Shown: positions 1 through 64,000 of the stretch, in pieces
Numbering within the stretch: the stretch's first letter is position 1
Layout: every line of letters starts with the position of its first letter
Assembly (NCBI GenBank): GCA_026413885.1
Contig: JAOAKA010000001.1
Span: 240,762-304,761, forward strand
DNA: 64,000 nt
DNA from: Sulfolobales archaeon
GTDB lineage: Archaea; Thermoproteota; Thermoprotei_A; Sulfolobales; NBVN01
Direction: 5' to 3'
Translations under genes and position numbers: made by a program
The notes under the pieces: generated by a model
Seen by the model: only the letters and a program-made list of their open reading frames with translations
Database searches by the model: none
What the model was told of the DNA's origin: nothing

Positions 1-173
1 CCAATCAACTTGTATGAGTTTCTTATACTCGACATTAAATCTATTATGTGGTCACTATGTATGTGAGTGACTACTCTAGTTTTACCTGCGATATTTCTAT
101 GTCCATCTATAACTACTTCATCTGAAACAGATATCGCACCACTATCTTCAATATGTACACGACATTCGCTCAA
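1..173 (-). CDS. MBL-fold metallohydrolase, 5' part only
   Basis: This reading frame starts at TTG (position 173, minus strand) and runs off the left edge, so only the first 57 or so residues are present. It carries the HxHxDH metal motif of the metallo-beta-lactamase fold (THIHSDH, residues about 36-42), which binds two zinc ions. A GA-rich Shine-Dalgarno sequence (GAGAGGAG) lies about 10 bases before the TTG, and a TTTTAAAG box lies further upstream. In archaea such proteins are often RNA-processing nucleases, but the distinguishing C-terminal motifs are outside the window, so the substrate cannot be named. Confidence 0.75.
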   Translation of the reverse strand, partial: MSECRVHIEDSGAISVSDEVVIDGHRNIAGKTRVVTHIHSDHIIDLMSSIRNSYKLI

Positions 174-269
174 TACTTACCAACTCCTCTCCACTACACT
201 AGAGTCTGAACCTTTAAAACTCAAGATACCTACTAGCATTAATTAACTCTCTGTAAGTGTTCTACGAGT

Positions 270-857
270 CTACATCCAACTCCAACATGAAATTGATTCA
301 CAGTTTTCTAAAATCCACTTAGATAGAGCTTTAAACGCTAAAGCTCTATGAGATACCGTGTTTTTCTCTTCTAGACTCATTTCCGCGAAAGTTCTGCTGT
401 GGCCGTTGGGGATGAATATCGGGTCGAAACCAAAGCCTCCGAAACCTCTCGGTTCTTCAGATATTACTCCCTTAACTTCTCCACTAAAGAGCTTCACACC
501 GTTGAGTGTTGGAGCTGCTAGAGCTATTACTGACTTAAAGAAAGCTTCTCTATCTTTAATTCCATTCATAAGCTTCAGTATACCTGATATACCGATCGTT
601 TTATATACGTAACTAGATAACGCACCTGGAAACATATTTAAGTGTTTTATATATAATCCCGAATCTTCAACAATTACCGGTTTCTTCGTAATTATATACG
701 CTATAGCTACTGAGTAGAGAGCAATTTCTGTAAGACTCTCAGACTGTATTTCAACCTTAGGAATATCTATGGAGGCTAACTCGATCTGGTACGCCTTAGC
801 TAACTGACTTAACTCTCTTATCTTCCCCGGATTCCTGGAGATTAGGTATAGCTTCAT
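270..857 (-). CDS. XTP/dITP pyrophosphatase (HAM1/RdgB family)
   Basis: The protein hydrolyses non-canonical purine triphosphates (XTP, dITP, ITP) to monophosphates and pyrophosphate and so cleans the nucleotide pool. The 195 residues match the usual family length. The N-terminal phosphate loop (SRNPGK, residues 7-12), the EDSGL motif (64-68), GFGFDPIF (141-148) and the SHR motif (169-171) are all in place. ATG at 857 follows a GGTGG ribosome site. The last dozen residues, rich in Cys and Trp, extend past the conserved fold. The family assignment is firm; activity is inferred. Confidence 0.95.
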   Translation of the reverse strand: MKLYLISRNPGKIRELSQLAKAYQIELASIDIPKVEIQSESLTEIALYSVAIAYIITKKPVIVEDSGLYIKHLNMFPGALSSYVYKTIGISGILKLMNGIKDREAFFKSVIALAAPTLNGVKLFSGEVKGVISEEPRGFGGFGFDPIFIPNGHSRTFAEMSLEEKNTVSHRALAFKALSKWILENCESISCWSWM

Positions 858-1054
858 CTAAGTTCCACCAACATCTATAGTAAAGTCTAGCTCTTCAAGA
901 TAATGTTTTATTGCTGATTAAGTTATAAATACTCTGAGTATAATAAATGATACTGTATTTACTAACGCTGGTCACCGATTTTCTCGATGAATAGCACAGC
1001 TGTTTAAGTAAGAATGCTTTTAAGTATTGAAAACTACTCAAATGAGGGATATGA

Positions 1055-1357
1055 TTGGAGAAGAAGAAAGAGACTTCAGAATCTAACGAAGGCGATAGAG
1101 ACTTTAAGTTAGACTTAGACTTTAAGGTGGTTTATGAGGACCAGGAAGTGCTTGTAATTAGAGCACCTACAGAAGACGAACTTGTAGACATAATACTCAA
1201 ACTCCTGAATATCAAGCCGATGAACATTAAAGAGATACACCAATACCTCCCCGGAATTGCGAGTGAAGACAAAATCAGGAAGACTCTAACTAAACTAGTT
1301 AATGAAGGAAAGGTATACGTACTTGAAGACGGACGCTTTATAGTTGTTGGAAGATAA
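1055..1357 (+). CDS. Small winged-helix-like protein, unknown function
   Basis: The 100-residue protein has a charged N-terminus (residues 1-25), a short beta-rich stretch, and from about residue 50 a helix-turn-helix plus wing pattern ending in a beta hairpin. It starts at TTG with a GAGGG site six bases before. The next gene follows after 18 bases, so the two are probably co-transcribed. It may bind DNA or a protein partner; I do not recognise a specific family. Confidence 0.65.
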   Translation: MEKKKETSESNEGDRDFKLDLDFKVVYEDQEVLVIRAPTEDELVDIILKLLNIKPMNIKEIHQYLPGIASEDKIRKTLTKLVNEGKVYVLEDGRFIVVGR

Positions 1358-1375
1358 TCTATTTAGGTGTAGCCT

Positions 1376-1681
1376 TTGTCCGAACAACAATCACATTCAC
1401 AAAGTAGTGCTTCAAAGCAACTTACCGATAAGGCGAAATGGATTGAGAAAATTGTAAAATCAGCTAAGCAATCCTATAAGCTCTGTCCGTATTTCGATAA
1501 GAAAACGAACTCGTGCTTTGTTAAAATGATGAAATCTCAGAAAAAAGCTAAGTGTGATAGAGAGGGTAAGTTTGATACTTGCCCGGTGTTTGCTGAATTC
1601 ATTGGTGAACAATACGATAGATTAATTACTCTGCATAGAGTATTACCGCAAGACTTTAGAGATCTTCAACTCGCAATCTAG
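1376..1681 (+). CDS. Small four-cysteine protein, unknown function
   Basis: This 101-residue protein starts at TTG after a GGTG site and follows its neighbour closely. The middle holds four cysteines in two pairs (LCPYF and SCFVK, then KCDRE and TCPVF), which could bind zinc or an Fe-S cluster. The N-terminus is Ser/Gln-rich and probably disordered, and the rest is Lys-rich and helical. I do not recognise the family. The linkage to the winged-helix-like gene upstream suggests a nucleic-acid role, but that is inference. Confidence 0.6.
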   Translation: MSEQQSHSQSSASKQLTDKAKWIEKIVKSAKQSYKLCPYFDKKTNSCFVKMMKSQKKAKCDREGKFDTCPVFAEFIGEQYDRLITLHRVLPQDFRDLQLAI

Positions 1682-1800
1682 ACCTCCAAGATAGTCAACA
1701 CTAATTGCTGAAGACCTCCGCAAATGCATTCAATTTATAATCTTGAAAAACCTATGAGAGTTAGAGCCTACTTCGTGATGAAAAGAGGGTCTGGTGATTT

Positions 1801-2328
1801 ATGAACGCTGCTGGAAATGCTGATTCAGGCGGAAACACTTACTTACAGATCTTCTTAACTCTGATAGCCTGGCTATCTATATGTGCTTCAATACTGTCTA
1901 CAAACGTGCTTAGCCGCTACGGATATATTGAAGGTAGACTCCTGTATGATGCTGCCTCTATAAGTTCTTTCATAGTGTTTATAGGAATGTTCATAGCAGT
2001 GAGTATGTTTAAACTAAGAATTAGGACTGCGTTAATACTTTCTTCGATTCTACTGGCATTCACTTACTATGCTAGACTTCTATATGTGGCATCAAGTAGA
2101 AACTGTAGAGTGATTCTCTTACCATTATCTGCTATAGTAGAACTTGAAAATACAGATCTCGGGTCTCTATCTCTTGACTTAGGTCAACTAGGTCTCTATA
2201 CCTTCATATACCTCACTGCTAAGAGCTCTATAGAGAAGATTTATGTGAAGATGTGTTTAAAGCACATTAAGCTTCTTTGCTTAGTGAAAAAGTGGTGGAG
2301 TAGTATCTTCTTGAGGAAATCGCCGTAG
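1801..2328 (+). CDS. Small polytopic membrane protein, unknown
   Basis: The 175-residue protein has about four hydrophobic segments (near residues 15-35, 50-75, 80-100 and 125-145) and a basic cytoplasmic tail, so it is an integral membrane protein. ATG is preceded by GGTGAT, and a TTTATAAT box lies about 60 bases upstream. It contains no catalytic motif I recognise. It stands between the small Cys protein and a PfkB kinase with gaps on both sides, so context gives no function. Confidence 0.6.
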   Translation: MNAAGNADSGGNTYLQIFLTLIAWLSICASILSTNVLSRYGYIEGRLLYDAASISSFIVFIGMFIAVSMFKLRIRTALILSSILLAFTYYARLLYVASSRNCRVILLPLSAIVELENTDLGSLSLDLGQLGLYTFIYLTAKSSIEKIYVKMCLKHIKLLCLVKKWWSSIFLRKSP

Positions 2329-2396
2329 ATTTTCCACTAGGGCAACCTTAAACTTATAGTTTTCATATAGTTAAGTCTACTATACAGAGGGACCTA

Positions 2397-3275
2397 ATGC
2401 TAGCAGTAGTAGCAGCATCTACACTAGATTACGTAGTGGAGCAACCTCAACTAGGGGGACCAGCTTATTACATAGGTATGGCTGCTCTACACATCAATTC
2501 ACAAACTCTCTTAGTTACAACGAAGTCCTCCGTATCAGACTTTCTAAAAAGACGTAGCGACTTTCTGAACGTATTGAGCATAGTGGAAGTAGGTGACGGA
2601 GAAACCATTTTTAAGATAGATATTCTAGGCGATAACAGAAGTCTTAAACTAATAAAGCAATCAAAAATTGAGGTAAGACAGGCTCTAGAAGTAGTGAAGA
2701 AATGCAGCGCTGTTGTTGTTTCAACTACTTACAGCGAACTAAATCTCGAAGAACTATCTGAATTAGCTAGAGAACGTATTGTAGTAGTAGATATTCAGGG
2801 ATTCATTAGAAAAGCAGTAAGAAACGGTGGTGTAGTTCACGATACGCAGAGAGTTTTCAAGTTAGGAAGGCATCTTAGAACATCTAAGCGAGCTATTTTG
2901 AGAGGAGAGAGGTCGGAATTCCCAGTGGAGTGCTGGGCTGATCCCCTGAGGTGTTCAGAAGAGCTTAAAGCAGACATAGTTATAACTAGCGGAAGAGAGC
3001 CTTTTAAAGTAGTATCTTACAGCACTAAGTGTTTCTATGAGGTCGAGCCTCTGCAAGGCATCTACGGAGAGTCCATCGGATTGGGGGATGTCTTCACAGA
3101 GGTACTAGCTCACTACTTAATTAATGAAAACTTAGAATTTCTAGAAGCTGCCGCAATCGCGTCTATAGCAGCATCTTTAAAGCTGAGAAATAGATATCCC
3201 TGGTTTACTATTCACGAACTCGAAATTTTAAAAGATAAAATACAGGTGCTGCGAGAGGTCTGTGACTCACGGTAA
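2397..3275 (+). CDS. PfkB-family (ribokinase-like) carbohydrate or nucleoside kinase
   Basis: The 292-residue protein has the ribokinase fold: an N-terminal GGPAYY substrate motif (residues 20-25), a central DIQGF strand, and near the C-terminus GLGDVF, which stands for the GxGD anion-hole motif holding the catalytic Asp. It should phosphorylate a sugar, nucleoside or related alcohol with ATP. The substrate is unclear because the lid region is diverged, and the usual GAGD is GLGD here. The ATG follows a GAGGG site. Neighbouring genes do not point to a pathway. Confidence 0.8.
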   Translation: MLAVVAASTLDYVVEQPQLGGPAYYIGMAALHINSQTLLVTTKSSVSDFLKRRSDFLNVLSIVEVGDGETIFKIDILGDNRSLKLIKQSKIEVRQALEVVKKCSAVVVSTTYSELNLEELSELARERIVVVDIQGFIRKAVRNGGVVHDTQRVFKLGRHLRTSKRAILRGERSEFPVECWADPLRCSEELKADIVITSGREPFKVVSYSTKCFYEVEPLQGIYGESIGLGDVFTEVLAHYLINENLEFLEAAAIASIAASLKLRNRYPWFTIHELEILKDKIQVLREVCDSR

Positions 3276-3330
3276 AAGGTGGAGAAAAGTAAATATTTAA
3301 AAGGTGAATCACTATTTGGCTTGAGCTACT

Positions 3331-4317
3331 GTGCCGGTTCATCGAAGTATAATATTTAGAGTGCCTCACGGTCTAGAGAGCGTGTACGAAGTAGTATCGA
3401 TACCCGGAGACTTCTTTTCTCTACTTCCCATTGAGATAAAGCTTAAGTCTTTCAGGGGCAGTGACGTAGTCGTATATATAAACGCCTTTGGAATAAGAGG
3501 TGATGTTGTCTTTAGTTTCGTAGTTTCTAAGGGAACAAATAGAGCTATTGTTGAGAGTAGTTTAATCGGCGAACTAGTAATGGGATTCTTTAGGCCTCCC
3601 CGTATGGACTTAAGTTTTAGACTCGTTGCTACGAGAGCTGATGGAGAGACTGAAATCTCGTTTGAACTCTATGTTAGAGCAGGTTCTTTCAAAGAGAGAA
3701 TCTCTGGAATAACTGCTGAAACTGAGAGATTCATATCGAGAATTCCTGAAAACATTACTGAAGCTTTAAAACGGGCTGTTGTAAAACCCGCAGCAGAAGC
3801 GAAACACGGAGTAGCTGTAGTTCCAAAGCCACCTACAGCTCCAGTAGTTAGTGAGGGAGCAACACCAGTAGGAGTGGAGGAAAAAGAGGAAAAACCTGAA
3901 GTAGCACCAGCTACGGCAACTCCTAAGCCACCGGTAGAAGCCGTAAAACCCGTGGGCAGAGGCGTTTCAGATACTTACTTAAGCATTCTCGAAGACCCAA
4001 TAGCAGTGTATAGGTTAACTATAGGAGGAAAGTCCGTATCTACATTAAGAATGAAGTACTCAGATATTCTAATCAACACTTTATTCGATATAAGCACTAA
4101 AAATGATTCCCCGATTTACGTAGTCCTCAGAAGCGAAAAACAAACAGCAAGATTGATAGTGATCAAAAGTGAAATACTCGGTGTCGTGGTAGAGTATGAA
4201 AACAACATCATCAAGGGAGATAAAGCTCTCGAACTCCTGGAGAAAAGTGGAGAAGAGTTTCTCTGTGCGATATTTACAGTAAGTAAAGAACTCCTAGACT
4301 CACTAAAACAATCTTAA
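3331..4317 (+). CDS. Two-domain protein with Pro/Ala-rich linker, unknown
   Basis: The 328-residue protein starts at GTG. Residues 1-145 form a mixed beta-alpha domain with a START/SRPBCC-like flavour (a first strand, then a short helix, then several long strands). Residues about 150-212 are a Pro-, Ala-, Val- and Glu-rich linker. Residues 213-328 form a second alpha/beta domain. There are no transmembrane segments or signal peptide, so it is probably cytoplasmic. The linker suggests two modules that move independently. I do not recognise the family and the SRPBCC comparison is weak. Confidence 0.6.
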   Translation: MPVHRSIIFRVPHGLESVYEVVSIPGDFFSLLPIEIKLKSFRGSDVVVYINAFGIRGDVVFSFVVSKGTNRAIVESSLIGELVMGFFRPPRMDLSFRLVATRADGETEISFELYVRAGSFKERISGITAETERFISRIPENITEALKRAVVKPAAEAKHGVAVVPKPPTAPVVSEGATPVGVEEKEEKPEVAPATATPKPPVEAVKPVGRGVSDTYLSILEDPIAVYRLTIGGKSVSTLRMKYSDILINTLFDISTKNDSPIYVVLRSEKQTARLIVIKSEILGVVVEYENNIIKGDKALELLEKSGEEFLCAIFTVSKELLDSLKQS

Positions 4318-4594
4318 CGCCGCAGCAAGCTAGTGATATAAGTGTACTCTACTATCTTGTTACATAAATACTATTGTTCTTATTTGAGATGCAAATAATG
4401 CGGTCAGTGAGCGACAGAATTACACATCACGCGTAGTCCTCCGCAAATCAACTGAAGGTTAAACCTGCCGTCTAATATCTACTAGAGTAGACCCGCTATT
4501 CAAAAGAACTTCAGAAACTGGAAACTAGAATAGTGTTAGAATAATCTTTCAGAAGGCATAAAATCATGGCTAAAATAAAGATCGGGTGACTCAC

Positions 4595-5149
4595 ATGAGT
4601 GAATACGCTGTTCTTGTTATAGACATGCTCTACGACTTTATCTATGGAAAAATCAAGTGTCAGCCCTGCGCTGAAATTATCGGTAAAGTACGGGAAGTCG
4701 TTCAAGTAGCTAGATCTACAGGTATTTCAGTAGTCTATGTAAACGATTCTCACTACCCTACAGACCCTGAGATAAAGGTCTGGGGAGAACACGCAATGAA
4801 AGGAGAAGAAGCATCTAAAGTCGTAGATGAACTTAAACCACTAGATCGAGACTATGTTCTAGAGAAGAGAACCTATTCGGCGTTTTTTGAAACTGGGCTA
4901 GACCTCCTGCTAAGAGGACTCGGTGTTAAAACTATTGTAGTCACTGGAATACATACACATATTTGCGTAAAACATACAGTGGCTGACGCCTTCTTTAGAG
5001 GTTACAGCATCATAGTGCTGCGAGATGCTACAGCTACATTTAATCCTAGAGACCACGAAGAAGCTTTAAACTATATGAAAACTATGTATGGAGCAAAAAT
5101 AATGACATTAGATGAACTCTTCCGCTTATGGACTCTGAAACAGATCTAA
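4595..5149 (+). CDS. Isochorismatase-fold cysteine hydrolase (nicotinamidase-like)
   Basis: The protein belongs to the isochorismatase/nicotinamidase superfamily. Counting from ATG 4595, the catalytic triad is D10, K91 and C124. A possible metal site is D51, H53 and H67, as in PncA, so nicotinamide deamidation in NAD salvage is plausible, though related amidases share the fold. I prefer ATG 4595 because GGGTGA lies five bases before it. A GTG at 4586 is the alternative, and a TATA-like box near 4557-4563 sits about 26 bases before that GTG, so a leaderless start there cannot be excluded. Confidence 0.88.
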   Translation: MSEYAVLVIDMLYDFIYGKIKCQPCAEIIGKVREVVQVARSTGISVVYVNDSHYPTDPEIKVWGEHAMKGEEASKVVDELKPLDRDYVLEKRTYSAFFETGLDLLLRGLGVKTIVVTGIHTHICVKHTVADAFFRGYSIIVLRDATATFNPRDHEEALNYMKTMYGAKIMTLDELFRLWTLKQI

Positions 5150-5223
5150 AACACACTACCCTAGGAGCAAGCTGTAGACCTCGAGTAGAGTTCAAATACT
5201 TTTAAATATTTCTCAGCCTGATT

Positions 5224-7917
5224 TCACGAACTAGGAATGCATGAGCTGGGAAGTGACCGGCTTGAGGTATTTCTCTCTGATATTCTTTTAAGAACTTCTT
5301 CGTAAAGCTTTAAGAGCATCTTCCTTCTATCTTCCATAAGCACTACATCGCTATAGCCATGTGTGACTATTGAGTGTGCGAAAGGTGATGGTGGTCCATC
5401 AACTTTCACTACCTTCACCACGATGTCGTCCATCTCTATGGAGTTTAAAACTCTCTCAGCGTTTTCGACGTCCATAACGTCTTCCATAACTTCTCTATAT
5501 GCTTCTTCTAGAATTGGAAAACCTTCTATAGTTTCTACAATCTTTTTAAGGGTCTCAGCGTTTATCTGTCTCCTATTAATACTAGTTTCCTCACCTCTAT
5601 AGTTTCTAAGTAGAGCTAGAGCTCTCTCAGCACAGTGTCTAAACCTTCTCTTCAATATCTCCGATCTTCTTAAAGCTTTCTTAAGTAACTCTCTAAGTTG
5701 ATGAGACTTTAAGTTATTTAAGACCTTAAGAACAACTTCATCAAAACTTCCGCTATTTAGTGATGGAATTGTTAACATGAAGCCGTTATCAGTTACGGTA
5801 ACTCTGACATTAACGTTAACAGTATCGCTAATGAATAGAGCTAGAGCTCTTGCTAGAGCGTCGTTAACTCTTCTTCCAAGTAGAGTGTGGAACACTAGGT
5901 TGTCGGTATCGGATGTTTCATCGCGCCATATTTCGACTAACACAACTCGGTCGTCAGGCACTACTTCGATATACTTCTTCTGCTCGTAGACGTAGTCCAC
6001 TACGTATTTCGCAATACGTTCATCTACACTGTAGCTTGCTGAAACATTACGTATAGACTCTTTTAAGCCTACCTCATCTATCAAGCGAGAAACATATCCA
6101 CGAAATCTAGCTATCTCTAGTGCTGAATCAAAGGATAGTGGAAGCATTTCTGAAAACCAGCTAGGAACTGTAGGTCTCTGATGCTCTACTTTTCGCACAA
6201 TTGCTCTCATAGCACTAGATTTCACAAACTGAAAAGTCCTACCTCCAAGCACGAAGACATCTCCCGGCTCTAAGTATTCAGCAAACTCTTCTTCTAGATC
6301 ACCAACGTAACGTCCATCCTCAGTGAATACCTTAATCTTAGCTTCATCAGGTATAGCACCGGAATTTAGATAGTATATTGCTCTCACACCTCTCTTCTTA
6401 CCGAAAGCCTTCTCGTCTTCGTAGTACCTTATCTTAGAGTAGGTTCTCGTAGTGGATAGGAGGTCTTCGTGTTTTCCAGATAGGTAGTCTATAACTCGCA
6501 TAAACTCACTCCACGTAAGACCGTAGTAGTTGTAAGATCTTCTAACTACTTCATAAGCTTCCTCGAGCTTCCACTTTCTCTCTAGAGACATACCGACGAT
6601 GTGTTGAGCTAGAATATCTAGAGGTTTTCTAGGTATTTTAACTCTATCGAGTTTTCTCTCTCTAGCTAATTTAGCTAGAACTATTACTTCAACAAGATCG
6701 TCTCTATCTACAGCTAACACGTACCCCCTGCTAACATCGTCAACACTGTGTCCAGACCTCCCAACTCTCTGAATTAGTCGTGTCGTACTTTTTGGGGAAC
6801 TAAGTAGGACTACAGCATCAATATAGCCTATATCTATTCCTAGCTCTAGAGATGTCGAACTTACGATAGCTCTTAAATCACCATTCTTAAGCTTGTCTTC
6901 TATATCTAGCCTAAGCTCTCTACTAAGTGAGCTATGGTGTGCTTCTACTTCATCTGCATCTAGTACTCCCTCTTTCTCGAGTATCCTTCTTAACTTAAAC
7001 ACTACTCTCTCAGTAGAACTCCTAGTGTTTGTAAATACGAGTGTAGTTCTATGGCGGAGAACTATATTCTTCAGTTCTTGATATATAGCTTCATTTACGA
7101 CATCGGCTGGATCTTTTATTATATCGACTTTGGGGCACATCACATCAATCTCCATAGGTTTGAGGAATCTCGCATCGACAACTACACATTGTCTAGGCTC
7201 TAAATCCGACCTATAGCCGACTAAAAACTGCGCAATTGTTTCAAGAGGTGCTATAGTAGCACTCAAACCTACTCTCTGAAGTTCCCATGGAACTAGCTCT
7301 TCAAGTCTTTCAAGAGTTAGCGATAGATGTGCTCCCCTCTTACTCGACGCTAACTCATGAACTTCGTCTACGATGACCCACCTAACTCCTGAGAGCTTTT
7401 CTCTAAACTTGGGTGCTACTAGAGCTATTGCGAGAGACTCTGGAGTGGTTACTAGTATATGAGGAGGTTCTCTCAACATCTTCTGTTTTTCACTTGGTAG
7501 AGTATCGCTAGTTCTCACCTTAATCCTGAGTTCCGGAAGCTCCACTCCCATCTTTAAGGCTGTCTCACGTATTCCATCTAAAGGCTTCTTTAAGTTCTTA
7601 GCTACGTCGTTATTGAGAGCTCTAAGTGGGGAAACATATATAGCGTACACTTGGTCTTGAAGTTGTTTTAGCTCGCCTAGTCTATATAGCTCGTCTACTA
7701 TAGGTAGAAAAGCAGCGAGAGTCTTACCAGTACCTGTCGGACTAGAGATTAAGACGTTGTAGCCCTGCTTAATGTGTGGTATGGCCATGAGTTGGGATGG
7801 AGTAAATTTCGTGAATGAATTCTTAAACCACGCCGTAGTGTAATCTCTAAGTAAGCTTAGTACTACATCTTCCCTAGGTGCTTCAGTCACTATCTTAACT
7901 GTGACACACCTCTCCAA
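5224..7917 (-). CDS. Lhr-type DEAD/DEVH helicase
   Basis: This is a superfamily 2 ATP-dependent 3'-5' helicase of the Lhr family, linked to DNA repair and replication restart in archaea. The 897 residues contain Walker A TGTGKT (61-66), the Walker B DEVH box (184-187), the SAT motif near 220, the second RecA domain with the QRVGRSGH arginine-finger motif, then the Lhr winged helix and C-terminal domain. It begins at TTG 7917; a GATTTAAAG box at 7938-7946 lies about 25 bases upstream, so the mRNA is probably leaderless. It ends the minus-strand block that starts with the TtuA-like gene. Confidence 0.95.
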   Translation of the reverse strand: MERCVTVKIVTEAPREDVVLSLLRDYTTAWFKNSFTKFTPSQLMAIPHIKQGYNVLISSPTGTGKTLAAFLPIVDELYRLGELKQLQDQVYAIYVSPLRALNNDVAKNLKKPLDGIRETALKMGVELPELRIKVRTSDTLPSEKQKMLREPPHILVTTPESLAIALVAPKFREKLSGVRWVIVDEVHELASSKRGAHLSLTLERLEELVPWELQRVGLSATIAPLETIAQFLVGYRSDLEPRQCVVVDARFLKPMEIDVMCPKVDIIKDPADVVNEAIYQELKNIVLRHRTTLVFTNTRSSTERVVFKLRRILEKEGVLDADEVEAHHSSLSRELRLDIEDKLKNGDLRAIVSSTSLELGIDIGYIDAVVLLSSPKSTTRLIQRVGRSGHSVDDVSRGYVLAVDRDDLVEVIVLAKLARERKLDRVKIPRKPLDILAQHIVGMSLERKWKLEEAYEVVRRSYNYYGLTWSEFMRVIDYLSGKHEDLLSTTRTYSKIRYYEDEKAFGKKRGVRAIYYLNSGAIPDEAKIKVFTEDGRYVGDLEEEFAEYLEPGDVFVLGGRTFQFVKSSAMRAIVRKVEHQRPTVPSWFSEMLPLSFDSALEIARFRGYVSRLIDEVGLKESIRNVSASYSVDERIAKYVVDYVYEQKKYIEVVPDDRVVLVEIWRDETSDTDNLVFHTLLGRRVNDALARALALFISDTVNVNVRVTVTDNGFMLTIPSLNSGSFDEVVLKVLNNLKSHQLRELLKKALRRSEILKRRFRHCAERALALLRNYRGEETSINRRQINAETLKKIVETIEGFPILEEAYREVMEDVMDVENAERVLNSIEMDDIVVKVVKVDGPPSPFAHSIVTHGYSDVVLMEDRRKMLLKLYEEVLKRISERNTSSRSLPSSCIPSS

Positions 7918-8012
7918 GTATCACCTAAGAAGAGGGTGATTTAAAGAGAAACAGCATCGAACTACCAACCCTATAGTTGTAGATTTCGATGCTAAAGCAG
8001 CTTCTTGATTAC

Positions 8013-8267
8013 CTAGATTCTCTTCGAAGTAGCTTCTCTCTTTTTTTCAAGTACTGCTTCTAGCTCTCTAGCTAGTCTAATTGATTCGCTAATAACTTCC
8101 TTAGACCCTCTATCAATAAGCATTTTATAGAATCTAGCAGCGCACTTGCTGCTGTGAAACACTATTTCGCTATCTTCAACTTTAAGTATCACACCCTGCC
8201 CTTTAGGAAACACTCTACCACATACTATACATATGTAGCGATCTAGGTGTTTCAAATCCATACCCAA
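8013..8267 (-). CDS. TRASH/L24e-like zinc-binding protein
   Basis: The 84-residue protein has a zinc ribbon of the L24e/TRASH type: CIVC in the first half and HSSKC in the second, giving C-x2-C...H-x3-C in place of the four cysteines of ribosomal L24e. The helical C-terminal tail is basic. It may be an L24e paralogue or a metal-sensing or ribosome-associated factor. It lies between eS1 and the Lhr helicase on the same strand. A TATA box near 8286-8292 implies a leaderless start at ATG 8267 or the in-frame ATG at 8261. Confidence 0.75.
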   Translation of the reverse strand: MGMDLKHLDRYICIVCGRVFPKGQGVILKVEDSEIVFHSSKCAARFYKMLIDRGSKEVISESIRLARELEAVLEKKREATSKRI

Positions 8268-8307
8268 TCAGTATCTCTAAGGCACTATAAATCTAGTTTT
8301 AGACAGC

Positions 8308-8398
8308 GTACTCTCAAACTTCGGGTAACCCTACCTAGAATAAAACTAGGAATATGGCTGTTAAAACTCTAGCCAGTGTTAATAGTTTTGAGAGTATC
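8308..8398. ncRNA. Cloverleaf-like structured element, candidate RNA
   Basis: The stretch between eS1 and the TRASH gene folds into a closing stem of ten uninterrupted pairs (8309-8318 with 8387-8396) around three hairpins: GGG/CCC (323-325 with 329-331), CCTAG/CTAGG with a seven-base loop (334-338 with 346-350), and TGGCT/AGCCA (355-359 with 371-375), numbers being offsets from 8000. It resembles a tRNA cloverleaf but lacks the T-loop sequence and U33. On the plus strand a TATAAAT box (8286-8292) lies about 25 bases before the outer stem. It could be a small RNA or a processing or termination structure. Confidence 0.4.
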
Positions 8399-8451
8399 TA
8401 AGCTCTGAAAATTAAGAGAATTAGTTAGTTGAGTTATAGTGATGGATCATG

Positions 8452-9072
8452 TTAAGTGGGTTTTCTAGCAATAATTACTGCTGGTATTAAACCAGTCTGT
8501 GTTGGAACCGCTAGTAGTTTAGACTTATAGATTTCTGCCTTTCTAACTGGGTATATCTTCTTAGCACGTGTCATTAAGTCTACAGCCATATTGCCGAAGA
8601 TCATGGCTTTAACGAATTCGTCGAACGTATTTTTCTGAGCCCACTCATTAATGGTTTGAAATACTATCTTTCTAATAGCTCTCCTATGACTGGTATTACA
8701 GTTGTAAGCAGTTAGCACTAATCCGGTGACTCTTAAGATATATCCATCGCTAGTAGTAACATCAGTAATACCGACAATCTTAGAAGACTTTCTCCTCGTT
8801 ATAGACTTAACGTAGTCTCTCGATAGTTCGTGTCCCTTGAACCTGGTGTAAGTGTTTTCTTCATCATATTTGTAGACTTGGAAGTAGAGGTGTATGTAGT
8901 GTTTAGTGAAATCCCCAGTTAGATCGAAGAGTGTTGTTTCTATAACTCTCCCCATAAGCTTCCAGCCTTCATCAGCTGGAATACTGCCGATCGGTATACC
9001 CCCAAATACCTCTGGGGCTAGAATCGAGTACCACTTCTTTGTTTTCCACTTTGTCTTTACTGCTGACGACAC
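8452..9072 (-). CDS. rps3ae: Ribosomal protein eS1 (S3Ae)
   Basis: This is the small-subunit ribosomal protein eS1, at 206 residues close to the usual archaeal length. The N-terminal KTKKWYSILAP motif, the GDFTKHYIHLYFQV strand and the HRRAIRKIV segment are typical. It sits at the rRNA 3' end side of the 30S platform in archaea. It follows Pcc1 by 33 bases on the same strand, so the two are probably co-transcribed, as translation genes often are. Confidence 0.97.
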   Translation of the reverse strand: MSSAVKTKWKTKKWYSILAPEVFGGIPIGSIPADEGWKLMGRVIETTLFDLTGDFTKHYIHLYFQVYKYDEENTYTRFKGHELSRDYVKSITRRKSSKIVGITDVTTSDGYILRVTGLVLTAYNCNTSHRRAIRKIVFQTINEWAQKNTFDEFVKAMIFGNMAVDLMTRAKKIYPVRKAEIYKSKLLAVPTQTGLIPAVIIARKPT

Positions 9073-9105
9073 ACTCTCTCCTTAACGCTTAAAGTAGGTT
9101 AAGAC

Positions 9106-9390
9106 TTAAAAGCTTTTACATCCTTCTACTACTTCTATAGTCCTCCTAACCATGTCTGAGAGAAGGATCACTTCATTCAAGATCGAACCTAGAGTTAGAA
9201 TATCTTCACTAAAGCAGTTGCTACAGCGTGCTTCATATATGTAGCAGCTATTCTCACTAATACTACTCAGTGAGAAACCTTTGGAAGGAACATCATCCGG
9301 ACTGAGAGACTTAACTAGAACCTCGGCAAGTAAATTACTTAAACATAACACTAGTTTAGCTCTAAGCTCAGTTCTCACACAGTACACCAA
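9106..9390 (-). CDS. pcc1: KEOPS complex subunit Pcc1
   Basis: Pcc1 is the small dimerising subunit of KEOPS, which makes N6-threonylcarbamoyladenosine at position 37 of ANN-decoding tRNAs together with Kae1, Bud32 and Cgi121. The 94-residue protein shows the family pattern: an N-terminal strand (VRTELRAKL), the LSPDDVPSKG turn, a beta strand after SENSCYIYEA, and a C-terminal helix with LNEVILLSDMV. Several extra cysteines are present. It lies directly upstream of eS1. The other KEOPS genes are not in the window. Confidence 0.85.
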   Translation of the reverse strand: MVYCVRTELRAKLVLCLSNLLAEVLVKSLSPDDVPSKGFSLSSISENSCYIYEARCSNCFSEDILTLGSILNEVILLSDMVRRTIEVVEGCKSF

Positions 9391-9441
9391 TGTCTATCTC
9401 TTCATCAGTAAACATATCCACACAGAGAGTCGGCACCGATT

Positions 9442-9846
9442 TTACCATAGCTTCACCTTTTTCGCCATCCTACTTCTAATGGCACCTCCGGCATAGTCCA
9501 CGTAGAGCTGCCAGTAATCTATTAAGTCTCTACCTATGTAGGCTTCGTAAAGCGGGTTCCTCCTTATAGGTCTAGCTACGTGAATAACTGTTTGATAAGG
9601 AATCTCATACCCACTAAACACCACCTTGTCGATTAGACATAGAGAGAAGATCGTGTACCTCCCTTCATCCGGTGTGCTTATCTCTACTTCACTAATTGAT
9701 TCAACACTTTCATAGCATTTAAGGTCTTCTGCTACGGAAACATCTATAAAAGAGATGTTGATATCTTTAACTACTGAAGCTCTTGCGTAGCTAAACCTAC
9801 TCCCTCTAAATAGTCCTAACAATAGTGCTATTTCAGGTCTACTCAT
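9442..9846 (-). CDS. Conserved-looking protein, unknown
   Basis: The 134-residue protein is beta-rich and has no transmembrane segment. Its C-terminal end (YIGRDLIDYWQLYVDY and following) resembles the last strand-loop-strand of retropepsin-like aspartic proteases, but the N-terminal DTG active site is absent, so I do not call it a protease. It lies between the TtuA-like gene and Pcc1, all on the minus strand with 51- and 74-base gaps, so it probably belongs to the same translation-related unit. Confidence 0.6.
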   Translation of the reverse strand: MSRPEIALLLGLFRGSRFSYARASVVKDINISFIDVSVAEDLKCYESVESISEVEISTPDEGRYTIFSLCLIDKVVFSGYEIPYQTVIHVARPIRRNPLYEAYIGRDLIDYWQLYVDYAGGAIRSRMAKKVKLW

Positions 9847-9920
9847 ATTCTCTATGACTCTACATCTAGCCCTACTTAAATAAGTGAACTAGACTTCAGT
9901 TTTGCGAACTGAGTGAGAAT

Positions 9921-10643
9921 TTAAACACTATGTAGAAACCTGTAGACTAATTCTGAGTGCTTTAGTGATAATTGTGTAGTAAGTTTCTCTAGGATATCGA
10001 CCTTCTCGACAGCGGGGTTGAAGCAGTCTAAACTCTTTAGAATACCGGAAATGTGAGCATACGCGATAATATCAGTTTTAAGCACTCTGTACATCGGAAT
10101 GAGGACCTCTATATCGCTAAACTTAGAGTATACTCTCGGTTTCATAACTTCGTATCTACTAACTAGGTTTTTCAGAAACTGAGTAAGCAAGTCACTTAAA
10201 GTTTCTGGTAGTGCTACAATGTCTAATCTAATAGCTAAGTTAGCTATGGCTCTCTCGATATCGCTGACTTCAAATAGATCTCCACTTAAGCTTGTGAAAA
10301 CTAAGTCTCGGCAGTGTTTTCTTAAAACTGGAGAGCACTCAATAAGTTCTTCATCTAACACTACACCTACAACCTCGCTGTTGAATTCCATCTCTACTTC
10401 ACTGAGAATCCGCATGAGGACTATGCTTTCCACGATCTTACGTGAGTAAACTGGGATAGCTATCTTAAGTCTAAAACCTTTCTTACTGATCTTAGAGAAC
10501 GACCTCTTAACCTCTCTAACCAGGTTTCTATGAAGGCAGATACCACAAAGTCTCTCACCTGAGTGCCTTCTGAAGTAGCTTGCTAAACGCTTTCTACAGC
10601 TTGAACACTCTCTAGCTACAGTATTCTCTGACATAGTGTTCAC
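9921..10643 (-). CDS. TtuA/Ncs6-like protein without a recognisable PP-loop
   Basis: The N-terminus has the zinc ribbon typical of the tRNA 2-thiolation enzymes TtuA/Ncs6: C13, C16, C33 and C36 with the LCGICLHRN context. In active relatives the next strand carries the ATP-pyrophosphatase loop SGGxDS. Here residues 59-80 keep the strand and helix but read IPVYSRKIVES, without the Gly-Gly and Asp. The later ATP-contact motif (GHNxDD in the family) is also missing near residue 145. At 240 residues it is shorter than the enzymes I know. It may be a pseudoenzyme or a zinc-ribbon tRNA-binding partner. Confidence 0.65.
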   Translation of the reverse strand: MNTMSENTVARECSSCRKRLASYFRRHSGERLCGICLHRNLVREVKRSFSKISKKGFRLKIAIPVYSRKIVESIVLMRILSEVEMEFNSEVVGVVLDEELIECSPVLRKHCRDLVFTSLSGDLFEVSDIERAIANLAIRLDIVALPETLSDLLTQFLKNLVSRYEVMKPRVYSKFSDIEVLIPMYRVLKTDIIAYAHISGILKSLDCFNPAVEKVDILEKLTTQLSLKHSELVYRFLHSV

Positions 10644-10722
10644 AGATATTCTACAGTTCCTTTTTAAGTAGCAGTATACTTAAATACCTATATCTATTGC
10701 TGTGTTTGTTTGGGAGTGCGTA

Positions 10723-11457
10723 ATGAGAGTACTAGCTATAAATGCCTCACCCAGAAAGTACGGAAATACGTACAAGCTACTTAGAGTAGCTATTGAAGCA
10801 TCAAAGTATGCTGGGGCTTTAGTGGAACTAATACATCTATACGACTACTCAATAAAACCCTGCATAGGGTGTGTAAGTGATATGCAGTTGTCCTGCAGAT
10901 ATCCGTGTCTTATAGATAGCGATGACGGTAATAAAATTCTCGATGAGATAGTTAGATCGGATGCGCTGATAATTTCAACACCGATCTACTGGTATGGTCC
11001 AAGTGGTCATTTAAAAAACCTAATCGACAGAATGACTTCTCTTGAAAATATGATTTTCGTATCGGGGAGGTCTCTACTTGAGGGTAAGGTATCAGGTTTC
11101 ATTGCTGTTGGAGCTGACAGTGGTAATATCGCAGCTATATCTTACCTAATGGTGGTAATGAATTCCATGGGTGTTGTGATACCTCCTTGGGCTCTAGCCT
11201 ACTACCTGGGACAGGGTGATGCCTTAGAAAATAGAGAATCTGTGTTGGATGCTGCTAATCTAGGTTTTCTCGTTACTAGAGCAGCTCTAGGAGCACATCC
11301 AAACGAACTACGCTACAACCCACATCTTCTAGAAAAACTAGGTGGAGAAGAACTCATTTTAAAGATATATAGTGAAATCCGTAAGCTCTATCAACGAGAA
11401 CAAGTAGAGAGAAAGAATATCTTTCAAAATCGATCTGGGAGAGAAAATACCGAGTAG
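10723..11457 (+). CDS. NADPH-dependent FMN reductase-like flavoprotein
   Basis: The protein has the flavodoxin-like fold of iron-sulfur flavoproteins and FMN reductases. NASPRKYGNT at the N-terminus is the FMN phosphate loop, and TPIYWYGPSGHLKNLIDR is the second flavin motif. Between them KPCIGC and, after a gap, SCRYPC give four cysteines, as in archaeal iron-sulfur flavoproteins, so an Fe-S cluster is possible. Start ATG 10723 has GGGAG eleven bases before; the GTG at 10702 would add seven non-conserved residues. A CTTAAATA box lies near 10679. Confidence 0.88.
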   Translation: MRVLAINASPRKYGNTYKLLRVAIEASKYAGALVELIHLYDYSIKPCIGCVSDMQLSCRYPCLIDSDDGNKILDEIVRSDALIISTPIYWYGPSGHLKNLIDRMTSLENMIFVSGRSLLEGKVSGFIAVGADSGNIAAISYLMVVMNSMGVVIPPWALAYYLGQGDALENRESVLDAANLGFLVTRAALGAHPNELRYNPHLLEKLGGEELILKIYSEIRKLYQREQVERKNIFQNRSGRENTE

Positions 11458-11911
11458 AAAACTTAGCAAGTTCTACTACAAAAAACGTTTTAATACTAGT
11501 CCCCAGATTTCACAATTATTTCCCCCTCTATTTCAACGATTAAGTTTTAGTGAACTCTATTTCAATAAGTGGATTTAGATAGTGTTTGCTTAAGCATTAA
11601 CAGTAAATTACTGTGTAAATAGAAGATTTTCGCAGTTCTCCGCATCAGCCAAATGCCTTTACTTCACCTACTCAGTGCCGGAGGAAGTCATCACTCTACT
11701 GGGTCGTAGCGTGGGTTTCACATCACATATCAGCGCTTAAAGACCTCTTTCATCCCTTAGATAGCGTGTATCTGAGTTTTAATTTTTAACTAGGTAGGGA
11801 AGCTTCCTTGTGTGAATACTCTATAGGTCTTCTAAGTCTTAGAGTAGCTACTCCGTCTACATTGTAAAGTATCTATTAAGTTGTGCTGCTGTATTAGTAG
11901 GGTATTTCACT
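11458..11911. other. 454-base intergenic region with C/D sRNA
   Basis: No protein gene is supported here on either strand. The middle of the region contains a C/D box guide RNA on the minus strand (11640-11699). Just upstream of it on the same strand is a TTAAAAC box (about 11778-11784), then GGGATGA, CTGA (11728-11731) and GTGATGT, which look like C, D' and C' boxes of a second guide without a clear D box. The remainder is AT-rich and includes the leader of the glycosyltransferase gene, where I see no feature. Confidence 0.5.
11640..11699 (-). ncRNA. C/D box sRNA, dual guide for 16S and 23S rRNA
   Basis: On the minus strand the layout is C box GTGATGA (11694-11688), a 12-base guide, D' CTGA (11675-11672), four bases, C' GTGAAGT, a 12-base guide, and D CTGA (11648-11645). 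This is the standard spacing of archaeal C/D guides. The first guide, CTTCCTCCGGCA, pairs with the universal 16S GGAGGAAG region (near E. coli 1177). The second, AAAGGCATTTGG, pairs with CCAAATGCCTT, the archaeal/eukaryal form of the 23S region near E. coli 1935. By the fifth-base rule the 2'-O-methyl sites are the first G of GGAGG and the third A of CCAAA. rRNA matches are from memory. Confidence 0.85.
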
Positions 11912-12982
11912 GTGTCATCGAAGACTGACGTAAGTATAGTGATCCCTACATATAACGAGAGAGAGAATATAACTCGATTAATAAAGATCCTTCACGATAT
12001 CGCGACTGAGAACGGTTTTTCTTACGAAGTTATAGTTGTTGACGATAGTTCACCAGATGGAACTGCTGATGCTGTAAGAGCCGTGCAGGACCGCTACAAC
12101 ATTAAATTGATCGTGAGACCTGGGAAAATGGGGTTAGCATCTGCTGTACTCGAAGGTTTGAGGGTAGCTAGAGGCTCTGTTTTAGTAGTAATGGATGCTG
12201 ACCTGCAGCACCCTCCCGAAGTACTACCAGAGATGCTGAAGAAAGCTCTAAGTGAGTGTGACATTGTCGTAGGTTCTCGATATGTTCGAGGAGGTTATAC
12301 GAGGGGTTGGTCCCCCCTTAGGAAACTTATTTCAAGAGGTGCTGACTCGATAGCTAAAATACTGCTTCCAAAAACTCGCGGAGTTAAAGACACTATGTCT
12401 GGATACTTCGTGCTAAAGAGAGAAGTTATCGATGAGGTATCTTTGAATCCAAGAGGCTTTAAAGTACTTCTCGAAATCCTAGTTAAAGGACGCTACAAAA
12501 AGGCTTGTGAACACCCTATCGAGTTCAGAGCTAGAACATGGGGTGAGTCAAAATTAGGAGTTACCGAAATCTTCAATTACTTGCTTCACGTATTAAATCT
12601 GGCTCACGAATCTGTGAGATTCGTCCTCGTAGGTGGACTAGGAACTGTAATTAATCTCGCGACTCTCTACTTCTTAGGCTACCTACTAGGATTTGAGCAC
12701 TGGATTTCCGTATTGATAGCATTCGAAACTTCAACATTATTTAACTTTGTGATGCACGAGGCGTGGACGTTTAAGTCCGCATTTAGTAGAGGTGTTTTTA
12801 CGCGATTAGCTGAATTTCACGGTGCTGTTATACTCCACTTTGTATCTCAAGTTGCTGTATCAAACCTACTCTTCTATAGCTATAGAGTAGAGAGAATGTT
12901 GTCTCAGTTAGTCGGCATATTGTTAGGGTTCTTCCTCAACTATGTGTTAAGTAGGTACATCATCTGGAAAAAGCTACAGTAA
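11912..12982 (+). CDS. Dolichol-phosphate mannosyltransferase-like GT2 with GtrA domain
   Basis: The N-terminal 230 residues are a family 2 glycosyltransferase of the DPM1 type: IPTYNERENI, VVDDSSPDG (near residue 45) and the metal-binding DADLQHP (near 95), followed by GSRYVRGG. The C-terminal 120 residues form a four-helix GtrA-like membrane domain (beginning FVLVGGLGTVINL). It most likely transfers mannose or glucose from a nucleotide sugar to a dolichyl phosphate at the membrane for N-glycosylation or lipid glycosylation. Start is GTG; the long upstream gap shows it has its own promoter. Confidence 0.92.
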   Translation: MSSKTDVSIVIPTYNERENITRLIKILHDIATENGFSYEVIVVDDSSPDGTADAVRAVQDRYNIKLIVRPGKMGLASAVLEGLRVARGSVLVVMDADLQHPPEVLPEMLKKALSECDIVVGSRYVRGGYTRGWSPLRKLISRGADSIAKILLPKTRGVKDTMSGYFVLKREVIDEVSLNPRGFKVLLEILVKGRYKKACEHPIEFRARTWGESKLGVTEIFNYLLHVLNLAHESVRFVLVGGLGTVINLATLYFLGYLLGFEHWISVLIAFETSTLFNFVMHEAWTFKSAFSRGVFTRLAEFHGAVILHFVSQVAVSNLLFYSYRVERMLSQLVGILLGFFLNYVLSRYIIWKKLQ

Positions 12983-13086
12983 AGAGTTAACCAGCTAGAG
13001 CAGAGACGCTAACTTTACTTCAGCATAATACTATTAGAATTAAAATATACATGGAGTGAGGAAAACTGGTTAAACTAAAACTAATA

Positions 13087-15390
13087 GTGAGTGGGCTAGT
13101 TCAGGGAGTAGGCTTTAGACCATACGTGCACTCACTAGCGAAATCCTTGAAACTGGGTGGATACGTTAAGAATGTAGGAGGATCGGAGGTAGAGATAGTT
13201 GTTGAGGGGGATAGAGACAGTGTCTCACTGTTTCTCTATAAGCTACTTCTAGATACTCCGAAACCTGCTGAAGTAGAACACGTAGTCATAGAAGAAGTAC
13301 ATCAAGGAGAGTACCTAGAATTCAAAATCGAGAAGTCTTCCGGCACACTCTACTTACGCTCCATGCTGCCGCCGGATTTCAGTATATGCGATGAGTGTCT
13401 GCGGGAAGTTCTTGACCCGAGAGATAGGAGGCATTCCTACCCGTTTAATTCGTGTGTTTGGTGTGGCCCCAGATTTTCAATGATGTATAGCGTACCTTAC
13501 GATAGAAATATGACATCTATGAGAGATTTTCCACTCTGCCCCGATTGTGCGAGGGAGTATACAGATATCGAGAATAGAAGGAGGTACCACGCTCAAGGCA
13601 TATCCTGTCCCAAGTGTGGACCTAGAGCATACCTATATACACGTAACTTAGAGTTATTGGATGTCGATGAGCCTATACATGAAGCAGCAAAACTCATTAG
13701 TGAAGGTTATATCGTTGGAGTTAAGGGAGTTGGTGGATACCACATAGCTTGCTTAGCCACAGATGACGATGTGGTCTTAAGGCTTAGGCAGAGAAAGAAG
13801 AGACCTACAAAGCCGTTCGCAGTTATGACTCTAGATATAGATATCGCAGATAGGCTAGTTGTTCTCGACGATATTTCTAGAAATCTACTACTCTCTCCCC
13901 AGAGACCTATTGTGCTGCTACTTAAGAGAGAGAGTTCACCAGTATCTAAATATGTATCACCAGGCATGGCTCACGAAGGTGTTTTCCTACCATATACAGC
14001 TCTCCACTATATTCTCCTCAGAGATGTGAGAGATCGATTTGCTGTAATGACTAGTGGTAATGTAACTGATGAACCTATGTGTTACAATGAAAAATGCGCA
14101 ATAGATAAGTTAAGTAAGATAGCTGACTTTATTTTAACTCACAATAGGGTGATTGTCAATAGGGTAGACGATAGTGTTATAAGGTTTACCGACGGTAGTC
14201 CAATTTTACTTAGGAGGTCGAGAGGGTATGTTCCACAGTGGATTAGAATTCCATTTAGACTTAGTGTTGAAGCTGTAGCTATGGGCGCCGACATCATAAG
14301 TGCTCCAGCAGTCGCTTTTGAAGATAGAGTCGTATTAACTCAGTACATAGGAGAACTCGGCAACGGAGAAACAATGTCCGAGTTTCTTAAGTACTTAAGA
14401 TACTTCACAGATGTCTATAGAGTAGATTCTGCTAAAGCTGTGTATGTAGTTGATAAACACCCAAGATATATATCTCGCGCTATTGGAGTGGAAATGAGTG
14501 AGAATTCCGGGAAGCTCGTAGAGATACAGCACCATACAGCCCACATCCTCAGCACGATGGCTGACGCTAACCTGTTAGGTGAGTCATACATAGGAGTAGC
14601 TACCGATGGAGTTGGTTACGGAGATGATGGTGCTATATGGGGTTGTGAAGTAATTGAGATATCGAGAATGGGATATAGAAGACTCGGAAAACTATCTTAC
14701 GTAAAGCTAAGTGGAAGTGATCGAGATGTAGAGTATCCAGCGCGAGTGTTAGCATCGTATCTTACTAGAATACTAAGTGAAGAAGAAGTTATATCTCTAT
14801 ATGAGAAAAGCGGATTAGTTAAGACTCTACCGGGGGGTAATCTGGAGTTAGAGATATTCTTAAGAACTGTGAAGAAAAACTGGATTTATTCATCTAGTCT
14901 CGGGAGATTTCTAGATGCCATATCAGTTCTACTAGGCGTAGCTGTAACTCGAGAATACGAGGGAAGTCCCGCAATTAGACTTGAAGAAGCTGCTTATCGA
15001 GGTTCACTACTACCAGAAGCAGACTTTGCTGATGAGCTAGTGCATGTAGGTGAAGTTATCGAGATAGATCCCATTCCTCTAATCGAGAGAATTCTTAAAT
15101 ACGCAAGTGAAGGCAGACCTCAGAGAGATATAGCATATACAGCACAATATGTGATTGGAAGAGCCATTGGGAGAGCTATTCTTACCGCTGCTAGAGGAAA
15201 GAGAGTAAGTAGGTTGGTGCCGGCGGGAGGTGGAGCTATAGTAAACTCAATTATAGTGAGAGGAGTAAAAGACGAACTAAAGAGTGAAGAATTTGTCTTA
15301 GTGCTGCCGACTCGCATACCACCTAATGACGGTGGTATCGCTCTAGGTCAAATATATTCTTTAGCATATATAGCTAATATAGCTAGTTAA
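13087..15390 (+). CDS. hypF: Carbamoyltransferase HypF
   Basis: HypF converts carbamoyl phosphate to a thiocarboxamide on HypE, the source of the CN ligands of [NiFe] hydrogenases. The 767 residues contain an acylphosphatase domain (GLVQGVGFRP), two C-x2-C...C-x2-C zinc fingers (about 100-180), a YrdC-like domain (190-380) and a Kae1-like carbamoyl-transfer domain with HHTAH and a GGGA motif. The listed GTG start would cut the first strand; the frame continues upstream through VKLKLI to CTG 13066 with no ATG, GTG or TTG, so initiation may lie there. It heads the hydrogenase island. Confidence 0.95.
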   Translation: MSGLVQGVGFRPYVHSLAKSLKLGGYVKNVGGSEVEIVVEGDRDSVSLFLYKLLLDTPKPAEVEHVVIEEVHQGEYLEFKIEKSSGTLYLRSMLPPDFSICDECLREVLDPRDRRHSYPFNSCVWCGPRFSMMYSVPYDRNMTSMRDFPLCPDCAREYTDIENRRRYHAQGISCPKCGPRAYLYTRNLELLDVDEPIHEAAKLISEGYIVGVKGVGGYHIACLATDDDVVLRLRQRKKRPTKPFAVMTLDIDIADRLVVLDDISRNLLLSPQRPIVLLLKRESSPVSKYVSPGMAHEGVFLPYTALHYILLRDVRDRFAVMTSGNVTDEPMCYNEKCAIDKLSKIADFILTHNRVIVNRVDDSVIRFTDGSPILLRRSRGYVPQWIRIPFRLSVEAVAMGADIISAPAVAFEDRVVLTQYIGELGNGETMSEFLKYLRYFTDVYRVDSAKAVYVVDKHPRYISRAIGVEMSENSGKLVEIQHHTAHILSTMADANLLGESYIGVATDGVGYGDDGAIWGCEVIEISRMGYRRLGKLSYVKLSGSDRDVEYPARVLASYLTRILSEEEVISLYEKSGLVKTLPGGNLELEIFLRTVKKNWIYSSSLGRFLDAISVLLGVAVTREYEGSPAIRLEEAAYRGSLLPEADFADELVHVGEVIEIDPIPLIERILKYASEGRPQRDIAYTAQYVIGRAIGRAILTAARGKRVSRLVPAGGGAIVNSIIVRGVKDELKSEEFVLVLPTRIPPNDGGIALGQIYSLAYIANIAS

Positions 15391-15491
15391 CAGTCAAGTG
15401 CTGAGTAGCATACAAAGTTTTAGGGCTAACTACGATCTCCACAGAAATTCAAGTTCTAAAAACTAGTAATATTTGGATAGAGGTCGGCGTC

Positions 15492-16010
15492 ATGGTAGTA
15501 ATAGTTAGTGAAGAAGAGCTAAAGCTCTTTTTAGAGAGAGTTCTAATTCCAGGTGAATCTGTAGTAGTAGGTATTGGAAACGAGTTAAGATGTGATGACG
15601 GCTTTGGGGTGTATTTAGCTAGGTCTCTATCGAATCTCTCGGCGAAGTATTCAAAGAGGAAGTGTTTGTTAGTTATTGAGGCCGGTACCGCAGTAGAGTC
15701 TTACCTAGACATACTAAGTACAGCAAAGATATCACTAATACTAGATGTTGTTGAGGCCCCCATTCCTCTTTCTGAGATAGTTGTTCTAAGTAGAAGCGAT
15801 ATTCCGAAGTATCCTACATCTCTTTCTACTCACACTATAGGAATAGACACATTACTAAGCCTAGTGAAATCTGATATCTACGTAATCGGTACTAGACCTA
15901 TTTGCTTAGACGTAAGACTTGGTGTTACAAAGTATGTAGCAGAAGCAATTCGAAAAATCGTGAAAGCCTTTATATATGTTCTCGAACGCCGAGGATGCAT
16001 TAAAGTTTAG
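15492..16010 (+). CDS. hycI: Hydrogenase maturation protease (HycI/HyaD family)
   Basis: This endopeptidase removes the C-terminal tail of the [NiFe] large subunit after nickel insertion. The family motif GIGNELRCDDGFG (starting near residue 27) provides one nickel-sensing acidic residue, ILDVVEAP holds the second Asp, and STHTIG supplies the His. The 172 residues fit the family. Start ATG follows a GAGGT site. It lies between hypF and the hydrogenase operon, and its predicted substrate, the large subunit three genes downstream, indeed has a cleavable tail. Confidence 0.93.
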   Translation: MVVIVSEEELKLFLERVLIPGESVVVGIGNELRCDDGFGVYLARSLSNLSAKYSKRKCLLVIEAGTAVESYLDILSTAKISLILDVVEAPIPLSEIVVLSRSDIPKYPTSLSTHTIGIDTLLSLVKSDIYVIGTRPICLDVRLGVTKYVAEAIRKIVKAFIYVLERRGCIKV

Positions 16011-16019
16011 TATTTAATG

Positions 16020-16026
16020 CTTAAAT
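16020..16026 (+). promoter_or_regulatory. TATA box of the Mbh operon
   Basis: CTTAAAT lies about 26-28 bases before a predicted start site near 16048, which would leave a leader of about ten bases containing GGTG before ATG 16058. A second AT-rich box (TATTTAAT, 16011-16018) is next to it, so two start points are possible. Confidence 0.5.
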
Positions 16027-16057
16027 CTTTCGGGGTGATAACCTATATGGTGCCGGA

Positions 16058-16471
16058 ATGAGCACTAAGATCATGAAATACTCCCCCTGGATAATGCACT
16101 TTAATGCTGGAGCATGTAATGGCTGTGACATCGAAACACTTGCGGCACTCACTCCTTTCTTCGACCCTGAACGTTTAGGAGTTAAACTAGCGCCAAATCC
16201 AAGACATGCTGATGTAATAATTGTAACAGGAGCACTCAATAAGAAAGCTGCTGAAAGACTCAAGAGACTCTACGATCAAACTCCATCACCTAAGTTTGTT
16301 ATAGCTTGTGGTGCGTGCGCGATATCTGGAGGTGTCTTCGCAAACTCCTACCCGCTTATCTCAAGAGCAGATAAAGTAGTTCCTGTAGATGTCTATATTC
16401 CGGGTTGCCCACCTAGACCTGAGGCAATACTTCACGGAATTAAGAAACTACTGGATAGAGTAGGTGGTTAA
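16058..16471 (+). CDS. mbhJ: Membrane-bound hydrogenase small subunit (MbhJ-like)
   Basis: This is the NuoB-like small subunit, which holds the [4Fe-4S] cluster next to the [NiFe] site. The ligand cysteines are visible as C20 and C23 (ACNGC), the C84/C87 pair in CGAC, and C117 in PGCPP. Its 137 residues show the short Ech/Mbh type without the extra clusters of uptake hydrogenases. ATG is preceded by GGTG. Two bases separate it from the next gene. It works on the cytoplasmic face of the membrane. Confidence 0.93.
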   Translation: MSTKIMKYSPWIMHFNAGACNGCDIETLAALTPFFDPERLGVKLAPNPRHADVIIVTGALNKKAAERLKRLYDQTPSPKFVIACGACAISGGVFANSYPLISRADKVVPVDVYIPGCPPRPEAILHGIKKLLDRVGG

Positions 16472-16473
16472 TT

Positions 16474-16890
16474 TTGAGTTTATTGTTGGGTGATGTCCGG
16501 TTCGAGGAAGTTAGTCCTAGGAGATTCGTAGCTACAGTAACAAAACATGAGTTGAGAAAAACAGTAGAAGTAGTAGTTAAAGAAGATTCCTATCTTTCTA
16601 CTATTACTGCTGTAGATATACCTAAAGACGGTAAGATAGAGTTAAACTACATCTTTTGGAGTGTTAAATACAAAGCTGCTATTGTAGTTAAAGTACTAGT
16701 AGATAGAAGTGACCCAGTTGTTCCAAGTATATCAGACATAGTCCGTGGAGCAGTTGGAAGTGAGGTTGAGGTCTACGACTTGATGGGGGTTATATTTCAG
16801 GAAAACGGGAGACTTAGAAGAGGTTTTCTAGCTCCTGAAGACATAGTAGCTAGGGAAATCTACCCACTGAGAAAAGACTCAGGTGTTTAA
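16474..16890 (+). CDS. mbhK: Hydrogenase subunit MbhK (NuoC-like)
   Basis: The 138-residue protein corresponds to the NuoC-like subunit that packs against the small and large subunits and has no cofactor. The segment IELNYIFWSVKYKAAIVVKVLVDRSDPVVPSISDI is typical in pattern (strand pair, then the DP turn and a PSI(S/T)D helix). It starts at TTG two bases after mbhJ and ends three bases before mbhL, so translation is coupled. Confidence 0.85.
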   Translation: MSLLLGDVRFEEVSPRRFVATVTKHELRKTVEVVVKEDSYLSTITAVDIPKDGKIELNYIFWSVKYKAAIVVKVLVDRSDPVVPSISDIVRGAVGSEVEVYDLMGVIFQENGRLRRGFLAPEDIVAREIYPLRKDSGV

Positions 16891-16893
16891 GCT

Positions 16894-18054
16894 ATGGTCA
16901 TTGTCGAGATACCTATAGGACCCCAACATCCAGCACTTCATGAACCTATAATGCTTAGAGTCAGAACCGAAGGAGAAGAAGTTGTAGAAGTTGCTGTGAA
17001 CACGGGCTATAATCATAGAGGGATCGAGAAGCTACTAGAAAAGAATAGCTGGATTAGGGGAATGTATATTGCTGGTAGAGTTTGTGGAATATGTAACGCA
17101 GTGCATATTCAGGCCTACGTACAGGGTGTAGAGAAATTAATGGGTGTTGAACCACTTCCGAGAGCTAACTACATAAGGACTATCGTTATGGAGCTTGAGA
17201 GAATACATTCTCACATGCTCATATCGGCAGTAATGGCTGAGATAATCGGATTCGATACCCTCTTCATGTTGCTAATGAGAGATAGAGAGAGAATAATGTA
17301 TCTTAAGGAACTAGTAACCGGTAGTAGAGTTCACGCAGATATACACACAGTAGGAGGTGTTAAGAGAGATCTAGATGAAGTTAGAAGAGATAAAATACTC
17401 AGCGAACTCGAAAAAGTAGAGGAGAGACTCAAGTACTATAAGAACGTCTATGAAAACGACTATACTATAGTGAAGAGACTCTCAGAAGTCGGCACTATAA
17501 GTAAGTCGAATGCCCTCAAGATGTCAGTAGTTGGTCCAACTCTCAGAGGGTCTGGAGTGAGATCTGACGTTAGATCCGACGATCCTTACGCAGCCTATCC
17601 GGAGATTTCTTTCAACGTAGTAGTTCGTGATGAAGGAGACTCGTGGGCTAGGATGATAGTACGTTTAGAGGAAGCTCTAGAATCAGTTAATATAATCCGC
17701 CACGCTATCGAGAGTCTGCCTCAGGGACCAGCTATACCGAAGACAATTCCGAGGTCTGCTAAACCCGGAGAAGCGATCTCGAGAGTTGAAGCTCCAAGAG
17801 GAGAGCTTATATATCACTTAGTGAGTGTTGGAGGTCCAAACCCCTATAGAGTGAAGATAAGGACTCCATCGTTTATGAATATCCTCAATACAGATTCCGT
17901 CTACCTAGGGCACAGACTGGCTGATGTTCCAGTAATATTCGCGTCATATGATCCCTGTATCTCTTGTACAGAACGTGTAGTAGTTATAGATGAGAAAACA
18001 GGTGAAAAAACCTATATGAATCTCAGAGAGCTAGCTAGGGTAGAGTCTCGATGA
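16894..18054 (+). CDS. mbhL: [NiFe] hydrogenase large subunit MbhL
   Basis: The catalytic subunit reduces protons to H2. Both pairs of nickel ligands are present: C64 and C67 in RVCGIC with H71, and C355 and C358 in DPCISC. Loss of one pair is what marks the sulfur-reducing Mbs/Mbx relatives, so this is a true hydrogenase by sequence. The gene encodes a 25-residue tail after TER (cleavage expected after R361), which the neighbouring HycI-type protease should remove. The 386 residues fit group 4 enzymes. Its stop overlaps the next start by four bases. Confidence 0.95.
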   Translation: MVIVEIPIGPQHPALHEPIMLRVRTEGEEVVEVAVNTGYNHRGIEKLLEKNSWIRGMYIAGRVCGICNAVHIQAYVQGVEKLMGVEPLPRANYIRTIVMELERIHSHMLISAVMAEIIGFDTLFMLLMRDRERIMYLKELVTGSRVHADIHTVGGVKRDLDEVRRDKILSELEKVEERLKYYKNVYENDYTIVKRLSEVGTISKSNALKMSVVGPTLRGSGVRSDVRSDDPYAAYPEISFNVVVRDEGDSWARMIVRLEEALESVNIIRHAIESLPQGPAIPKTIPRSAKPGEAISRVEAPRGELIYHLVSVGGPNPYRVKIRTPSFMNILNTDSVYLGHRLADVPVIFASYDPCISCTERVVVIDEKTGEKTYMNLRELARVESR

Positions 18055-18443
18055 GATTGAGTATACTTAGTGAAGCTCTGAGGAATCTGGTTAGAAAGCC
18101 TTCCACAGTCAAGTATCCAGTAACTAGAGAACTAACTGTGGCTCCAGATTCTAGGGGAAGACACTACGCAAATTTAATGAAATGTATTGGGTGTTCTCTC
18201 TGTGCGATTGATTGTCCAGCGAATGCTATAGCTATGGAGAAGCTTCCTCAAACGTTAAAGCATAATCCGAGAAGTCAATATCCAGTAGTAGACTACGGTA
18301 AGTGTGTCTTTTGCTATCAATGTGTTTTCATATGTCCGGTGAAAGCCTACGTTACAACCGAGATATTCGAGATGGCTGACTACAGCATACATACATCGCG
18401 AGATTTAAGTCTAGCTACAATGAAGTCTAGTGAGCAACAGTGA
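18051..18443 (+). CDS. mbhN: Hydrogenase polyferredoxin subunit MbhN (NuoI-like)
   Basis: The protein carries two [4Fe-4S] motifs, CIGCSLCAIDCP and CVFCYQCVFICP, as in NuoI, and hands electrons from soluble ferredoxin to the small subunit. It has 130 residues. The ATGA overlap with mbhL shows translational coupling. In Pyrococcus the matching gene is last in the operon; here it directly follows the large subunit. Confidence 0.93.
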   Translation: MRLSILSEALRNLVRKPSTVKYPVTRELTVAPDSRGRHYANLMKCIGCSLCAIDCPANAIAMEKLPQTLKHNPRSQYPVVDYGKCVFCYQCVFICPVKAYVTTEIFEMADYSIHTSRDLSLATMKSSEQQ

Positions 18444-18718
18444 GCGTGACTGAACTCCTACTTAGCTTTATAGTTCTCCCAGTTCTCTCTATTTCCTACG
18501 CTCTCTACCTACTAGTAGCATATAGAGGACCAACAATATCTGATAGAGTGCTCGCAGCAGACGTCTTCTTCTACTCTATCTCACTACTGTTTGGTGTTGT
18601 GAGTATACTAATTAAGTCACCAATTATGTCTGCTTGTACTATTGTTCTCGTCTTATGGGCTTACGCGTTAGACATTTATGTAGCAAAGTATTTAGAGAGA
18701 GGTGAGCTAGGTGATTGA
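18440..18718 (+). CDS. mbhB: Mrp-type antiporter subunit F (MbhB-like)
   Basis: A 92-residue protein with three membrane helices and the MrpF pattern (GPTISDRVLAADVF between helices one and two). It is part of the sodium/proton antiporter half of the complex. GTG start, four-base overlap with mbhN and eight-base overlap with the next gene. Confidence 0.88.
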   Translation: MSVTELLLSFIVLPVLSISYALYLLVAYRGPTISDRVLAADVFFYSISLLFGVVSILIKSPIMSACTIVLVLWAYALDIYVAKYLERGELGD

Positions 18719-19076
18719 AGAATTAGTTAGATACGTAGGGCTAGTACTGGTAGTCGCAGGCTGTTTAGTCAATTTAATAGGTGCTATAGGACTCAATAGA
18801 TTTAAAAACTTCTATCTAAGACTTCACGCTGCTACTGTAAGTACTATCGGTGGTACGTTTTACCCACTCGTAGGTCTAGCCCTGATATCGCTCACTATGT
18901 CAGAACTAGGTGAACTAAGGTTCTTTATGGGTGGTTCTCTCGTAGTAGCGGCTTTTATCCTCTTAATGCTGGCTCCAGCCGGTTCTCACGCACTAGCTAG
19001 AGCAACTCACAGAGCGAAGATCTCTAAACCTGAGCCGGTGATAGCAGACCACTTAGCTGAAGATAGAGGTGGTTGA
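18711..19076 (+). CDS. mbhC: Mrp-type antiporter subunit G (MbhC-like)
   Basis: A 121-residue, three-helix protein of the MnhG family: GLNRFKNFYLRLHAATVSTIGGT is the signature loop following the first helix. It belongs to the cation-translocating half of the complex. The start overlaps mbhB and the end overlaps the next gene, eight bases each, so translation is coupled. The polar C-terminal tail is probably cytoplasmic. Confidence 0.9.
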   Translation: MIEELVRYVGLVLVVAGCLVNLIGAIGLNRFKNFYLRLHAATVSTIGGTFYPLVGLALISLTMSELGELRFFMGGSLVVAAFILLMLAPAGSHALARATHRAKISKPEPVIADHLAEDRGG

Positions 19077-19329
19077 TGTGGACTTCTCTCTAGTACTACT
19101 AGCTCTATTCAGTACTATAGGTCTGATTTTCACATATCTGGCTGTAATAGAGAAAGACTTAGTTAAAGCGGTGATCTTCTCAGCTATTCAAAGTACTTCA
19201 TATGTTGCTGTGCTATATCTTCTGAGAGCTCCCGACATAGTGCTCGTCTATCTACCTGTTACCGTAGGACTGTATCCGGCAGCACTTCTCTTTCTAGTAG
19301 GAAAAACAGAGAGGGTGGAAGAAGAATGA
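19069..19329 (+). CDS. mbhD: Antiporter subunit MbhD-like (MrpA C-terminal type)
   Basis: An 86-residue protein with three membrane helices that corresponds to MbhD, equivalent to a C-terminal segment of MrpA. The KDLVKAVIFSAIQSTSYV stretch after the first helix is typical of the family (a charged turn, then a helix starting with A(V/I)). It overlaps both neighbours and lies in the expected order before the MrpB-like gene. Confidence 0.85.
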   Translation: MVDVDFSLVLLALFSTIGLIFTYLAVIEKDLVKAVIFSAIQSTSYVAVLYLLRAPDIVLVYLPVTVGLYPAALLFLVGKTERVEEE

Positions 19330-20129
19330 GGAAGTATTTTGTTTTAGTCTCTATAGTCTTAGCTACAGTCGTCATAGCCTATATAACTACGTATCTCAGA
19401 GCTCTAGGACCTATAGGACTTGATACTAGGTATTTAGCTAAGCTATTCCTAATGCTTACATACAACCCAGTATATAGAGAGCTCACTGCAATGTCTCCAG
19501 AAGCTGTAACATCTATAGTATGGGACTTCAGAGGCGTAGATACTCTCTACGAGACCGTGGTCTTCTATATGGCTATCATAGCTGCTTTAACTATCTATAG
19601 AGGAGTTAGCTACAGCAGCATTTGGGGTGGCTACGGTCTATCACTCATAGTTAGAGTAGTTACTAAATTGCTGATTCCAATCAATATCGCTATAGCTGTT
19701 TCAATAGCTGCTCACGGTCACTTAACTCCCGGAGGAGGGTTTCAAGCAGGTGCAGTTCTCGCAGTAGTATCAGTCCTACTAGCAGTGACATACTCAGCTT
19801 CCTCCTTTATAAAGCTAGGTGTTAGTTTATCTAAAGCTGTAGCTCTCCGCTCGGCTGGACTACTAGCTATAGCTTTAGTCGTATTTACTCCAATTGTATT
19901 TAGTGCTCTAACCGGTGTTCAAACATATATAATGCAGAACTACGTGAAGATAGATTCTTCATTTAGCTTTCCAACACATGTGTGGAATCAGCTTATTTCT
20001 GGAACACTTATATGGCTTAATCTAGCAGAGTTTCTAGCGGTAAGCTTCGGTTTCTTCATAATATTCATGTTACTCTCTCTACGTGAAGAAGTAGTTAGAG
20101 AGCAAATAGGTGAAAAAGATGAGCACTAG
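19326..20129 (+). CDS. Fused MbhE-MbhF (MrpA end plus MrpB) subunit
   Basis: At 267 residues this is longer than an MrpB-like subunit alone. Residues 1-100 hold one N-terminal helix, a loop and VWDFRGVDTLYETVVFY, the MbhE/MrpA-end signature. Residues 105-260 hold the MnhB domain with HGHLTPGGGFQAG. Pyrococcus splits these into mbhE and mbhF. The fusion should keep two neighbouring membrane parts together in a fixed ratio. Four-base overlap with mbhD. Confidence 0.88.
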   Translation: MRKYFVLVSIVLATVVIAYITTYLRALGPIGLDTRYLAKLFLMLTYNPVYRELTAMSPEAVTSIVWDFRGVDTLYETVVFYMAIIAALTIYRGVSYSSIWGGYGLSLIVRVVTKLLIPINIAIAVSIAAHGHLTPGGGFQAGAVLAVVSVLLAVTYSASSFIKLGVSLSKAVALRSAGLLAIALVVFTPIVFSALTGVQTYIMQNYVKIDSSFSFPTHVWNQLISGTLIWLNLAEFLAVSFGFFIIFMLLSLREEVVREQIGEKDEH

Positions 20130-20514
20130 CTTTCTCGAAAACTTCTTTATTACACTTATTCTCTACAATCTACTAGTAGCAGCAGGTATATCTATCTACG
20201 GGGTAGTTGCGAGACCCAGTATTACGAAGAAAATAATTTCACTCACGATTCTACAGGATACATTTAACATACTAGCTATATTCTTAGGGTTTAAAGTATT
20301 CTCCATACCCCCAGTTCTACTAGAGCTAGATAGCGATATCGAGAAACTACTTGCTTTCACTACTTCAGCTGTAGATCCACTGCCTCAAGCACTTGTTCTC
20401 ACAGCAATTGTGATAGGATTAGCAGTCAATCTCTTCTTGATATTTTTAGCACTTCAAGTGTTCAGACTCTACAGAACTCTCGACTCAAGAAAGATCAAGG
20501 AGTTGAAGGGGTGA
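20119..20514 (+). CDS. mbhG: Mrp-type antiporter subunit C (MbhG-like)
   Basis: The protein of about 131 residues belongs to the MnhC/NuoK-like family, with three membrane helices and the NLL...GIYGV pattern near the start. ATG 20119 is chosen because GGTG lies six bases before it; a GTG at 20110 is inside the previous gene and adds three residues. It overlaps the fused subunit by eleven bases and its TGA overlaps the next GTG. Confidence 0.85.
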   Translation: MSTSFLENFFITLILYNLLVAAGISIYGVVARPSITKKIISLTILQDTFNILAIFLGFKVFSIPPVLLELDSDIEKLLAFTTSAVDPLPQALVLTAIVIGLAVNLFLIFLALQVFRLYRTLDSRKIKELKG

Positions 20515-21017
20515 GGGTTTTGAAGAAGTACGTTCCAGTAGCTATCCTAGTGTTCGCAGTCTATATAGTATTTAGTGGTAGTATATCTTCATATGATATA
20601 ATTATAGGTGCTTTCCTCGCAGTCGCTGTTAGCTTGATCTCATCTAAATATATTGTTAAAGACGAGTCGAAAGCTCTAAGTTTGAGAAGATTTCTACATC
20701 TAGTGAAGTACGCACTCTACTATCTGACTATTGCGGAATTTAAAGCTCACAAGATGGTTATAAAGATTGTACTCAGTAGGGAAATGCCTGTTAAGCCGGC
20801 TATCGTGAGAGTTCCTTATAGATCTAGAAATGAGTACGCCGTAGTTGCAAGTGCTAATTCTATAACTAACACACCGGGAACCATAGTAGTCGATATAGAT
20901 CCTGAGAAATCTCAATTCTACGTTCACTGGATTTATGCTGCGGGGTTAGACCCAGAAACAACATATATAGGTGTTCTCGAGGAATTTGAGAAAGGACTAT
21001 CTAAGGTATTTGAATAG
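20511..21017 (+). CDS. mbhA: Mrp-type antiporter subunit E (MbhA-like)
   Basis: The 168-residue MnhE family protein has two N-terminal membrane helices and then a soluble alpha/beta domain ending in YVHWIYAAGLDPE, the family's conserved HWI motif, preceded by SITNTPGTIVVDI. In Pyrococcus this gene is first in the operon; here it sits between the C- and D-type subunits. The GTG start overlaps the previous stop. Confidence 0.9.
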   Translation: MRVLKKYVPVAILVFAVYIVFSGSISSYDIIIGAFLAVAVSLISSKYIVKDESKALSLRRFLHLVKYALYYLTIAEFKAHKMVIKIVLSREMPVKPAIVRVPYRSRNEYAVVASANSITNTPGTIVVDIDPEKSQFYVHWIYAAGLDPETTYIGVLEEFEKGLSKVFE

Positions 21018-21026
21018 GTGGTGAAT

Positions 21027-22631
21027 ATGCATACCGCAGGAGTAATACCCGCATTTCTAGTCGCAATTGCTTTTTCTCTACCTCTAGTTTACATTAAAGT
21101 AAAGAATGTGAGAGTGTTTCATGGAGTTGCTATAGCGGCTGCTATTTCAGCCTTCACTCTATCGCTATACGTACAACACTATATTCTAAGTCAGGGTGCA
21201 CCGATAGTATATAGAATGGGTGGGTGGCCCCCGCCTCTCGGAATAGTCTATGAAGTAGATGCTTTATCAGCACTACTAGCTACCTATACAGCCTTCACTA
21301 TAGTATTCATTGTAGCATACAGCTACTGGTATCTGGGAGACGATCCTGGAGTACCTTACTACTACTCACTCCTACTTGGTGTTGAAGCAGGTTTATTGGG
21401 GATATACTACACTGGCGATATATTCAATCTATTCGTTATGCTGGAGGTACTGAGTATAACATGCTACGGTCTAGTTGCCTACTACAGAAATAGTAGAGAA
21501 GCTGTTGAAGCATCGTTTAAATACGCATTTTTTGGAACAATAGCCGGCTTACTCTACTTTATAGCAGCAGTAATTACCTACTCAAGCTTCGGTAATCTCA
21601 CTATGGGGTTTGTAGCAGCATACTCTAGACCTCTATTTAGATACTTCTACCAGTTCATCGACTTATTTACTTGGGGAAACATCACTGGTGCTGTAGCAGC
21701 TGTTGCGGCTCTATCTCTCTGGACATTTACATTTAAGGCTGGAGTCTTCCCCAATCACTTCTGGCTTCCAGATGCACATCCAGCTGCTCCAACACCTATA
21801 TCAGCAGTTCTATCTGGTCTAGTTGTTAACGCAGGTGCTTATGCTTCAATAAGATTTCTCTACACTATATTCGGAGTATACGACCCGCTAAGTATATTCT
21901 ACCAGTTATCACAATACTTCAGTATAGTTCTATCTGTTATTGGAGCTATATCCGCAGTATTTGCTTCTATTATGATGTTAATACAGAGAGACGCTAAAAG
22001 ATTGATAGCATATAGCACGATAATGCATTTGGGACTAATATTCACAGGCTTCTCTCTGGGTACTCTAACGGGGGTTAAAGCATCTGTATATCACATCCTA
22101 ACTCACGCAGCTGGTAAAGCTCTTCTCTTCATGAGCACCGGTGTAGCTATAGAAGCATCTAGAACTAGAAGTATCGCTGACTTAAAGGCTATCGGTAGAT
22201 TAAATCCACTAGTTGGTGTCTCTGTAGCCATCTCGTGTTTCTCACTTGTCGGTCTGCCACCACTCGGCGGCTTCTTCAGTAAGTTCACCTTATATCAAGC
22301 CTTCATTGAAGCCGGTAGATTTGATTTAGTAGCTATTCTACTGTTCTCTTCAGGAATAGCTTTACTAGGCTACTTCAAGATAATTCAACCAGTACTTTTT
22401 GGATTCCCACCGAGTCTAAACACTTCAGACATCGGTAGGTTTAGAAGAACTTCTCTATGGGCATCACTTCTACCTCTGCTAATCGTGCTGGTAGCTCTGA
22501 ACCCCTTAGTCGTAGAGGCTTTACTGAGAGAAGCAGCCGAGTCCACACTACTCGCAGATAAATACATAAGTCAGGCCGTTAAATCCTTTATAGATTATGT
22601 TAGAGAAGTCCAGCTATCGTCAGGTGGTTAA
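21027..22631 (+). CDS. mbhH: Proton/cation-pumping subunit MbhH (MrpD/NuoL-M-N type)
   Basis: This is the large antiporter-like subunit, about 534 residues with around 14 membrane helices. It keeps the key charged residues: E in MLEVLSITCYG, the Lys of FTFKAGVFPNHFWLP and the HAAGKALLF motif. These carry protons or sodium across the membrane while the hydrogenase runs. ATG 21027 is preferred because GGTGGTG ends three to five bases before; GTG 21018 is an alternative. Confidence 0.95.
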   Translation: MHTAGVIPAFLVAIAFSLPLVYIKVKNVRVFHGVAIAAAISAFTLSLYVQHYILSQGAPIVYRMGGWPPPLGIVYEVDALSALLATYTAFTIVFIVAYSYWYLGDDPGVPYYYSLLLGVEAGLLGIYYTGDIFNLFVMLEVLSITCYGLVAYYRNSREAVEASFKYAFFGTIAGLLYFIAAVITYSSFGNLTMGFVAAYSRPLFRYFYQFIDLFTWGNITGAVAAVAALSLWTFTFKAGVFPNHFWLPDAHPAAPTPISAVLSGLVVNAGAYASIRFLYTIFGVYDPLSIFYQLSQYFSIVLSVIGAISAVFASIMMLIQRDAKRLIAYSTIMHLGLIFTGFSLGTLTGVKASVYHILTHAAGKALLFMSTGVAIEASRTRSIADLKAIGRLNPLVGVSVAISCFSLVGLPPLGGFFSKFTLYQAFIEAGRFDLVAILLFSSGIALLGYFKIIQPVLFGFPPSLNTSDIGRFRRTSLWASLLPLLIVLVALNPLVVEALLREAAESTLLADKYISQAVKSFIDYVREVQLSSGG

Positions 22632-22632
22632 A

Positions 22633-22950
22633 GTGGACGCACTCACCTTAATAGGGATACTGACTGCTGTATCTATCGCAGTATCTGTAGTAATATGGTT
22701 ACCTGTAGCTCTAAAAGCTAAAGTAAGAAGAACAGAAATGTATCTATCGGGAGAACCTCAGGTAAACTTCAACCTAGGTATAACAGAGGTTTCCTGGGCT
22801 GTTAGAAGAGTCTTCGAGAAACTCTACTCGGTGGTTTTAAACTACGTTCAAACAGGTGTATTTAATGACTGGTTCGCGATTTCTCTCCCATACCTTCTAA
22901 TACTTCTAGCTCTACTTACGGTAGCTATTATAGTGGGAGGGGGTGTGTGA
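22633..22950 (+). CDS. mbhI: Hydrogenase membrane subunit MbhI-like
   Basis: The protein of about 105 residues has a helix near each end and a middle loop (MYLSGEPQVNFN), like MbhI, which links the antiporter and hydrogenase halves and resembles the end of NuoL. The start GTG 22633 has GGTGG five bases before it and lies just after the mbhH stop; the in-frame ATG at 22597 lies inside mbhH and is less likely. Confidence 0.8.
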   Translation: MDALTLIGILTAVSIAVSVVIWLPVALKAKVRRTEMYLSGEPQVNFNLGITEVSWAVRRVFEKLYSVVLNYVQTGVFNDWFAISLPYLLILLALLTVAIIVGGGV

Positions 22951-22951
22951 T

Positions 22952-23938
22952 ATGGAGTTATTAACTCTTGTTGGGAGAATATTGTTTACAACTCTAGTGT
23001 ATCCAGGTTTAATCTTCCTAGTTACTGTAGGACTCTTATCTCAGTGGTATAGAAGAAAGCTAGTGGCACGGCTACAGAATAGAATAGGGCCGAAGTATGT
23101 AGGTCCTATAGGAATTCTTCAGCCTTTCGCAGATATATACAAGCTACTTTTTGTTAAAGAGCTGGTCACAGGTTACTACACTCCAGCTAAATTAATTATG
23201 TACGTCTTGACTCTAGGTATAGTAACACTCGCAGCTAGCACTATATTTCTACCAATTACACCATACTCAATGGGAGTGGACTACGACGTACTAGTTTTTA
23301 TATACTTAACTCTCTACGCATCTATAGCTTACGCTATCGTAGGTTTTGGAAGTGTTTCACCGTACCCAGGCTTCGGAGGAGTTAGATATACTACGATGAT
23401 GGCTGTTTTTGAACCAGCTGCAGCTATATCACTAATAGCTATGGTTAGAGCTCTAGCACCTGAGAGTCTATCTATATACGAAGCTCTAAGTAGGCCGAGA
23501 ATCGTGGGGGTAAACAATCTTCTACACACAGCTGTCTTAGTAACTGTCTTAGTAACTGCTGGGGTAGCTCTATCTATATCTCTCCTATCTAAGACTATGA
23601 TGAAGCCTTTCGATATTCCTGAAGCCGAAACAGAAGTTGCTGGAGGATATCTAGCTGAATTAAGTGGGCCCGCTCTCGGGTTAGGCATACTACTTCACGA
23701 AGTCGAGCTGGCGCTGTATGTATTGGTTCTATCGAATCTTTTAATCCCCCTACCACCAATGCTCTCCAGCTTTCCTGAAATACTCTTGTCTTTATTGAAG
23801 TACTTTATAGTGCTAACAGTTCTCATAATTACAGCATACTCTATGGGTAGAGTCAGGCTCGACCAAGCTCTCAGAACACTGGTTAAAGTCCCACTACCCC
23901 TCTCCATCTTTTCGTTAGCACTTTCATTTCTCTTATAG
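22952..23938 (+). CDS. mbhM: Hydrogenase membrane anchor MbhM (NuoH-like)
   Basis: The NuoH/HyfC-type subunit anchors the catalytic arm to the membrane and forms part of the proton path. The about 328 residues hold roughly eight helices and the family motifs QNRIGPKYVGPIGILQPFAD and PFDIPEAETEVAGGY. ATG 22952 is preferred (GGTG six bases before) over the GTG at 22943 inside the previous gene. It ends the operon: the 65-base gap and the change of function downstream mark the boundary. Confidence 0.95.
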   Translation: MELLTLVGRILFTTLVYPGLIFLVTVGLLSQWYRRKLVARLQNRIGPKYVGPIGILQPFADIYKLLFVKELVTGYYTPAKLIMYVLTLGIVTLAASTIFLPITPYSMGVDYDVLVFIYLTLYASIAYAIVGFGSVSPYPGFGGVRYTTMMAVFEPAAAISLIAMVRALAPESLSIYEALSRPRIVGVNNLLHTAVLVTVLVTAGVALSISLLSKTMMKPFDIPEAETEVAGGYLAELSGPALGLGILLHEVELALYVLVLSNLLIPLPPMLSSFPEILLSLLKYFIVLTVLIITAYSMGRVRLDQALRTLVKVPLPLSIFSLALSFLL

Positions 23939-24003
23939 ATAACTGCTTAGTAATGTTAAACTCAATATAAGTAGTGAACACATTTTAATGGAGTGGTGCT
24001 TAG

Positions 24004-24288
24004 ATGGTTAAAGATAGAAGAATTGCTGAAGCTATACACAGTAAACCTCAAATAAGAATAGGAAAGAGCGGTATTCACAGTAGCTTACTGCAGGAAATCG
24101 AGAGGAGATTAAAAGAGAAAAGAGTTATTAAGGTTAGAGTATTGAAGTCTCATCTAGCTAAGTCGGGGGCAGATATGGAGTCTATAGCTAGTGAAGTGGC
24201 TAAGCTAGTTAAGGCCGAGCTGATTAATGTACGTGGACACGTCTTCATACTGCGAAAGAGAGCTGAGAAGAGAAGGTATAAGAAATGA
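24004..24288 (+). CDS. YhbY/CRM-domain RNA-binding protein
   Basis: The 94-residue basic protein has the CRM fold (KPQIRIGKSGI, then a helix, then VIKVRVL and a final strand ending HVFILRKR). Such proteins bind rRNA during ribosome assembly. Its stop overlaps the start of the Nep1 gene by four bases, which supports a shared role in small-subunit maturation. Confidence 0.88.
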   Translation: MVKDRRIAEAIHSKPQIRIGKSGIHSSLLQEIERRLKEKRVIKVRVLKSHLAKSGADMESIASEVAKLVKAELINVRGHVFILRKRAEKRRYKK

Positions 24289-24980
24289 GTATCTCTAGGC
24301 GAGTAGTAACGATTATTCTAGCTGAATCAGCTCTCGAGTTGATTCCTAGAGAGATAACTCTACATCCATCTATTAGAAAATGGGCTGCCCTCAGAGGTAG
24401 AAATCCAACTGAAATTCTACTAGATACATCTCTACACTACTTCGCTATGAAGAAGTTACAGGATAGAGAAAAGCGGGGTAGACCGGATATAGTCCATATA
24501 TCTCTTCTAGAAGCCCTCTCATCCCCACTCAACATCGAAGGCATGCTGAAGTTCGTAGTCCACACAGTAGGTGACTACACTATCTTTATAGACCCTTCAA
24601 CTAGAATACCGAGGAACTACCTCAGGTTTGTGGGACTAATGGAGCAGGTACTTAAATATGGTAAAGCACCCCCACGATCTCGAAATCCTCTAATACATGC
24701 TATATCAATGAATTTCCCGGGACTTCTAAAAAAACTTGGTGTAGATGAAGTAGTACTCTTAGACGAGAGTGGTGTTAAAGAAAAACCTAGAGAAGTATGC
24801 CGCAAGTCTTTAGAGAGAAATATCCCTATAACTATAGGTGGGTTTCCGAGAGGGGACTTTAGCCCTGCTATTAAGTCTTACGCAAAACACATTTACTCCA
24901 TATACCCCAAACCTCTAGATACGTGGACTGTAGTAACTAGGGTAATAACTAGTTGCGAAGAATTATTGGGGATAATCTAG
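24285..24980 (+). CDS. nep1: rRNA pseudouridine N1-methyltransferase Nep1
   Basis: Nep1/Emg1 is a SPOUT-class enzyme that methylates N1 of a pseudouridine in helix 35 of 16S rRNA. The 231 residues contain the RGRPDIVHISLL motif (about 65-75), the PRNYLRFVGLMEQ segment and the knotted cofactor site IGGFPRGDF near 185. It is coupled by an ATGA overlap with the CRM-domain gene. Confidence 0.93.
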   Translation: MSISRRVVTIILAESALELIPREITLHPSIRKWAALRGRNPTEILLDTSLHYFAMKKLQDREKRGRPDIVHISLLEALSSPLNIEGMLKFVVHTVGDYTIFIDPSTRIPRNYLRFVGLMEQVLKYGKAPPRSRNPLIHAISMNFPGLLKKLGVDEVVLLDESGVKEKPREVCRKSLERNIPITIGGFPRGDFSPAIKSYAKHIYSIYPKPLDTWTVVTRVITSCEELLGII

Positions 24981-25199
24981 CTCGAGACACTTGGCTAACA
25001 CGCTGACAGTTAGGAGATTCTAAAGATACTGTAGGTTGAGAGCTAAGTTCTAGTTTAGCTAGTATTGGTTTCAACTTAAATTTAATAGAGATATCGCCTC
25101 AATTAATAGTGATATTGATAGATTAATTCTAAGTCTCGACATAGAGTTGAGAAAGCACTTACTTATTTAATTTTTGAAAAAGCTGGTATGAGGGGTTAA

Positions 25200-27011
25200 G
25201 TGCTATTTGAAGTGTTAGCTAGAGCTTTCGATAACGCTGAACATACAACTAGTAGAACTCAGCTTACATCTATACTCGTAGACCTCTTTAAGAAATCTGA
25301 GCCTGAAATAGTCGATAAAGTAGTGTACCTAATTCAAGGTAGGTTGTGGCCGGATTGGGCCGGACTACCCGAGCTAGGTGTGGGTGTGAAAATCCTCATT
25401 AAAGCTATGTCTAAACTCTTTAACACTAGAGAAGACGATTTAGAGGCTCTATACAGTAAGCTGGGTGATTCAGGTAAGGTAGCCGAGCACTTGAAGTCCA
25501 GTAGAGTTCAAGCTATGGGTGGTCTAACTAGGTTTGTTCAAAAAGCTGAGGTGTCTAAGCTCACTGTAACAGAGGTTTACGATACTCTAACAAAAGTAGC
25601 TCTAGCTGTAGGTGAAGGAAGTAGAGATATTAAGATAAACCTCGTAGTCTCATTACTAAGCAGAGCTACACCACTAGAAGCAAGATATATAGCTAGATTA
25701 TTTGAGGGAAGACTCCGGCTTGGAATAGGTGATGCTACAATCATGGATGCTCTATCTATAGTCTACACCGGCTCTGCTCTAAATAGACAGATAGTTGAAT
25801 ATGCTTACAATGTAAGAGCAGACCTAGGCAACGTAGCTAAGATACTAGCTACTAGAGGTTTAGAAGCTCTTAGAGAAATATCTCCAACACCAGGCACTCC
25901 TATCAGACCTATGCTAGCTGAGCGCTTAAGCGATCCCCAGGAAATACTAAGTAAAACCGGAGGGCAGGCTCTCGTAGAGTTTAAATACGACGGAGAGAGA
26001 GCACAGATACATAAAACTGGGGATAAGGTGGTGATTTTCTCGAGGAGACTGGAAAACATAACGCATCAATACCCAGACGTAGTTGAAATGACTAGAAGCG
26101 GAATTAAGGTGAACGAAGCCATCGTAGAAGGAGAGATAGTCTGTATAGACCCAGATACAGGCTCTATGAGACCTTTTCAAGAGTTAATGCACAGAAAGAG
26201 AAAACACGATATTCATGAAGCAGTAAAAGAATATCCCGTAGCCGTCTACTTATTCGATGCTCTCTACATAGATGGAACAAACCTCATTAACAAACCGATA
26301 AGAGAGAGAAGAGAGTTCTTAAGTAAGATCGTCTCTGAAAGCGAAAAATTTAGATTATCAGAATCTATGCTGACCTCTAATGCTTCTGATCTCGAGAAGT
26401 TCTTCCTTAAAGCTGTTGAAGATGGAGCTGAGGGAGTTATGGTTAAAGCCGTTCACTCTCAGTCTATATATCAGGCAGGAGCCAGAGGCTGGCTCTGGAT
26501 TAAGTATAAGCGAGACTATAGGAGTGAAATGATAGATACTGTTGACTTAGTTGTAGTTGGTGCGTTTAGAGGGAGAGGTAGGAGAGGTGGAAAAATAGGG
26601 GCTCTACTTGTCGCTGCGTATGACGAGAAATCAGATACTTTTCAAACAGTCTGTAAGGTCGGCTCTGGATTTTCTGATGAAGATCTAGCAAGGCTAGATG
26701 AGCTATTGTCGTCATACACTATAAACCATAGACACCCTCGAGTGATTTCCGATATGGAACCCGATATCTGGGTTGTTCCAGCACTCGTAGTCGAAATACT
26801 CGGAGCGGAACTAACACTATCACCACAGCATACGTGCTGTAGAGGAGTTATTAAGAAGGGAGTCGGCATTTCGATAAGATTTCCTAGGTTTATTAGGTGG
26901 AGAGATGACAAGGGACCTGAAGACGCAACAAGAACTAGTGAGTTAGTCAATATGTATCTCGATCAGCTAAAGAAGATTGCTGAAGAACCGGTTGAGAAGG
27001 TAGAAACATAG
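25200..27011 (+). CDS. lig: ATP-dependent DNA ligase
   Basis: The replicative-type archaeal DNA ligase seals nicks after Okazaki fragment processing. The adenylated Lys is K262 in FKYDGERAQ, with the following RRLENITHQYPD (motif III region), EGVMVK (motif IV) and WIKYKRDY (motif V). The N-terminal 230 residues are the DNA-binding domain and the OB domain is at the end. GTG 25200 follows GAGGGG; a TTTAAT box at 25166-25171 suggests a very short leader. Confidence 0.97.
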   Translation: MLFEVLARAFDNAEHTTSRTQLTSILVDLFKKSEPEIVDKVVYLIQGRLWPDWAGLPELGVGVKILIKAMSKLFNTREDDLEALYSKLGDSGKVAEHLKSSRVQAMGGLTRFVQKAEVSKLTVTEVYDTLTKVALAVGEGSRDIKINLVVSLLSRATPLEARYIARLFEGRLRLGIGDATIMDALSIVYTGSALNRQIVEYAYNVRADLGNVAKILATRGLEALREISPTPGTPIRPMLAERLSDPQEILSKTGGQALVEFKYDGERAQIHKTGDKVVIFSRRLENITHQYPDVVEMTRSGIKVNEAIVEGEIVCIDPDTGSMRPFQELMHRKRKHDIHEAVKEYPVAVYLFDALYIDGTNLINKPIRERREFLSKIVSESEKFRLSESMLTSNASDLEKFFLKAVEDGAEGVMVKAVHSQSIYQAGARGWLWIKYKRDYRSEMIDTVDLVVVGAFRGRGRRGGKIGALLVAAYDEKSDTFQTVCKVGSGFSDEDLARLDELLSSYTINHRHPRVISDMEPDIWVVPALVVEILGAELTLSPQHTCCRGVIKKGVGISIRFPRFIRWRDDKGPEDATRTSELVNMYLDQLKKIAEEPVEKVET

Positions 27012-27129
27012 AGAAGAAGATAGAACTACGTTTCTTACTCTAAGTCCTCTAGGACTAAAGACTTACTTAACCTAGTTATCAAAACATTCAAGCACTATAT
27101 GAGTAGTGTTTATCTTTAAATGGTATAGC

Positions 27130-27137
27130 TATAAATA
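27130..27137 (+). promoter_or_regulatory. TATA box for dphB
   Basis: TATAAATA lies 26-33 bases before ATG 27163 and fixes that codon as a leaderless start. The open frame continues upstream to GTG 27106, which would place the promoter inside the coding sequence. Confidence 0.65.
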
Positions 27138-27162
27138 CTACTATAGAGGCAGAGTCTTATCT

Positions 27163-27984
27163 ATGGGACTAGCTGTGTCAAGCAGTAGGGGGGAGTTTTA
27201 TCTAGTAGGTATTGGTCTATCTACTAAATATCTAACTCTCGAAGCTCTTGAAGTTATTAAAGCAGCTGATTACGTATTTATAGATACGTATACGGGACGT
27301 ATAGACACACGCGAACTCGAAGAGATTGTATCGAAATCCTTTGCTAGAGTATCACGAAAAGATCTCGAAGAGATGTCTGGAAGAGATATTCTGAAGCTAC
27401 TAAGTGAAGGAAGGAAAGTCGTGCTTCTAGTTCCGGGAGACCCTCTAGTCGCAACTACACACGCATCTCTCCTCCTAGAGGTACATTCACGAGGATTTGA
27501 GTATAGAGTTGTACCAGGAGTCAGCGTGGTTCCAACAGCTCTCACACTTAGTGGGTTAATGGTATATAGAATGGGCAAGATAGCTACAGTCGTCTATCCT
27601 AAGGACAATGTGATGTTTGAGTATCCGTATGATGTAATTAAAGCTAATGATTCCCTAAATCTACATACACTACTTCTACTGGAGTACGATGGCGAGAAGG
27701 GAATAGCCATGAAGTCCAGAGAAGCTCTTGAAATCTTAAGAAGTATAGAGGAGAAGAGGTGTGAGGGTGTTGTGAGAGAAGACAGACTAGTATCTACTAT
27801 AGCAGCTCTAGGATATCCGGACTTCAGTATATGTATTGGTGAACTTAAAAGAATATCTACACTTGAAATTGAGGAAGTACCTCAAACCCTAGTGTTTGTT
27901 TCACCGAAGCCGCACCCAATAGAGGTCGAGATGATGAAGACTGTAAGCTCGAGGTGGTGTAGAGTTGAGCAACCAGGTAGCTAG
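27163..27984 (+). CDS. dphB: Diphthine synthase
   Basis: This SAM-dependent methyltransferase builds diphthamide on elongation factor 2. The start of the family (YLVGIGLSTKYLTLEAL), VPGDPLVATTHASLL and the PGVSVVPTA motif are conserved. The upstream GTG (27106) would add 19 aromatic, non-conserved residues over the TATA box, so ATG 27163 is preferred. The 3' end overlaps the DUF357 gene by 20 bases. Confidence 0.95.
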   Translation: MGLAVSSSRGEFYLVGIGLSTKYLTLEALEVIKAADYVFIDTYTGRIDTRELEEIVSKSFARVSRKDLEEMSGRDILKLLSEGRKVVLLVPGDPLVATTHASLLLEVHSRGFEYRVVPGVSVVPTALTLSGLMVYRMGKIATVVYPKDNVMFEYPYDVIKANDSLNLHTLLLLEYDGEKGIAMKSREALEILRSIEEKRCEGVVREDRLVSTIAALGYPDFSICIGELKRISTLEIEEVPQTLVFVSPKPHPIEVEMMKTVSSRWCRVEQPGS

Positions 27985-28669
27985 AGTTAGAAGCTATATT
28001 AGCTCTCTAGAATCAGCTTTAAAAGAAGCAAAGACGAAGATCAAACATTCTAAAGAAGCAGGTGAAATCATCAAGCTCTCTGAGCTATATATGGAAGACG
28101 CAAAATACTATCTAAACCTGGGAGACATCATTACATCGACTTCATGTGTAGCTTACGCAGAAGGTTTAATTGACGCGTTGAGAATACTGGGGCTGACAGA
28201 GTTTAGTTGGAAGAAATATGAAGCAAATAGAGTCCTAGCCGCTGGAACATTCGATTTACTCCATCCAGGACACATATACTTTCTAAATAGAGCACACGAA
28301 CTAGGGCTTCTGTATGTAATAGTATCGAGAGATGCGAGCGTCGTTAAAAGTAAGGGACGACCACCAATTATGAGTGAACAAGATAGACTAACCGTGGTTA
28401 GCTCTCTGAAGCCTGTATACAGAGCTGTATTAGGTGACGCAGAAGATTACTTAAAACCTGTCGTAGAGATACGTCCAGACGTAATCTTACTGGGTCCCGA
28501 CCAATCTGTAGATGAAGCTCAACTAGTTAGAGAGCTGGAGAGAAAAGGACTTCCAGCTGTTAGAGTTTTGAGAGTCAGGGAGAGACTCAATAACTACTCT
28601 TCAACACAGTTGATTAGGAGAGCCTATGAGATACTCAATAATCCACCTAGATACTCTCATCTGTCTTAG
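27965..28669 (+). CDS. DUF357 domain fused to cytidylyltransferase (RibL-like)
   Basis: Residues 1-85 form the helical DUF357 domain. Residues 88-225 are a nucleotidyltransferase with AAGTFDLLHPGHIYFL (the HxGH active site) and SSTQLIRR near the end, as in archaeal FAD synthase RibL and glycerol-3-phosphate cytidylyltransferases. FAD or CDP-alcohol synthesis is likely; the exact substrate is not decided by sequence. TTG start lies inside dphB, and the end overlaps the opposing DUF434 gene by 23 bases. Confidence 0.88.
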   Translation: MSNQVARVRSYISSLESALKEAKTKIKHSKEAGEIIKLSELYMEDAKYYLNLGDIITSTSCVAYAEGLIDALRILGLTEFSWKKYEANRVLAAGTFDLLHPGHIYFLNRAHELGLLYVIVSRDASVVKSKGRPPIMSEQDRLTVVSSLKPVYRAVLGDAEDYLKPVVEIRPDVILLGPDQSVDEAQLVRELERKGLPAVRVLRVRERLNNYSSTQLIRRAYEILNNPPRYSHLS

Positions 28670-29354
28670 CCGGCGGCAATTTACTATCGCTATGAGAGCG
28701 TGAGAAAGCATTCCACAGTTCGATAATTTCAGTATTCGACACCATATTCCTCACTACGAATTGAGCTAAGTCATATACTTTCTCAGATTTCAATAAGATT
28801 ACGAAATCACTACTGCTAATTACTTTTCCAGAGCCAATAACGGCTATGTCGGCTTTAGCTGCTGTGACAACATCGATGCCGTATGTCGACTTCATGAAGT
28901 CCGCATGTTCCGCACTCCAGCTTACGTTTTTATCTAGGACTACGAAGATGTGTTTAGTGTTTAATATATCTATAGCTTTAACCAGGTATTTAATAGCCTC
29001 CATTATCTTAGGTGTTTTGAAGTCTTTTACGTAACTACTTCTAAGATCTCTAATGAAGCCATCGTCACAGAGGAAGAGCTGTAGTCCCTCTATAGCTGAA
29101 ACTACCGTTAAAATAACGTTGTAGCCATCGATAACTAGCTCAAGCCTGCTTAAGTCTCTAACTGTCTTTCTCCTAATAGCCTCGGAGTCAGAATCCCTGT
29201 GAACACATCTTAGTAAGAGAGCTCTCTCGGCTTGAGTTAATCTATAGTTAGCTGAAACAAAATCAAGCGAAGCTTTCTGTGGGTATCCTCTATTAAGGAG
29301 GTACTTGTAGTCTCTAATTGCTTCAACTACCTCACTTCTTAGGGAGTAGAACAA
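28647..29354 (-). CDS. DUF434 family protein
   Basis: The 235-residue protein opens with the DUF434 segment (IRDYKYLLNRGYPQKASLDF, then YRLTQAER) followed by VIDGYNVILT and a domain with several Asp residues (VVLDKN, AKADIAV) that looks like a PIN-type nuclease fold. The DGYN motif is shared with NYN/PIN nucleases. Its function is unknown, though an RNase role is plausible. Its start overlaps the AlaRS end by 16 bases, so the two are coupled. Confidence 0.8.
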   Translation of the reverse strand: MFYSLRSEVVEAIRDYKYLLNRGYPQKASLDFVSANYRLTQAERALLLRCVHRDSDSEAIRRKTVRDLSRLELVIDGYNVILTVVSAIEGLQLFLCDDGFIRDLRSSYVKDFKTPKIMEAIKYLVKAIDILNTKHIFVVLDKNVSWSAEHADFMKSTYGIDVVTAAKADIAVIGSGKVISSSDFVILLKSEKVYDLAQFVVRNMVSNTEIIELWNAFSRSHSDSKLPPAKTDESI

Positions 29355-32095
29355 AGCTCTCTCACTCTCTCTAGTATCACTCTTCTAACTTCATTTACTT
29401 CACTATCTTGAATAGACCTATTCAAAACTAATACGGCGTGATCACGCTTCCCCCCACCCTTACCTCCGACTATTTCAGCGATCCTATTTACTAAGTCAAC
29501 AGCGTCTACACGTGAAGATGCTCTAGCCCCCTCTGAAATCTCTATGTGGGTTCTCTTAGGCTCGATCGATATGAGTGCGATAACTGTTGCGGGATTTTCT
29601 TCAACATAGTCTTTCAATACTTCCGCAGAGAGCTTCTCATCTATTATCTCGGTAGCTATAATCGATACAGAGCAGTTTTCAGATATAGCTTCTCTTCTTT
29701 TAACTATATCGCTAACGAGGGAATTCCTATAGAACTCCCGGTATTTCTGCAGAGTCTTTCTCACATCTTCTAGCTCTCTCAAGAATCTAGGAAGTCTCTC
29801 AAGTAGTTCTCCACCGACTAGTTTTTCAGCACTATTAATCTTCTCTTCTAGCTGATGAGCGTACTCCACCAATTGTGGACCCGCTACATACTCGAATCTT
29901 ATAACTCCGTCCTGGATTTTCTCGACATTAATTAGCTTGAAGCCACCGACTTCAGCGGTATTTCTAAGGTGGGTTCCAAAACAGGCTTCAGCATCTATCC
30001 CCGAGACCTCAACAACCCTGATCAGGGGCTCTAGAGGTACTCCCCCTTGGTATAGCTTGAAGCCATAGACTCTTTCAGCATCGTATTTAGGCATTACCTT
30101 GAATACTACAGGTCTAGCTTCGTTAATTATCCTATTGACTTCTCTCTCGATGAGCTTGATTTCTTCTGCTGTCGGTAGCTTAAAGTGTGTAACATCGAGT
30201 CTACCTTTAGCTACTTCTTTTTCAGCACCAGCCTGCCATATGTGGTCTCCATAGATTTTCCTTAGAACACCCAGAAGAATGTGAGTAGCTGTATGATGCC
30301 TCATGTGAGAGTATCTCACATTCCAATCGATCTCGCCGTAGACTTCTAAACCAACTGAAATGTCTTGAGGTTCCGGTCTAACTTTATGAAGTACTACATC
30401 CCCTATCTTCTGAACATCTATTACCTCATAATTTTTGCTCCCAACTCTAATCCTACCTCTATCTGCCTTCTGACCTCCTCCCTCGGGATAGAATGCCGTT
30501 CGGTCTAGAACTATGTAATCACCGATCACATCAATTACTCTCGCTTTAAACTCCCTTATGTAAGAGTCTACGTGAAATAGCTTCTCAGCTGCGGGTAGTT
30601 TCTCAACTCTCTTAACTACCTCTACCGGTATTGGAAGAACTTCAGCTTTCTTAATAGGAGCTCTTATACGCTTTGATGCTAGTGCTGAATAGATTTCTCT
30701 AGGTATATAGACTTTTTGACCTAGCTTTAAAGATACTTCAGCAACTAGTTCCGGTGGTAGTCCGTGGCTTTCGTGAAGTTCCACGTAGTCTTCTAAGCTT
30801 AGACCTGGAGTCCCTCTACTCAGATACTTCTTAACAATAGAGGGAGCTCTGTCAACTAGCTCCTGGAACTTCTTGTACTCTAGCTCTACTACTTCCTGCA
30901 CGTAGTTCCAGGCACTACCAACTCTTGGGTGGAAATTCCTCCAAGCTAGTGTTTGAAGTTCAAACATCTTGAGAACTGAATCTACGCTAACACCAAGTTT
31001 CACAAGTATTCTAAATACTTTTCGCAAAACCAGCCTAGCTAGATAACCTTCACCGCTATTAGAAGGAACAACACCATCTGATAGCATTAAGAGAGCTGTT
31101 TTTACATGATCGAGAGCATTGTAGACTAGAACCGCTCCATCCAGGTGTTTGGATATCTCACCCTCCGGTATTCTAAGCTCATAGCTAACTAATTTCTTAA
31201 GTGACTCGAACTGATTTGGGTCTCTCAGGTCTAGTTTACCAGCCTTCTTAAATACTGCTCGAAGAACCTCTTTAGGAGGTTCTTCAATATCCATGATCTT
31301 GTGGTATGTACTAACTAGGTCTCCGTATATTGCGTGAAATGCTGTTGGAGTTTTCTGAGTTAACCAAGCTATTCTCTCGATTCCATAGCCTGTATCAACT
31401 ATCTTTAACGGCATCTCTACGTACTTACCGTCTGCGACATCGTACATCATGAATACGAGAGTAGCTACTTCGAGACCACCAACAGATACCTCAAAGCAGG
31501 GGCCTGCGTTACCTCCACCTTCCCACCAAGATTCTTTAAATGAGAGCTCGTCTTCTGGAACTCCCACATATTTAGTGAAAAACTCAGTAGCTAGTTCAGT
31601 GGTTTCATCTGTGAAGTAGACGTACCTATCTGAATAGTTAAATGCGTGATGTCCCCCCATAATGAAGTTAGTTAAGTGTCTTCCAAGAGTATAACCGACA
31701 CTTCCGAGGTCTTCGAGCCTAACGCATGGTTGAGCTATCACTAGTGGGTTAGCTGGAGGTTGGATAATCATCTTAGTAACGTGAGGTTGAAATACAGCTA
31801 TAGAAGCAATAGTTAGATATATGTCCTCTCTCCACCTAGCGACAACTGGGTAAGGATCAATTACTTCATGACCTCTCTCCTGGAAGAACTTGAGGAATTT
31901 CTCTCTAACTTCACTCAGAGATAGCGGGGGAGACTTCAGCGGTACTTCATCAAAGTAGTAATCTGTGCAAGGAGTGTCACCACAGTCTAATCTACGAGGC
32001 TTACTCCAGAAGTGTGCTCTACAGCTACCGCAGACTTGCCTAGAGTACTCTTTCTCTCTAAACATTCGAACTCTAAATATGTCTTCTCTACTCAT
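29339..32095 (-). CDS. alaS: Alanyl-tRNA synthetase, archaeal type
   Basis: AlaRS charges tRNA-Ala. The 918 residues follow the archaeal plan: an extra N-terminal section with cysteines (CGSC...C...C), the class II catalytic core (residues 60-480 with GGHHAFN), the editing domain with HHTATHILL and CFGTHLRN, and a C-terminal coiled coil with GGKGGGKRDHA. The editing metal ligands are complete. It lies upstream of the DUF434 gene on the same strand. Confidence 0.97.
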   Translation of the reverse strand: MSREDIFRVRMFREKEYSRQVCGSCRAHFWSKPRRLDCGDTPCTDYYFDEVPLKSPPLSLSEVREKFLKFFQERGHEVIDPYPVVARWREDIYLTIASIAVFQPHVTKMIIQPPANPLVIAQPCVRLEDLGSVGYTLGRHLTNFIMGGHHAFNYSDRYVYFTDETTELATEFFTKYVGVPEDELSFKESWWEGGGNAGPCFEVSVGGLEVATLVFMMYDVADGKYVEMPLKIVDTGYGIERIAWLTQKTPTAFHAIYGDLVSTYHKIMDIEEPPKEVLRAVFKKAGKLDLRDPNQFESLKKLVSYELRIPEGEISKHLDGAVLVYNALDHVKTALLMLSDGVVPSNSGEGYLARLVLRKVFRILVKLGVSVDSVLKMFELQTLAWRNFHPRVGSAWNYVQEVVELEYKKFQELVDRAPSIVKKYLSRGTPGLSLEDYVELHESHGLPPELVAEVSLKLGQKVYIPREIYSALASKRIRAPIKKAEVLPIPVEVVKRVEKLPAAEKLFHVDSYIREFKARVIDVIGDYIVLDRTAFYPEGGGQKADRGRIRVGSKNYEVIDVQKIGDVVLHKVRPEPQDISVGLEVYGEIDWNVRYSHMRHHTATHILLGVLRKIYGDHIWQAGAEKEVAKGRLDVTHFKLPTAEEIKLIEREVNRIINEARPVVFKVMPKYDAERVYGFKLYQGGVPLEPLIRVVEVSGIDAEACFGTHLRNTAEVGGFKLINVEKIQDGVIRFEYVAGPQLVEYAHQLEEKINSAEKLVGGELLERLPRFLRELEDVRKTLQKYREFYRNSLVSDIVKRREAISENCSVSIIATEIIDEKLSAEVLKDYVEENPATVIALISIEPKRTHIEISEGARASSRVDAVDLVNRIAEIVGGKGGGKRDHAVLVLNRSIQDSEVNEVRRVILERVRELCSTP

Positions 32096-32199
32096 GGCTC
32101 TCGTCTAAGAAACTCTAGCTCAGAAGCTATAAAACTAGCGAATAGAAGGGTAGACTATAGTGCTTAAATCACTATTGACTAGGAAGTGTAGGGAAGAAA

Positions 32200-32688
32200 C
32201 TGGAGAATTCAGTAAAATACCTAGTAGTACTTCTCTTAAGTGCGGCTCCAATAAGCGAGGTTAGAGGAGCTATACCTCTAGCTCGGGCTTTATTCTATAG
32301 TGAAAGTGATTTTCTTCTAGCTTCAGTTATCGCAGTGCTCGGCAATCTATCTATAGCACCAGCAGTTCTCTATGTACTAGAGCACTTAGAGAGATTTATA
32401 TTTAGCTATGGCGGCTGGCTGAGAAGAATATATGAGAAAGCTCTAAATCTAGCACGTAGAAGATCGCGGAGAGTTGAAAAATACGGTATTCTCGGTCTCG
32501 CCGTATTTGTCTCTATCCCCCTACCGGCGACCGGCGCTTGGACAGGTTCTCTAATAGCTTACTTACTTGGTCTTCCAAAACTTAAGTCACTAGTGTCTAT
32601 AGAGATCGGTGTTATTACTGCTTCAGCAATAGTCTACACTGTGACTGCTTTAGGTGTTGAGTTATTAAAAAAGCTATTTTTTATTTAG
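32200..32688 (+). CDS. COG2426-type small membrane protein with possible CTG start
   Basis: The protein has about four helices and the conserved SEVRGAIPLA motif of the COG2426 'small multidrug export' family right after helix one. The first ATG/GTG/TTG in frame is GTG 32335, which would remove helix one and this motif. Upstream the frame is open to TGA 32176 and has no usual start, so I place the start at CTG 32200, after GGGAAG, with a CTTAAATC box at 32163-32170. Transport substrate unknown; the family name is not well supported by biochemistry. Confidence 0.7.
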   Translation: MENSVKYLVVLLLSAAPISEVRGAIPLARALFYSESDFLLASVIAVLGNLSIAPAVLYVLEHLERFIFSYGGWLRRIYEKALNLARRRSRRVEKYGILGLAVFVSIPLPATGAWTGSLIAYLLGLPKLKSLVSIEIGVITASAIVYTVTALGVELLKKLFFI

Positions 32689-32701
32689 AGTAAGGCTCTG
32701 C

Positions 32702-33688
32702 TTAGAGTTCAATGAACTTACCGACACCTCTCTCAATAGCCAGCCTATAAGCGACCGCAGCTGTCGCCGCATCTTGAATAGCTAGTCCAACACTCTTAAA
32801 CACAGTTATGCCGTCCTTACTCAACCTACCGGGTTTCCTACCTGAAGCTACTTCACCGAGTTCATAAACTCTTTCTCTGTCTAGAATACCGCTCTCGATC
32901 GGTATTCTAATATCTCCAGTTTCTAGCATTACTGCTTCACGAGAATCTACAACAACTACCTCAGCTTTCTTTACAACACTGTCATCTAGAGCTCTGGCAT
33001 CTCTCATATGAGCTCCTATAGACACTACGTGAGATGGATGTTTGAGGTAAGCACCTTCAATCACAGGAGTTTTTGTTGTTGTTGCCTCTATTACTAGATT
33101 AGCTTCTTCTACAGCTTCTTGAGCACTCCGACACTTAGTAACTCTAAAGCCTAGTTCTTCAGCGTGTTTTTTGAAAAACTCAGCTGCTTCCTCACGAACA
33201 TCGAATATCCTCACTTCATCAGTTCTATAGACATGTGACACAAACCTTAGCTGATACCTAGCTTGATAGCCAGTTCCCACTACCGCTATCGGCCCTCTCA
33301 GTTCTGGAGCCATGTACTTCGCAGAAACAGCACTAGCAGCACCAGTTCTAAGAGCAGTGAGTACGCCTCCCTCGATTACAGCTAGAGGTGAACCTGTAAA
33401 TGGGTCGAAGAGTGTAACTATAGCCTGTATTGTTGGAAGCTTTCTCTCGATATTAGCCGGAATAACATTTACAACTTTAATACCTACTCCATAATTCGGA
33501 ACGTAGGACTGCATTACACCCCACCAGTTGCCTTCAACCCACATAACTGTTCTAGGTGGTGTTGTAGTAAGTCCGCTTGAGTAGAGTATGAACGCTTTCT
33601 CTATCTCGTCTACGAGAATACCTGGCTTCAAAAGTTCTTCAAGCTCTCTTCCCGAAACCACTAAAACTTTAGGCAAAAGACTCGCCAA
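32702..33688 (-). CDS. Ornithine cyclodeaminase / alanine dehydrogenase family
   Basis: The protein has the mu-crystallin/OCD fold: a substrate domain, then AVVGTGYQARYQLRFV as the NAD(P) Rossmann loop (near residue 125), and the K and D active-site segments (GIKVVNVIP and VSIGAHMRDARALDD). It could act as ornithine cyclodeaminase, alanine dehydrogenase or ketimine reductase. TTG 33688 is chosen because the ATATAAAA box on the other side (33709-33716) puts the transcript start at this codon; the upstream GTG adds 14 hydrophobic residues over the promoter. Confidence 0.88.
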   Translation of the reverse strand: MASLLPKVLVVSGRELEELLKPGILVDEIEKAFILYSSGLTTTPPRTVMWVEGNWWGVMQSYVPNYGVGIKVVNVIPANIERKLPTIQAIVTLFDPFTGSPLAVIEGGVLTALRTGAASAVSAKYMAPELRGPIAVVGTGYQARYQLRFVSHVYRTDEVRIFDVREEAAEFFKKHAEELGFRVTKCRSAQEAVEEANLVIEATTTKTPVIEGAYLKHPSHVVSIGAHMRDARALDDSVVKKAEVVVVDSREAVMLETGDIRIPIESGILDRERVYELGEVASGRKPGRLSKDGITVFKSVGLAIQDAATAAVAYRLAIERGVGKFIEL

Positions 33689-33708
33689 TGAGAAATAATT
33701 GAATAGTA

Positions 33709-33716
33709 ATATAAAA
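33709..33716 (-). promoter_or_regulatory. TATA box deciding the OCD-family start
   Basis: Read on the minus strand, TTTTATAT is centred about 26 bases before TTG 33688, which implies a leaderless message beginning at that codon. Confidence 0.5.
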
Positions 33717-33769
33717 CTAATAGCACTCAAAGTATGAGGAGTATTTAAGTCTCTTCTATGATATCTACG

Positions 33770-33824
33770 TGAAGTGATGAACTAGAAAAATGAATTCGTG
33801 ATTGAGGGTGCAAGCACTGATTAA
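33770..33824 (+). ncRNA. Candidate C/D box sRNA
   Basis: The plus strand has C box GTGATGA (33774-33780), ATGA as a weak D' (33790-33793), C' GTGATTG (33798-33804), a 12-base guide AGGGTGCAAGCA and D box CTGA (33817-33820). The D'-to-C' spacer is four bases, as in the stronger sRNA at 11.6 kb. TTTAAG at 33744-33749 would start a transcript near 33770. The D' box departs from CTGA and the upstream guide is only nine bases, and I cannot name a target. Confidence 0.55.
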
Positions 33825-33897
33825 AACACCTTGAAATCTCTAGAGGTTTGTAGAGCAACAGTGCTTAAGTAGAGAACACCATCTCTACTTACTCTAG

Positions 33898-34809
33898 CTA
33901 GGTTGTAGAATTCTGTAATGCTTCACTAGTATAGTATACCTTGAAGTACATATTCTTTATATCCTCTATCGCCAGGTGGAGATAAACCTGCGTTGTCTTT
34001 ATATCTCTGTGGCCTAGAATTTGCTGTAGAGCCGGCAGAGTTATTCCACGCTTGAGAGATTCTGTAGCGAATGTATGTCTAAATATGTGTGGTCTTACTT
34101 TTCTTACATCTACACCCGCTCTTGAAGCTAAGCTCTTCAATCTCTTATATAGACCTGTGTAAGAGAGTTGAAGTATTCTTTCATCTTCTCTAAGTAGAGG
34201 TAGATACTTTAGAAGTATCTCATACGTGAGTGGGCCTATAAATACTATTCTACTCTCACCGAATTTAGCATTTAAAACTCTGATTTCTTTTTTATCGAGG
34301 TCTACATCAGATTTCCTCAGAGAGAGGGCTTCCCTAGCTCTTAAGCCGGTTTCTAGCAGTAGAGATATTATTAGTAGGTCTAGTATATCTCTAGAAGCAC
34401 TAATTAACTTCTTAATTTCGTCTCTCGTTAGAATTGTGCGCAGCTTTCTCTTACGGGGCTTACCTACAGATGGAAGAGGGTCTTTTAGAACTCCCAGCCA
34501 CGATAGAAACGACCTCACACAGAGAGAATAATAGTATAGAGTCCAGCTACTAGACTCTCTATCTCTTCTACTAAATTTAAATCCATCTCTAAGACGGCTA
34601 ATTCTCCACGCAGTGAAGTCTTGCGGTACTAACTCGTCGGTATATCTCTTTTTAGTAAACTCTATGAAGTCTTTAATAGCGTATCTATACACTCTAGTAG
34701 TACTCAGTGAAGCACCTACTGCTTCAAGACCTGCCAGAAACTCTTCAACTACTAAATCAAGCTCACATCTACCGTGGCAGCTACGTTGCGGAAGACTTAA
34801 CTTAGTCAT
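33898..34809 (-). CDS. xerA: Tyrosine recombinase, XerA-like
   Basis: The protein has the SAM-like core-binding domain and the catalytic domain of tyrosine recombinases: R in TGLRAREAL, K in the beta hairpin, HxxR in HIFRH, H in ILGHRD and the nucleophile Y in TTQVYLH. Size and single-gene context fit archaeal XerA, which resolves chromosome dimers at dif. ATG 34809 has GGTGTG before it, and a TTTTATAAAG box lies about 40 bases upstream; the longer frame to 34863 covers that promoter. Confidence 0.9.
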   Translation of the reverse strand: MTKLSLPQRSCHGRCELDLVVEEFLAGLEAVGASLSTTRVYRYAIKDFIEFTKKRYTDELVPQDFTAWRISRLRDGFKFSRRDRESSSWTLYYYSLCVRSFLSWLGVLKDPLPSVGKPRKRKLRTILTRDEIKKLISASRDILDLLIISLLLETGLRAREALSLRKSDVDLDKKEIRVLNAKFGESRIVFIGPLTYEILLKYLPLLREDERILQLSYTGLYKRLKSLASRAGVDVRKVRPHIFRHTFATESLKRGITLPALQQILGHRDIKTTQVYLHLAIEDIKNMYFKVYYTSEALQNSTT

Positions 34810-34973
34810 TTCACACCAGATACATTCTCTGAAATATCTCAGTACTTTATAAAACCACAACACACATATTCAATTAGTGAACTGATTTATTATCTATCTT
34901 TCAGATGAAACAGATATGTAGGTAAACCTATAGCAACTCAAATTAAGAACTAGAGTAACACAGATACTGAAAG

Positions 34974-34981
34974 CTTAAAAA
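34974..34981 (+). promoter_or_regulatory. TATA box of the 5S rRNA gene
   Basis: CTTAAAAA is centred about 25 bases before the 5S start near 35002, the normal archaeal distance. Confidence 0.7.
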
Positions 34982-35001
34982 CCCGGTATACATGAAGTGA
35001 G

Positions 35002-35127
35002 TGGCGGATCCCGACCATAGCGGTCGGGAAACACCCGGACTCGTCAGATCCCGGAAGTTAAGCCGGCCGCGTTGGAGAGGCAGTGAGGTCCGCGAGGCCT
35101 CGCAGCCTCTTCAAGTTGGGATCCGCT
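35002..35127 (+). rRNA. 5S ribosomal RNA
   Basis: The gene shows GCGGATCCC at its 5' side pairing with GGGATCCGC at its 3' side (helix I), the CACCCGGACTC and CCCGGAAGTTAAGC helix II-III segments and GGGAT near the 3' end. It is about 126 bases long and stands alone, with no 16S or 23S gene nearby, as is common in crenarchaea. A C-rich and then T-rich stretch follows. Confidence 0.95.
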
Positions 35128-35184
35128 GCGTATCCCCTATTTATGATTTAGGTGCTATCTGCGGCTGCTGTATTTCAATAAGCT

Positions 35185-35496
35185 TTAGTTAGTAGACTCA
35201 AGTTCTCGTAATTCTTCTCTAATAATGTTCTTGATTTCGTATTTGTGCATCCTGAGGAAATGGAGGTACATACCTTTTCTCGTATAGGGTCCTTTCCCAC
35301 ATATGTTACAGTAAAGCTGGTTATCAGAAGTGCGAACTATGTACTTGGATGAGTGCTTTATAGCTTTAGATACTACTTCCTCAAAAAGTGGGGAGGTAGT
35401 TTTCAGTCTAAAATTTCTGATTTTAAAACCTACAGCAACTCTAATTACAACATCGATTAGTTTTTCTGAAAGAACGTCGGTATCGTATATAGCCAT
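35185..35496 (-). CDS. Single C2H2 zinc-finger protein
   Basis: The protein of 103 residues ends in one C2H2 finger (CNICGKGPYTRKGMYLHFLRMH). The N-terminal part is alpha/beta with no recognised family. Short proteins with a lone C2H2 finger are typical of Crenarchaeota and are often transcription factors. ATG 35496 follows GGTGT; the GTG at 35505 overlaps the upstream gene. Confidence 0.75.
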   Translation of the reverse strand: MAIYDTDVLSEKLIDVVIRVAVGFKIRNFRLKTTSPLFEEVVSKAIKHSSKYIVRTSDNQLYCNICGKGPYTRKGMYLHFLRMHKYEIKNIIREELRELESTN

Positions 35497-35497
35497 T

Positions 35498-36031
35498 CTA
35501 CACACCTAAACCTCCAACTGATATCGCAAGACTAGTTAAAGCTACTTGAAGAGCTAGTGGAGGGGTTAGCGGCTGCAGTTTTTGCTCTAACTCCTCACAG
35601 AAAGATATGTGCAGATAGCGGCAGGTCAAGCTAATTAGCTCTTCAGAGTCTTCAATACCGACTTCTCCCTTCACTAAGGATATTCTATAACCTACAATCA
35701 TGTTCAGGAATTCTGCGAGAGACCTATCTGAAGAATCTATTTCCCAAAGGTGTTTTTCAATCTTAGAGGATAGAAGTGATGCTAGACCAGGAATGTATGT
35801 TCCTTCTACCGCTAGAGCCTCTAGAAATCTTCCAACGTAGTCTCTAAGAACAGCCACTAGTTCTTCAGAGTATTCTTGATATTCGAGAGAATTCACTATA
35901 TCGATCATAGAATTAACTAGCGTGATCCCAGATATAACTTCATCTACTAGTTCTAAGTCTACTAACGTATCTTGAGTATTCCTACTTGGTGCGCTATAGA
36001 ACCTACTAGCGTAATTCATAGTCTTATCCAT
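35498..36031 (-). CDS. Helical protein, unknown
   Basis: The 177-residue protein is mostly helical, acidic, and has a hydrophobic C-terminal stretch (LALQVALTSLAISVGGLGV) that might insert in a membrane. It is directly upstream of the zinc-finger gene with a one-base separation in spacing, so the two form a unit. No family recognised. The gap upstream (36032-36265) shows no gene. Confidence 0.55.
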   Translation of the reverse strand: MDKTMNYASRFYSAPSRNTQDTLVDLELVDEVISGITLVNSMIDIVNSLEYQEYSEELVAVLRDYVGRFLEALAVEGTYIPGLASLLSSKIEKHLWEIDSSDRSLAEFLNMIVGYRISLVKGEVGIEDSEELISLTCRYLHISFCEELEQKLQPLTPPLALQVALTSLAISVGGLGV

Positions 36032-36265
36032 ACTTTTACTCTATAAGGACTGTAGTCTAAAATAGTCTGATAAAACTAAATAGCCTCTTCCAGTTAATCG
36101 AGATATTACGAAATCCGTGTGGATCAGACACTTTAAACTGCTAGATATTACAGCGATTATAGTTTTAATTTGATACCACAGTGAAACTGATAGAAGTTCT
36201 TCAATGTCAGATGACTGCTCTAGGTATTAAATACTTGCTAACTGAGAGCTTCGTGGGCTCTTAAG

Positions 36266-36784
36266 GTGGGTTATCACATATACTGGAGGAAGTACTCTAT
36301 TGATACGAAAAGTAAGTTTGAAGTAGTTAAACTAACAAAGCTAGTTGAAGATACTGTGAGAGAATCGGGAATTAAAGATGGGTATGTTCTCGTATTTATT
36401 CCACACACAACTGCTGCTATAGCTATTAACGAATACGAACCTAGAATCTTAGAGGACTATATTGTGTGGATTAAGAAAGAGTTTTCTCCCGGAGGGGGTT
36501 GGAAGCACGATGAAATAGACGACAACGCTCACGCTCATATAGCGTCTCTAGTGATCGGACAGTCAAAAATGCTTCCGATATCCGGAGGACACATAACTAG
36601 AGGAACCTGGCAGGAAGTACTACTACTTGAATTTGATGGACCACGTAGAAGAGATATCTTTATCCAAGTTCACGGAATCCGGCAAGACCTAGAGAAAGAA
36701 GCCGCTAGCTCATCTATGAAGTCTGCTAATGTGTTCAGTAAGAATTCCCGGAATCAGAATCCTAATTTTAACTCGAGCATGTAG
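36266..36784 (+). CDS. YjbQ family (UPF0047) protein
   Basis: The first 140 residues are the YjbQ domain: HTTAAIAINE (near 47-56), NAHAHIASLVIG and GTWQEVLLLEFDGPRRR, with His residues that bind metal. Some members show thiamine phosphate synthase side activity; the native role is not settled. The last 30 residues, rich in Ser and Asn, go beyond the usual end and overlap 75 bases of the opposing gene. Start is GTG with an ATTAAATA box about 35 bases upstream. Confidence 0.88.
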   Translation: MGYHIYWRKYSIDTKSKFEVVKLTKLVEDTVRESGIKDGYVLVFIPHTTAAIAINEYEPRILEDYIVWIKKEFSPGGGWKHDEIDDNAHAHIASLVIGQSKMLPISGGHITRGTWQEVLLLEFDGPRRRDIFIQVHGIRQDLEKEAASSSMKSANVFSKNSRNQNPNFNSSM

Positions 36785-37216
36785 AAGCGCCAGAGCTTCC
36801 GATATTTTAATTAATCTCGAAGAAAAAGCTCTATATCTACGCTCACCTAAAGCTACGTCTTCCTCAAACTTTACCGGCACCCTTAAGTCATCGTCTGTGA
36901 GACCAAAAAGAAGTACTAAGTAGTATATATAGAGTTCTCTAGCTACTTCTCTTAGAAAGCTTAAGTCTATGAAAGATTCCTCTCTCACTGTAGAAGGCAC
37001 TAACCCGGAAATAGCTTTCGAAAATCTAACTTGCGGTAATGACTTCAATACTTCACGCAGTAGCTCAATGAACTCAACACAAAGTAGTGCTCGACTTAAG
37101 CAGAAAGCTAGTACTTGCTTAATCTCTCTAGATATACTCGATACGTCGTCACGATCTAACTTAGAAAGCTCTTCACCTACTACTTCCGCTAGTGTAAGTC
37201 TGTCTATACTCGACAT
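36710..37216 (-). CDS. Helical protein, unknown, divergent from TFE-beta
   Basis: The 168-residue frame is helical with a final strand segment (VKIRILIPGIL). It has normal codon use for the window, unlike the Ser-rich frame opposite it, so I treat it as the real gene. It is divergently arranged with the TFE-beta gene over a shared TTATTTAAAT box, and it overlaps YjbQ tail to tail by 75 bases. I do not recognise the family; a GINS-like subunit crossed my mind from the helix plus strand layout but is not supported. Confidence 0.6.
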   Translation of the reverse strand: MSSIDRLTLAEVVGEELSKLDRDDVSSISREIKQVLAFCLSRALLCVEFIELLREVLKSLPQVRFSKAISGLVPSTVREESFIDLSFLREVARELYIYYLVLLFGLTDDDLRVPVKFEEDVALGERRYRAFSSRLIKISEALALLHARVKIRILIPGILTEHISRLHR

Positions 37217-37343
37217 AATCCGCCTAGCTTTGATGTCGATAGCTTATTTAAATCTTTTTGAACCCAGCAGGTTTAACACAGATAGAGACTCCAAAGCGCT
37301 GAGTTTAAAGCTTAGCTATATTTACTTTGTAACCACGCATATA

Positions 37344-37748
37344 TTGGGGTTACGTATCAGAGGTAATGTGAGTTTCGAAGACAAGGTACTTGAATTAGTG
37401 AAAGAGCTGACAAAGAAGGATGGAGGAATAGTACAGAGTGAACTATGGAGAATTCTCGGAATAGATAGTAGAGAAGGAAGTAAGCTCGTAGCCAGACTGA
37501 TGAGAAAAGGACTTCTGATGAGAGAAGCTATAGTACATAGAGGAAAGAAGACATATATTCTGAAATACTCAGACACCACGAAGGTCCCGGTTAGTATTTC
37601 AGTAAGCTTAAACCCAGCAATAGAAATTCCGTGCTTTACGTGCAGGCAGATAAGTAGATGTAGTATTGGAGGATACTATGACCCGATAAGATGCACACTG
37701 CTAACAAAGTATCTTCTATCTATCAACATTCAAAATCTACGTCGCTAA
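37344..37748 (+). CDS. Transcription initiation factor TFE-beta-like
   Basis: The protein of about 134 residues has an N-terminal winged helix (FEDKVLELVKEL to KKTYILKY) and then four cysteines (CFTCRQISRC and a fourth in PIRC) in the pattern of the [4Fe-4S] domain of archaeal TFE-beta, the RPC39 homologue that partners TFE-alpha at promoters. The frame continues upstream, but that part is antisense to the opposing gene. TTG 37344 suits a leaderless start after TATATTTA (37317-37324); GTG 37368 with GAGGT is the alternative. Confidence 0.78.
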   Translation: MGLRIRGNVSFEDKVLELVKELTKKDGGIVQSELWRILGIDSREGSKLVARLMRKGLLMREAIVHRGKKTYILKYSDTTKVPVSISVSLNPAIEIPCFTCRQISRCSIGGYYDPIRCTLLTKYLLSINIQNLRR

Positions 37749-37856
37749 AATATAGTTCTTCTGAGAAGTTCGCCGCAGAACTTTAAAAAGCTGGTTTAAC
37801 CTCCTGTTGTGTCGAGTGTGAGTCCTTTAAGAAATTATTAAACTTCTAGAAGCTAT

Positions 37857-37908
37857 AGTAGTAAAATGACGGTCCTCTGATGGTTGATGTATCTTCTCTT
37901 CACTGATT
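37857..37908 (+). ncRNA. Weak C/D box sRNA candidate
   Basis: CTGA (37877-37880), three bases, TTGATGT (37884-37890), a 12-base guide ATCTTCTCTTCA and CTGA (37903-37906) have the D', C', guide and D spacing of archaeal C/D guides. ATTAAAC (37837-37843) lies a suitable distance upstream. The 5' C box is not recognisable (GTAGTAA at best), so this may be half of a diverged sRNA or chance. Confidence 0.3.
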
Positions 37909-37960
37909 AACTAACGGTCTTTAAAGACTAATCTCTTAAAGTATATAGTAGGTATAGAGA

Positions 37961-39529
37961 GTGGCGGTATCTGAAGAAAGCTTTAAGTCGATATCACCAG
38001 CAGAATTCTTCTACAAGAATAAAGAGATAGCTGGTTTCTCTAATCCTGCGAGAGCTCTGTATCAAACTGTTAGAGAGTTAGTTGAGAACTCTCTTGACGC
38101 AACTGAGAATCACGGAATACTTCCGATAATTAAAGTCTCTATTAGAGAACTTGAAGTTGTATCAGAAGGAGCATACTACGAAGTAGTCGTTGAAGATAAT
38201 GGTGTAGGCATTCCTCCTAGATATGTTCCACAAGCTTTCGCACAGCTATTGTTCAGCTCTAAATATATTCTAAGACAGTCAAGAGGGATGTTTGGTTTAG
38301 GAGCTAAAATGGCTGTTCTCTACGCTCAAATAACTACCGGGCACCCAGCTGAAGTAGTAGTAGCACCGATAAAGTCTAAACATGTATGCAGCTTTAAACT
38401 GAAGATAGACATAAGAGAAAACAAGCCTGTTATATTAGGTTTTACCACCACCTCAAATATCTCGGGAAAACACGGCACCGTAGTTAGATTAGTTACTCTA
38501 GGAGATTGGACTAGGTCTAGGCAAAGAGTCTATGAATACCTGAGGAGAACAGCAGTAATAGCTCCGTATGCTGAGATAGCTTTTAGAGATCCTGAAGGTA
38601 ACTACTTACTGTTTGAGAGATCTATAGATAAGCTACCTCCTCCCGCAAGAGAAGCTCTTCCACATCCTCACGGAATAGATATAGAAACTATGAAGAGCGT
38701 GTTGAAATCTATAGCTGAAAAACATGTAGTGGAGGGGTTAGTCGAGAGCTTTCAGGGAATAGGTAGAACAACAGCAATTAGAATTCTCGAAGAAGCTAAT
38801 ATCGATTTAGAAAAGAAAGCTGGAGAATTAACAGATCTCGAAATCGAAACACTTGTTAGAGTAATGAAGAGCTATAGAGATATAAAGCCACCTAGAGCTA
38901 ACCATCTATCGTATCTAGGTGAAGAGATAATAGTTGCCGGACTTAAGAAGATATTTGAACCAGAGTTCACTACAGCAATTACTAGGAGACCCTCAGTTTA
39001 TGAGGGACAAGCATTCATAGTTGAGGTCGGAGTGGCTTATGGAGGCAAAGTACCAGTGACTGAAAAACCCCTAATTCTAAGATACGCAAATAAGATTCCT
39101 CTACTCTACGATGAAGGAATCGACGTAGTATATAAAGTACTAGACGAGAAAAGAGGCATAGACTTTAAAGTATACGAGATAGAGTTTCCAGCACCTTTAG
39201 TTATACTAACTCATATATGTAGTACGAAAATCCCCTATAGAGGAGTTGGAAAAGAAGCTGTAGCTGACGTACCTGAGATAGAGAGTGAAATTGAGAGTGC
39301 GCTTAGAGAGGTACTTAGAAAACTGAGGTTGTATATACAACATAAGAGAAGAGAGCTGGAGGAAATAGAGAAAGCAGTTGCTATAGCGAAATACATACCC
39401 GAAATATCGGAATCTCTGTACAGGGTGTATAAAGTAGACATACGAGATACGTCTACAAAACTCTTAGAACTGCTTAACTCTAGGTTAAAGTCGTTTAAGA
39501 TAAGTAGTTTAAGCAGTGTGGTGATGTAA
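37961..39529 (+). CDS. top6B: DNA topoisomerase VI subunit B
   Basis: The ATPase subunit of the type IIB topoisomerase. GHKL motifs are present: LVENSLDA, EDNGVGIPP and RGMFGLGAKM. A helix-two-turn-helix region follows, then the transducer with the switch Lys region, to 522 residues. GTG start. It ends one base before the A subunit, so the A2B2 enzyme is made from one message. Confidence 0.97.
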   Translation: MAVSEESFKSISPAEFFYKNKEIAGFSNPARALYQTVRELVENSLDATENHGILPIIKVSIRELEVVSEGAYYEVVVEDNGVGIPPRYVPQAFAQLLFSSKYILRQSRGMFGLGAKMAVLYAQITTGHPAEVVVAPIKSKHVCSFKLKIDIRENKPVILGFTTTSNISGKHGTVVRLVTLGDWTRSRQRVYEYLRRTAVIAPYAEIAFRDPEGNYLLFERSIDKLPPPAREALPHPHGIDIETMKSVLKSIAEKHVVEGLVESFQGIGRTTAIRILEEANIDLEKKAGELTDLEIETLVRVMKSYRDIKPPRANHLSYLGEEIIVAGLKKIFEPEFTTAITRRPSVYEGQAFIVEVGVAYGGKVPVTEKPLILRYANKIPLLYDEGIDVVYKVLDEKRGIDFKVYEIEFPAPLVILTHICSTKIPYRGVGKEAVADVPEIESEIESALREVLRKLRLYIQHKRRELEEIEKAVAIAKYIPEISESLYRVYKVDIRDTSTKLLELLNSRLKSFKISSLSSVVM

Positions 39530-39530
39530 T

Positions 39531-40706
39531 ATGAGTGCCACCAGCTATTCGTCTAAAGTCGATGTTAAAGCTAGAGAGAGAGCACTTAAAGTTTTACATG
39601 AGAAGTTTTACGTAGTTCTTAAAGACATACTGGAGGGAAGACCCCCCAAACTAGTAATAAAGAAGAGAACTCTCAGTAACACTATTTACGAACCAGAGAG
39701 AAAACTTCTCCTACTAGGTGAATCAGTTTTTGAGAGGTCTCTTCTAGATCTGCGGGAAGCAAAGAAGTTTATGCAGACGTTACTAATGGCTAGTATAATC
39801 TATGAAGCACTATCTAACAGTGAGTATCCCACTATAAGAGATCTCTACTATAGAGGTAAGCATACAATTCGATATAGAAAGCTGCCCTCTAAAAACGTAG
39901 GAGAAGAGAATACCTGGGACGAACAATCAGAGTCAGATTCGGTGTTGAGAGATATTGAAGTTTTTACAAATGTACTTAGAGAAGAGATGTTAATTCTGAG
40001 TAAAGAGAAGGGGAAGGTTGTAGGTGACTTAAAAATTAGGTCCGGTGATGATATTATCGACTTAAGTAAGATGGGTCACGGAGCTTACTCTATAGAGCCT
40101 ACACCAGACCTCATAGACTTTATTGAAGTTAACGCAGAGTTTGTTTTAGTAGTCGAAAAAGATGCTGTCTTCCAGCAGCTTCACAGAGCCGGCTTCTGGA
40201 GAAGTTATCGAGCTGTATTAATTACAAGTGCTGGACAACCCGATAGAGCTACCAGAAGATTTGTTAGAAGACTTAGCGAGGAACTTAAACTCCCAGTTTA
40301 CGTGATCTCTGATTCAGACCCCTACGGATTCTACATATACAGCGTCTTTAAGACAGGTTCTATAACTCTATCTTACGAAAGTGAGAGACTGGCGACACCG
40401 AGCGCGAGATTTCTCGGGGTTATGATGACTGATATATTCGGTAGCAATAAGCTCAATAAGAAACCTTATCTAACTGAAGAAGAGAGGAGAAACTTCATTA
40501 TTAGAGCTAAAGAACGCGATATTAAGAGAGCTAGAGAACTCAAGGAGTACCCGTGGTTTAAATCTGAGAGGTGGCGGATAGAGCTAGATGAGTTTTTAGA
40601 GAGAAGAGTTAAGCTAGAGATAGAGGCTCTAGCTGGTAAGGGACTTAAATTCCTAGCAGATAAGTACATACCTGATAAGATCGGTATTGGTGATTGGATT
40701 GAGTAA
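39531..40706 (+). CDS. top6A: DNA topoisomerase VI subunit A (Spo11-like)
   Basis: The DNA-cleaving subunit. The catalytic Tyr is in IRDLYYRG (Y106 or Y107), and the Toprim acidic residues are in VVEKDAVF and ISDSDPYG. The 391 residues are standard. ATG follows GGTGAT in the end of top6B. The enzyme relaxes supercoils and separates sister chromosomes. Confidence 0.97.
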   Translation: MSATSYSSKVDVKARERALKVLHEKFYVVLKDILEGRPPKLVIKKRTLSNTIYEPERKLLLLGESVFERSLLDLREAKKFMQTLLMASIIYEALSNSEYPTIRDLYYRGKHTIRYRKLPSKNVGEENTWDEQSESDSVLRDIEVFTNVLREEMLILSKEKGKVVGDLKIRSGDDIIDLSKMGHGAYSIEPTPDLIDFIEVNAEFVLVVEKDAVFQQLHRAGFWRSYRAVLITSAGQPDRATRRFVRRLSEELKLPVYVISDSDPYGFYIYSVFKTGSITLSYESERLATPSARFLGVMMTDIFGSNKLNKKPYLTEEERRNFIIRAKERDIKRARELKEYPWFKSERWRIELDEFLERRVKLEIEALAGKGLKFLADKYIPDKIGIGDWIE

Positions 40707-41406
40707 TTTATCAATATCACACCTACTAGAATACTTGAAAGTATTAGAAGAATCTATAGACCAGACTATGCTGAGGTACGACGCCTCGGAGAAAGACTAT
40801 GTGAGCTTCGTAGAGAAATCCGAGAAGTATAGGTTTAGAGCAATAATAGTTCCACAAGTAGTACTTCCAGTAATCGCACCAATAACTAAGCATGTAGTTG
40901 GAACTGTAGTAGGATTCCCAAACGGCTACATCCCGCTTAAAGCAAAACTCGGTGAAATAGATTTTGCAGCATCAGCTGGTGCTCGCGAAGTTGATGTTGT
41001 TTTAAACACTATCTCAGTTAAGAGTGGTAAGTGGGGTGAAGTTGAAAATGAGGTCTCAAGTATTGTGAAGAAGGTTAGAGAATATGGAATGATAGTTAAA
41101 ATAATTATTGAGACCTCCCTACTTAAAAAAGAGGAAATAAAGACTATCTCTAAAATAGTTGAAGAACTTGGTGCTAACTTCATAAAGACAAATACAGGAT
41201 TTGGAGCTAGAGGAGTTCTCCCATCTGATATACTAGTCATTAAGTCGTCGACCACTGGAAGAAGTAGAATTAAAGCATCTGGAGGAATTAGAACAGCTAT
41301 AGATGCGGCTCTAATGCTCTATCTAGGTGCACACGTTATTGGAGCAAGTAGTGGAGTAGAGATAGTTGAAGAAGCTAAAGCAATTATTAGCGAGACTCAC
41401 AGTTAG
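40699..41406 (+). CDS. deoC: Deoxyribose-phosphate aldolase
   Basis: DeoC splits 2-deoxyribose 5-phosphate into acetaldehyde and glyceraldehyde 3-phosphate through a Schiff base on K163 in FIKTNTGF. The DxT-type and EVDVVLN motifs are present. Start TTG 40699 has GGTGAT four bases before and overlaps top6A by eight bases; earlier TTG/GTG codons lie deeper in top6A. It may be co-transcribed with Topo VI though unrelated in function. Confidence 0.93.
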   Translation: MSNLSISHLLEYLKVLEESIDQTMLRYDASEKDYVSFVEKSEKYRFRAIIVPQVVLPVIAPITKHVVGTVVGFPNGYIPLKAKLGEIDFAASAGAREVDVVLNTISVKSGKWGEVENEVSSIVKKVREYGMIVKIIIETSLLKKEEIKTISKIVEELGANFIKTNTGFGARGVLPSDILVIKSSTTGRSRIKASGGIRTAIDAALMLYLGAHVIGASSGVEIVEEAKAIISETHS

Positions 41407-41450
41407 CTATTTATGTATTCGCTATTGATAAGTCAGATTAGGTGTTCCGA

Positions 41451-42038
41451 ATGGAGTCTTCGGGAAGTCTCTTAGATGAACTATGCTGGGTTATGAAGTA
41501 CATGTATGCTAAAGGCTTGATATCCGCTCTAAGTGGTAATATTAGTATTAAGCTAGATAGTACTAAGATAGCGATAACACCCTCCGGTAAGATAAAGTTT
41601 CTTCTTAAACCGGAGGATATATCTATAGTAAACACTAGTGGAGAATGCTTAAGTGGTCCGAAGCCCTCTGTAGAGATTGACATGCACTTAAGGATATACT
41701 CTAGCTGCTCTGAGTGCAAGTCGGTTGTACACGCACACGGACTTCTCTCACCTCTACTAGTAGGACTTTTAGAACCTGTTGAAAACTTAGAGATTAGAGC
41801 CTATGGGATCAAGATCTGCTATGTAGGTGAGCTACCTCCAGGGTCTAGAGAACTTGCTGAAGCAGTAAGTAAAGCAGTATCAACCGGCTGTAAAGCTGTC
41901 GTATTAAAAAATCACGGAATTGTGGGAGTAGGAAGAAGTCTCGGAGAAGCACTCGAAGTTATTGAAGCTGTAGAAAACTCTTTTAAGAAGAGCTTAGTAC
42001 TCTATGTGCTAAATAAGCTGAAGGCTATTTCTATGTAG
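41451..42038 (+). CDS. Class II aldolase/adducin family (fuculose-phosphate aldolase-like)
   Basis: The protein has the zinc site HAHGLL and a second His in KNHGIVGVG, plus SALSGNISI at the phosphate site and PSVEIDMHL before the first His pair. Candidates are L-fuculose- or L-ribulose-type phosphate aldolases or a methylthioribulose dehydratase; the sequence does not decide. ATG 41451 follows GGTG. It may act with DeoC next door in sugar-phosphate breakdown. Confidence 0.87.
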   Translation: MESSGSLLDELCWVMKYMYAKGLISALSGNISIKLDSTKIAITPSGKIKFLLKPEDISIVNTSGECLSGPKPSVEIDMHLRIYSSCSECKSVVHAHGLLSPLLVGLLEPVENLEIRAYGIKICYVGELPPGSRELAEAVSKAVSTGCKAVVLKNHGIVGVGRSLGEALEVIEAVENSFKKSLVLYVLNKLKAISM

Positions 42039-42103
42039 AGATATTCAATATCACTATAAGTAGTAAGAATTGCTGTAGCACTCAAATAATCTTCATGCTA
42101 CTA

Positions 42104-42469
42104 TTACTCGAGGAAAAACATCTTCTTCAAGATTCTCATAAATCCTCTGCTTCTCTTCTTTTCCCGACTCTTTATAGATTCTAATACTTCCTCACCATAG
42201 AGTGCAGCAATTAACATCTTAGACTGCTGATCCTGCATGTTTTCCGGCTCTATTCCCTCTGCTATCACTAGTAGTCTATCTAGTTCTTCTTCAGTTGCGT
42301 AATCCAGAGGACTACCTACTCTTTTATGAAGCTCCCAACGCTGATATAGTTGTGTTAGTACTCCTACGGCTTCATCATTTGAGTAGAAAGCTGCTTTCCT
42401 CCATGGTTCAAAGCTTAAGTCTACTAATTCCATAAGTCTTCTCTTCTTAGACTCTATACTCGCACACAT
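42104..42469 (-). CDS. Small charged protein, unknown
   Basis: The 121-residue protein is helical and charged, with a basic C-terminal end (KKRSRGFMRILKKM). It stands alone on the minus strand between two plus-strand genes. No family is recognised and no motif is seen. Codon use matches the neighbours, so I keep it as a probable gene. Confidence 0.55.
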   Translation of the reverse strand: MCASIESKKRRLMELVDLSFEPWRKAAFYSNDEAVGVLTQLYQRWELHKRVGSPLDYATEEELDRLLVIAEGIEPENMQDQQSKMLIAALYGEEVLESIKSREKKRSRGFMRILKKMFFLE

Positions 42470-42520
42470 ATTGCTGCCTAGTATTTATTAACTTCTCAAG
42501 TTATAAGTCCATGGTATATC

Positions 42521-43228
42521 TTGAGTGTAGAATCTAAGATAATTAAATACTTGAAAGAGAATCCGGGAGCAACTCCTAGGCTAATAGCTGATGCTCTAGG
42601 GCTTCCGATGAGTCAAGTTCGACTAGCTCTCAGCAAACTGAGAGACTCTGGTTACGTAGTCAGAGTTCCAGGCGAAGGATACTTTGTAAGAGTAGCTGCA
42701 GACTCTAGGAGTGTAGTGGAAGTTGAGGTAAACCACAACTCAGAGTTAAAGAGGGAGAGAGGCTACAGTGTGACCCAGTTTATTGAGAGGATTAGAGAGG
42801 CTGTTGATAGTCTAACCGGTAGAGTAGATAAACTTGAAAAAGAAGTAAAGGAAATTAAACTAACTCTCGAAGCACTCAGTAGAGCAATTCAGGAACCTAG
42901 GCAGAGGGTTTCAACGAGTTCTGAATCTCGCGAAGATATTGTTGTCAAAGAATTGAAGAGTAAAAAGATCATGAAAATTAGTGAGCTTCTAGCTATGGCT
43001 ACGAAACCACTAGAAGAATACATAGAGACTGGGGTATTGAAAATAGTGTCCGACTTAGCTGTCTATTTTGAGTTCTACAACTACTTCGTAGGTAGGTTTC
43101 CGATAGGAAAACTTGAAGTATCTAAGTTAAGCAGTGAGGAAAGAGAACTTATGAACGCTATGATCAAGGAGGGAATGGTCTACCTACATAGTGGAAGAGA
43201 GTATAGGTTAGTTCTCCCTCAGTCTTAA
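42521..43228 (+). CDS. Winged-helix protein with coiled coil
   Basis: Residues 1-60 form a clear winged helix (IIKYLKENPGATPRLIADAL, then MSQVRLALSKLRDSGYVVRV). Residues about 85-125 form a coiled coil (FIERIREAVDSLTGRVDKLEKEV pattern), and a second helix-rich domain ends the 235 residues. It is probably a DNA-binding, dimerising regulator. TTG start. It precedes the RNA-ligase-like gene on the same strand with a 113-base gap. Confidence 0.7.
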   Translation: MSVESKIIKYLKENPGATPRLIADALGLPMSQVRLALSKLRDSGYVVRVPGEGYFVRVAADSRSVVEVEVNHNSELKRERGYSVTQFIERIREAVDSLTGRVDKLEKEVKEIKLTLEALSRAIQEPRQRVSTSSESREDIVVKELKSKKIMKISELLAMATKPLEEYIETGVLKIVSDLAVYFEFYNYFVGRFPIGKLEVSKLSSEERELMNAMIKEGMVYLHSGREYRLVLPQS

Positions 43229-43341
43229 ATTAGAGGTCTCTTAGAATCGCCCACTATCAGACTGAGAGGAATTTAGTGTTTGTATATAGATTTTAAGTAA
43301 GGCTTTATGGACTCCAGATAGGTTTCAGATAGGGAGTAGGC

Positions 43342-44688
43342 GTGCTTGATGATATAACTAAGAAGTGTGCTGGAAACTCTATATGTGTTGTTGAAGAATT
43401 TAAGCTACGTCTAGATGAAGGCTACAATCCAACGCAAGATGAGGTAAGATATGTCTCATTCCTACTGGGTGAAACCACGAAGAGAGTTGAAGTTCTAAGT
43501 AGTAGATATGTCAATATTTTTACACACTTAATAGAGAAAAACTGTAGTTATATTGGTAATGAATCTCTCTGCATATATACATGGAATCCAAAAATACCTG
43601 TGAAGTACTTTCCAGTTTCTCTCGATGCTACAGGCACTGTGCTTTACATCAGTAAGTCTCAGGTTTCCCTAGTTGCGTACCCGGTACACAGATCTTACGA
43701 CATAGAGAGTAGTGGTGTCAAAATACCTGAACTAGATAAAAACAAGGTAGTAGAGATAACTTCCAGAGTTGATGGATATCAAATTACTTTCTACTTCAAT
43801 AACTTGCTTAAGAAGTGGGTTCCAGCTACTAGATACGTTCTCCACAATATGAGGTATATAAAAAATAGGTTGGTAGTAGATGATTTAAATAATATAGTTA
43901 ACCCATACGCTGCAGTAGCTAACTACATAGCGCAGAATAAAGGTCTCTACGAGAGAATCGAGAATATGGTTGGGTGGACACTTACCTTTGTCTTAGAGGC
44001 TCCGGAACCAGCTATAGTGAGACCCAATATAGAGCTTTATAGCTATGAAGACTTCAGACTATATTTAGTGAGTGCTCGCAGCCCTAGTGGACATCTACTA
44101 ACTACAGCAGAGTCTTCCCAGCTAGTAGGCTGGGAGAGTGTTCCAGTTGAAAAAGTTGAAGTAAGCAGCTCAGATGAACTGAAAAAACTTATTGATATGT
44201 GGAGCACAGATATCTACATAAGATCGAGATTCGTGAGATTCGCGACATCGGATTCCGTGAGACCATACGTAGTTGAAGTAAGATCAAAACTCTATGAAAA
44301 CTCTGTTCTTGTTAAATACTTCTCCGACCCAAAGTCACTCATAGTCTTAGCTTCCTACGGATTTGGTGATGAAGGAGTTAGGTTATTAACAGACTATAGA
44401 GACGTTAGAGAGGTAGGTAGAGAGATATGTGAGCTATATCGAGAACTCAGAGATATTGTTTCCTCACTGCTGGAGAGCACCATGTTAGAGGACTTTATGA
44501 GAGATCTGAAGATGCCTAGAGACCTACTTGGAGAACTTGAGAAAGCGAGACGTTCAGGAAGCTCCGATAGATTTACTAGAAAACTGTCTCTAGCTGTCTC
44601 TAGTGATAATATCTACGAAACAAGAGATAGATTAAAAACGTTCGTAGAAGAACTAAAGAAGAGAGTGAAAGCACATCAAAATAGTTGA
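43342..44688 (+). CDS. RNA-ligase-like protein, catalytic Lys replaced by Arg
   Basis: The 448-residue protein shows the order of nucleotidyltransferase motifs found in T4 Rnl1-type RNA ligases: a VAYPVHRSYD segment, then motif I as SRVDGYQITF (141-150), a WVPATRY segment, motif IIIa as WTLTFVLEAPEPAIV (212-226 with E219), and a motif V-like YVVEVRSKLY (309-318). In active ligases motif I reads KxDG and motif V has KxK; here R142 replaces the Lys and E/R appear in motif V. It may be a pseudo-ligase RNA binder. This rests on pattern comparison by eye. Start GTG. Confidence 0.55.
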   Translation: MLDDITKKCAGNSICVVEEFKLRLDEGYNPTQDEVRYVSFLLGETTKRVEVLSSRYVNIFTHLIEKNCSYIGNESLCIYTWNPKIPVKYFPVSLDATGTVLYISKSQVSLVAYPVHRSYDIESSGVKIPELDKNKVVEITSRVDGYQITFYFNNLLKKWVPATRYVLHNMRYIKNRLVVDDLNNIVNPYAAVANYIAQNKGLYERIENMVGWTLTFVLEAPEPAIVRPNIELYSYEDFRLYLVSARSPSGHLLTTAESSQLVGWESVPVEKVEVSSSDELKKLIDMWSTDIYIRSRFVRFATSDSVRPYVVEVRSKLYENSVLVKYFSDPKSLIVLASYGFGDEGVRLLTDYRDVREVGREICELYRELRDIVSSLLESTMLEDFMRDLKMPRDLLGELEKARRSGSSDRFTRKLSLAVSSDNIYETRDRLKTFVEELKKRVKAHQNS

Positions 44689-44736
44689 TTTAGTTTTAAG
44701 TGTCTCTAGATATTAAAGTTTAGAGTGGTGTTTAGA

Positions 44737-46557
44737 GTGTGCGGCATTATAGCAATAACAAGCAGCAGTAGAAGAGAAGACTTAGGACACCTCTTCGTAG
44801 AAGCTTTAAAGAGACTGGAGTATAGAGGCTACGATTCAGTAGGTATAGCTATAGTAGATCAAAACAATCTCTACATAGCTAAGAATACGGGAACTGTTGA
44901 ATCTGTAGCTAAGTCCGAGGGATTCACATTTTTCTCCGGCTGCAGTGGCATAGGTCACACCAGGTGGGCGACACACGGAGCTCCAACTAAAAACAATTCA
45001 CATCCACATACTGACTGCAGTAAGAAGATAGCTGTCGTACACAATGGAATAATAGAGAATTACAGTGAGCTTAAGAGTCTACTTCTAAGTAGAGGTCATT
45101 TATTTATTAGTGACACAGATACTGAAGTAGTTCCCCACTTAATAGAAGAGTTTAAGTCTACTGGGTTGGATGCCTACTCAGCGTTTAAAAAAGCTATATC
45201 TATGCTCAGAGGAACCTTCGCTATTGTCGCTATAGACGTAAGTGAGGAGCGAAAACTCTTATTTGCGAGAAAAGTGTCACCACTCATTATAGGTGTTGGT
45301 AGAGGTCTCGCACTCGTTTCAAGTGATATAGTTAGCGTACTTCCGTTTACTGATAGAGTAATAGTGTTAAATGATGATGAAGTAGGCTATGCTGAACCCG
45401 ATAGAGTATTTATAGAAACTATCGAGGGATTTCCGGTAGATATCTCTAAGAGAGTAGTAAAAATAGATTACCATATAGAGAATTTTGATAAGGGTCCATA
45501 CGAACACTACATGATTAAGGAAATCTACGAGCAGCCTTACTTTCTAACTCAAACACTATCTGGACTAATTTCCTCTAGAGACGAAGTCGAGAAATCTGTT
45601 AAACTACTCGAAGTTGCTGACACTATATATTTGATTGGGGCTGGAAGTTCATATCACGCATCACTTCTAGGTGCACTCTACTTTAGATATCTTGGCTTTA
45701 GAGCTCAAGCAATAATATCTTCTGAAGCAATTCCCTATCTCAGAAGTGTTAAATCTGGAGATGTTATCGTAGCGGTAAGTCAGTCGGGGGAGACTATAGA
45801 TACTCTTCTCGCGATGCGGGAGTCTATGAGGAGGGGTGTGAGGGTTGTAGCTATTGTAAATAACCCACTATCAACTATAGCTAGAGAATCAGATGCGTAC
45901 ATCTACATGAGGTCTGGTCCTGAGATATGTGTTGCTGCTACTAAAACATTTACTTCACAGGTTTTAGTACTTCTATATCTTGGATTAATGTTAATGAAGG
46001 ACCATCAACACACAGAGACGGTTCTCAGAACTCTTAGAAAGCTACCGGAAATAACTACATCTATAATTAAGTCTGCGGAGGACACAGCGCGAAAACTAGC
46101 GAAAAAGCTATCATCCGAACACTCGGTTTACTATCTCGGCAGAGTTTTCGGCTACCCCATATCAGCTGAAGCAGCCTTGAAGATAAAGGAGGTTGCATAC
46201 ATACATGCTGAAGCATATCCAGCAGGTGAGTCAAAGCACGGCCCAATAGCTTTAGTAACTCACAGATTTCCAGTAATATTCACAATCATTGGAGAACTAG
46301 ATGAGCTAATAGAAGGAAACATAGAGGAGATGAAAGCTAGAGATGCTTACGTTGTCACATACGCTCCGAGAGATAAAACTACATCAGTTATAGAGAAGAA
46401 TAGCGATCTAGTGGTTTCACTACCTCAAGCATCTCTCGAGACGTCTCTAGTTACCTATGTAATACCTCACCAACTCCTAGCCTACTATACAGCAGTTGAG
46501 AGGGGATACAATCCCGATAGACCTAGGAATTTAGCTAAGACAGTTACTGTATTCTAG
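44737..46557 (+). CDS. glmS: Glutamine-fructose-6-phosphate aminotransferase
   Basis: GlmS makes glucosamine 6-phosphate from fructose 6-phosphate and glutamine. The nucleophilic Cys must follow the initiator, which selects GTG 44737 (M-C-G-I) with GGTG six bases before; GTG 44725 would add four residues in front. The N-terminal glutaminase has GHTRWATHG; the SIS domains (GAGSSYHAS, SQSGET, AYPAGESKHGP) complete the 607 residues. It feeds UDP-GlcNAc and glycan synthesis, in keeping with the flippase nearby. Confidence 0.96.
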   Translation: MCGIIAITSSSRREDLGHLFVEALKRLEYRGYDSVGIAIVDQNNLYIAKNTGTVESVAKSEGFTFFSGCSGIGHTRWATHGAPTKNNSHPHTDCSKKIAVVHNGIIENYSELKSLLLSRGHLFISDTDTEVVPHLIEEFKSTGLDAYSAFKKAISMLRGTFAIVAIDVSEERKLLFARKVSPLIIGVGRGLALVSSDIVSVLPFTDRVIVLNDDEVGYAEPDRVFIETIEGFPVDISKRVVKIDYHIENFDKGPYEHYMIKEIYEQPYFLTQTLSGLISSRDEVEKSVKLLEVADTIYLIGAGSSYHASLLGALYFRYLGFRAQAIISSEAIPYLRSVKSGDVIVAVSQSGETIDTLLAMRESMRRGVRVVAIVNNPLSTIARESDAYIYMRSGPEICVAATKTFTSQVLVLLYLGLMLMKDHQHTETVLRTLRKLPEITTSIIKSAEDTARKLAKKLSSEHSVYYLGRVFGYPISAEAALKIKEVAYIHAEAYPAGESKHGPIALVTHRFPVIFTIIGELDELIEGNIEEMKARDAYVVTYAPRDKTTSVIEKNSDLVVSLPQASLETSLVTYVIPHQLLAYYTAVERGYNPDRPRNLAKTVTVF

Positions 46558-46621
46558 AGAGGTTGAGTGAAGTCTGCAGATTCTGGATCAACCTTCAGCA
46601 AACTACTGTGACACTAAATCA

Positions 46622-48064
46622 CTAAGAAATCAATTCTTTAACCATGTAGGGACTATCTCCGACTCTGATGTATCCGTGTTTTCGGTAGTATTCTCTAGCA
46701 CCAACACCCGATAGAACCAATATCTTACGGCAGCTAAATTCGTCTTTCGCTATATCTTCAGCTTCGTAGAGTAGTTTAGCACCCCATCCTCTATGCTGCC
46801 ATGAACTCTCATCTCTAATCCCAATCGGGACTTCAGGTCCGTAGACATGTAGTTCTCTGATGACAGCAGATCTATCCTTAAGTTCCGGCCTATGAACTCT
46901 CTCTGAAGGAATTCTAAGTCTAAGTATTCCTACCACTACTCTCGAAGACGAGTCCTCTACTGATAGAAAGACCTCTATCCCCCCGCTTGCTTCATAGTAC
47001 TCTCTCCATATAGTTAAATCAGAAGGTCTTATCCCCCTGTAGAGTTCTTGACGACCGACTTCTCTAAATCTTATCTCTCTTATATCAACTCCTTTCTCGA
47101 TAACTCGGCGCTCGATGAGTTCACGTAGGTTACCTTTTCTAGGTCCTGCCTCAATATATTGAGCTGGTATATCTCGTTGAATTCTCATAACTCTAACCCA
47201 CTTCGGTATATACCTGTATAGCTCCGAGATTAATTCAACTGCTTCTTCATCAGTATACGGTCTATATCTTCCTTCAATCCACCACTTATAGAGCTCGGTA
47301 TTCTTAACTACTACAGTCGGGTAGATCTTGAGCATATCTGGTCTGAAGTCCGGGTTCTCGAAGATCTCTCTAAACATCTGAATATCTCTATCTGGATCTG
47401 AGCCGGGCAGACCCGGCATTAAGTGGTATACTACCTTAAATCCACTATCCTTAATTATTCTAGTGGCTTCAACAGTATCTCGCACTACATGCCCTCTTCT
47501 AACTAATGCTAGAATATCGTCATAGATTGTTTGAACTCCTATCTCGACCTTGGTAGCACCTAGATACAGCATTCTATCAGCGTGTCTCTCTTTAGCGAAA
47601 TCGGGTCTGGTCTCTATAGTTAAACCAACGATTCTAATTCTAGTAACTTCGTTTTGCCTTTGAACTTCTGGTAGACTAGGAACTTGTAATGGCTTTAATT
47701 CCGGGTATCTATTAGCTGCGTGAAATATGTTTGCTATAAACCACTCCTGGTAGTCTTCCGGAAGAGCCATGAAGGTGCCGCCCATAACTACTACTTCCAC
47801 CTTATTGGGGACTTGACCGAGAGATTCGTATTGAGCTAGTCTCGCTCTCACCTGCTGATACGGATCGAAGTTAGCTCTTAGTGCTCTCATAAGTGCCGGT
47901 TCATCACCTATGTAGCTCTGTGGGGTACTGAAGTCAGGCCCTCCCGGACAGTAAGTACATTTACCGTGTGGACACGGATACGGCTTAGTCATAACAGCTA
48001 CAACAGAGACACCTGATAGCATTCTAGTCGGTTTTCTCACTCTCCTCAATCTAGTCGCACTCAT
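46622..48064 (-). CDS. elp3: tRNA uridine(34) acetyltransferase Elp3
   Basis: Elp3 combines a radical-SAM domain and an acetyltransferase to make cm5U at tRNA position 34. The cluster cysteines are C31, C36 and C39 (CPHGKCTYC), GGTFMALP follows, and the C-terminal GNAT domain has QHRGWGAKLLYEAE. The protein begins only about 30 residues before the cysteine motif, so the N-terminal tRNA-binding section of longer Elp3 proteins is short. Tail-to-tail with glmS across 64 bases. Confidence 0.95.
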   Translation of the reverse strand: MSATRLRRVRKPTRMLSGVSVVAVMTKPYPCPHGKCTYCPGGPDFSTPQSYIGDEPALMRALRANFDPYQQVRARLAQYESLGQVPNKVEVVVMGGTFMALPEDYQEWFIANIFHAANRYPELKPLQVPSLPEVQRQNEVTRIRIVGLTIETRPDFAKERHADRMLYLGATKVEIGVQTIYDDILALVRRGHVVRDTVEATRIIKDSGFKVVYHLMPGLPGSDPDRDIQMFREIFENPDFRPDMLKIYPTVVVKNTELYKWWIEGRYRPYTDEEAVELISELYRYIPKWVRVMRIQRDIPAQYIEAGPRKGNLRELIERRVIEKGVDIREIRFREVGRQELYRGIRPSDLTIWREYYEASGGIEVFLSVEDSSSRVVVGILRLRIPSERVHRPELKDRSAVIRELHVYGPEVPIGIRDESSWQHRGWGAKLLYEAEDIAKDEFSCRKILVLSGVGAREYYRKHGYIRVGDSPYMVKELIS

Positions 48065-48179
48065 CTCGATAGAGTACTTAAGGAGGCTATTAATAATTGC
48101 GAACTACCTACACGCAGGGACTATCTCCTAGATCTCTATTATTTTACCTCGACAGCTAGAGCTCTAGGAATGAACTAAG

Positions 48180-49721
48180 TTGAGAAACAGTGACGACGCG
48201 CTTCACGAGGCGGCTTCCATAGCTGTACTGCTAGCTGGAGGAAGCTTTCTCTCCCTCTTCGTAGCCGGCATTGGATCTCTCGTTCTAGCTAGACTACTAG
48301 GACCTGAAGGATATGGAACATACTCTCTTGTCTTAGCAATACCCGCATTTCTCATGTCCTTCGTCGATTTAGGCATGTCGGCGTCGGTGATAAGGTATGT
48401 AGCTAAATACCCAGATAGAGCTGTACGTTACATATCGCAATCATTTTTTGTAGTTGCTCTTGCAGCTTCTGCTATAACTGTGGTTGGAGTAGCTACGAGT
48501 AGTTTTCTTTCGCGAGTCCTCATCAATAGACCGGAGTACTCTGAGTTAGTAGTTATTGCGTTACCCTACCTCATAGCATACTCGATATTCAACATAAATA
48601 GAGCATCTCTGATGGGTTTGGGGGAGAAAGTAAGAACAGCATTACTAGAACCTCTATACAACTCACTGAGAGTCTCTTTATCTATCGCTCTCGTAGTGAC
48701 CATGTTTGTTAGAGGAGCTATTCTAGGTGTTGTAATTGCGTCAATAGTTAGCTGCTTGATAAGCCTACTCATTCTCCTGAGATCTCTCAGCAAACTCGAG
48801 TTTGAATACAGTTTTACAGAATTACGTGAACTTCTAGGCTTCTCTCTCCCTCTATATATCACTGGTCTCATTGGTTCAACAACACAGATGTATACAACTT
48901 TAACTCTATCGACACACTTTACGGACTTTGAAATAGGAAGCTATAGAGCTGCTCTAAACCTCTTAGCTGTAATATCTCTAGTTATATCACCTTTCTCAAC
49001 AGCTTTTCTAAAAGTCTTCTCTGAGGCTGAAGTTCGAGACCTCGAGAAATTACTTATAGACTCAGTCAACTACATAGTGTTGTTTTCAATTCCTCTAACT
49101 CTATTTTCATCAGTAACTTCACACGATATAGTTCGGGTGGTCTACGGTCGGAGATACATGGTTACTGAAAATTACTTTAGCATAGTAGTTCTCACTAATA
49201 TGCTGACTCTAGCTGGATCTCACGTATTAGGACCTGCTTTAAGTGCTGTAAATAGAACTAAGTATATTTTACTATCTAACATAGTTGGAACACTGATCTA
49301 CATACCTCTACTCTACATTCTAGTTAGAGCACTTGGTTTATATGGTGTTGCTCTATCTCAAATAACTCTAAGTGCTATAATTACTCTCACCCAGCTGTAC
49401 TTTCTCAAGAAGGTCGTTAAAGTCTCTCTAAACATTTCATACTCAGTTAAGGTGTTGGCATCGTCCACAGCGCCTACAATTCTAGTGGCCTATCTAACTA
49501 GGGGGACAGATTTCCTAGATTCTCTAACACTACTAATCGCTAAATTCACGATTTTCATAGCTATCTATATCGCGCTACTAGTGGTTCTTAGAGCAATCTC
49601 TGAAAACGATATCATAAAATTATTTAGTTTATCTAGAAGCTTAGGGCCTCTCTCGAAACTGGTAGATATAGCGCTAAAATATGCTGCTTTATTAGTTAAG
49701 CTACTTCAAGATGGGGAGTAG
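48180..49721 (+). CDS. Polysaccharide flippase (MATE/MVF superfamily)
   Basis: The 513-residue protein has about 12-14 helices and the N-terminal GRG-type pattern ARLLGPEGYGTYSLV of Wzx/RfbX flippases. It should flip lipid-linked sugars across the membrane for N-glycosylation or surface glycans. TTG start. It ends inside the next small gene (eleven-base overlap). Confidence 0.9.
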   Translation: MRNSDDALHEAASIAVLLAGGSFLSLFVAGIGSLVLARLLGPEGYGTYSLVLAIPAFLMSFVDLGMSASVIRYVAKYPDRAVRYISQSFFVVALAASAITVVGVATSSFLSRVLINRPEYSELVVIALPYLIAYSIFNINRASLMGLGEKVRTALLEPLYNSLRVSLSIALVVTMFVRGAILGVVIASIVSCLISLLILLRSLSKLEFEYSFTELRELLGFSLPLYITGLIGSTTQMYTTLTLSTHFTDFEIGSYRAALNLLAVISLVISPFSTAFLKVFSEAEVRDLEKLLIDSVNYIVLFSIPLTLFSSVTSHDIVRVVYGRRYMVTENYFSIVVLTNMLTLAGSHVLGPALSAVNRTKYILLSNIVGTLIYIPLLYILVRALGLYGVALSQITLSAIITLTQLYFLKKVVKVSLNISYSVKVLASSTAPTILVAYLTRGTDFLDSLTLLIAKFTIFIAIYIALLVVLRAISENDIIKLFSLSRSLGPLSKLVDIALKYAALLVKLLQDGE

Positions 49722-49959
49722 CGTATTGTGGTTTGCTCATGCGGTAGGTCCTCTAGGAACTTACGTAAGGACTAGGTGGATGTATATTGAAGACATTCAG
49801 AAGTGTCTTGAAGAAGGTGACTTAAGCTATGGGAGAGTAAGCCTCAGTAGAAATGAATTAGACGATATTATAAAGCTATCTTCACTAGACCCAGATATGG
49901 TGGATGTACTCAAAAACTCTAAGGAAGACGGTGTTTGTGTTTACATATACGGAGTATAG
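49711..49959 (+). CDS. Small protein coupled to the flippase, unknown
   Basis: The 82-residue soluble protein starts within the flippase gene. It has the pattern WMYIEDIQKCLEEGDLSYGRVSL followed by a helix, with no recognised family. The overlap suggests translational coupling. Function unknown. Confidence 0.55.
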   Translation: MGSSVLWFAHAVGPLGTYVRTRWMYIEDIQKCLEEGDLSYGRVSLSRNELDDIIKLSSLDPDMVDVLKNSKEDGVCVYIYGV

Positions 49960-50023
49960 CTTACTCTAATTGGAGGCTATAGATCCTAGTTAAATATTTC
50001 TAAAGGAGTAGATCTCGGACTCC

Positions 50024-50428
50024 ATGAGTAGAATAGATAAAGGTAAGATTGTTGAATCTGTGTTGAACTCTATCAATAAACCGACCGAGAGAGCGGTTGA
50101 AGCAGTAGCAGAAAGACGCTTAATGAAGCTTTTCTGCAGAAATAATGAAGAAGTAGTGGAACTATATGTATTTTATGGTAGAGACAGAAGCTACATGTTG
50201 GTCCCTGGGATGTTTTGTGGATGTAAGGACTTCGAGATAAACGTAGTTTTAAGAAGAGAGAAGGGTTCATGCTACCATCTAGTCGCTCTCGAGTTAGCTA
50301 GAAGAAAAGGAGTACTTAAAACTTTAGAAGTAAGCTGCGATACCGTTAGAGAAATTGTTTTAGAACTACTTCTCAATGAAAACTCACTTACACTGAGAAA
50401 AATAGTGCACTATCAAGCCTCCCGATAG
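50024..50428 (+). CDS. SWIM zinc-finger protein
   Basis: The 134-residue protein has the SWIM motif CxC...CxH with C65, C67, C83 and H85 (FCGCKDF and GSCYHLVA). SWIM proteins in archaea have been linked to recombination through Sws1/RadA paralogue partners. No such partner is adjacent, so the role is inferred only from the family. ATG start with an AGGAG-type site upstream. Confidence 0.85.
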   Translation: MSRIDKGKIVESVLNSINKPTERAVEAVAERRLMKLFCRNNEEVVELYVFYGRDRSYMLVPGMFCGCKDFEINVVLRREKGSCYHLVALELARRKGVLKTLEVSCDTVREIVLELLLNENSLTLRKIVHYQASR

Positions 50429-50563
50429 AGATAGAGGCTTAGCAGCAGAATCTAGCTGCGTAAGTCTACTAGCTATTTATACATGAATTCTGAGAGCTAC
50501 CTAAACCCGGAAACTGCTCTATATGTCTAGAAACATTTACGTAATCAGCTTTGAAAGTATTTG

Positions 50564-50670
<107 letters not shown>

Positions 50671-50718
50671 ACCGTAGATATCATACTAATACGTGGCTCT
50701 TAAACTTTTATTTAGTAG

Positions 50719-50826
50719 TGCGGGGGGTGGGATTTGAACCCACGCAGGCCTACGCCATCGGGTCTCCTACTATAGTGCTGGAAGGCCTTAAGCCCGACCC
50801 CTTTGACCTAGCTCGGGCACCCCCGC
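50719..50826 (-). tRNA. tRNA-Leu (TAA) with 23-base intron
   Basis: The minus strand gives acceptor GCGGGGG/CCCCCGC, a D arm CCC/GGG, anticodon stem TCGGG/CCCGA with anticodon TAA, the long variable arm of class II tRNAs and T arm GTGGG/CCCAC. The intron (50764-50786) follows position 37. A73 is the last base; CCA is not encoded. CTTTTAAG (50851-50858, read in reverse) is the promoter. Confidence 0.93.
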
Positions 50827-50947
50827 ACCGGTAGATACTTAGCCTAGGAACTTAAAAGTACTTAGCTTTAAATGCGTGCCTACTGATACATTGTGGAGTC
50901 GAAGCTTATAATCTCGTAAATATAGCTAGAATAGGCATTTAGAGAAT

Positions 50948-52504
50948 ATGGAGGATACCGTGTATGAAGACTATGTGAGAACAGCTGATGAAGTAGTATT
51001 GGTTCCCGATACTACAGTCGTATATAATGGTGTTCTCAGAAGACTGATAGTTAAAGAAGGAGTTAGAAGCACTATAGCAATACCTAAAGAGCTCGTTATG
51101 TTCTTCGATAATCTCAATAAAGAGGGTAGGAGTTTAGGAGTTGTAGCTCTCGAGGAGCTTAGATTGATAAGGAGTCTATCGGATAAGTACAATGTAAAGC
51201 TAAGAATAACTTCGCTAGGTAAGAAAATTGAAGATATAGATGTTGCTATTAGAGAATATGCTTACGAGAACGGCTACGTGTTGGTGACATCTTCTAGAAC
51301 TCAGAGACTCTCAGCAGAAATACTAGGTGTTAAAGTCCTCTACAGAGAGCCAGAGAGAATGCAGCTTAGAGAACTTGAGAAGTACTTCGTAGGAGACATT
51401 ATGAGTGTACATCTTAAAGAAAACGCCCCTCCACAGGTTAAGAGAGGGCGTCCGGGCAGGTGGATACTAGAAAAAGTTTCTGATACTCCAATAACTCGAG
51501 AAGAACTAGAAGCACTCTCTGAAGAGATAATTGAGGCGGCAAAAACTCTACCTGACGCAGTAATTGAGATTGAGAGAAGAGGCTCTACTATAATTCAGCT
51601 TGGTGACTACAGAGTGATAATCTCAAGACCTCCTATGAGTAGTGGATGGGAGATAACAGCAGTTAAACCTCTTGCTAGACCTAAGCTAGAAGACTACGGT
51701 CTCTCGGAGAAGTTAATGAAGAGACTCAATGAGAGAGCTGAAGGTATAGTAATAGCTGGAGCACCCGGGATGGGTAAAACTACTTTTGCCCAAGCACTAG
51801 CGGAATATTACTCAAAGAGAGGTAAGATAGTTAAGACGGTAGAGTCTCCTAGAGACATGAAGTTACCACCTCAAATAGCACAGTACTCGAAGGTATATGC
51901 TACATCTGACGAGCTACACGATATACTACTTCTAAGTAGACCAGACTACACTATATTCGATGAGATGAGAAATGACGATGACTTCAAGCTATACGTAGAT
52001 TTGAGGCTAGCTGGAATCGGTATGGTGGGGGTAGTTCACGCATCTTCACCTATTGACGCTATACAGAGATTTATTGGTAGAGTCGATGTAGGCATGCTTC
52101 CATCAGTCATAGATACACTTATATTCATAGATTCTGGTGAAGCTAGAAAAGTCTACGAACTAGATATCACAGTAAGACTACCAACAGGCCTCAGAGAATC
52201 AGATCTAGCCAGACCGGTTGTTGAAGTTCGTGACGCAATTACTGGAGAACTTGAGTATGAGATATACACCTTCGGTGAGCAGACTACAGTTATACCTGTC
52301 AAGAAAGTTTACAGTAGTAGTGCAAAGAGAAGTGTAGAACAGGTAATAAGGTCGCTAATGCCTTCAGCTAAAGTAACATATAGCGGGGATAGCGTAATTG
52401 TTAGTCTACCTAGAGAAGAAGCTAAAAATCTCAGCAAGCTTAAGCGGAAGCTTAGAAGAATTAGGGAGGAACTTGGTGTAGACATAGTCTTTGAACTAAG
52501 TTAG
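50948..52504 (+). CDS. PIN-domain ATPase with KH domain (PINA)
   Basis: The 518-residue protein has an N-terminal PIN domain (VLVPDTTVVYNG to about 150), a central ATPase with Walker A GAPGMGKT (271-278) and a DE-containing Walker B (YTIFDEMRND), and a C-terminal KH-like domain. This layout is PINA, a hexameric archaeal ATPase that helps Holliday junction migration and replication fork repair with Hjc. ATG start. Confidence 0.92.
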   Translation: MEDTVYEDYVRTADEVVLVPDTTVVYNGVLRRLIVKEGVRSTIAIPKELVMFFDNLNKEGRSLGVVALEELRLIRSLSDKYNVKLRITSLGKKIEDIDVAIREYAYENGYVLVTSSRTQRLSAEILGVKVLYREPERMQLRELEKYFVGDIMSVHLKENAPPQVKRGRPGRWILEKVSDTPITREELEALSEEIIEAAKTLPDAVIEIERRGSTIIQLGDYRVIISRPPMSSGWEITAVKPLARPKLEDYGLSEKLMKRLNERAEGIVIAGAPGMGKTTFAQALAEYYSKRGKIVKTVESPRDMKLPPQIAQYSKVYATSDELHDILLLSRPDYTIFDEMRNDDDFKLYVDLRLAGIGMVGVVHASSPIDAIQRFIGRVDVGMLPSVIDTLIFIDSGEARKVYELDITVRLPTGLRESDLARPVVEVRDAITGELEYEIYTFGEQTTVIPVKKVYSSSAKRSVEQVIRSLMPSAKVTYSGDSVIVSLPREEAKNLSKLKRKLRRIREELGVDIVFELS

Positions 52505-52506
52505 AA

Positions 52507-53343
52507 CTACTTCCCTCCTAGGTAGTTTGAGAGAGTTAGTGCTAGAGTTAGAGGTGTGACTAAGTAGGAGAGGTCTACACCTTCTCTCGTAAGTTCTCTA
52601 TCTAGTTCATAGAGAGTTTTCTGACTAAAGTCTACTATCGAGCTAAGTCTCTCACACTCAAATCGAGCCAGCTTAAGAAAAGCCCTAGTGGTTATGTCAT
52701 TTAGCTCAACACCTTCAGCAGCTATACGCCCTATCTCCAGTCCTATTTCAATAATGTAGTCCATTCTGTTTAGAACATATTGTATATCCTTAATCTTCGA
52801 GCCGAGAATAGATAGAATATCTCCTATAGACGGCTTCTCAGTTGCTAATCTGCTGGAAGTAAGACCACGTTCTAGAAGAGCTGTAGAGCCAGCTCCATAA
52901 AACTGTCTAATACCGTCAACGAGGGCTGTAATGTCTTTGGGGTTGTCTACATCTAGAATAGTAAAGAATATCTTTCTAAAGCTACCTAAGAATGGCTGCT
53001 GCTTGAGAGAATACGCGGTAGACAGTGTGAATGGAATTAAGACTAAGTTTAAAGCTTGGTGAGCTCTCGCGCCGAGCCTTCTATAGGATTTAGCAAGAGA
53101 GCTATAGAAGAAACGCCCTATACCTGCGGAGTATAGTGTTTCCTTACCAGTACTAATGTCTAATCCAGCGGTAAAAACCTGACCATATATATCTAGAGAC
53201 GAAGTCACAGTAAATATAGTAGACTCTAAGTCTCTAAACTTAGTTGAAAACCTATGTGGTGCCGCCGGCTTAATGTACGAGTAGACTGCGAGATGTAGAG
53301 CTTCCATCAATCTACTTAAGTACTCTACTATCAGTTTAATCAA
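52507..53343 (-). CDS. CitG/MdcB-like triphosphoribosyl-dephospho-CoA synthase family
   Basis: The 278-residue helical protein opens with AVYSYIKPAAPHRFSTKFRD, matching the YPKPGNVHR-type start of the COG1767 family, and has the later LNLVLIPFTL helix. Bacterial members make the CoA-derived prosthetic group of citrate or malonate lyase; archaeal members are of unknown role. It ends two bases from the PINA stop, tail to tail. Confidence 0.75.
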   Translation of the reverse strand: MIKLIVEYLSRLMEALHLAVYSYIKPAAPHRFSTKFRDLESTIFTVTSSLDIYGQVFTAGLDISTGKETLYSAGIGRFFYSSLAKSYRRLGARAHQALNLVLIPFTLSTAYSLKQQPFLGSFRKIFFTILDVDNPKDITALVDGIRQFYGAGSTALLERGLTSSRLATEKPSIGDILSILGSKIKDIQYVLNRMDYIIEIGLEIGRIAAEGVELNDITTRAFLKLARFECERLSSIVDFSQKTLYELDRELTREGVDLSYLVTPLTLALTLSNYLGGK

Positions 53344-53408
53344 CCGATCTTGAATTTAAGAATCGTAGTTAATTAGCTTCGCGAGCGCTTCGATGAAGCT
53401 ACGCCTTC

Positions 53409-55010
53409 CTATGGCATCCCTGAAGCTGTGGAGACACCTTCAGGTAGTTGCAGCAGTGTCTTCAGCTTTCCAATAAGCTTAGATACGAATAGAGCTCTTA
53501 TAGAGTTATTTATGCTTTCAGATATATCTTCCACACTAGATACTTCTGTCTCTATAAACATTCTGATCATTCCGTTGAGAACAGTTATACCTATCAAACA
53601 ATTGAGAGTGACTCCCCATACTTCTTTAAAATTTGCGCGACTAAAGACTACAACTTCGTTTTCCCAGTGTTTGTGGTTGAATTCTTCAAGCTCAAAGAAC
53701 TCGTTTGACTCTATAGCTTCTCTCACTATGTCCACTAAGTTTCTCGATTCTCTAACTTTCTTTATAGGTAGAACGACTTCATGTCTCTCAACTATCGGTG
53801 TATAAGACCCATATCTAGTTGTCCCAGCGCCTACTTCTCTTACTAGAGTTAGTAGTGCTAGAAATCCAGATAGCAGACTGACCACAGCTGAAATAACAAC
53901 CTGTCTAACTGAGAAGAAGTGTGAGATCAACATTGAAGAAGTAGCAGAACCTAGTGATGTAACTACTGCGACATGCATTAGTAGAGTAATTGATGTCCCC
54001 CACTGTGGTAGTCCTATGTAGTGAAGTCTTTCGTGTACGGCTTTAAACTCAGGCAGTAGAGATCTATAAGCTACAGCTACTATAATTACGCACGAGAGAA
54101 TTACGAGTAGAGTCGATACGGCAGCTTCCAATGTCATAACTCGAGCAGATCCGAGAATTAAGACCTTATCATTGAAGTAGTATTGTAATGTATTGACGTT
54201 TAATACGTCAACTAACTTCTCTACAGTGCTACGAGTTATAGTTCTTCCTATTACTAGAACGTCTGTAACTAGGGGTTCTTCGAGATTTAGAATCTTCATG
54301 GCGGTAGGTATATCGGACACTGTAATTAAGTCTAGTGATGGAACCACAGGTTCTAGTCCAATGTATCCTAAAACTGGTAGGAGTGTTTCAAGTGGAGCTA
54401 TCTTAAACCTACTTATAGAGTTCTGAGAACACCTAATTTTAAACTTAGCTGTAGAGATATATTCACCTTTCTGAAGGTCTCTACATCCAGTTAGAATCTC
54501 TCCTTCAGAGATGTTTAATTTAGAGAGAAGCTCTCCATCTATACCTATAACTACCCACTTAACTTCAGGCACACCTTCAATTCTAATACCTCTATCCAAT
54601 ATCACCCTGTATAGATACACCGTAGATTCAACATCTTCTACGTGAGAGTGAATGATGGCGGCAATACTTTGTTTTCTAGTTGGTTCAGAAAGCTTTATCA
54701 GTACTGAAGGACTTCCAACTACTTCATCAACTTCCTGAATATATTCTGTTACTTCATCACTATATACAGCAGCAGCTATTAGTGATGAAGTAACTATAGA
54801 TATGAGAATCAGTAAGGTCGTAATGTTTAGTAAGGTTATCTTAAGTATTCTACCGAAAACGCGTATTTTAGTCATGCTATGTCTTGTGTACCTCTGAAGT
54901 GATGAGGGCACTAACTCTACACTAGCCCTCCAGGTTTTAAGTACATTAACGAGTACGTATATTGCGATACCAACATAAGCAAGTATAAAGACTGCGAAAA
55001 CTGCGTCCAT
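53409..55010 (-). CDS. FtsX/MacB-like polytopic membrane protein
   Basis: The 533 residues hold two N-terminal helices (near 5-25 and 55-83), an outside domain of about 200 residues, three helices (near 290-313, 335-360 and 370-390), and a soluble end with one more hydrophobic segment near 480-495. This layout is like FtsX/MacB permeases, but no ATPase gene is adjacent. It starts three bases after the OPT transporter stop, so the pair is an operon. Function unknown. Confidence 0.65.
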   Translation of the reverse strand: MDAVFAVFILAYVGIAIYVLVNVLKTWRASVELVPSSLQRYTRHSMTKIRVFGRILKITLLNITTLLILISIVTSSLIAAAVYSDEVTEYIQEVDEVVGSPSVLIKLSEPTRKQSIAAIIHSHVEDVESTVYLYRVILDRGIRIEGVPEVKWVVIGIDGELLSKLNISEGEILTGCRDLQKGEYISTAKFKIRCSQNSISRFKIAPLETLLPVLGYIGLEPVVPSLDLITVSDIPTAMKILNLEEPLVTDVLVIGRTITRSTVEKLVDVLNVNTLQYYFNDKVLILGSARVMTLEAAVSTLLVILSCVIIVAVAYRSLLPEFKAVHERLHYIGLPQWGTSITLLMHVAVVTSLGSATSSMLISHFFSVRQVVISAVVSLLSGFLALLTLVREVGAGTTRYGSYTPIVERHEVVLPIKKVRESRNLVDIVREAIESNEFFELEEFNHKHWENEVVVFSRANFKEVWGVTLNCLIGITVLNGMIRMFIETEVSSVEDISESINNSIRALFVSKLIGKLKTLLQLPEGVSTASGMP

Positions 55011-55013
55011 AGT

Positions 55014-56732
55014 TTACACACCTACTCCCAGTAACTCGTAGAGTGTGTATGTGATCACTGCCAGCGTACTTCCAAAGAGACCGAGAGATGAGTAAGCTAC
55101 TAAAGACTCATATGCATCAGGTCCTACACGTAGAACTAGATACTTAATGAGTGCTGCTAGTATGAATAGCACACCTATATCCGGTATTACTGTAATTCCA
55201 ACTAAAACAGCAAATGGTGAAAGCCCTCTAATACCTAGAACTCTAGTTGTAAGTAAAATGACTAGAGCTAGAGTTACTCCGAGAATAAAAGACTGCGATG
55301 GAAGCGCCAGAATGTTACCAGTGTAGACAGCATTCATCCAGACTACTATTGGAAGCCATCTAACTAGCGGAAATTTGGGAGATGTAGTTCCGTAAGCCGC
55401 TAGGAGAAGATTTCCGTACATGAGAGTAAGTGGTGCTCCAATTACTATTCCCAACATCATCAGGTAGCCCACGAAATTAGGCCTAACTCCAGAGTACTTG
55501 CCGAGCTTAATTAAGTTCATTGATGTTGCAGCAACAAATTGAGGCATCGGTGTCCCAGTGTATGGGTCTAACATAATGTACGGCATAGACTCTCTAATTC
55601 CAGCTACGAACATAAGTCCAGTTACAGCTGGTAGTGTAGACTGAGATACTATTCCGACTTCACCCACTACTCGACAAGTCAGAAGCATGATGATCACATA
55701 TAAGACCACTAGAATCGGAAGTAGTGCGGCTATTCTCATAGCGTCTCTAGACATCAGTAAGGCGGGAATGACTGGAAGCGAGATTAAGAATACACCTATG
55801 TAGAATGTTGTCTTATATTCTCTTATCTCTCTAACAAGTGCTAGTGAGTGAAGAAATAGTTTCCTATACTTAACAATGTAGTAGGATGCTATCAGAATTA
55901 AATAACCTATTAGAATTGAGGCTATAGAAGATGAGGCCGATGAAGCGATATCGTAAGCACTCATAGTTGGGAGAGGTATGACTGCCTTTAAGTAGGCTAG
56001 AATAGGTATTGCGACTAGAAATGTAATAATGCTTCCAAGTCCAACACCTACCGATGAACCTACTGGAAGTAGTAGTGCAAGTAGTAGCATTAGTGGATCG
56101 AGGGAGAGAGCGAGAGATGCTCCAGGAGCTATTAAGTATAGAACTCGAGCAAGATCTACCGATATATCTCCGTAGAGGGCTAACAGCTCGAGAGCGTAGC
56201 CTATCAACACCGTGATAACTATCTTCTTTACCTCAAGATTTCTTATTACATTCACAACTCTCCAAGCACCGCCTCCAACTGGAAACACTAGTCTTTCTCT
56301 ATCTATAAAATGATCACTTAGTGATAGAGCGATCAAGACTCCACCAGCTGAAACTGCTGAAGCAAATAGATAGAAGAGTATAGATTCCGGGGTACTGCCT
56401 CCATATACCCACGGAGCCATGCCGACAGCTCTTGGATCACTTCTCTCAGCAAACATTGTATAGGTAATCAGCATACCAGATGTTAGGGTTGTAGTAATAT
56501 CTATTCCGACAGCAAAAGCAATTGCTGCTATATGAGCAAATACGCTGTAGACCTTCATGAGAAATCTCAGCACAAGATAAGTTAGTACACCAGCTACTAT
56601 TGGAGATAGTTCAGATGTCGTATATCCACTAACAGCGTATCCATAGCTATTGCTGAAGCTGATTAAAGCTCCAATAACACCTCCAGCAATTAGCGACTTA
56701 GTTAAGTCGGTTCCCCTAACAATATCTCGCAC
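55014..56732 (-). CDS. OPT-family transporter
   Basis: The 572-residue protein has about 14-16 helices and the OPT/YSL-like patterns (SNSYGYAVSGYTTSELSPI near the start, GRESMP-type loops). It should import oligopeptides or metal chelates using a proton or sodium gradient. Start is GTG; AAATAAATAC about 35-45 bases upstream is the likely promoter. Paired with the FtsX-like protein downstream. Confidence 0.85.
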   Translation of the reverse strand: MRDIVRGTDLTKSLIAGGVIGALISFSNSYGYAVSGYTTSELSPIVAGVLTYLVLRFLMKVYSVFAHIAAIAFAVGIDITTTLTSGMLITYTMFAERSDPRAVGMAPWVYGGSTPESILFYLFASAVSAGGVLIALSLSDHFIDRERLVFPVGGGAWRVVNVIRNLEVKKIVITVLIGYALELLALYGDISVDLARVLYLIAPGASLALSLDPLMLLLALLLPVGSSVGVGLGSIITFLVAIPILAYLKAVIPLPTMSAYDIASSASSSIASILIGYLILIASYYIVKYRKLFLHSLALVREIREYKTTFYIGVFLISLPVIPALLMSRDAMRIAALLPILVVLYVIIMLLTCRVVGEVGIVSQSTLPAVTGLMFVAGIRESMPYIMLDPYTGTPMPQFVAATSMNLIKLGKYSGVRPNFVGYLMMLGIVIGAPLTLMYGNLLLAAYGTTSPKFPLVRWLPIVVWMNAVYTGNILALPSQSFILGVTLALVILLTTRVLGIRGLSPFAVLVGITVIPDIGVLFILAALIKYLVLRVGPDAYESLVAYSSLGLFGSTLAVITYTLYELLGVGV

Positions 56733-56936
56733 CGTTATCTCAACCCTGTGAGCAAGCTCTAGGGGAGTATTTATTTCCTAGCAAGCTGCGGCACGAGTAA
56801 TTACAGTGTATTGAGTCTACAGTCTAATTGTAGAGTACCTAGATAGTGGATAGTGTAGCTCTACCTACTACTCTAAACTTCAAAGTATTTGCGTCGATAT
56901 ACTAAAACTTTAAAAAACTTTTGATATACGTTAGCT

Positions 56937-57027
56937 GGGGCCGTCGTCTAGCTTGGCTAGGATGCCAGCCTGGGGGCATTCCCCGCCGGTACGCTGGTGG
57001 TCCCGGGTTCAAATCCCGGCGGCCCCA
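56937..57027 (+). tRNA. tRNA-Pro (GGG) with 16-base intron
   Basis: Acceptor GGGGCCG/CGGCCCC, anticodon stem CCAGC/GCTGG with loop CTGGG-G...C giving anticodon GGG, and T arm CCGGG-TTCAAAT-CCCGG are clear. The intron of about 16 bases (56976-56991) is best placed after position 37, though its edges are ambiguous by a base. A73 ends the gene without CCA. TTTAAAAAA (56909-56917) is the promoter. Confidence 0.92.
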
Positions 57028-57093
57028 TTGGGTGATTCTAAAACATTTAAGGTTACATCACTAGATAGATCGGAGTGTAATCGGTGTCAATAC

Positions 57094-57882
57094 ATGGTAA
57101 CTGTGAGTCCAGCACTCGTGAGGAAGTTTATAGAGAATTCGAGTCTGTTGAAGAGGATTTATGAATTTCTAGAAGCAGACGAGGAAGTACAGAGTCTTAT
57201 TGATATGTCTAACATAATGGCTGTTGGTAGACTTAGATATAACGACCACGGAATTATTCACTCAAGAATAGTGAGTGGAGCATCACTAGAGATATTCGAT
57301 TTGCTGTTGAAGACTAGATTGAAGCCGACGACACTAGAGTTTGGAATTGCTAAGAATATAGAGGAGTGCATGGTTGTAGTTCTTACTGCAGCCTATCTGC
57401 ACGATATAGGAAACGCTATCCACAGAGTGAACCATGAATTCCTAGGATCTCTACTCGCTAAAGATATAGTAGATAGAATGCTATCTGACGTCATGCCTCA
57501 TGTGGAGGGAAGGAGAAGGAAGATGATTAGACAGGAGATACTTCACGCTATATACGCAACTGAGACAAACACTCAAGCTCTAACAGTTGAAGCTGGTGTT
57601 GTTAAAGTAGCTGATGGAACTGATATGGCTGAAGGAAGAGCTAGAATACCGTATAAACTAGGGAAAATCAATATGCACTCAGTATCAGCATTGAGCATTA
57701 AGAAAGTAGAGATCTTGAGTGGTAATGGCAGGCCAGTAAGCATTGAGATAACAATGGATAATTTCGCAGGTCTCTTCCAGATTGAAGCCGTTCTTAAACC
57801 CAAGATACTGTCAACAGGAATAGCTGATTACTTCGATATAACAGCGAAAATAGGGGATAGAGAGATAAAGGTCTACCCATAG
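57094..57882 (+). CDS. HD-domain phosphohydrolase
   Basis: The protein of about 262 residues has the HD metal site: H in NDHGIIHSRIV, the HD pair in YLHDIGN, and later H and D residues (HAIYATET, KVADGTD). HD enzymes hydrolyse phosphates of nucleotides or cyclic di-nucleotides; the substrate is not clear. The open frame extends back into the tRNA-Pro gene, but ATG 57094, with GGTG before it, removes that artefact. Confidence 0.88.
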   Translation: MVTVSPALVRKFIENSSLLKRIYEFLEADEEVQSLIDMSNIMAVGRLRYNDHGIIHSRIVSGASLEIFDLLLKTRLKPTTLEFGIAKNIEECMVVVLTAAYLHDIGNAIHRVNHEFLGSLLAKDIVDRMLSDVMPHVEGRRRKMIRQEILHAIYATETNTQALTVEAGVVKVADGTDMAEGRARIPYKLGKINMHSVSALSIKKVEILSGNGRPVSIEITMDNFAGLFQIEAVLKPKILSTGIADYFDITAKIGDREIKVYP

Positions 57883-57926
57883 TATTGAAGTAGTTAATTT
57901 TTATACATATTAGCTCTATCTGTCTA

Positions 57927-58691
57927 CTACTCGCTATAGGATATCTCCACTGTGATATGTCTGATGTCTTTCGGTACTCCCTTTAGAGAATTTAACAAAC
58001 CCTCAACTACAGACTTCACCACATTCCTTACGAATGGATTTAGAGGTACCTCACGTTCATTTACTACTAATTTTACACCTAGAGCGACTGGGCAAGATAC
58101 TCTCTCCCCTCTAAGAATTCTAGCAGCTAGTGCTTCACATCGGTCTACTCCACATATACCGCAATTTAAGCCTGGTAGCTGCGACGTAATATAGCTTAAA
58201 GCCCTCCTAACGATTAAGCCAGTAAGTTCATCTATTTGATTGCTATATAGAACTACTGCACCTCCCATGCTGTGTTGCTCTAGACTATAGACTTCTGAAC
58301 TTACTACTATAGCGACTGTATTCTTTTTCACTAATCTAACTGCGTCTTCGAGATTGTCGGTAACTACTATGCTATCACCTACCTCACTATCTCTAAATCC
58401 CTCAACTACGAGTAGAGGCTTACTTACATACTTTAGTAGGTAGTTGAGGTCGTCGACTATGGTTTTACTATATAGTAGCGTGAGATCTCTGGAGGACACA
58501 ATAACCTCTAACGCACCAGCGGATAGGTAGTGTGAGCTATCTTTTTCTTCTAGAGCTATCTTACTCGCAGAATGTTTAATTACACTAACTGAGTATCCAG
58601 CTCTAACAAGTTTCTCGACAACTCTAGACGCGATGTAGGTCTTACCGACGCCAGCTCTCTGAGATATAAATCTAACGACGTATGGATTCAC
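57927..58691 (-). CDS. MobB-like GTPase with C-terminal Fe-S domain
   Basis: Residues 1-165 are a P-loop domain (AGVGKT at 13-18) of the MobB type that aids molybdopterin-guanine dinucleotide formation. Residues 170-205 contain C177, C180, C185 and C200 in LPGLNCGICGVDRCE, the pattern of the small four-Cys Fe-S domain found in CODH/ACS gamma subunits and RnfB. The fusion links a molybdenum or tungsten cofactor enzyme to an Fe-S site. ATG start, convergent with the HD gene. Confidence 0.82.
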   Translation of the reverse strand: MNPYVVRFISQRAGVGKTYIASRVVEKLVRAGYSVSVIKHSASKIALEEKDSSHYLSAGALEVIVSSRDLTLLYSKTIVDDLNYLLKYVSKPLLVVEGFRDSEVGDSIVVTDNLEDAVRLVKKNTVAIVVSSEVYSLEQHSMGGAVVLYSNQIDELTGLIVRRALSYITSQLPGLNCGICGVDRCEALAARILRGERVSCPVALGVKLVVNEREVPLNPFVRNVVKSVVEGLLNSLKGVPKDIRHITVEISYSE

Positions 58692-58776
58692 TAAACCACC
58701 AACTCACTGCATCTAGCAGGCTTTAATTGACATTCTCTCGCGGAGACTGTGTTCTTATAACTGCTATAGCCATGTT

Positions 58777-59751
58777 TTGAATAGGATAGACTTGCCTCTA
58801 AGAATATCTCTCAGTAGAATATCTAAAGTAGCTAGTGCCGTAAGAGAATCCTATAATCAAGTCGTCAGCGCAGTAGAAGATTTTACAGACACTCGCTACT
58901 ACCCCCCGAGAGGTGATTCAGCGGAGAGTGTACTTAGATATTTCTTCTTTATGGTAGCAATAGATCACAGAACCTCTAGATTTAAACCCTTCGAAGGCTA
59001 TATAGGAGGAGAGCACTACCACGGAGCAGACCTACTGTACCGTTTAGGAATGTTGAAATATAGAGAAAACCCAGACTTCTTCAGTCCTGAGAAGATGGCG
59101 GGCTTATCTATCGAAGAAGTATCTAAATGGCTGAAAACACCTAGTGGTGACGTAATCTGGGACCCAGAGATAAGAGTGGAATTGCTTCGAGACGCAGGTA
59201 TAAAACTCATAAAGTACTTCAACAACTCTGTATCGAACTTCATTAAAGCTTCCGGAGGATTCATTAGGCATCCAACATCCCGCAGCCTGGGAGCCTTATT
59301 CAAGGTTTTTAAAGCATACTCCGATCCTGTTGAAAAAAAGATGTTTCTCTTCATTAAATTCACTTTAAGAAGAGGTGTGTTAAGTGTAGTAGACGTTCAA
59401 AACCTAGAAGTTCCAGTAGATAATCACTTAACTAGAGTAGCACTTAGGCTAAAGCTAGTAGAGCCGGATGAGGAAATTAACGAGATCTTAAGTAGATTAG
59501 AAGTTTCAGATAGAGAAGATGTAGAACTAAGAGCAATTATAAAGAGAGCATATACATGTCTCTCACGTCTTTCCGGTATAAGGCAGGACTATCTCGATGA
59601 CTACTTATGGACTTTAGGTAGAAAGATCTGCACTCGAGAAAATCCGGCATGTGAGAGATCGAGTTACTGTCCTCTCTCTACAGTTTGTGTTAGCTATAGA
59701 AACGCTGCTAAAATAGTAGAACACAACTACGTTAACACATACTATTACTAG
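58777..59751 (+). CDS. Helical protein with C-terminal four-Cys cluster, glycosylase-like
   Basis: The 324-residue protein is helical, resembling the DUF2419/queuosine-salvage and HhH-GPD glycosylase fold families (ESVLRYFFFMVAIDHR, then ADLLYRLGMLKY, and VPVDNHLTRVALRLK). It ends with C285-x6-C292-x5-C298-x5-C304, close to but not the same as the endonuclease III cluster (C-x6-C-x2-C-x5-C). A DNA or nucleoside glycosylase role is inferred. TTG start; a CTTATAAC box (58754-58761) is close upstream, so the start may be TTG 58792. Confidence 0.65.
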   Translation: MNRIDLPLRISLSRISKVASAVRESYNQVVSAVEDFTDTRYYPPRGDSAESVLRYFFFMVAIDHRTSRFKPFEGYIGGEHYHGADLLYRLGMLKYRENPDFFSPEKMAGLSIEEVSKWLKTPSGDVIWDPEIRVELLRDAGIKLIKYFNNSVSNFIKASGGFIRHPTSRSLGALFKVFKAYSDPVEKKMFLFIKFTLRRGVLSVVDVQNLEVPVDNHLTRVALRLKLVEPDEEINEILSRLEVSDREDVELRAIIKRAYTCLSRLSGIRQDYLDDYLWTLGRKICTRENPACERSSYCPLSTVCVSYRNAAKIVEHNYVNTYYY

Positions 59752-60024
59752 GTGGTGTTGAATTTGGTGCTGAATAAGAACGAATTCCTAAACGTGATTC
59801 AGAGTTTAAGTGATGAAGATATTGCCGTTTTAAAGTACTTTCTTAAGTATAGGTCTGTTGGTGAAATTCTAGTCTCGAGGGACCTCAGGTCTATGGGAAT
59901 TAAGAATCCCTCGAAGATACTCGCTAAGCTAACATCTCTAGGTTTAATTAAGCGTGGAATAGGCTGCTTTACTATTTCGAGAGAAATTTTAGAAGCATAC
60001 AGAGAGGGTAAAATAAAGCTGTAA
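59752..60024 (+). CDS. Small winged-helix protein
   Basis: The 90-residue frame holds a single winged helix (LSDEDIAVLKYFLKYRSVGEI, SRDLRSMGIKNPSKILAKL, then GLIKRG). It immediately follows the four-Cys gene and probably shares its message. GTG 59752 or, given GGTGGTG, TTG 59764 may be the real start. Role: probably transcriptional regulation, target unknown. Confidence 0.65.
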   Translation: MVLNLVLNKNEFLNVIQSLSDEDIAVLKYFLKYRSVGEILVSRDLRSMGIKNPSKILAKLTSLGLIKRGIGCFTISREILEAYREGKIKL

Positions 60025-60067
60025 GCTTCTCCAATTCAGCTGCTAGAAGCTACTTCTGATCTGCTGC

Positions 60068-60075
60068 TATATATA
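60068..60075 (+). promoter_or_regulatory. TATA box for the rhomboid gene
   Basis: TATATATA lies 24-31 bases before GTG 60099, indicating a leaderless transcript starting at that codon. Confidence 0.6.
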
Positions 60076-60098
60076 CCAGACTGAGAAACTATGCTACG

Positions 60099-61451
60099 GT
60101 GCTGACTTTGGGCTATGTCTTCGGAGGAGCTGTACCTAGGCGTTTTCCTATAGTGACTGCCGCTATAATAGCTGTAAACGTAGTCATATATTTCACGACT
60201 TCGTTTGCTTCCTACTTTGCTAGTACGTCACCGAGTTACATATACAGATTCGGCTACATACCCGCTCTACTTCTCTCACACGAAGGAGTTGCTAGAATAT
60301 TTACATCTATGTTTATACACGCAGACTTACTTCACATAATATTCAACATGTACTTTCTATACGTCTTCGGTAAGGGAGTAGAAGACTTAGTGAGTTCTAG
60401 GCGATTTCTAGTAATGTACTTTGTTTCCGGTGTGGGAGCTGCACTCTTTCACACAGCTTCAATACCTATATCGGGTTTAGAAGTCATAAGTATTCCAGCT
60501 GTTGGGGCTTCAGGAGCTATTAGCGGTATTCTAGGGGCCTACCTAATGTTCTTCCCCGGTTCGTCTCTGGTAGCTTGCTTTCCAATATTACTACTTCCAC
60601 TATGCTTTACAGTGCGAGCGTCAGCCTACTTAGTCTTCTGGTTTGCTCTTCAGGTGATATATGGATATGCGAAAATAGGTAGTGTAGCTTTCTTCGCACA
60701 TGCTGGAGGCTTTATTACAGGTATAGCTATGGCTTGGATTCTCGGTAGGAGTAAGGTTACTGAACTAGGAGTTTTTAGAGAAGGTTTCTACTTCTTTAGG
60801 TATATAGTCTTTAGAATGCGTCGAGGAGGTTTAGGATTCTTCACCAAGTTCACGCTGGTACTACTAATTGTCGTAACCGCTGTGACTATGTCTTACTACT
60901 CTATTGAATCAGACCTCACTCTAGTTTCAATCTATAGAGGAGATATTGTAGTAGATGGATACTCAGATATTGTGCTACTTAAGGTTTCAGCAGACGGTAG
61001 CTACAGCTACAGTGGGTCTGAGATCGCGTACACAGATATAGTGCTTTTAAGACTAAGTAAGATGGGTCTACTAGTTAACTCAGACCTATCTAATAAATCT
61101 ATTGATTTTACAAATAATCCACTCGAAGGAGTAGTTAGAATCCAGGTAGATATATTTGGGAGGAGTATAAGTGAAGATGTAGCAGTAGTTCTATATGTTA
61201 GAGCATCATACAACAGAGAAGGAGTGCTTAAAGAAGCTGGGGGACGCATGTACACACAGGTTGTCGAGGTCTTTCCGGAGTATGGAAACATAGTCGTCAG
61301 AAAGAGACCCACTACCTTCGATTTCAGTATAAGTTCTGCAGGTCCATACAGTGGAGAAGCTGTAACTGTAGCTACACTTCCATCAGTAGCAGTATCTCTC
61401 CTCTCAATATATGTCGTATCTAGGAAAGACTCTGAGCTCTCGGTCTCATAG
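60099..61451 (+). CDS. Rhomboid-family intramembrane serine protease with extra C-terminal domain
   Basis: The first 230 residues form the rhomboid core with HxxxN (HIIFNMY), the nucleophile S138 in GASGAISG and H201 in AHAGGF. Beyond it are a further helix (about 250-270), a large mostly beta extracytoplasmic domain (about 275-420) and a final helix (GEAVTVATLPSVAVSL). Most rhomboids lack such a tail. The enzyme cleaves membrane proteins; the extra domain could choose or hold substrates. Confidence 0.9.
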   Translation: MLTLGYVFGGAVPRRFPIVTAAIIAVNVVIYFTTSFASYFASTSPSYIYRFGYIPALLLSHEGVARIFTSMFIHADLLHIIFNMYFLYVFGKGVEDLVSSRRFLVMYFVSGVGAALFHTASIPISGLEVISIPAVGASGAISGILGAYLMFFPGSSLVACFPILLLPLCFTVRASAYLVFWFALQVIYGYAKIGSVAFFAHAGGFITGIAMAWILGRSKVTELGVFREGFYFFRYIVFRMRRGGLGFFTKFTLVLLIVVTAVTMSYYSIESDLTLVSIYRGDIVVDGYSDIVLLKVSADGSYSYSGSEIAYTDIVLLRLSKMGLLVNSDLSNKSIDFTNNPLEGVVRIQVDIFGRSISEDVAVVLYVRASYNREGVLKEAGGRMYTQVVEVFPEYGNIVVRKRPTTFDFSISSAGPYSGEAVTVATLPSVAVSLLSIYVVSRKDSELSVS

Positions 61452-61526
61452 ATCTACGTTCTAGCCATAGAATAAGTAAGCTAACACTAGGACTTTAAAT
61501 AAGTGATTCTCACAGTACTTTCTAGG

Positions 61527-61997
61527 CTAGCTTGAAGAATGTTTACTCCATACATACTTCAGCGCAATCTCGACCTGCCTTAAAGCTATTGACGTTGGGT
61601 TCAAGAGATCTATTTGAGTTATATATCCACCACTCTCCTTCAGTCTGTAGTCACTTATGTCTTTCTTCTCCTTTAATTCCTCTAAGATTTTAAGGAGGAA
61701 GTTAGTAACTACTTCATCACCTGATCTTATTCCTCCTCTAAGAACGATTTTAATAGTTCCATCTGATATTATTTCATTAGCAACTATCTCTTCTTCAACA
61801 TATATCACTCTAATCTTCTCTTGTTGAGCTACTTTAACTTCATCACTATAGGATGTGATGTAGGTGTCCTGCCGGGTGCTTGAAATAGTTGTTGCGAGAT
61901 GCTTCAGTATCTCTAGTTCTTCAGTCAACTCTTTTATTTTTCTCTCTATTTCTCTAATTCTATTCTCTAAGTACTTCGCTATTTTATCCTGACTCAA
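61527..61997 (-). CDS. Coiled-coil protein, unknown
   Basis: Residues 1-45 form a coiled coil (IAKYLENRIREIERKIKEL pattern). The remaining 110 residues form an alpha/beta domain. The TTG start lies six bases after the stop of the uracil-DNA glycosylase gene, so the two are co-transcribed and the protein might assist DNA repair. No family is recognised. Confidence 0.6.
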   Translation of the reverse strand: MSQDKIAKYLENRIREIERKIKELTEELEILKHLATTISSTRQDTYITSYSDEVKVAQQEKIRVIYVEEEIVANEIISDGTIKIVLRGGIRSGDEVVTNFLLKILEELKEKKDISDYRLKESGGYITQIDLLNPTSIALRQVEIALKYVWSKHSSS

Positions 61998-62003
61998 GAA
62001 GTC

Positions 62004-62636
62004 TCACCTCCTACTCTCAATAAACTTAAGTAATCCTCTCGAGCTATCTTTCATATCTGAGAAGACTTTCTTAAGTAAGCTAATATCTTCTTTAAAGACT
62101 TCGTAGAGCTTTGGGTTATAGAGAACTGCCGCTGGGTGGTAAGTAGGCACTAACCACCTCCAAGAACCTAGAATAGACAACCTATAAGCTCTCCCCCTCA
62201 TTTTCGTTACACCAACCCACTTAACACTGCCTTTAAGTTCGAAGAGGTAGTAACCAGCGTAATTACCGAGTGCAACTACGATATTGGGGTTGACTAGAGA
62301 GATTATTTCATCTGTAAAATAGGAGCAGGTGATTATTTCATCAAGCCTAGGTTCTCGATTGTTGGGAGGTCTGCACTTAACTACGTTAGTTATAAAGAGT
62401 TGTTCCCGCTTAAAGCCTACTTCATCTATGACTTTATCGAGAAGTTTACCAGCGGCTCCCACGAAAGGCCTGCCTTCCTCGTCTTCAGACCTACCTGGTG
62501 CTTCCCCGAGGAGCACTATATCGGAGTACAGATTTCCTTCACCTGGAACAACCTTAGCTCTAGACAGCGAAAGAGGGCATCTACTACAAGACGATATCTC
62601 GCTCTTTATTTTATTCCACCTAGGTTCTCTACTCAT
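62004..62636 (-). CDS. udg: Uracil-DNA glycosylase, family 4
   Basis: The thermostable family 4 enzyme removes uracil from DNA and carries a [4Fe-4S] cluster on C17, C20, C88 and C104. Motif A is GEAPG (44-48) and motif B is HPAAV from H167. The 210 residues fit the family. It works in base-excision repair, important at high temperature where cytosine deaminates fast. Confidence 0.96.
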   Translation of the reverse strand: MSREPRWNKIKSEISSCSRCPLSLSRAKVVPGEGNLYSDIVLLGEAPGRSEDEEGRPFVGAAGKLLDKVIDEVGFKREQLFITNVVKCRPPNNREPRLDEIITCSYFTDEIISLVNPNIVVALGNYAGYYLFELKGSVKWVGVTKMRGRAYRLSILGSWRWLVPTYHPAAVLYNPKLYEVFKEDISLLKKVFSDMKDSSRGLLKFIESRR

Positions 62637-62681
62637 CTACTTCACTGCCGACATACACTTCTTTGAGAGAAAATAGATTTA

Positions 62682-63521
62682 CTACTCAATAACTTCAAGA
62701 CCGTATGTATCTGAAACTGCTTTAACTACGTGCTTTACATAAGCAGGAATCTTGCCTTCTAAAACAACTCTCATAGTTCTAGTACTTGACTTCAGTATCG
62801 CCTGTCTTAAAGCACTTTCTAGGAGCTCGAGAGAATCTCGAAATTCTTTAACTACATGTCTCGATATTATATGTCCGTAGCACTCATTTGTAGCAATAGA
62901 TCTCTGGGTGAATTGATGAGCGTAGTGACCTCCTCCAACTCCTACAGAAGAAATACAGTTGGGGTGTGGTTCAGTAATAGCTCTAAAGACCGCTTCAGCT
63001 AGCACTTCTTGGTAGGGCTTATGAGACCACTCAAAAGGAGAAGAACCGATTTCGGCAAATGTTAGAGGTTTACCAACTTCTGTAGGTCCGTGGTGTGTAA
63101 CTTCGTAAGTTACTTCTGTCTCTTCCAGTTTTCGGTCTTTAGCGAGCTGTATAAGGTGTTTTAAAATCGATAGAGCGATTGGTGGATTAGATATTGCTAG
63201 TTCTCTAGGCCTACCGCCGTACTCCGCTCTATCTAATATATTTCCGGTGTGATGTACTGTAAGAGACTTTATTCTAGATACAGCACTATGTCTCGATACA
63301 ATAATGAAGTAGTCGGCATCAAATACTCTATCTAGAAAACTGAAGTAGAGAACATCTTCAGCAAATCCAGCGATCACTAGCTCTAGATTGCTGAGGTAGG
63401 TAACACAAGTAATCGAGTTTCCAGCTTTAAGCTCTCTACAGTCAGTCATCTTAGCTAGCTCGAGTGCTGTACCAGCTCCAGCTGGATCTATAGTACTATA
63501 TGCTACTACCACTCTTTTCAA
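62682..63521 (-). CDS. dtdA: D-aminoacyl-tRNA deacylase DtdA
   Basis: DtdA (GEK1 type, archaea and plants) hydrolyses D-amino acids mischarged to tRNA. The 279 residues contain YSTIDPAGAGTA near the start, HHGPTEVGKP and GGGHYAHQFT. TTG start at 63521; a TTAAATA box on the minus strand (63554-63560) lies within an inverted repeat about 30 bases upstream, so expression might be controlled there. Confidence 0.94.
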   Translation of the reverse strand: MKRVVVAYSTIDPAGAGTALELAKMTDCRELKAGNSITCVTYLSNLELVIAGFAEDVLYFSFLDRVFDADYFIIVSRHSAVSRIKSLTVHHTGNILDRAEYGGRPRELAISNPPIALSILKHLIQLAKDRKLEETEVTYEVTHHGPTEVGKPLTFAEIGSSPFEWSHKPYQEVLAEAVFRAITEPHPNCISSVGVGGGHYAHQFTQRSIATNECYGHIISRHVVKEFRDSLELLESALRQAILKSSTRTMRVVLEGKIPAYVKHVVKAVSDTYGLEVIE

Positions 63522-63535
63522 GTCTCAAACCCGTA

Positions 63536-63590
63536 GGTAGAACTTTGAATTAGTATTTAACAATGTGGAGCCAACCTCTAAAGTTCTACC
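63536..63590. repeat. 11-base inverted repeat around the dtdA promoter
   Basis: GGTAGAACTTT (63536-63546) and AAAGTTCTACC (63580-63590) are perfect inverted copies with 33 bases between them. The TATA-like TATTTAA of the dtdA promoter lies in the loop. It could be an operator for a dimeric regulator or a hairpin; which is not decided. Confidence 0.6.
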
Positions 63591-63653
63591 AGTCGCTAGA
63601 AGTCCACGGCTGCTCCAGTGTTTTGAAGACCTTGTATAATAGTGAGTACATAA

Positions 63654-64000
63654 TTTCGTTACGTAGTATCTACGTCGGGATTCGATATACCTAATGTAAT
63701 ACGAGCTAGCTGTAAGTCTGGATACATAGCTTTCACATACCTAGAGAAGTGTATTGATAAATCGATATTGGAGTTAGTAAATCATTTATGTAGAGTCGAG
63801 ATAGTCGAACAAAATTGGAACTGCTTGCTTAGTGGGGTGAAGATCTCTAGAGAGCTGCCATACTCCATGCAGTACAGTAACTGCATATACTTTGAGATAT
63901 CACAGGGATACTACGTAGGAGTGCTACCGGGCTATATCGATGCTCAATGTATCTACTGTGATAGTGAACTTAGGTGTAGATACGGTCTCCAGAAGAAAGT
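63654..64000 (+). CDS. Cys-rich protein, 3' part cut by the window edge
   Basis: An open frame begins after TAA 63651 and runs off the right edge. The first usual starts are TTG 63768 and GTG 63837, but the frame before them also reads like protein, so the true start is uncertain. The visible part has repeated cysteines (NCLL, NCIY, QCIYCDSELRC) that suggest a metal-binding protein. No family recognised. Confidence 0.45.

Follow-up and report, generated by a model that had tools for sequence, protein, structure and literature searches.

An arginine-bearing protein family of the T4 Rnl1 fold in Sulfolobales archaea as a candidate pseudo-RNA-ligase

What does an RNA ligase fold do when its adenylation lysine has become an arginine? 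The question is raised by an open reading frame with a GTG start at 43342-44688 on the forward strand of the window (the whole 64,000-nucleotide stretch of Sulfolobales archaeon DNA analysed here), which encodes a 448-residue protein and is present in one copy in its 1.3-Mb archaeal genome. Here, we propose that this protein is an Rnl1-fold pseudo-RNA-ligase, that is, a pseudoenzyme that lost lysine adenylation once, was kept by selection and holds RNA, and we put the probability of this reading at roughly 0.55. We classify it as a pseudoenzyme because a whole clade has lost catalytic residues and yet kept both gene and fold. In the literature searched (open-licence papers), we came across no previous account of a pseudo-RNA-ligase spanning an entire clade in archaea.

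Fold and active-site positions

Sequence searches assign the protein to no family. Pfam and NCBIfam gave zero matches even at E ≤ 10 (TIGR01209 among the models left unmatched), PHROG and PADLOC offered no useful family, and PDB sequence searches returned nothing other than chance or coiled-coil matches. Likewise, PF09511 was absent from the Pfam matches, at E ≤ 1, of 19 members of the family formed by the window protein and its arginine-bearing homologues (the Arg family, or Arg-forms).

An AlphaFold2 model, computed from alignment A3, which comprises the window protein and 24 relatives, has a pLDDT of 94.5 and a pTM of 0.89. In a Foldseek comparison with the PDB, its first three matches are all T4 Rnl1 (2c5u, E 1.8e-12; 5tt6, the K99M mutant; and 9do4), followed by fungal tRNA ligase, archaeal Rnl and Naegleria Rnl, with 8uce and 5d1o at ranks 6 and 7, and among viral models the best matches are almost all RNA ligases. 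By profile comparison (hhalign), the Arg family aligns with archaeal PF09511-bearing proteins with intact motifs at E 1.2e-17 and a probability of 98.9%, and with a second group of lysine-bearing proteins (L096) at E 2.5e-8. Because the first of these values comes together with a model that ranks T4 Rnl1 first in the PDB, the motif pattern is not a product of chance, and the protein, as modelled, has the covalent nucleotidyltransferase (T4 Rnl1) fold. The ligase motif order, the SRVDG motif I and the missing motif V lysine pair described in the initial annotation are confirmed by MAFFT alignment, hhalign and AlphaFold2/Foldseek, and the nucleotidyltransferase fold that it expected is the one predicted. 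Counting against our proposal, the whole-chain TM-scores of the model against the PDB are only 0.42-0.44, with a large rmsd, from which we take the domains to be placed unlike those of T4 Rnl1, the local fold agreeing. The Arg-form protein further differs from T4 Rnl1 in its extra N-terminal helices (about 60 residues), in an identity of only about 15% and in its lack of a Pfam match; its C-terminal region (residues ~318-448; 44293-44685, forward strand) is all-helical by DSSP on the model.

With T4 Rnl1 (RnlA; PF09511) the Arg family shares the overall fold and the order of motifs, which we followed in a MAFFT alignment of the family with T4 Rnl1 and ten archaeal relatives that carry the lysine (Lys-forms). 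All coordinates that follow are on the forward strand. At T4 R54, the RG of the Lys-forms is Thr97 and an invariant Gly98 in the window protein (43630-43635), and TG, NG, GG or FG across the Arg family; T4 K75 is Lys in the Lys-forms and Arg or Lys in the Arg family. Motif I, S141-R142-V143-D144-G145 (43762-43776), places Arg142 (codon aga, 43765-43767) on T4 K99, which is Lys in the Lys-forms and Arg in the Arg family, with the R, D and G all invariant in the latter and the residues at D101 and G102 common to both groups. Both groups also have Thr at S118, followed at K119 by Arg in the Lys-forms and Arg or Lys in the Arg family. In the motif III region, F216-V217-L218-E219 (43987-43998), V217 falls on T4 E159, which is Glu in the Lys-forms but Val, Met, Ile or Asn in the Arg family, whereas R182 is Arg in both. 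At motif IV, R294-S295 (44221-44226) stands in place of T4 E227-G228, which are Glu and Gly in the Lys-forms and Arg or Pro and Ser or Ala, respectively, in the Arg family. At motif V, E312-V-R314-S315-K-L-Y318 (44275-44295) replaces K-x-K-S-x-x-Y, with E312 and R314 aligned with T4 K240 and K242. The first of these is Lys in the Lys-forms and Glu or Asp in every Arg-form, the second Lys in the Lys-forms and variable in the Arg family, while S243 (mostly Ser in the Lys-forms) and Y246 (Tyr in the Lys-forms, with a gap in one) are Ser and Tyr in the Arg family.

The Arg family thus retains D101, G102, T/S118, K/R119, R182, S243 and Y246, so that the core of the fold (the DG of motif I, the T/R after it, R182 and the Ser/Tyr of motif V) survives, whereas R54, K99, E159, E227 and K240 are replaced clade-wide; these five, along with K242, are kept in 10 of the 10 archaeal Lys-forms. 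Of the features of an Rnl1-type ligase, the window protein has the fold (by AlphaFold2 and Foldseek and by hhalign to PF09511 members), and the Arg family lacks K99, R54, E159, E227-G228, K240/K242 and, in the members searched, a PF09511 match above the gathering score.

In T4 Rnl1, R54, E159, E227 and K240 bind phosphate and metal, and formation of lysyl-AMP requires the nucleophile together with phosphate- and metal-binding residues. The Arg-form protein would therefore be unable to form lysyl-AMP or to seal RNA, as we infer from the absence of the nucleophile and of the phosphate and metal residues and from the change, in the Arg family, of both positions aligned with MthRnl K97 and K246. 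An alternative is that the protein is still an enzyme but a rewired one, in which another residue (for example His168) takes the nucleotide, or in which a non-lysine step acts on a pre-activated end. MthRnl K97A, from which the motif I lysine has been removed, still seals pre-adenylated RNA (PMC3514331), and modelling has led to the proposal that DpRNL, the deviant RNA ligase 2, has rewired its ATP contacts (PMC4599027). DpRNL resembles the Arg-form in having the ligase fold and in that the usual role of the motif I lysine is in question, but it belongs to the Rnl2 family and keeps this lysine (K20), which the Arg clade has lost (PMC4599027). Against a rewired enzyme, the MthRnl double mutant K97A+K246A, in which the lysines of motifs I and V are both changed, is inactive in all ligation steps (PMC3514331), R54, E159, E227 and K240 are gone from the Arg family in addition to the nucleophile, and H168 has no T4 Rnl1 counterpart in the alignment. 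We consider a rewired enzyme unlikely.

Altered chemistry is kept in consideration mainly because of an unexplained block specific to the Arg family, T163-R164-Y165-V166-L167-H168-N169-M170 (43828-43851), in which R164 lies on T4 K119 and the T, H, N and M are invariant. Its consensus in the Arg-forms is T-R/K-Y/F-x-x-H-N-M; at this site the Lys-forms have WNM, WSH or WME, or lack it, and one of them (L087) has in common with the Arg family an NPxV and WNM insert region. The invariant R142, D144, Y151, T163, H168 and N169, with the nearly invariant E/D312 and K/R331, look like a working pocket, which counts against a pseudoenzyme and leaves room for altered chemistry; H168, N169, Y151, D144, E/D312 and K/R331 likewise favour the rewired enzyme. 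That a rebuilt active site (Arg142, Asp144, His168-Asn169, Glu312 and Lys331) performs RNA-end chemistry without lysyl-AMP, replacing the Pab1020-type ligase where that is lacking, strikes us as very doubtful. A nucleotide sensor, whose pocket would bind ATP, NAD or a similar molecule non-covalently and signal, would suit the retention of the motif I DG, T163 and R/K164, but the residues at T4 R54, E159 and K240 are lost, the last by charge reversal, and we regard such a sensor as a long shot.

Conservation, descent and selection

The initial annotation had asked whether residue 142 is always arginine or the window protein carries a lone mutation. In a motif scan, Arg occupies this position in 77 of 77 gene-bearing loci and motif V begins with Glu or Asp in all 77; many of these loci duplicate one genome, and by our own count they comprise 31 distinct sequences. 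Across these 31, whose identity falls as low as about 30%, residue 142 is always arginine, and lysine is found only in a separate, motif-intact group. The SKW88 homologue is 77% identical to the window protein. In a tree of 36 sequences, all 25 Arg-forms lie on one side of a branch (support 100/99; 100% of bootstrap trees), set apart from the lysine-bearing relatives and T4 Rnl1, with a single state change in 100% of bootstraps. L088, T4 Rnl1 and L090 form long branches, which makes the order within the lysine side unsure.

For the window gene against the relative closest to it, dN is 0.132 and dS 1.4 (dN/dS 0.09), and for L027 against L028 dN is 0.101 and dS 0.491 (dN/dS 0.2). From ratios of about 0.1-0.2, it follows that the Arg-form gene is functional and under purifying selection, and its open frames are full-length in nearly all carrier genomes. 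A decaying, functionless remnant, or a lone mutation in one genome, might have been suspected from the patchy occurrence of the gene (30 of the 214 genomes of the order), but this reading is refuted by the universal Arg142 and by dN/dS, and its probability is negligible. The idea in the initial annotation of a ligase fold conserved without its nucleophile is hence supported by the predicted fold, the single Arg clade (100/99) and dN/dS.

Residues invariant in 25 of the 25 Arg-forms of A3 include C68, C77, Y79, G98, T99, P114, R142, D144, G145, Y151, T163, H168, N169, M170, P188, R246, G250, P308, S315 and Y318, and position 331 is Lys or Arg throughout. As a separate observation, Cys68 (43543-43545) and Cys77 (43570-43572) lie on a predicted beta hairpin, are invariant in the Arg family and are common to most Lys-forms; the pair is likely a disulfide.

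By profile and tree, the nearest relatives of the Arg family are the Lys-forms L020-L024, L087, L088, L090 and L095-L097, which stand on the other side of the 100/99 branch and differ in their intact K-x-DGT, motif III Glu, EG and KxK. The search of the order found L020-L024, five proteins of about 337 residues from one genus that have EKLDGT, EG and KxK as well as the Glu of motif III and match PF09511 (RNA_lig_T4_1) at up to 7e-13; L087, L088, L090 and L095-L097 are additional. Judging by their motifs, the Lys-forms are expected to be active. Some of the archaeal T4-Rnl1-like proteins with intact motifs (L022, L090, L087, L095-L097 and L088) lie at or below the Pfam cut-off, L087 being missed by Pfam at E ≤ 0.01, and one genome (G045) encodes two of them, L022 and L090.

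Distribution among genomes and proposed role

The Arg-form gene is found in heat-loving archaea, and the records of named relatives are from Sulfolobales, Desulfurococcales, Desulfurococcaceae, Pyrodictiaceae, Acidilobaceae, Aeropyrum, Ignisphaera and two Thermoproteales. The 30 carrier genomes of the order are what is left of 36 matches after five Lys-forms of the L020 type and G141 are set aside, and they include a contig-end fragment (G062). Outside the order, an evenly drawn sample of the phylum yielded the Arg-form in just two genomes, both from a single genus. A viral origin of the gene was considered and dropped, as IMG/VR and phage records hold no relative of the Arg-form protein.

Dead subunits are often regulatory or structural partners of active enzymes, and the Arg-form protein might be such a subunit of RtcB or of some other ligase active in RNA repair. 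The window's genome, the only one searched for RtcB, does encode it, and one genome (G111) has a Lys-form Rnl1 paralogue beside its Arg-form. However, at the thresholds applied, neither a PF09511 nor a TIGR01209 ligase was found in the window's genome, and among the 30 Arg-form genomes a Lys-form Rnl1 occurs in one (G111) and an intact Pab1020-type ligase (TIGR01209) in two (G032 and G152). Because they are absent from most Arg-form genomes, neither is an obligatory partner, and an obligate partnership with active Rnl1 or Rnl3 is rejected; we hold a subunit role in general to be improbable.

The Pab1020/MthRnl-type ATP-dependent ligases, treated in a review of archaeal ligases (PMC4606414), have the same superfamily fold as the window protein (8uce and 5d1o in Foldseek) but form a separate family that is seldom found in the same genome. 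Their intact gene occurs in 65 of the other 184 genomes (Fisher two-sided p = 0.001 against the 2 of 30 Arg-form carriers; p = 0.003 when families f5, f9 and all others are taken as strata). The Arg-form thus tends to be absent where an active Pab1020-type ligase occurs, which we treat as a lead only, because the comparison is not corrected for phylogeny, the genomes being related to one another, and includes some incomplete genomes. One Arg-form carrier (G160) contains stop-broken pieces of a TIGR01209 gene.

If the protein is indeed a pseudoenzyme, what might its role be? Adenylation would have been lost in an ancestor common to lineages of Sulfolobales (as delimited by GTDB, with Desulfurococcales included) and one or more genera of Thermoproteales, after which the gene would have been kept under purifying selection. 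Arg142 and Glu/Asp312, at the sites of the catalytic K99 and K240, probably form a putative pair that fills or closes the nucleotide pocket, and the remaining groove and the invariant H168-N169-M170 would hold RNA. The likeliest ligand would be the end of an RNA or else a stable, structured one (tRNA, rRNA fragment or C/D box sRNA), which the protein would protect or chaperone in place of joining it. RNA binding is the most likely function because the gene is under selection and the fold, apart from catalysis, serves to hold RNA ends; the initial annotation, too, had a putative RNA-binding or regulatory role in view.

The Arg family offers a natural set of substitutions (K99 to R, K240 to E, E227 to R and E159 to V) in which catalysis would appear to be lost and selection persists, and it could reveal what the ligase fold does for RNA besides sealing. 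Should the avoidance of the Pab1020-type ligase hold on a proper species tree, it would suggest that the two have a substrate in common, for example rRNA fragments or C/D box sRNAs. C/D box sRNAs are a reasonable candidate because the excluded archaeal Rnl, of the Pab1020 type, circularises them (PMC9014305).

Gene neighbourhood

In the window, a winged-helix coiled-coil gene (235 residues; 42521-43228, forward strand) precedes the Arg-form gene and glmS follows it. The upstream gene, already pointed out in the initial annotation, is real (Pfam HTH_24, 1.1e-7), but the link that its position hinted at was dropped: in the 24 Arg-form neighbourhoods compared, it adjoins the Arg-form only in the window and the closest relative (L025), and single-sequence folding of its product gave a poor model (pLDDT 51.7). 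Similarly, glmS is downstream only in five close relatives (the window and L025-L028). A conserved operon was rejected, as no neighbour is conserved across the 24 neighbourhoods, and the lack of one that would name a pathway counts against the RNA role of the proposed pseudoenzyme. A link to tRNA in the window was dropped too, as ARAGORN, run with the bacterial code, found no tRNA gene there.

Two minor recurrences were observed. In two separate lineages, a small protein without a Pfam match is encoded no more than a few kb from the Arg-form gene (42104-42469 on the reverse strand of the window; L025, 8804-9163; L044, 6817-7152; L048, 6590-6898). A class II aldolase gene (PF00596) is near the Arg-form in 5 of the 24 neighbourhoods (the window, at 41442-42038, L025, L029, L037 and L042) and lies directly downstream of it in L037 and L042, a recurrence that may reflect chance or old linkage.
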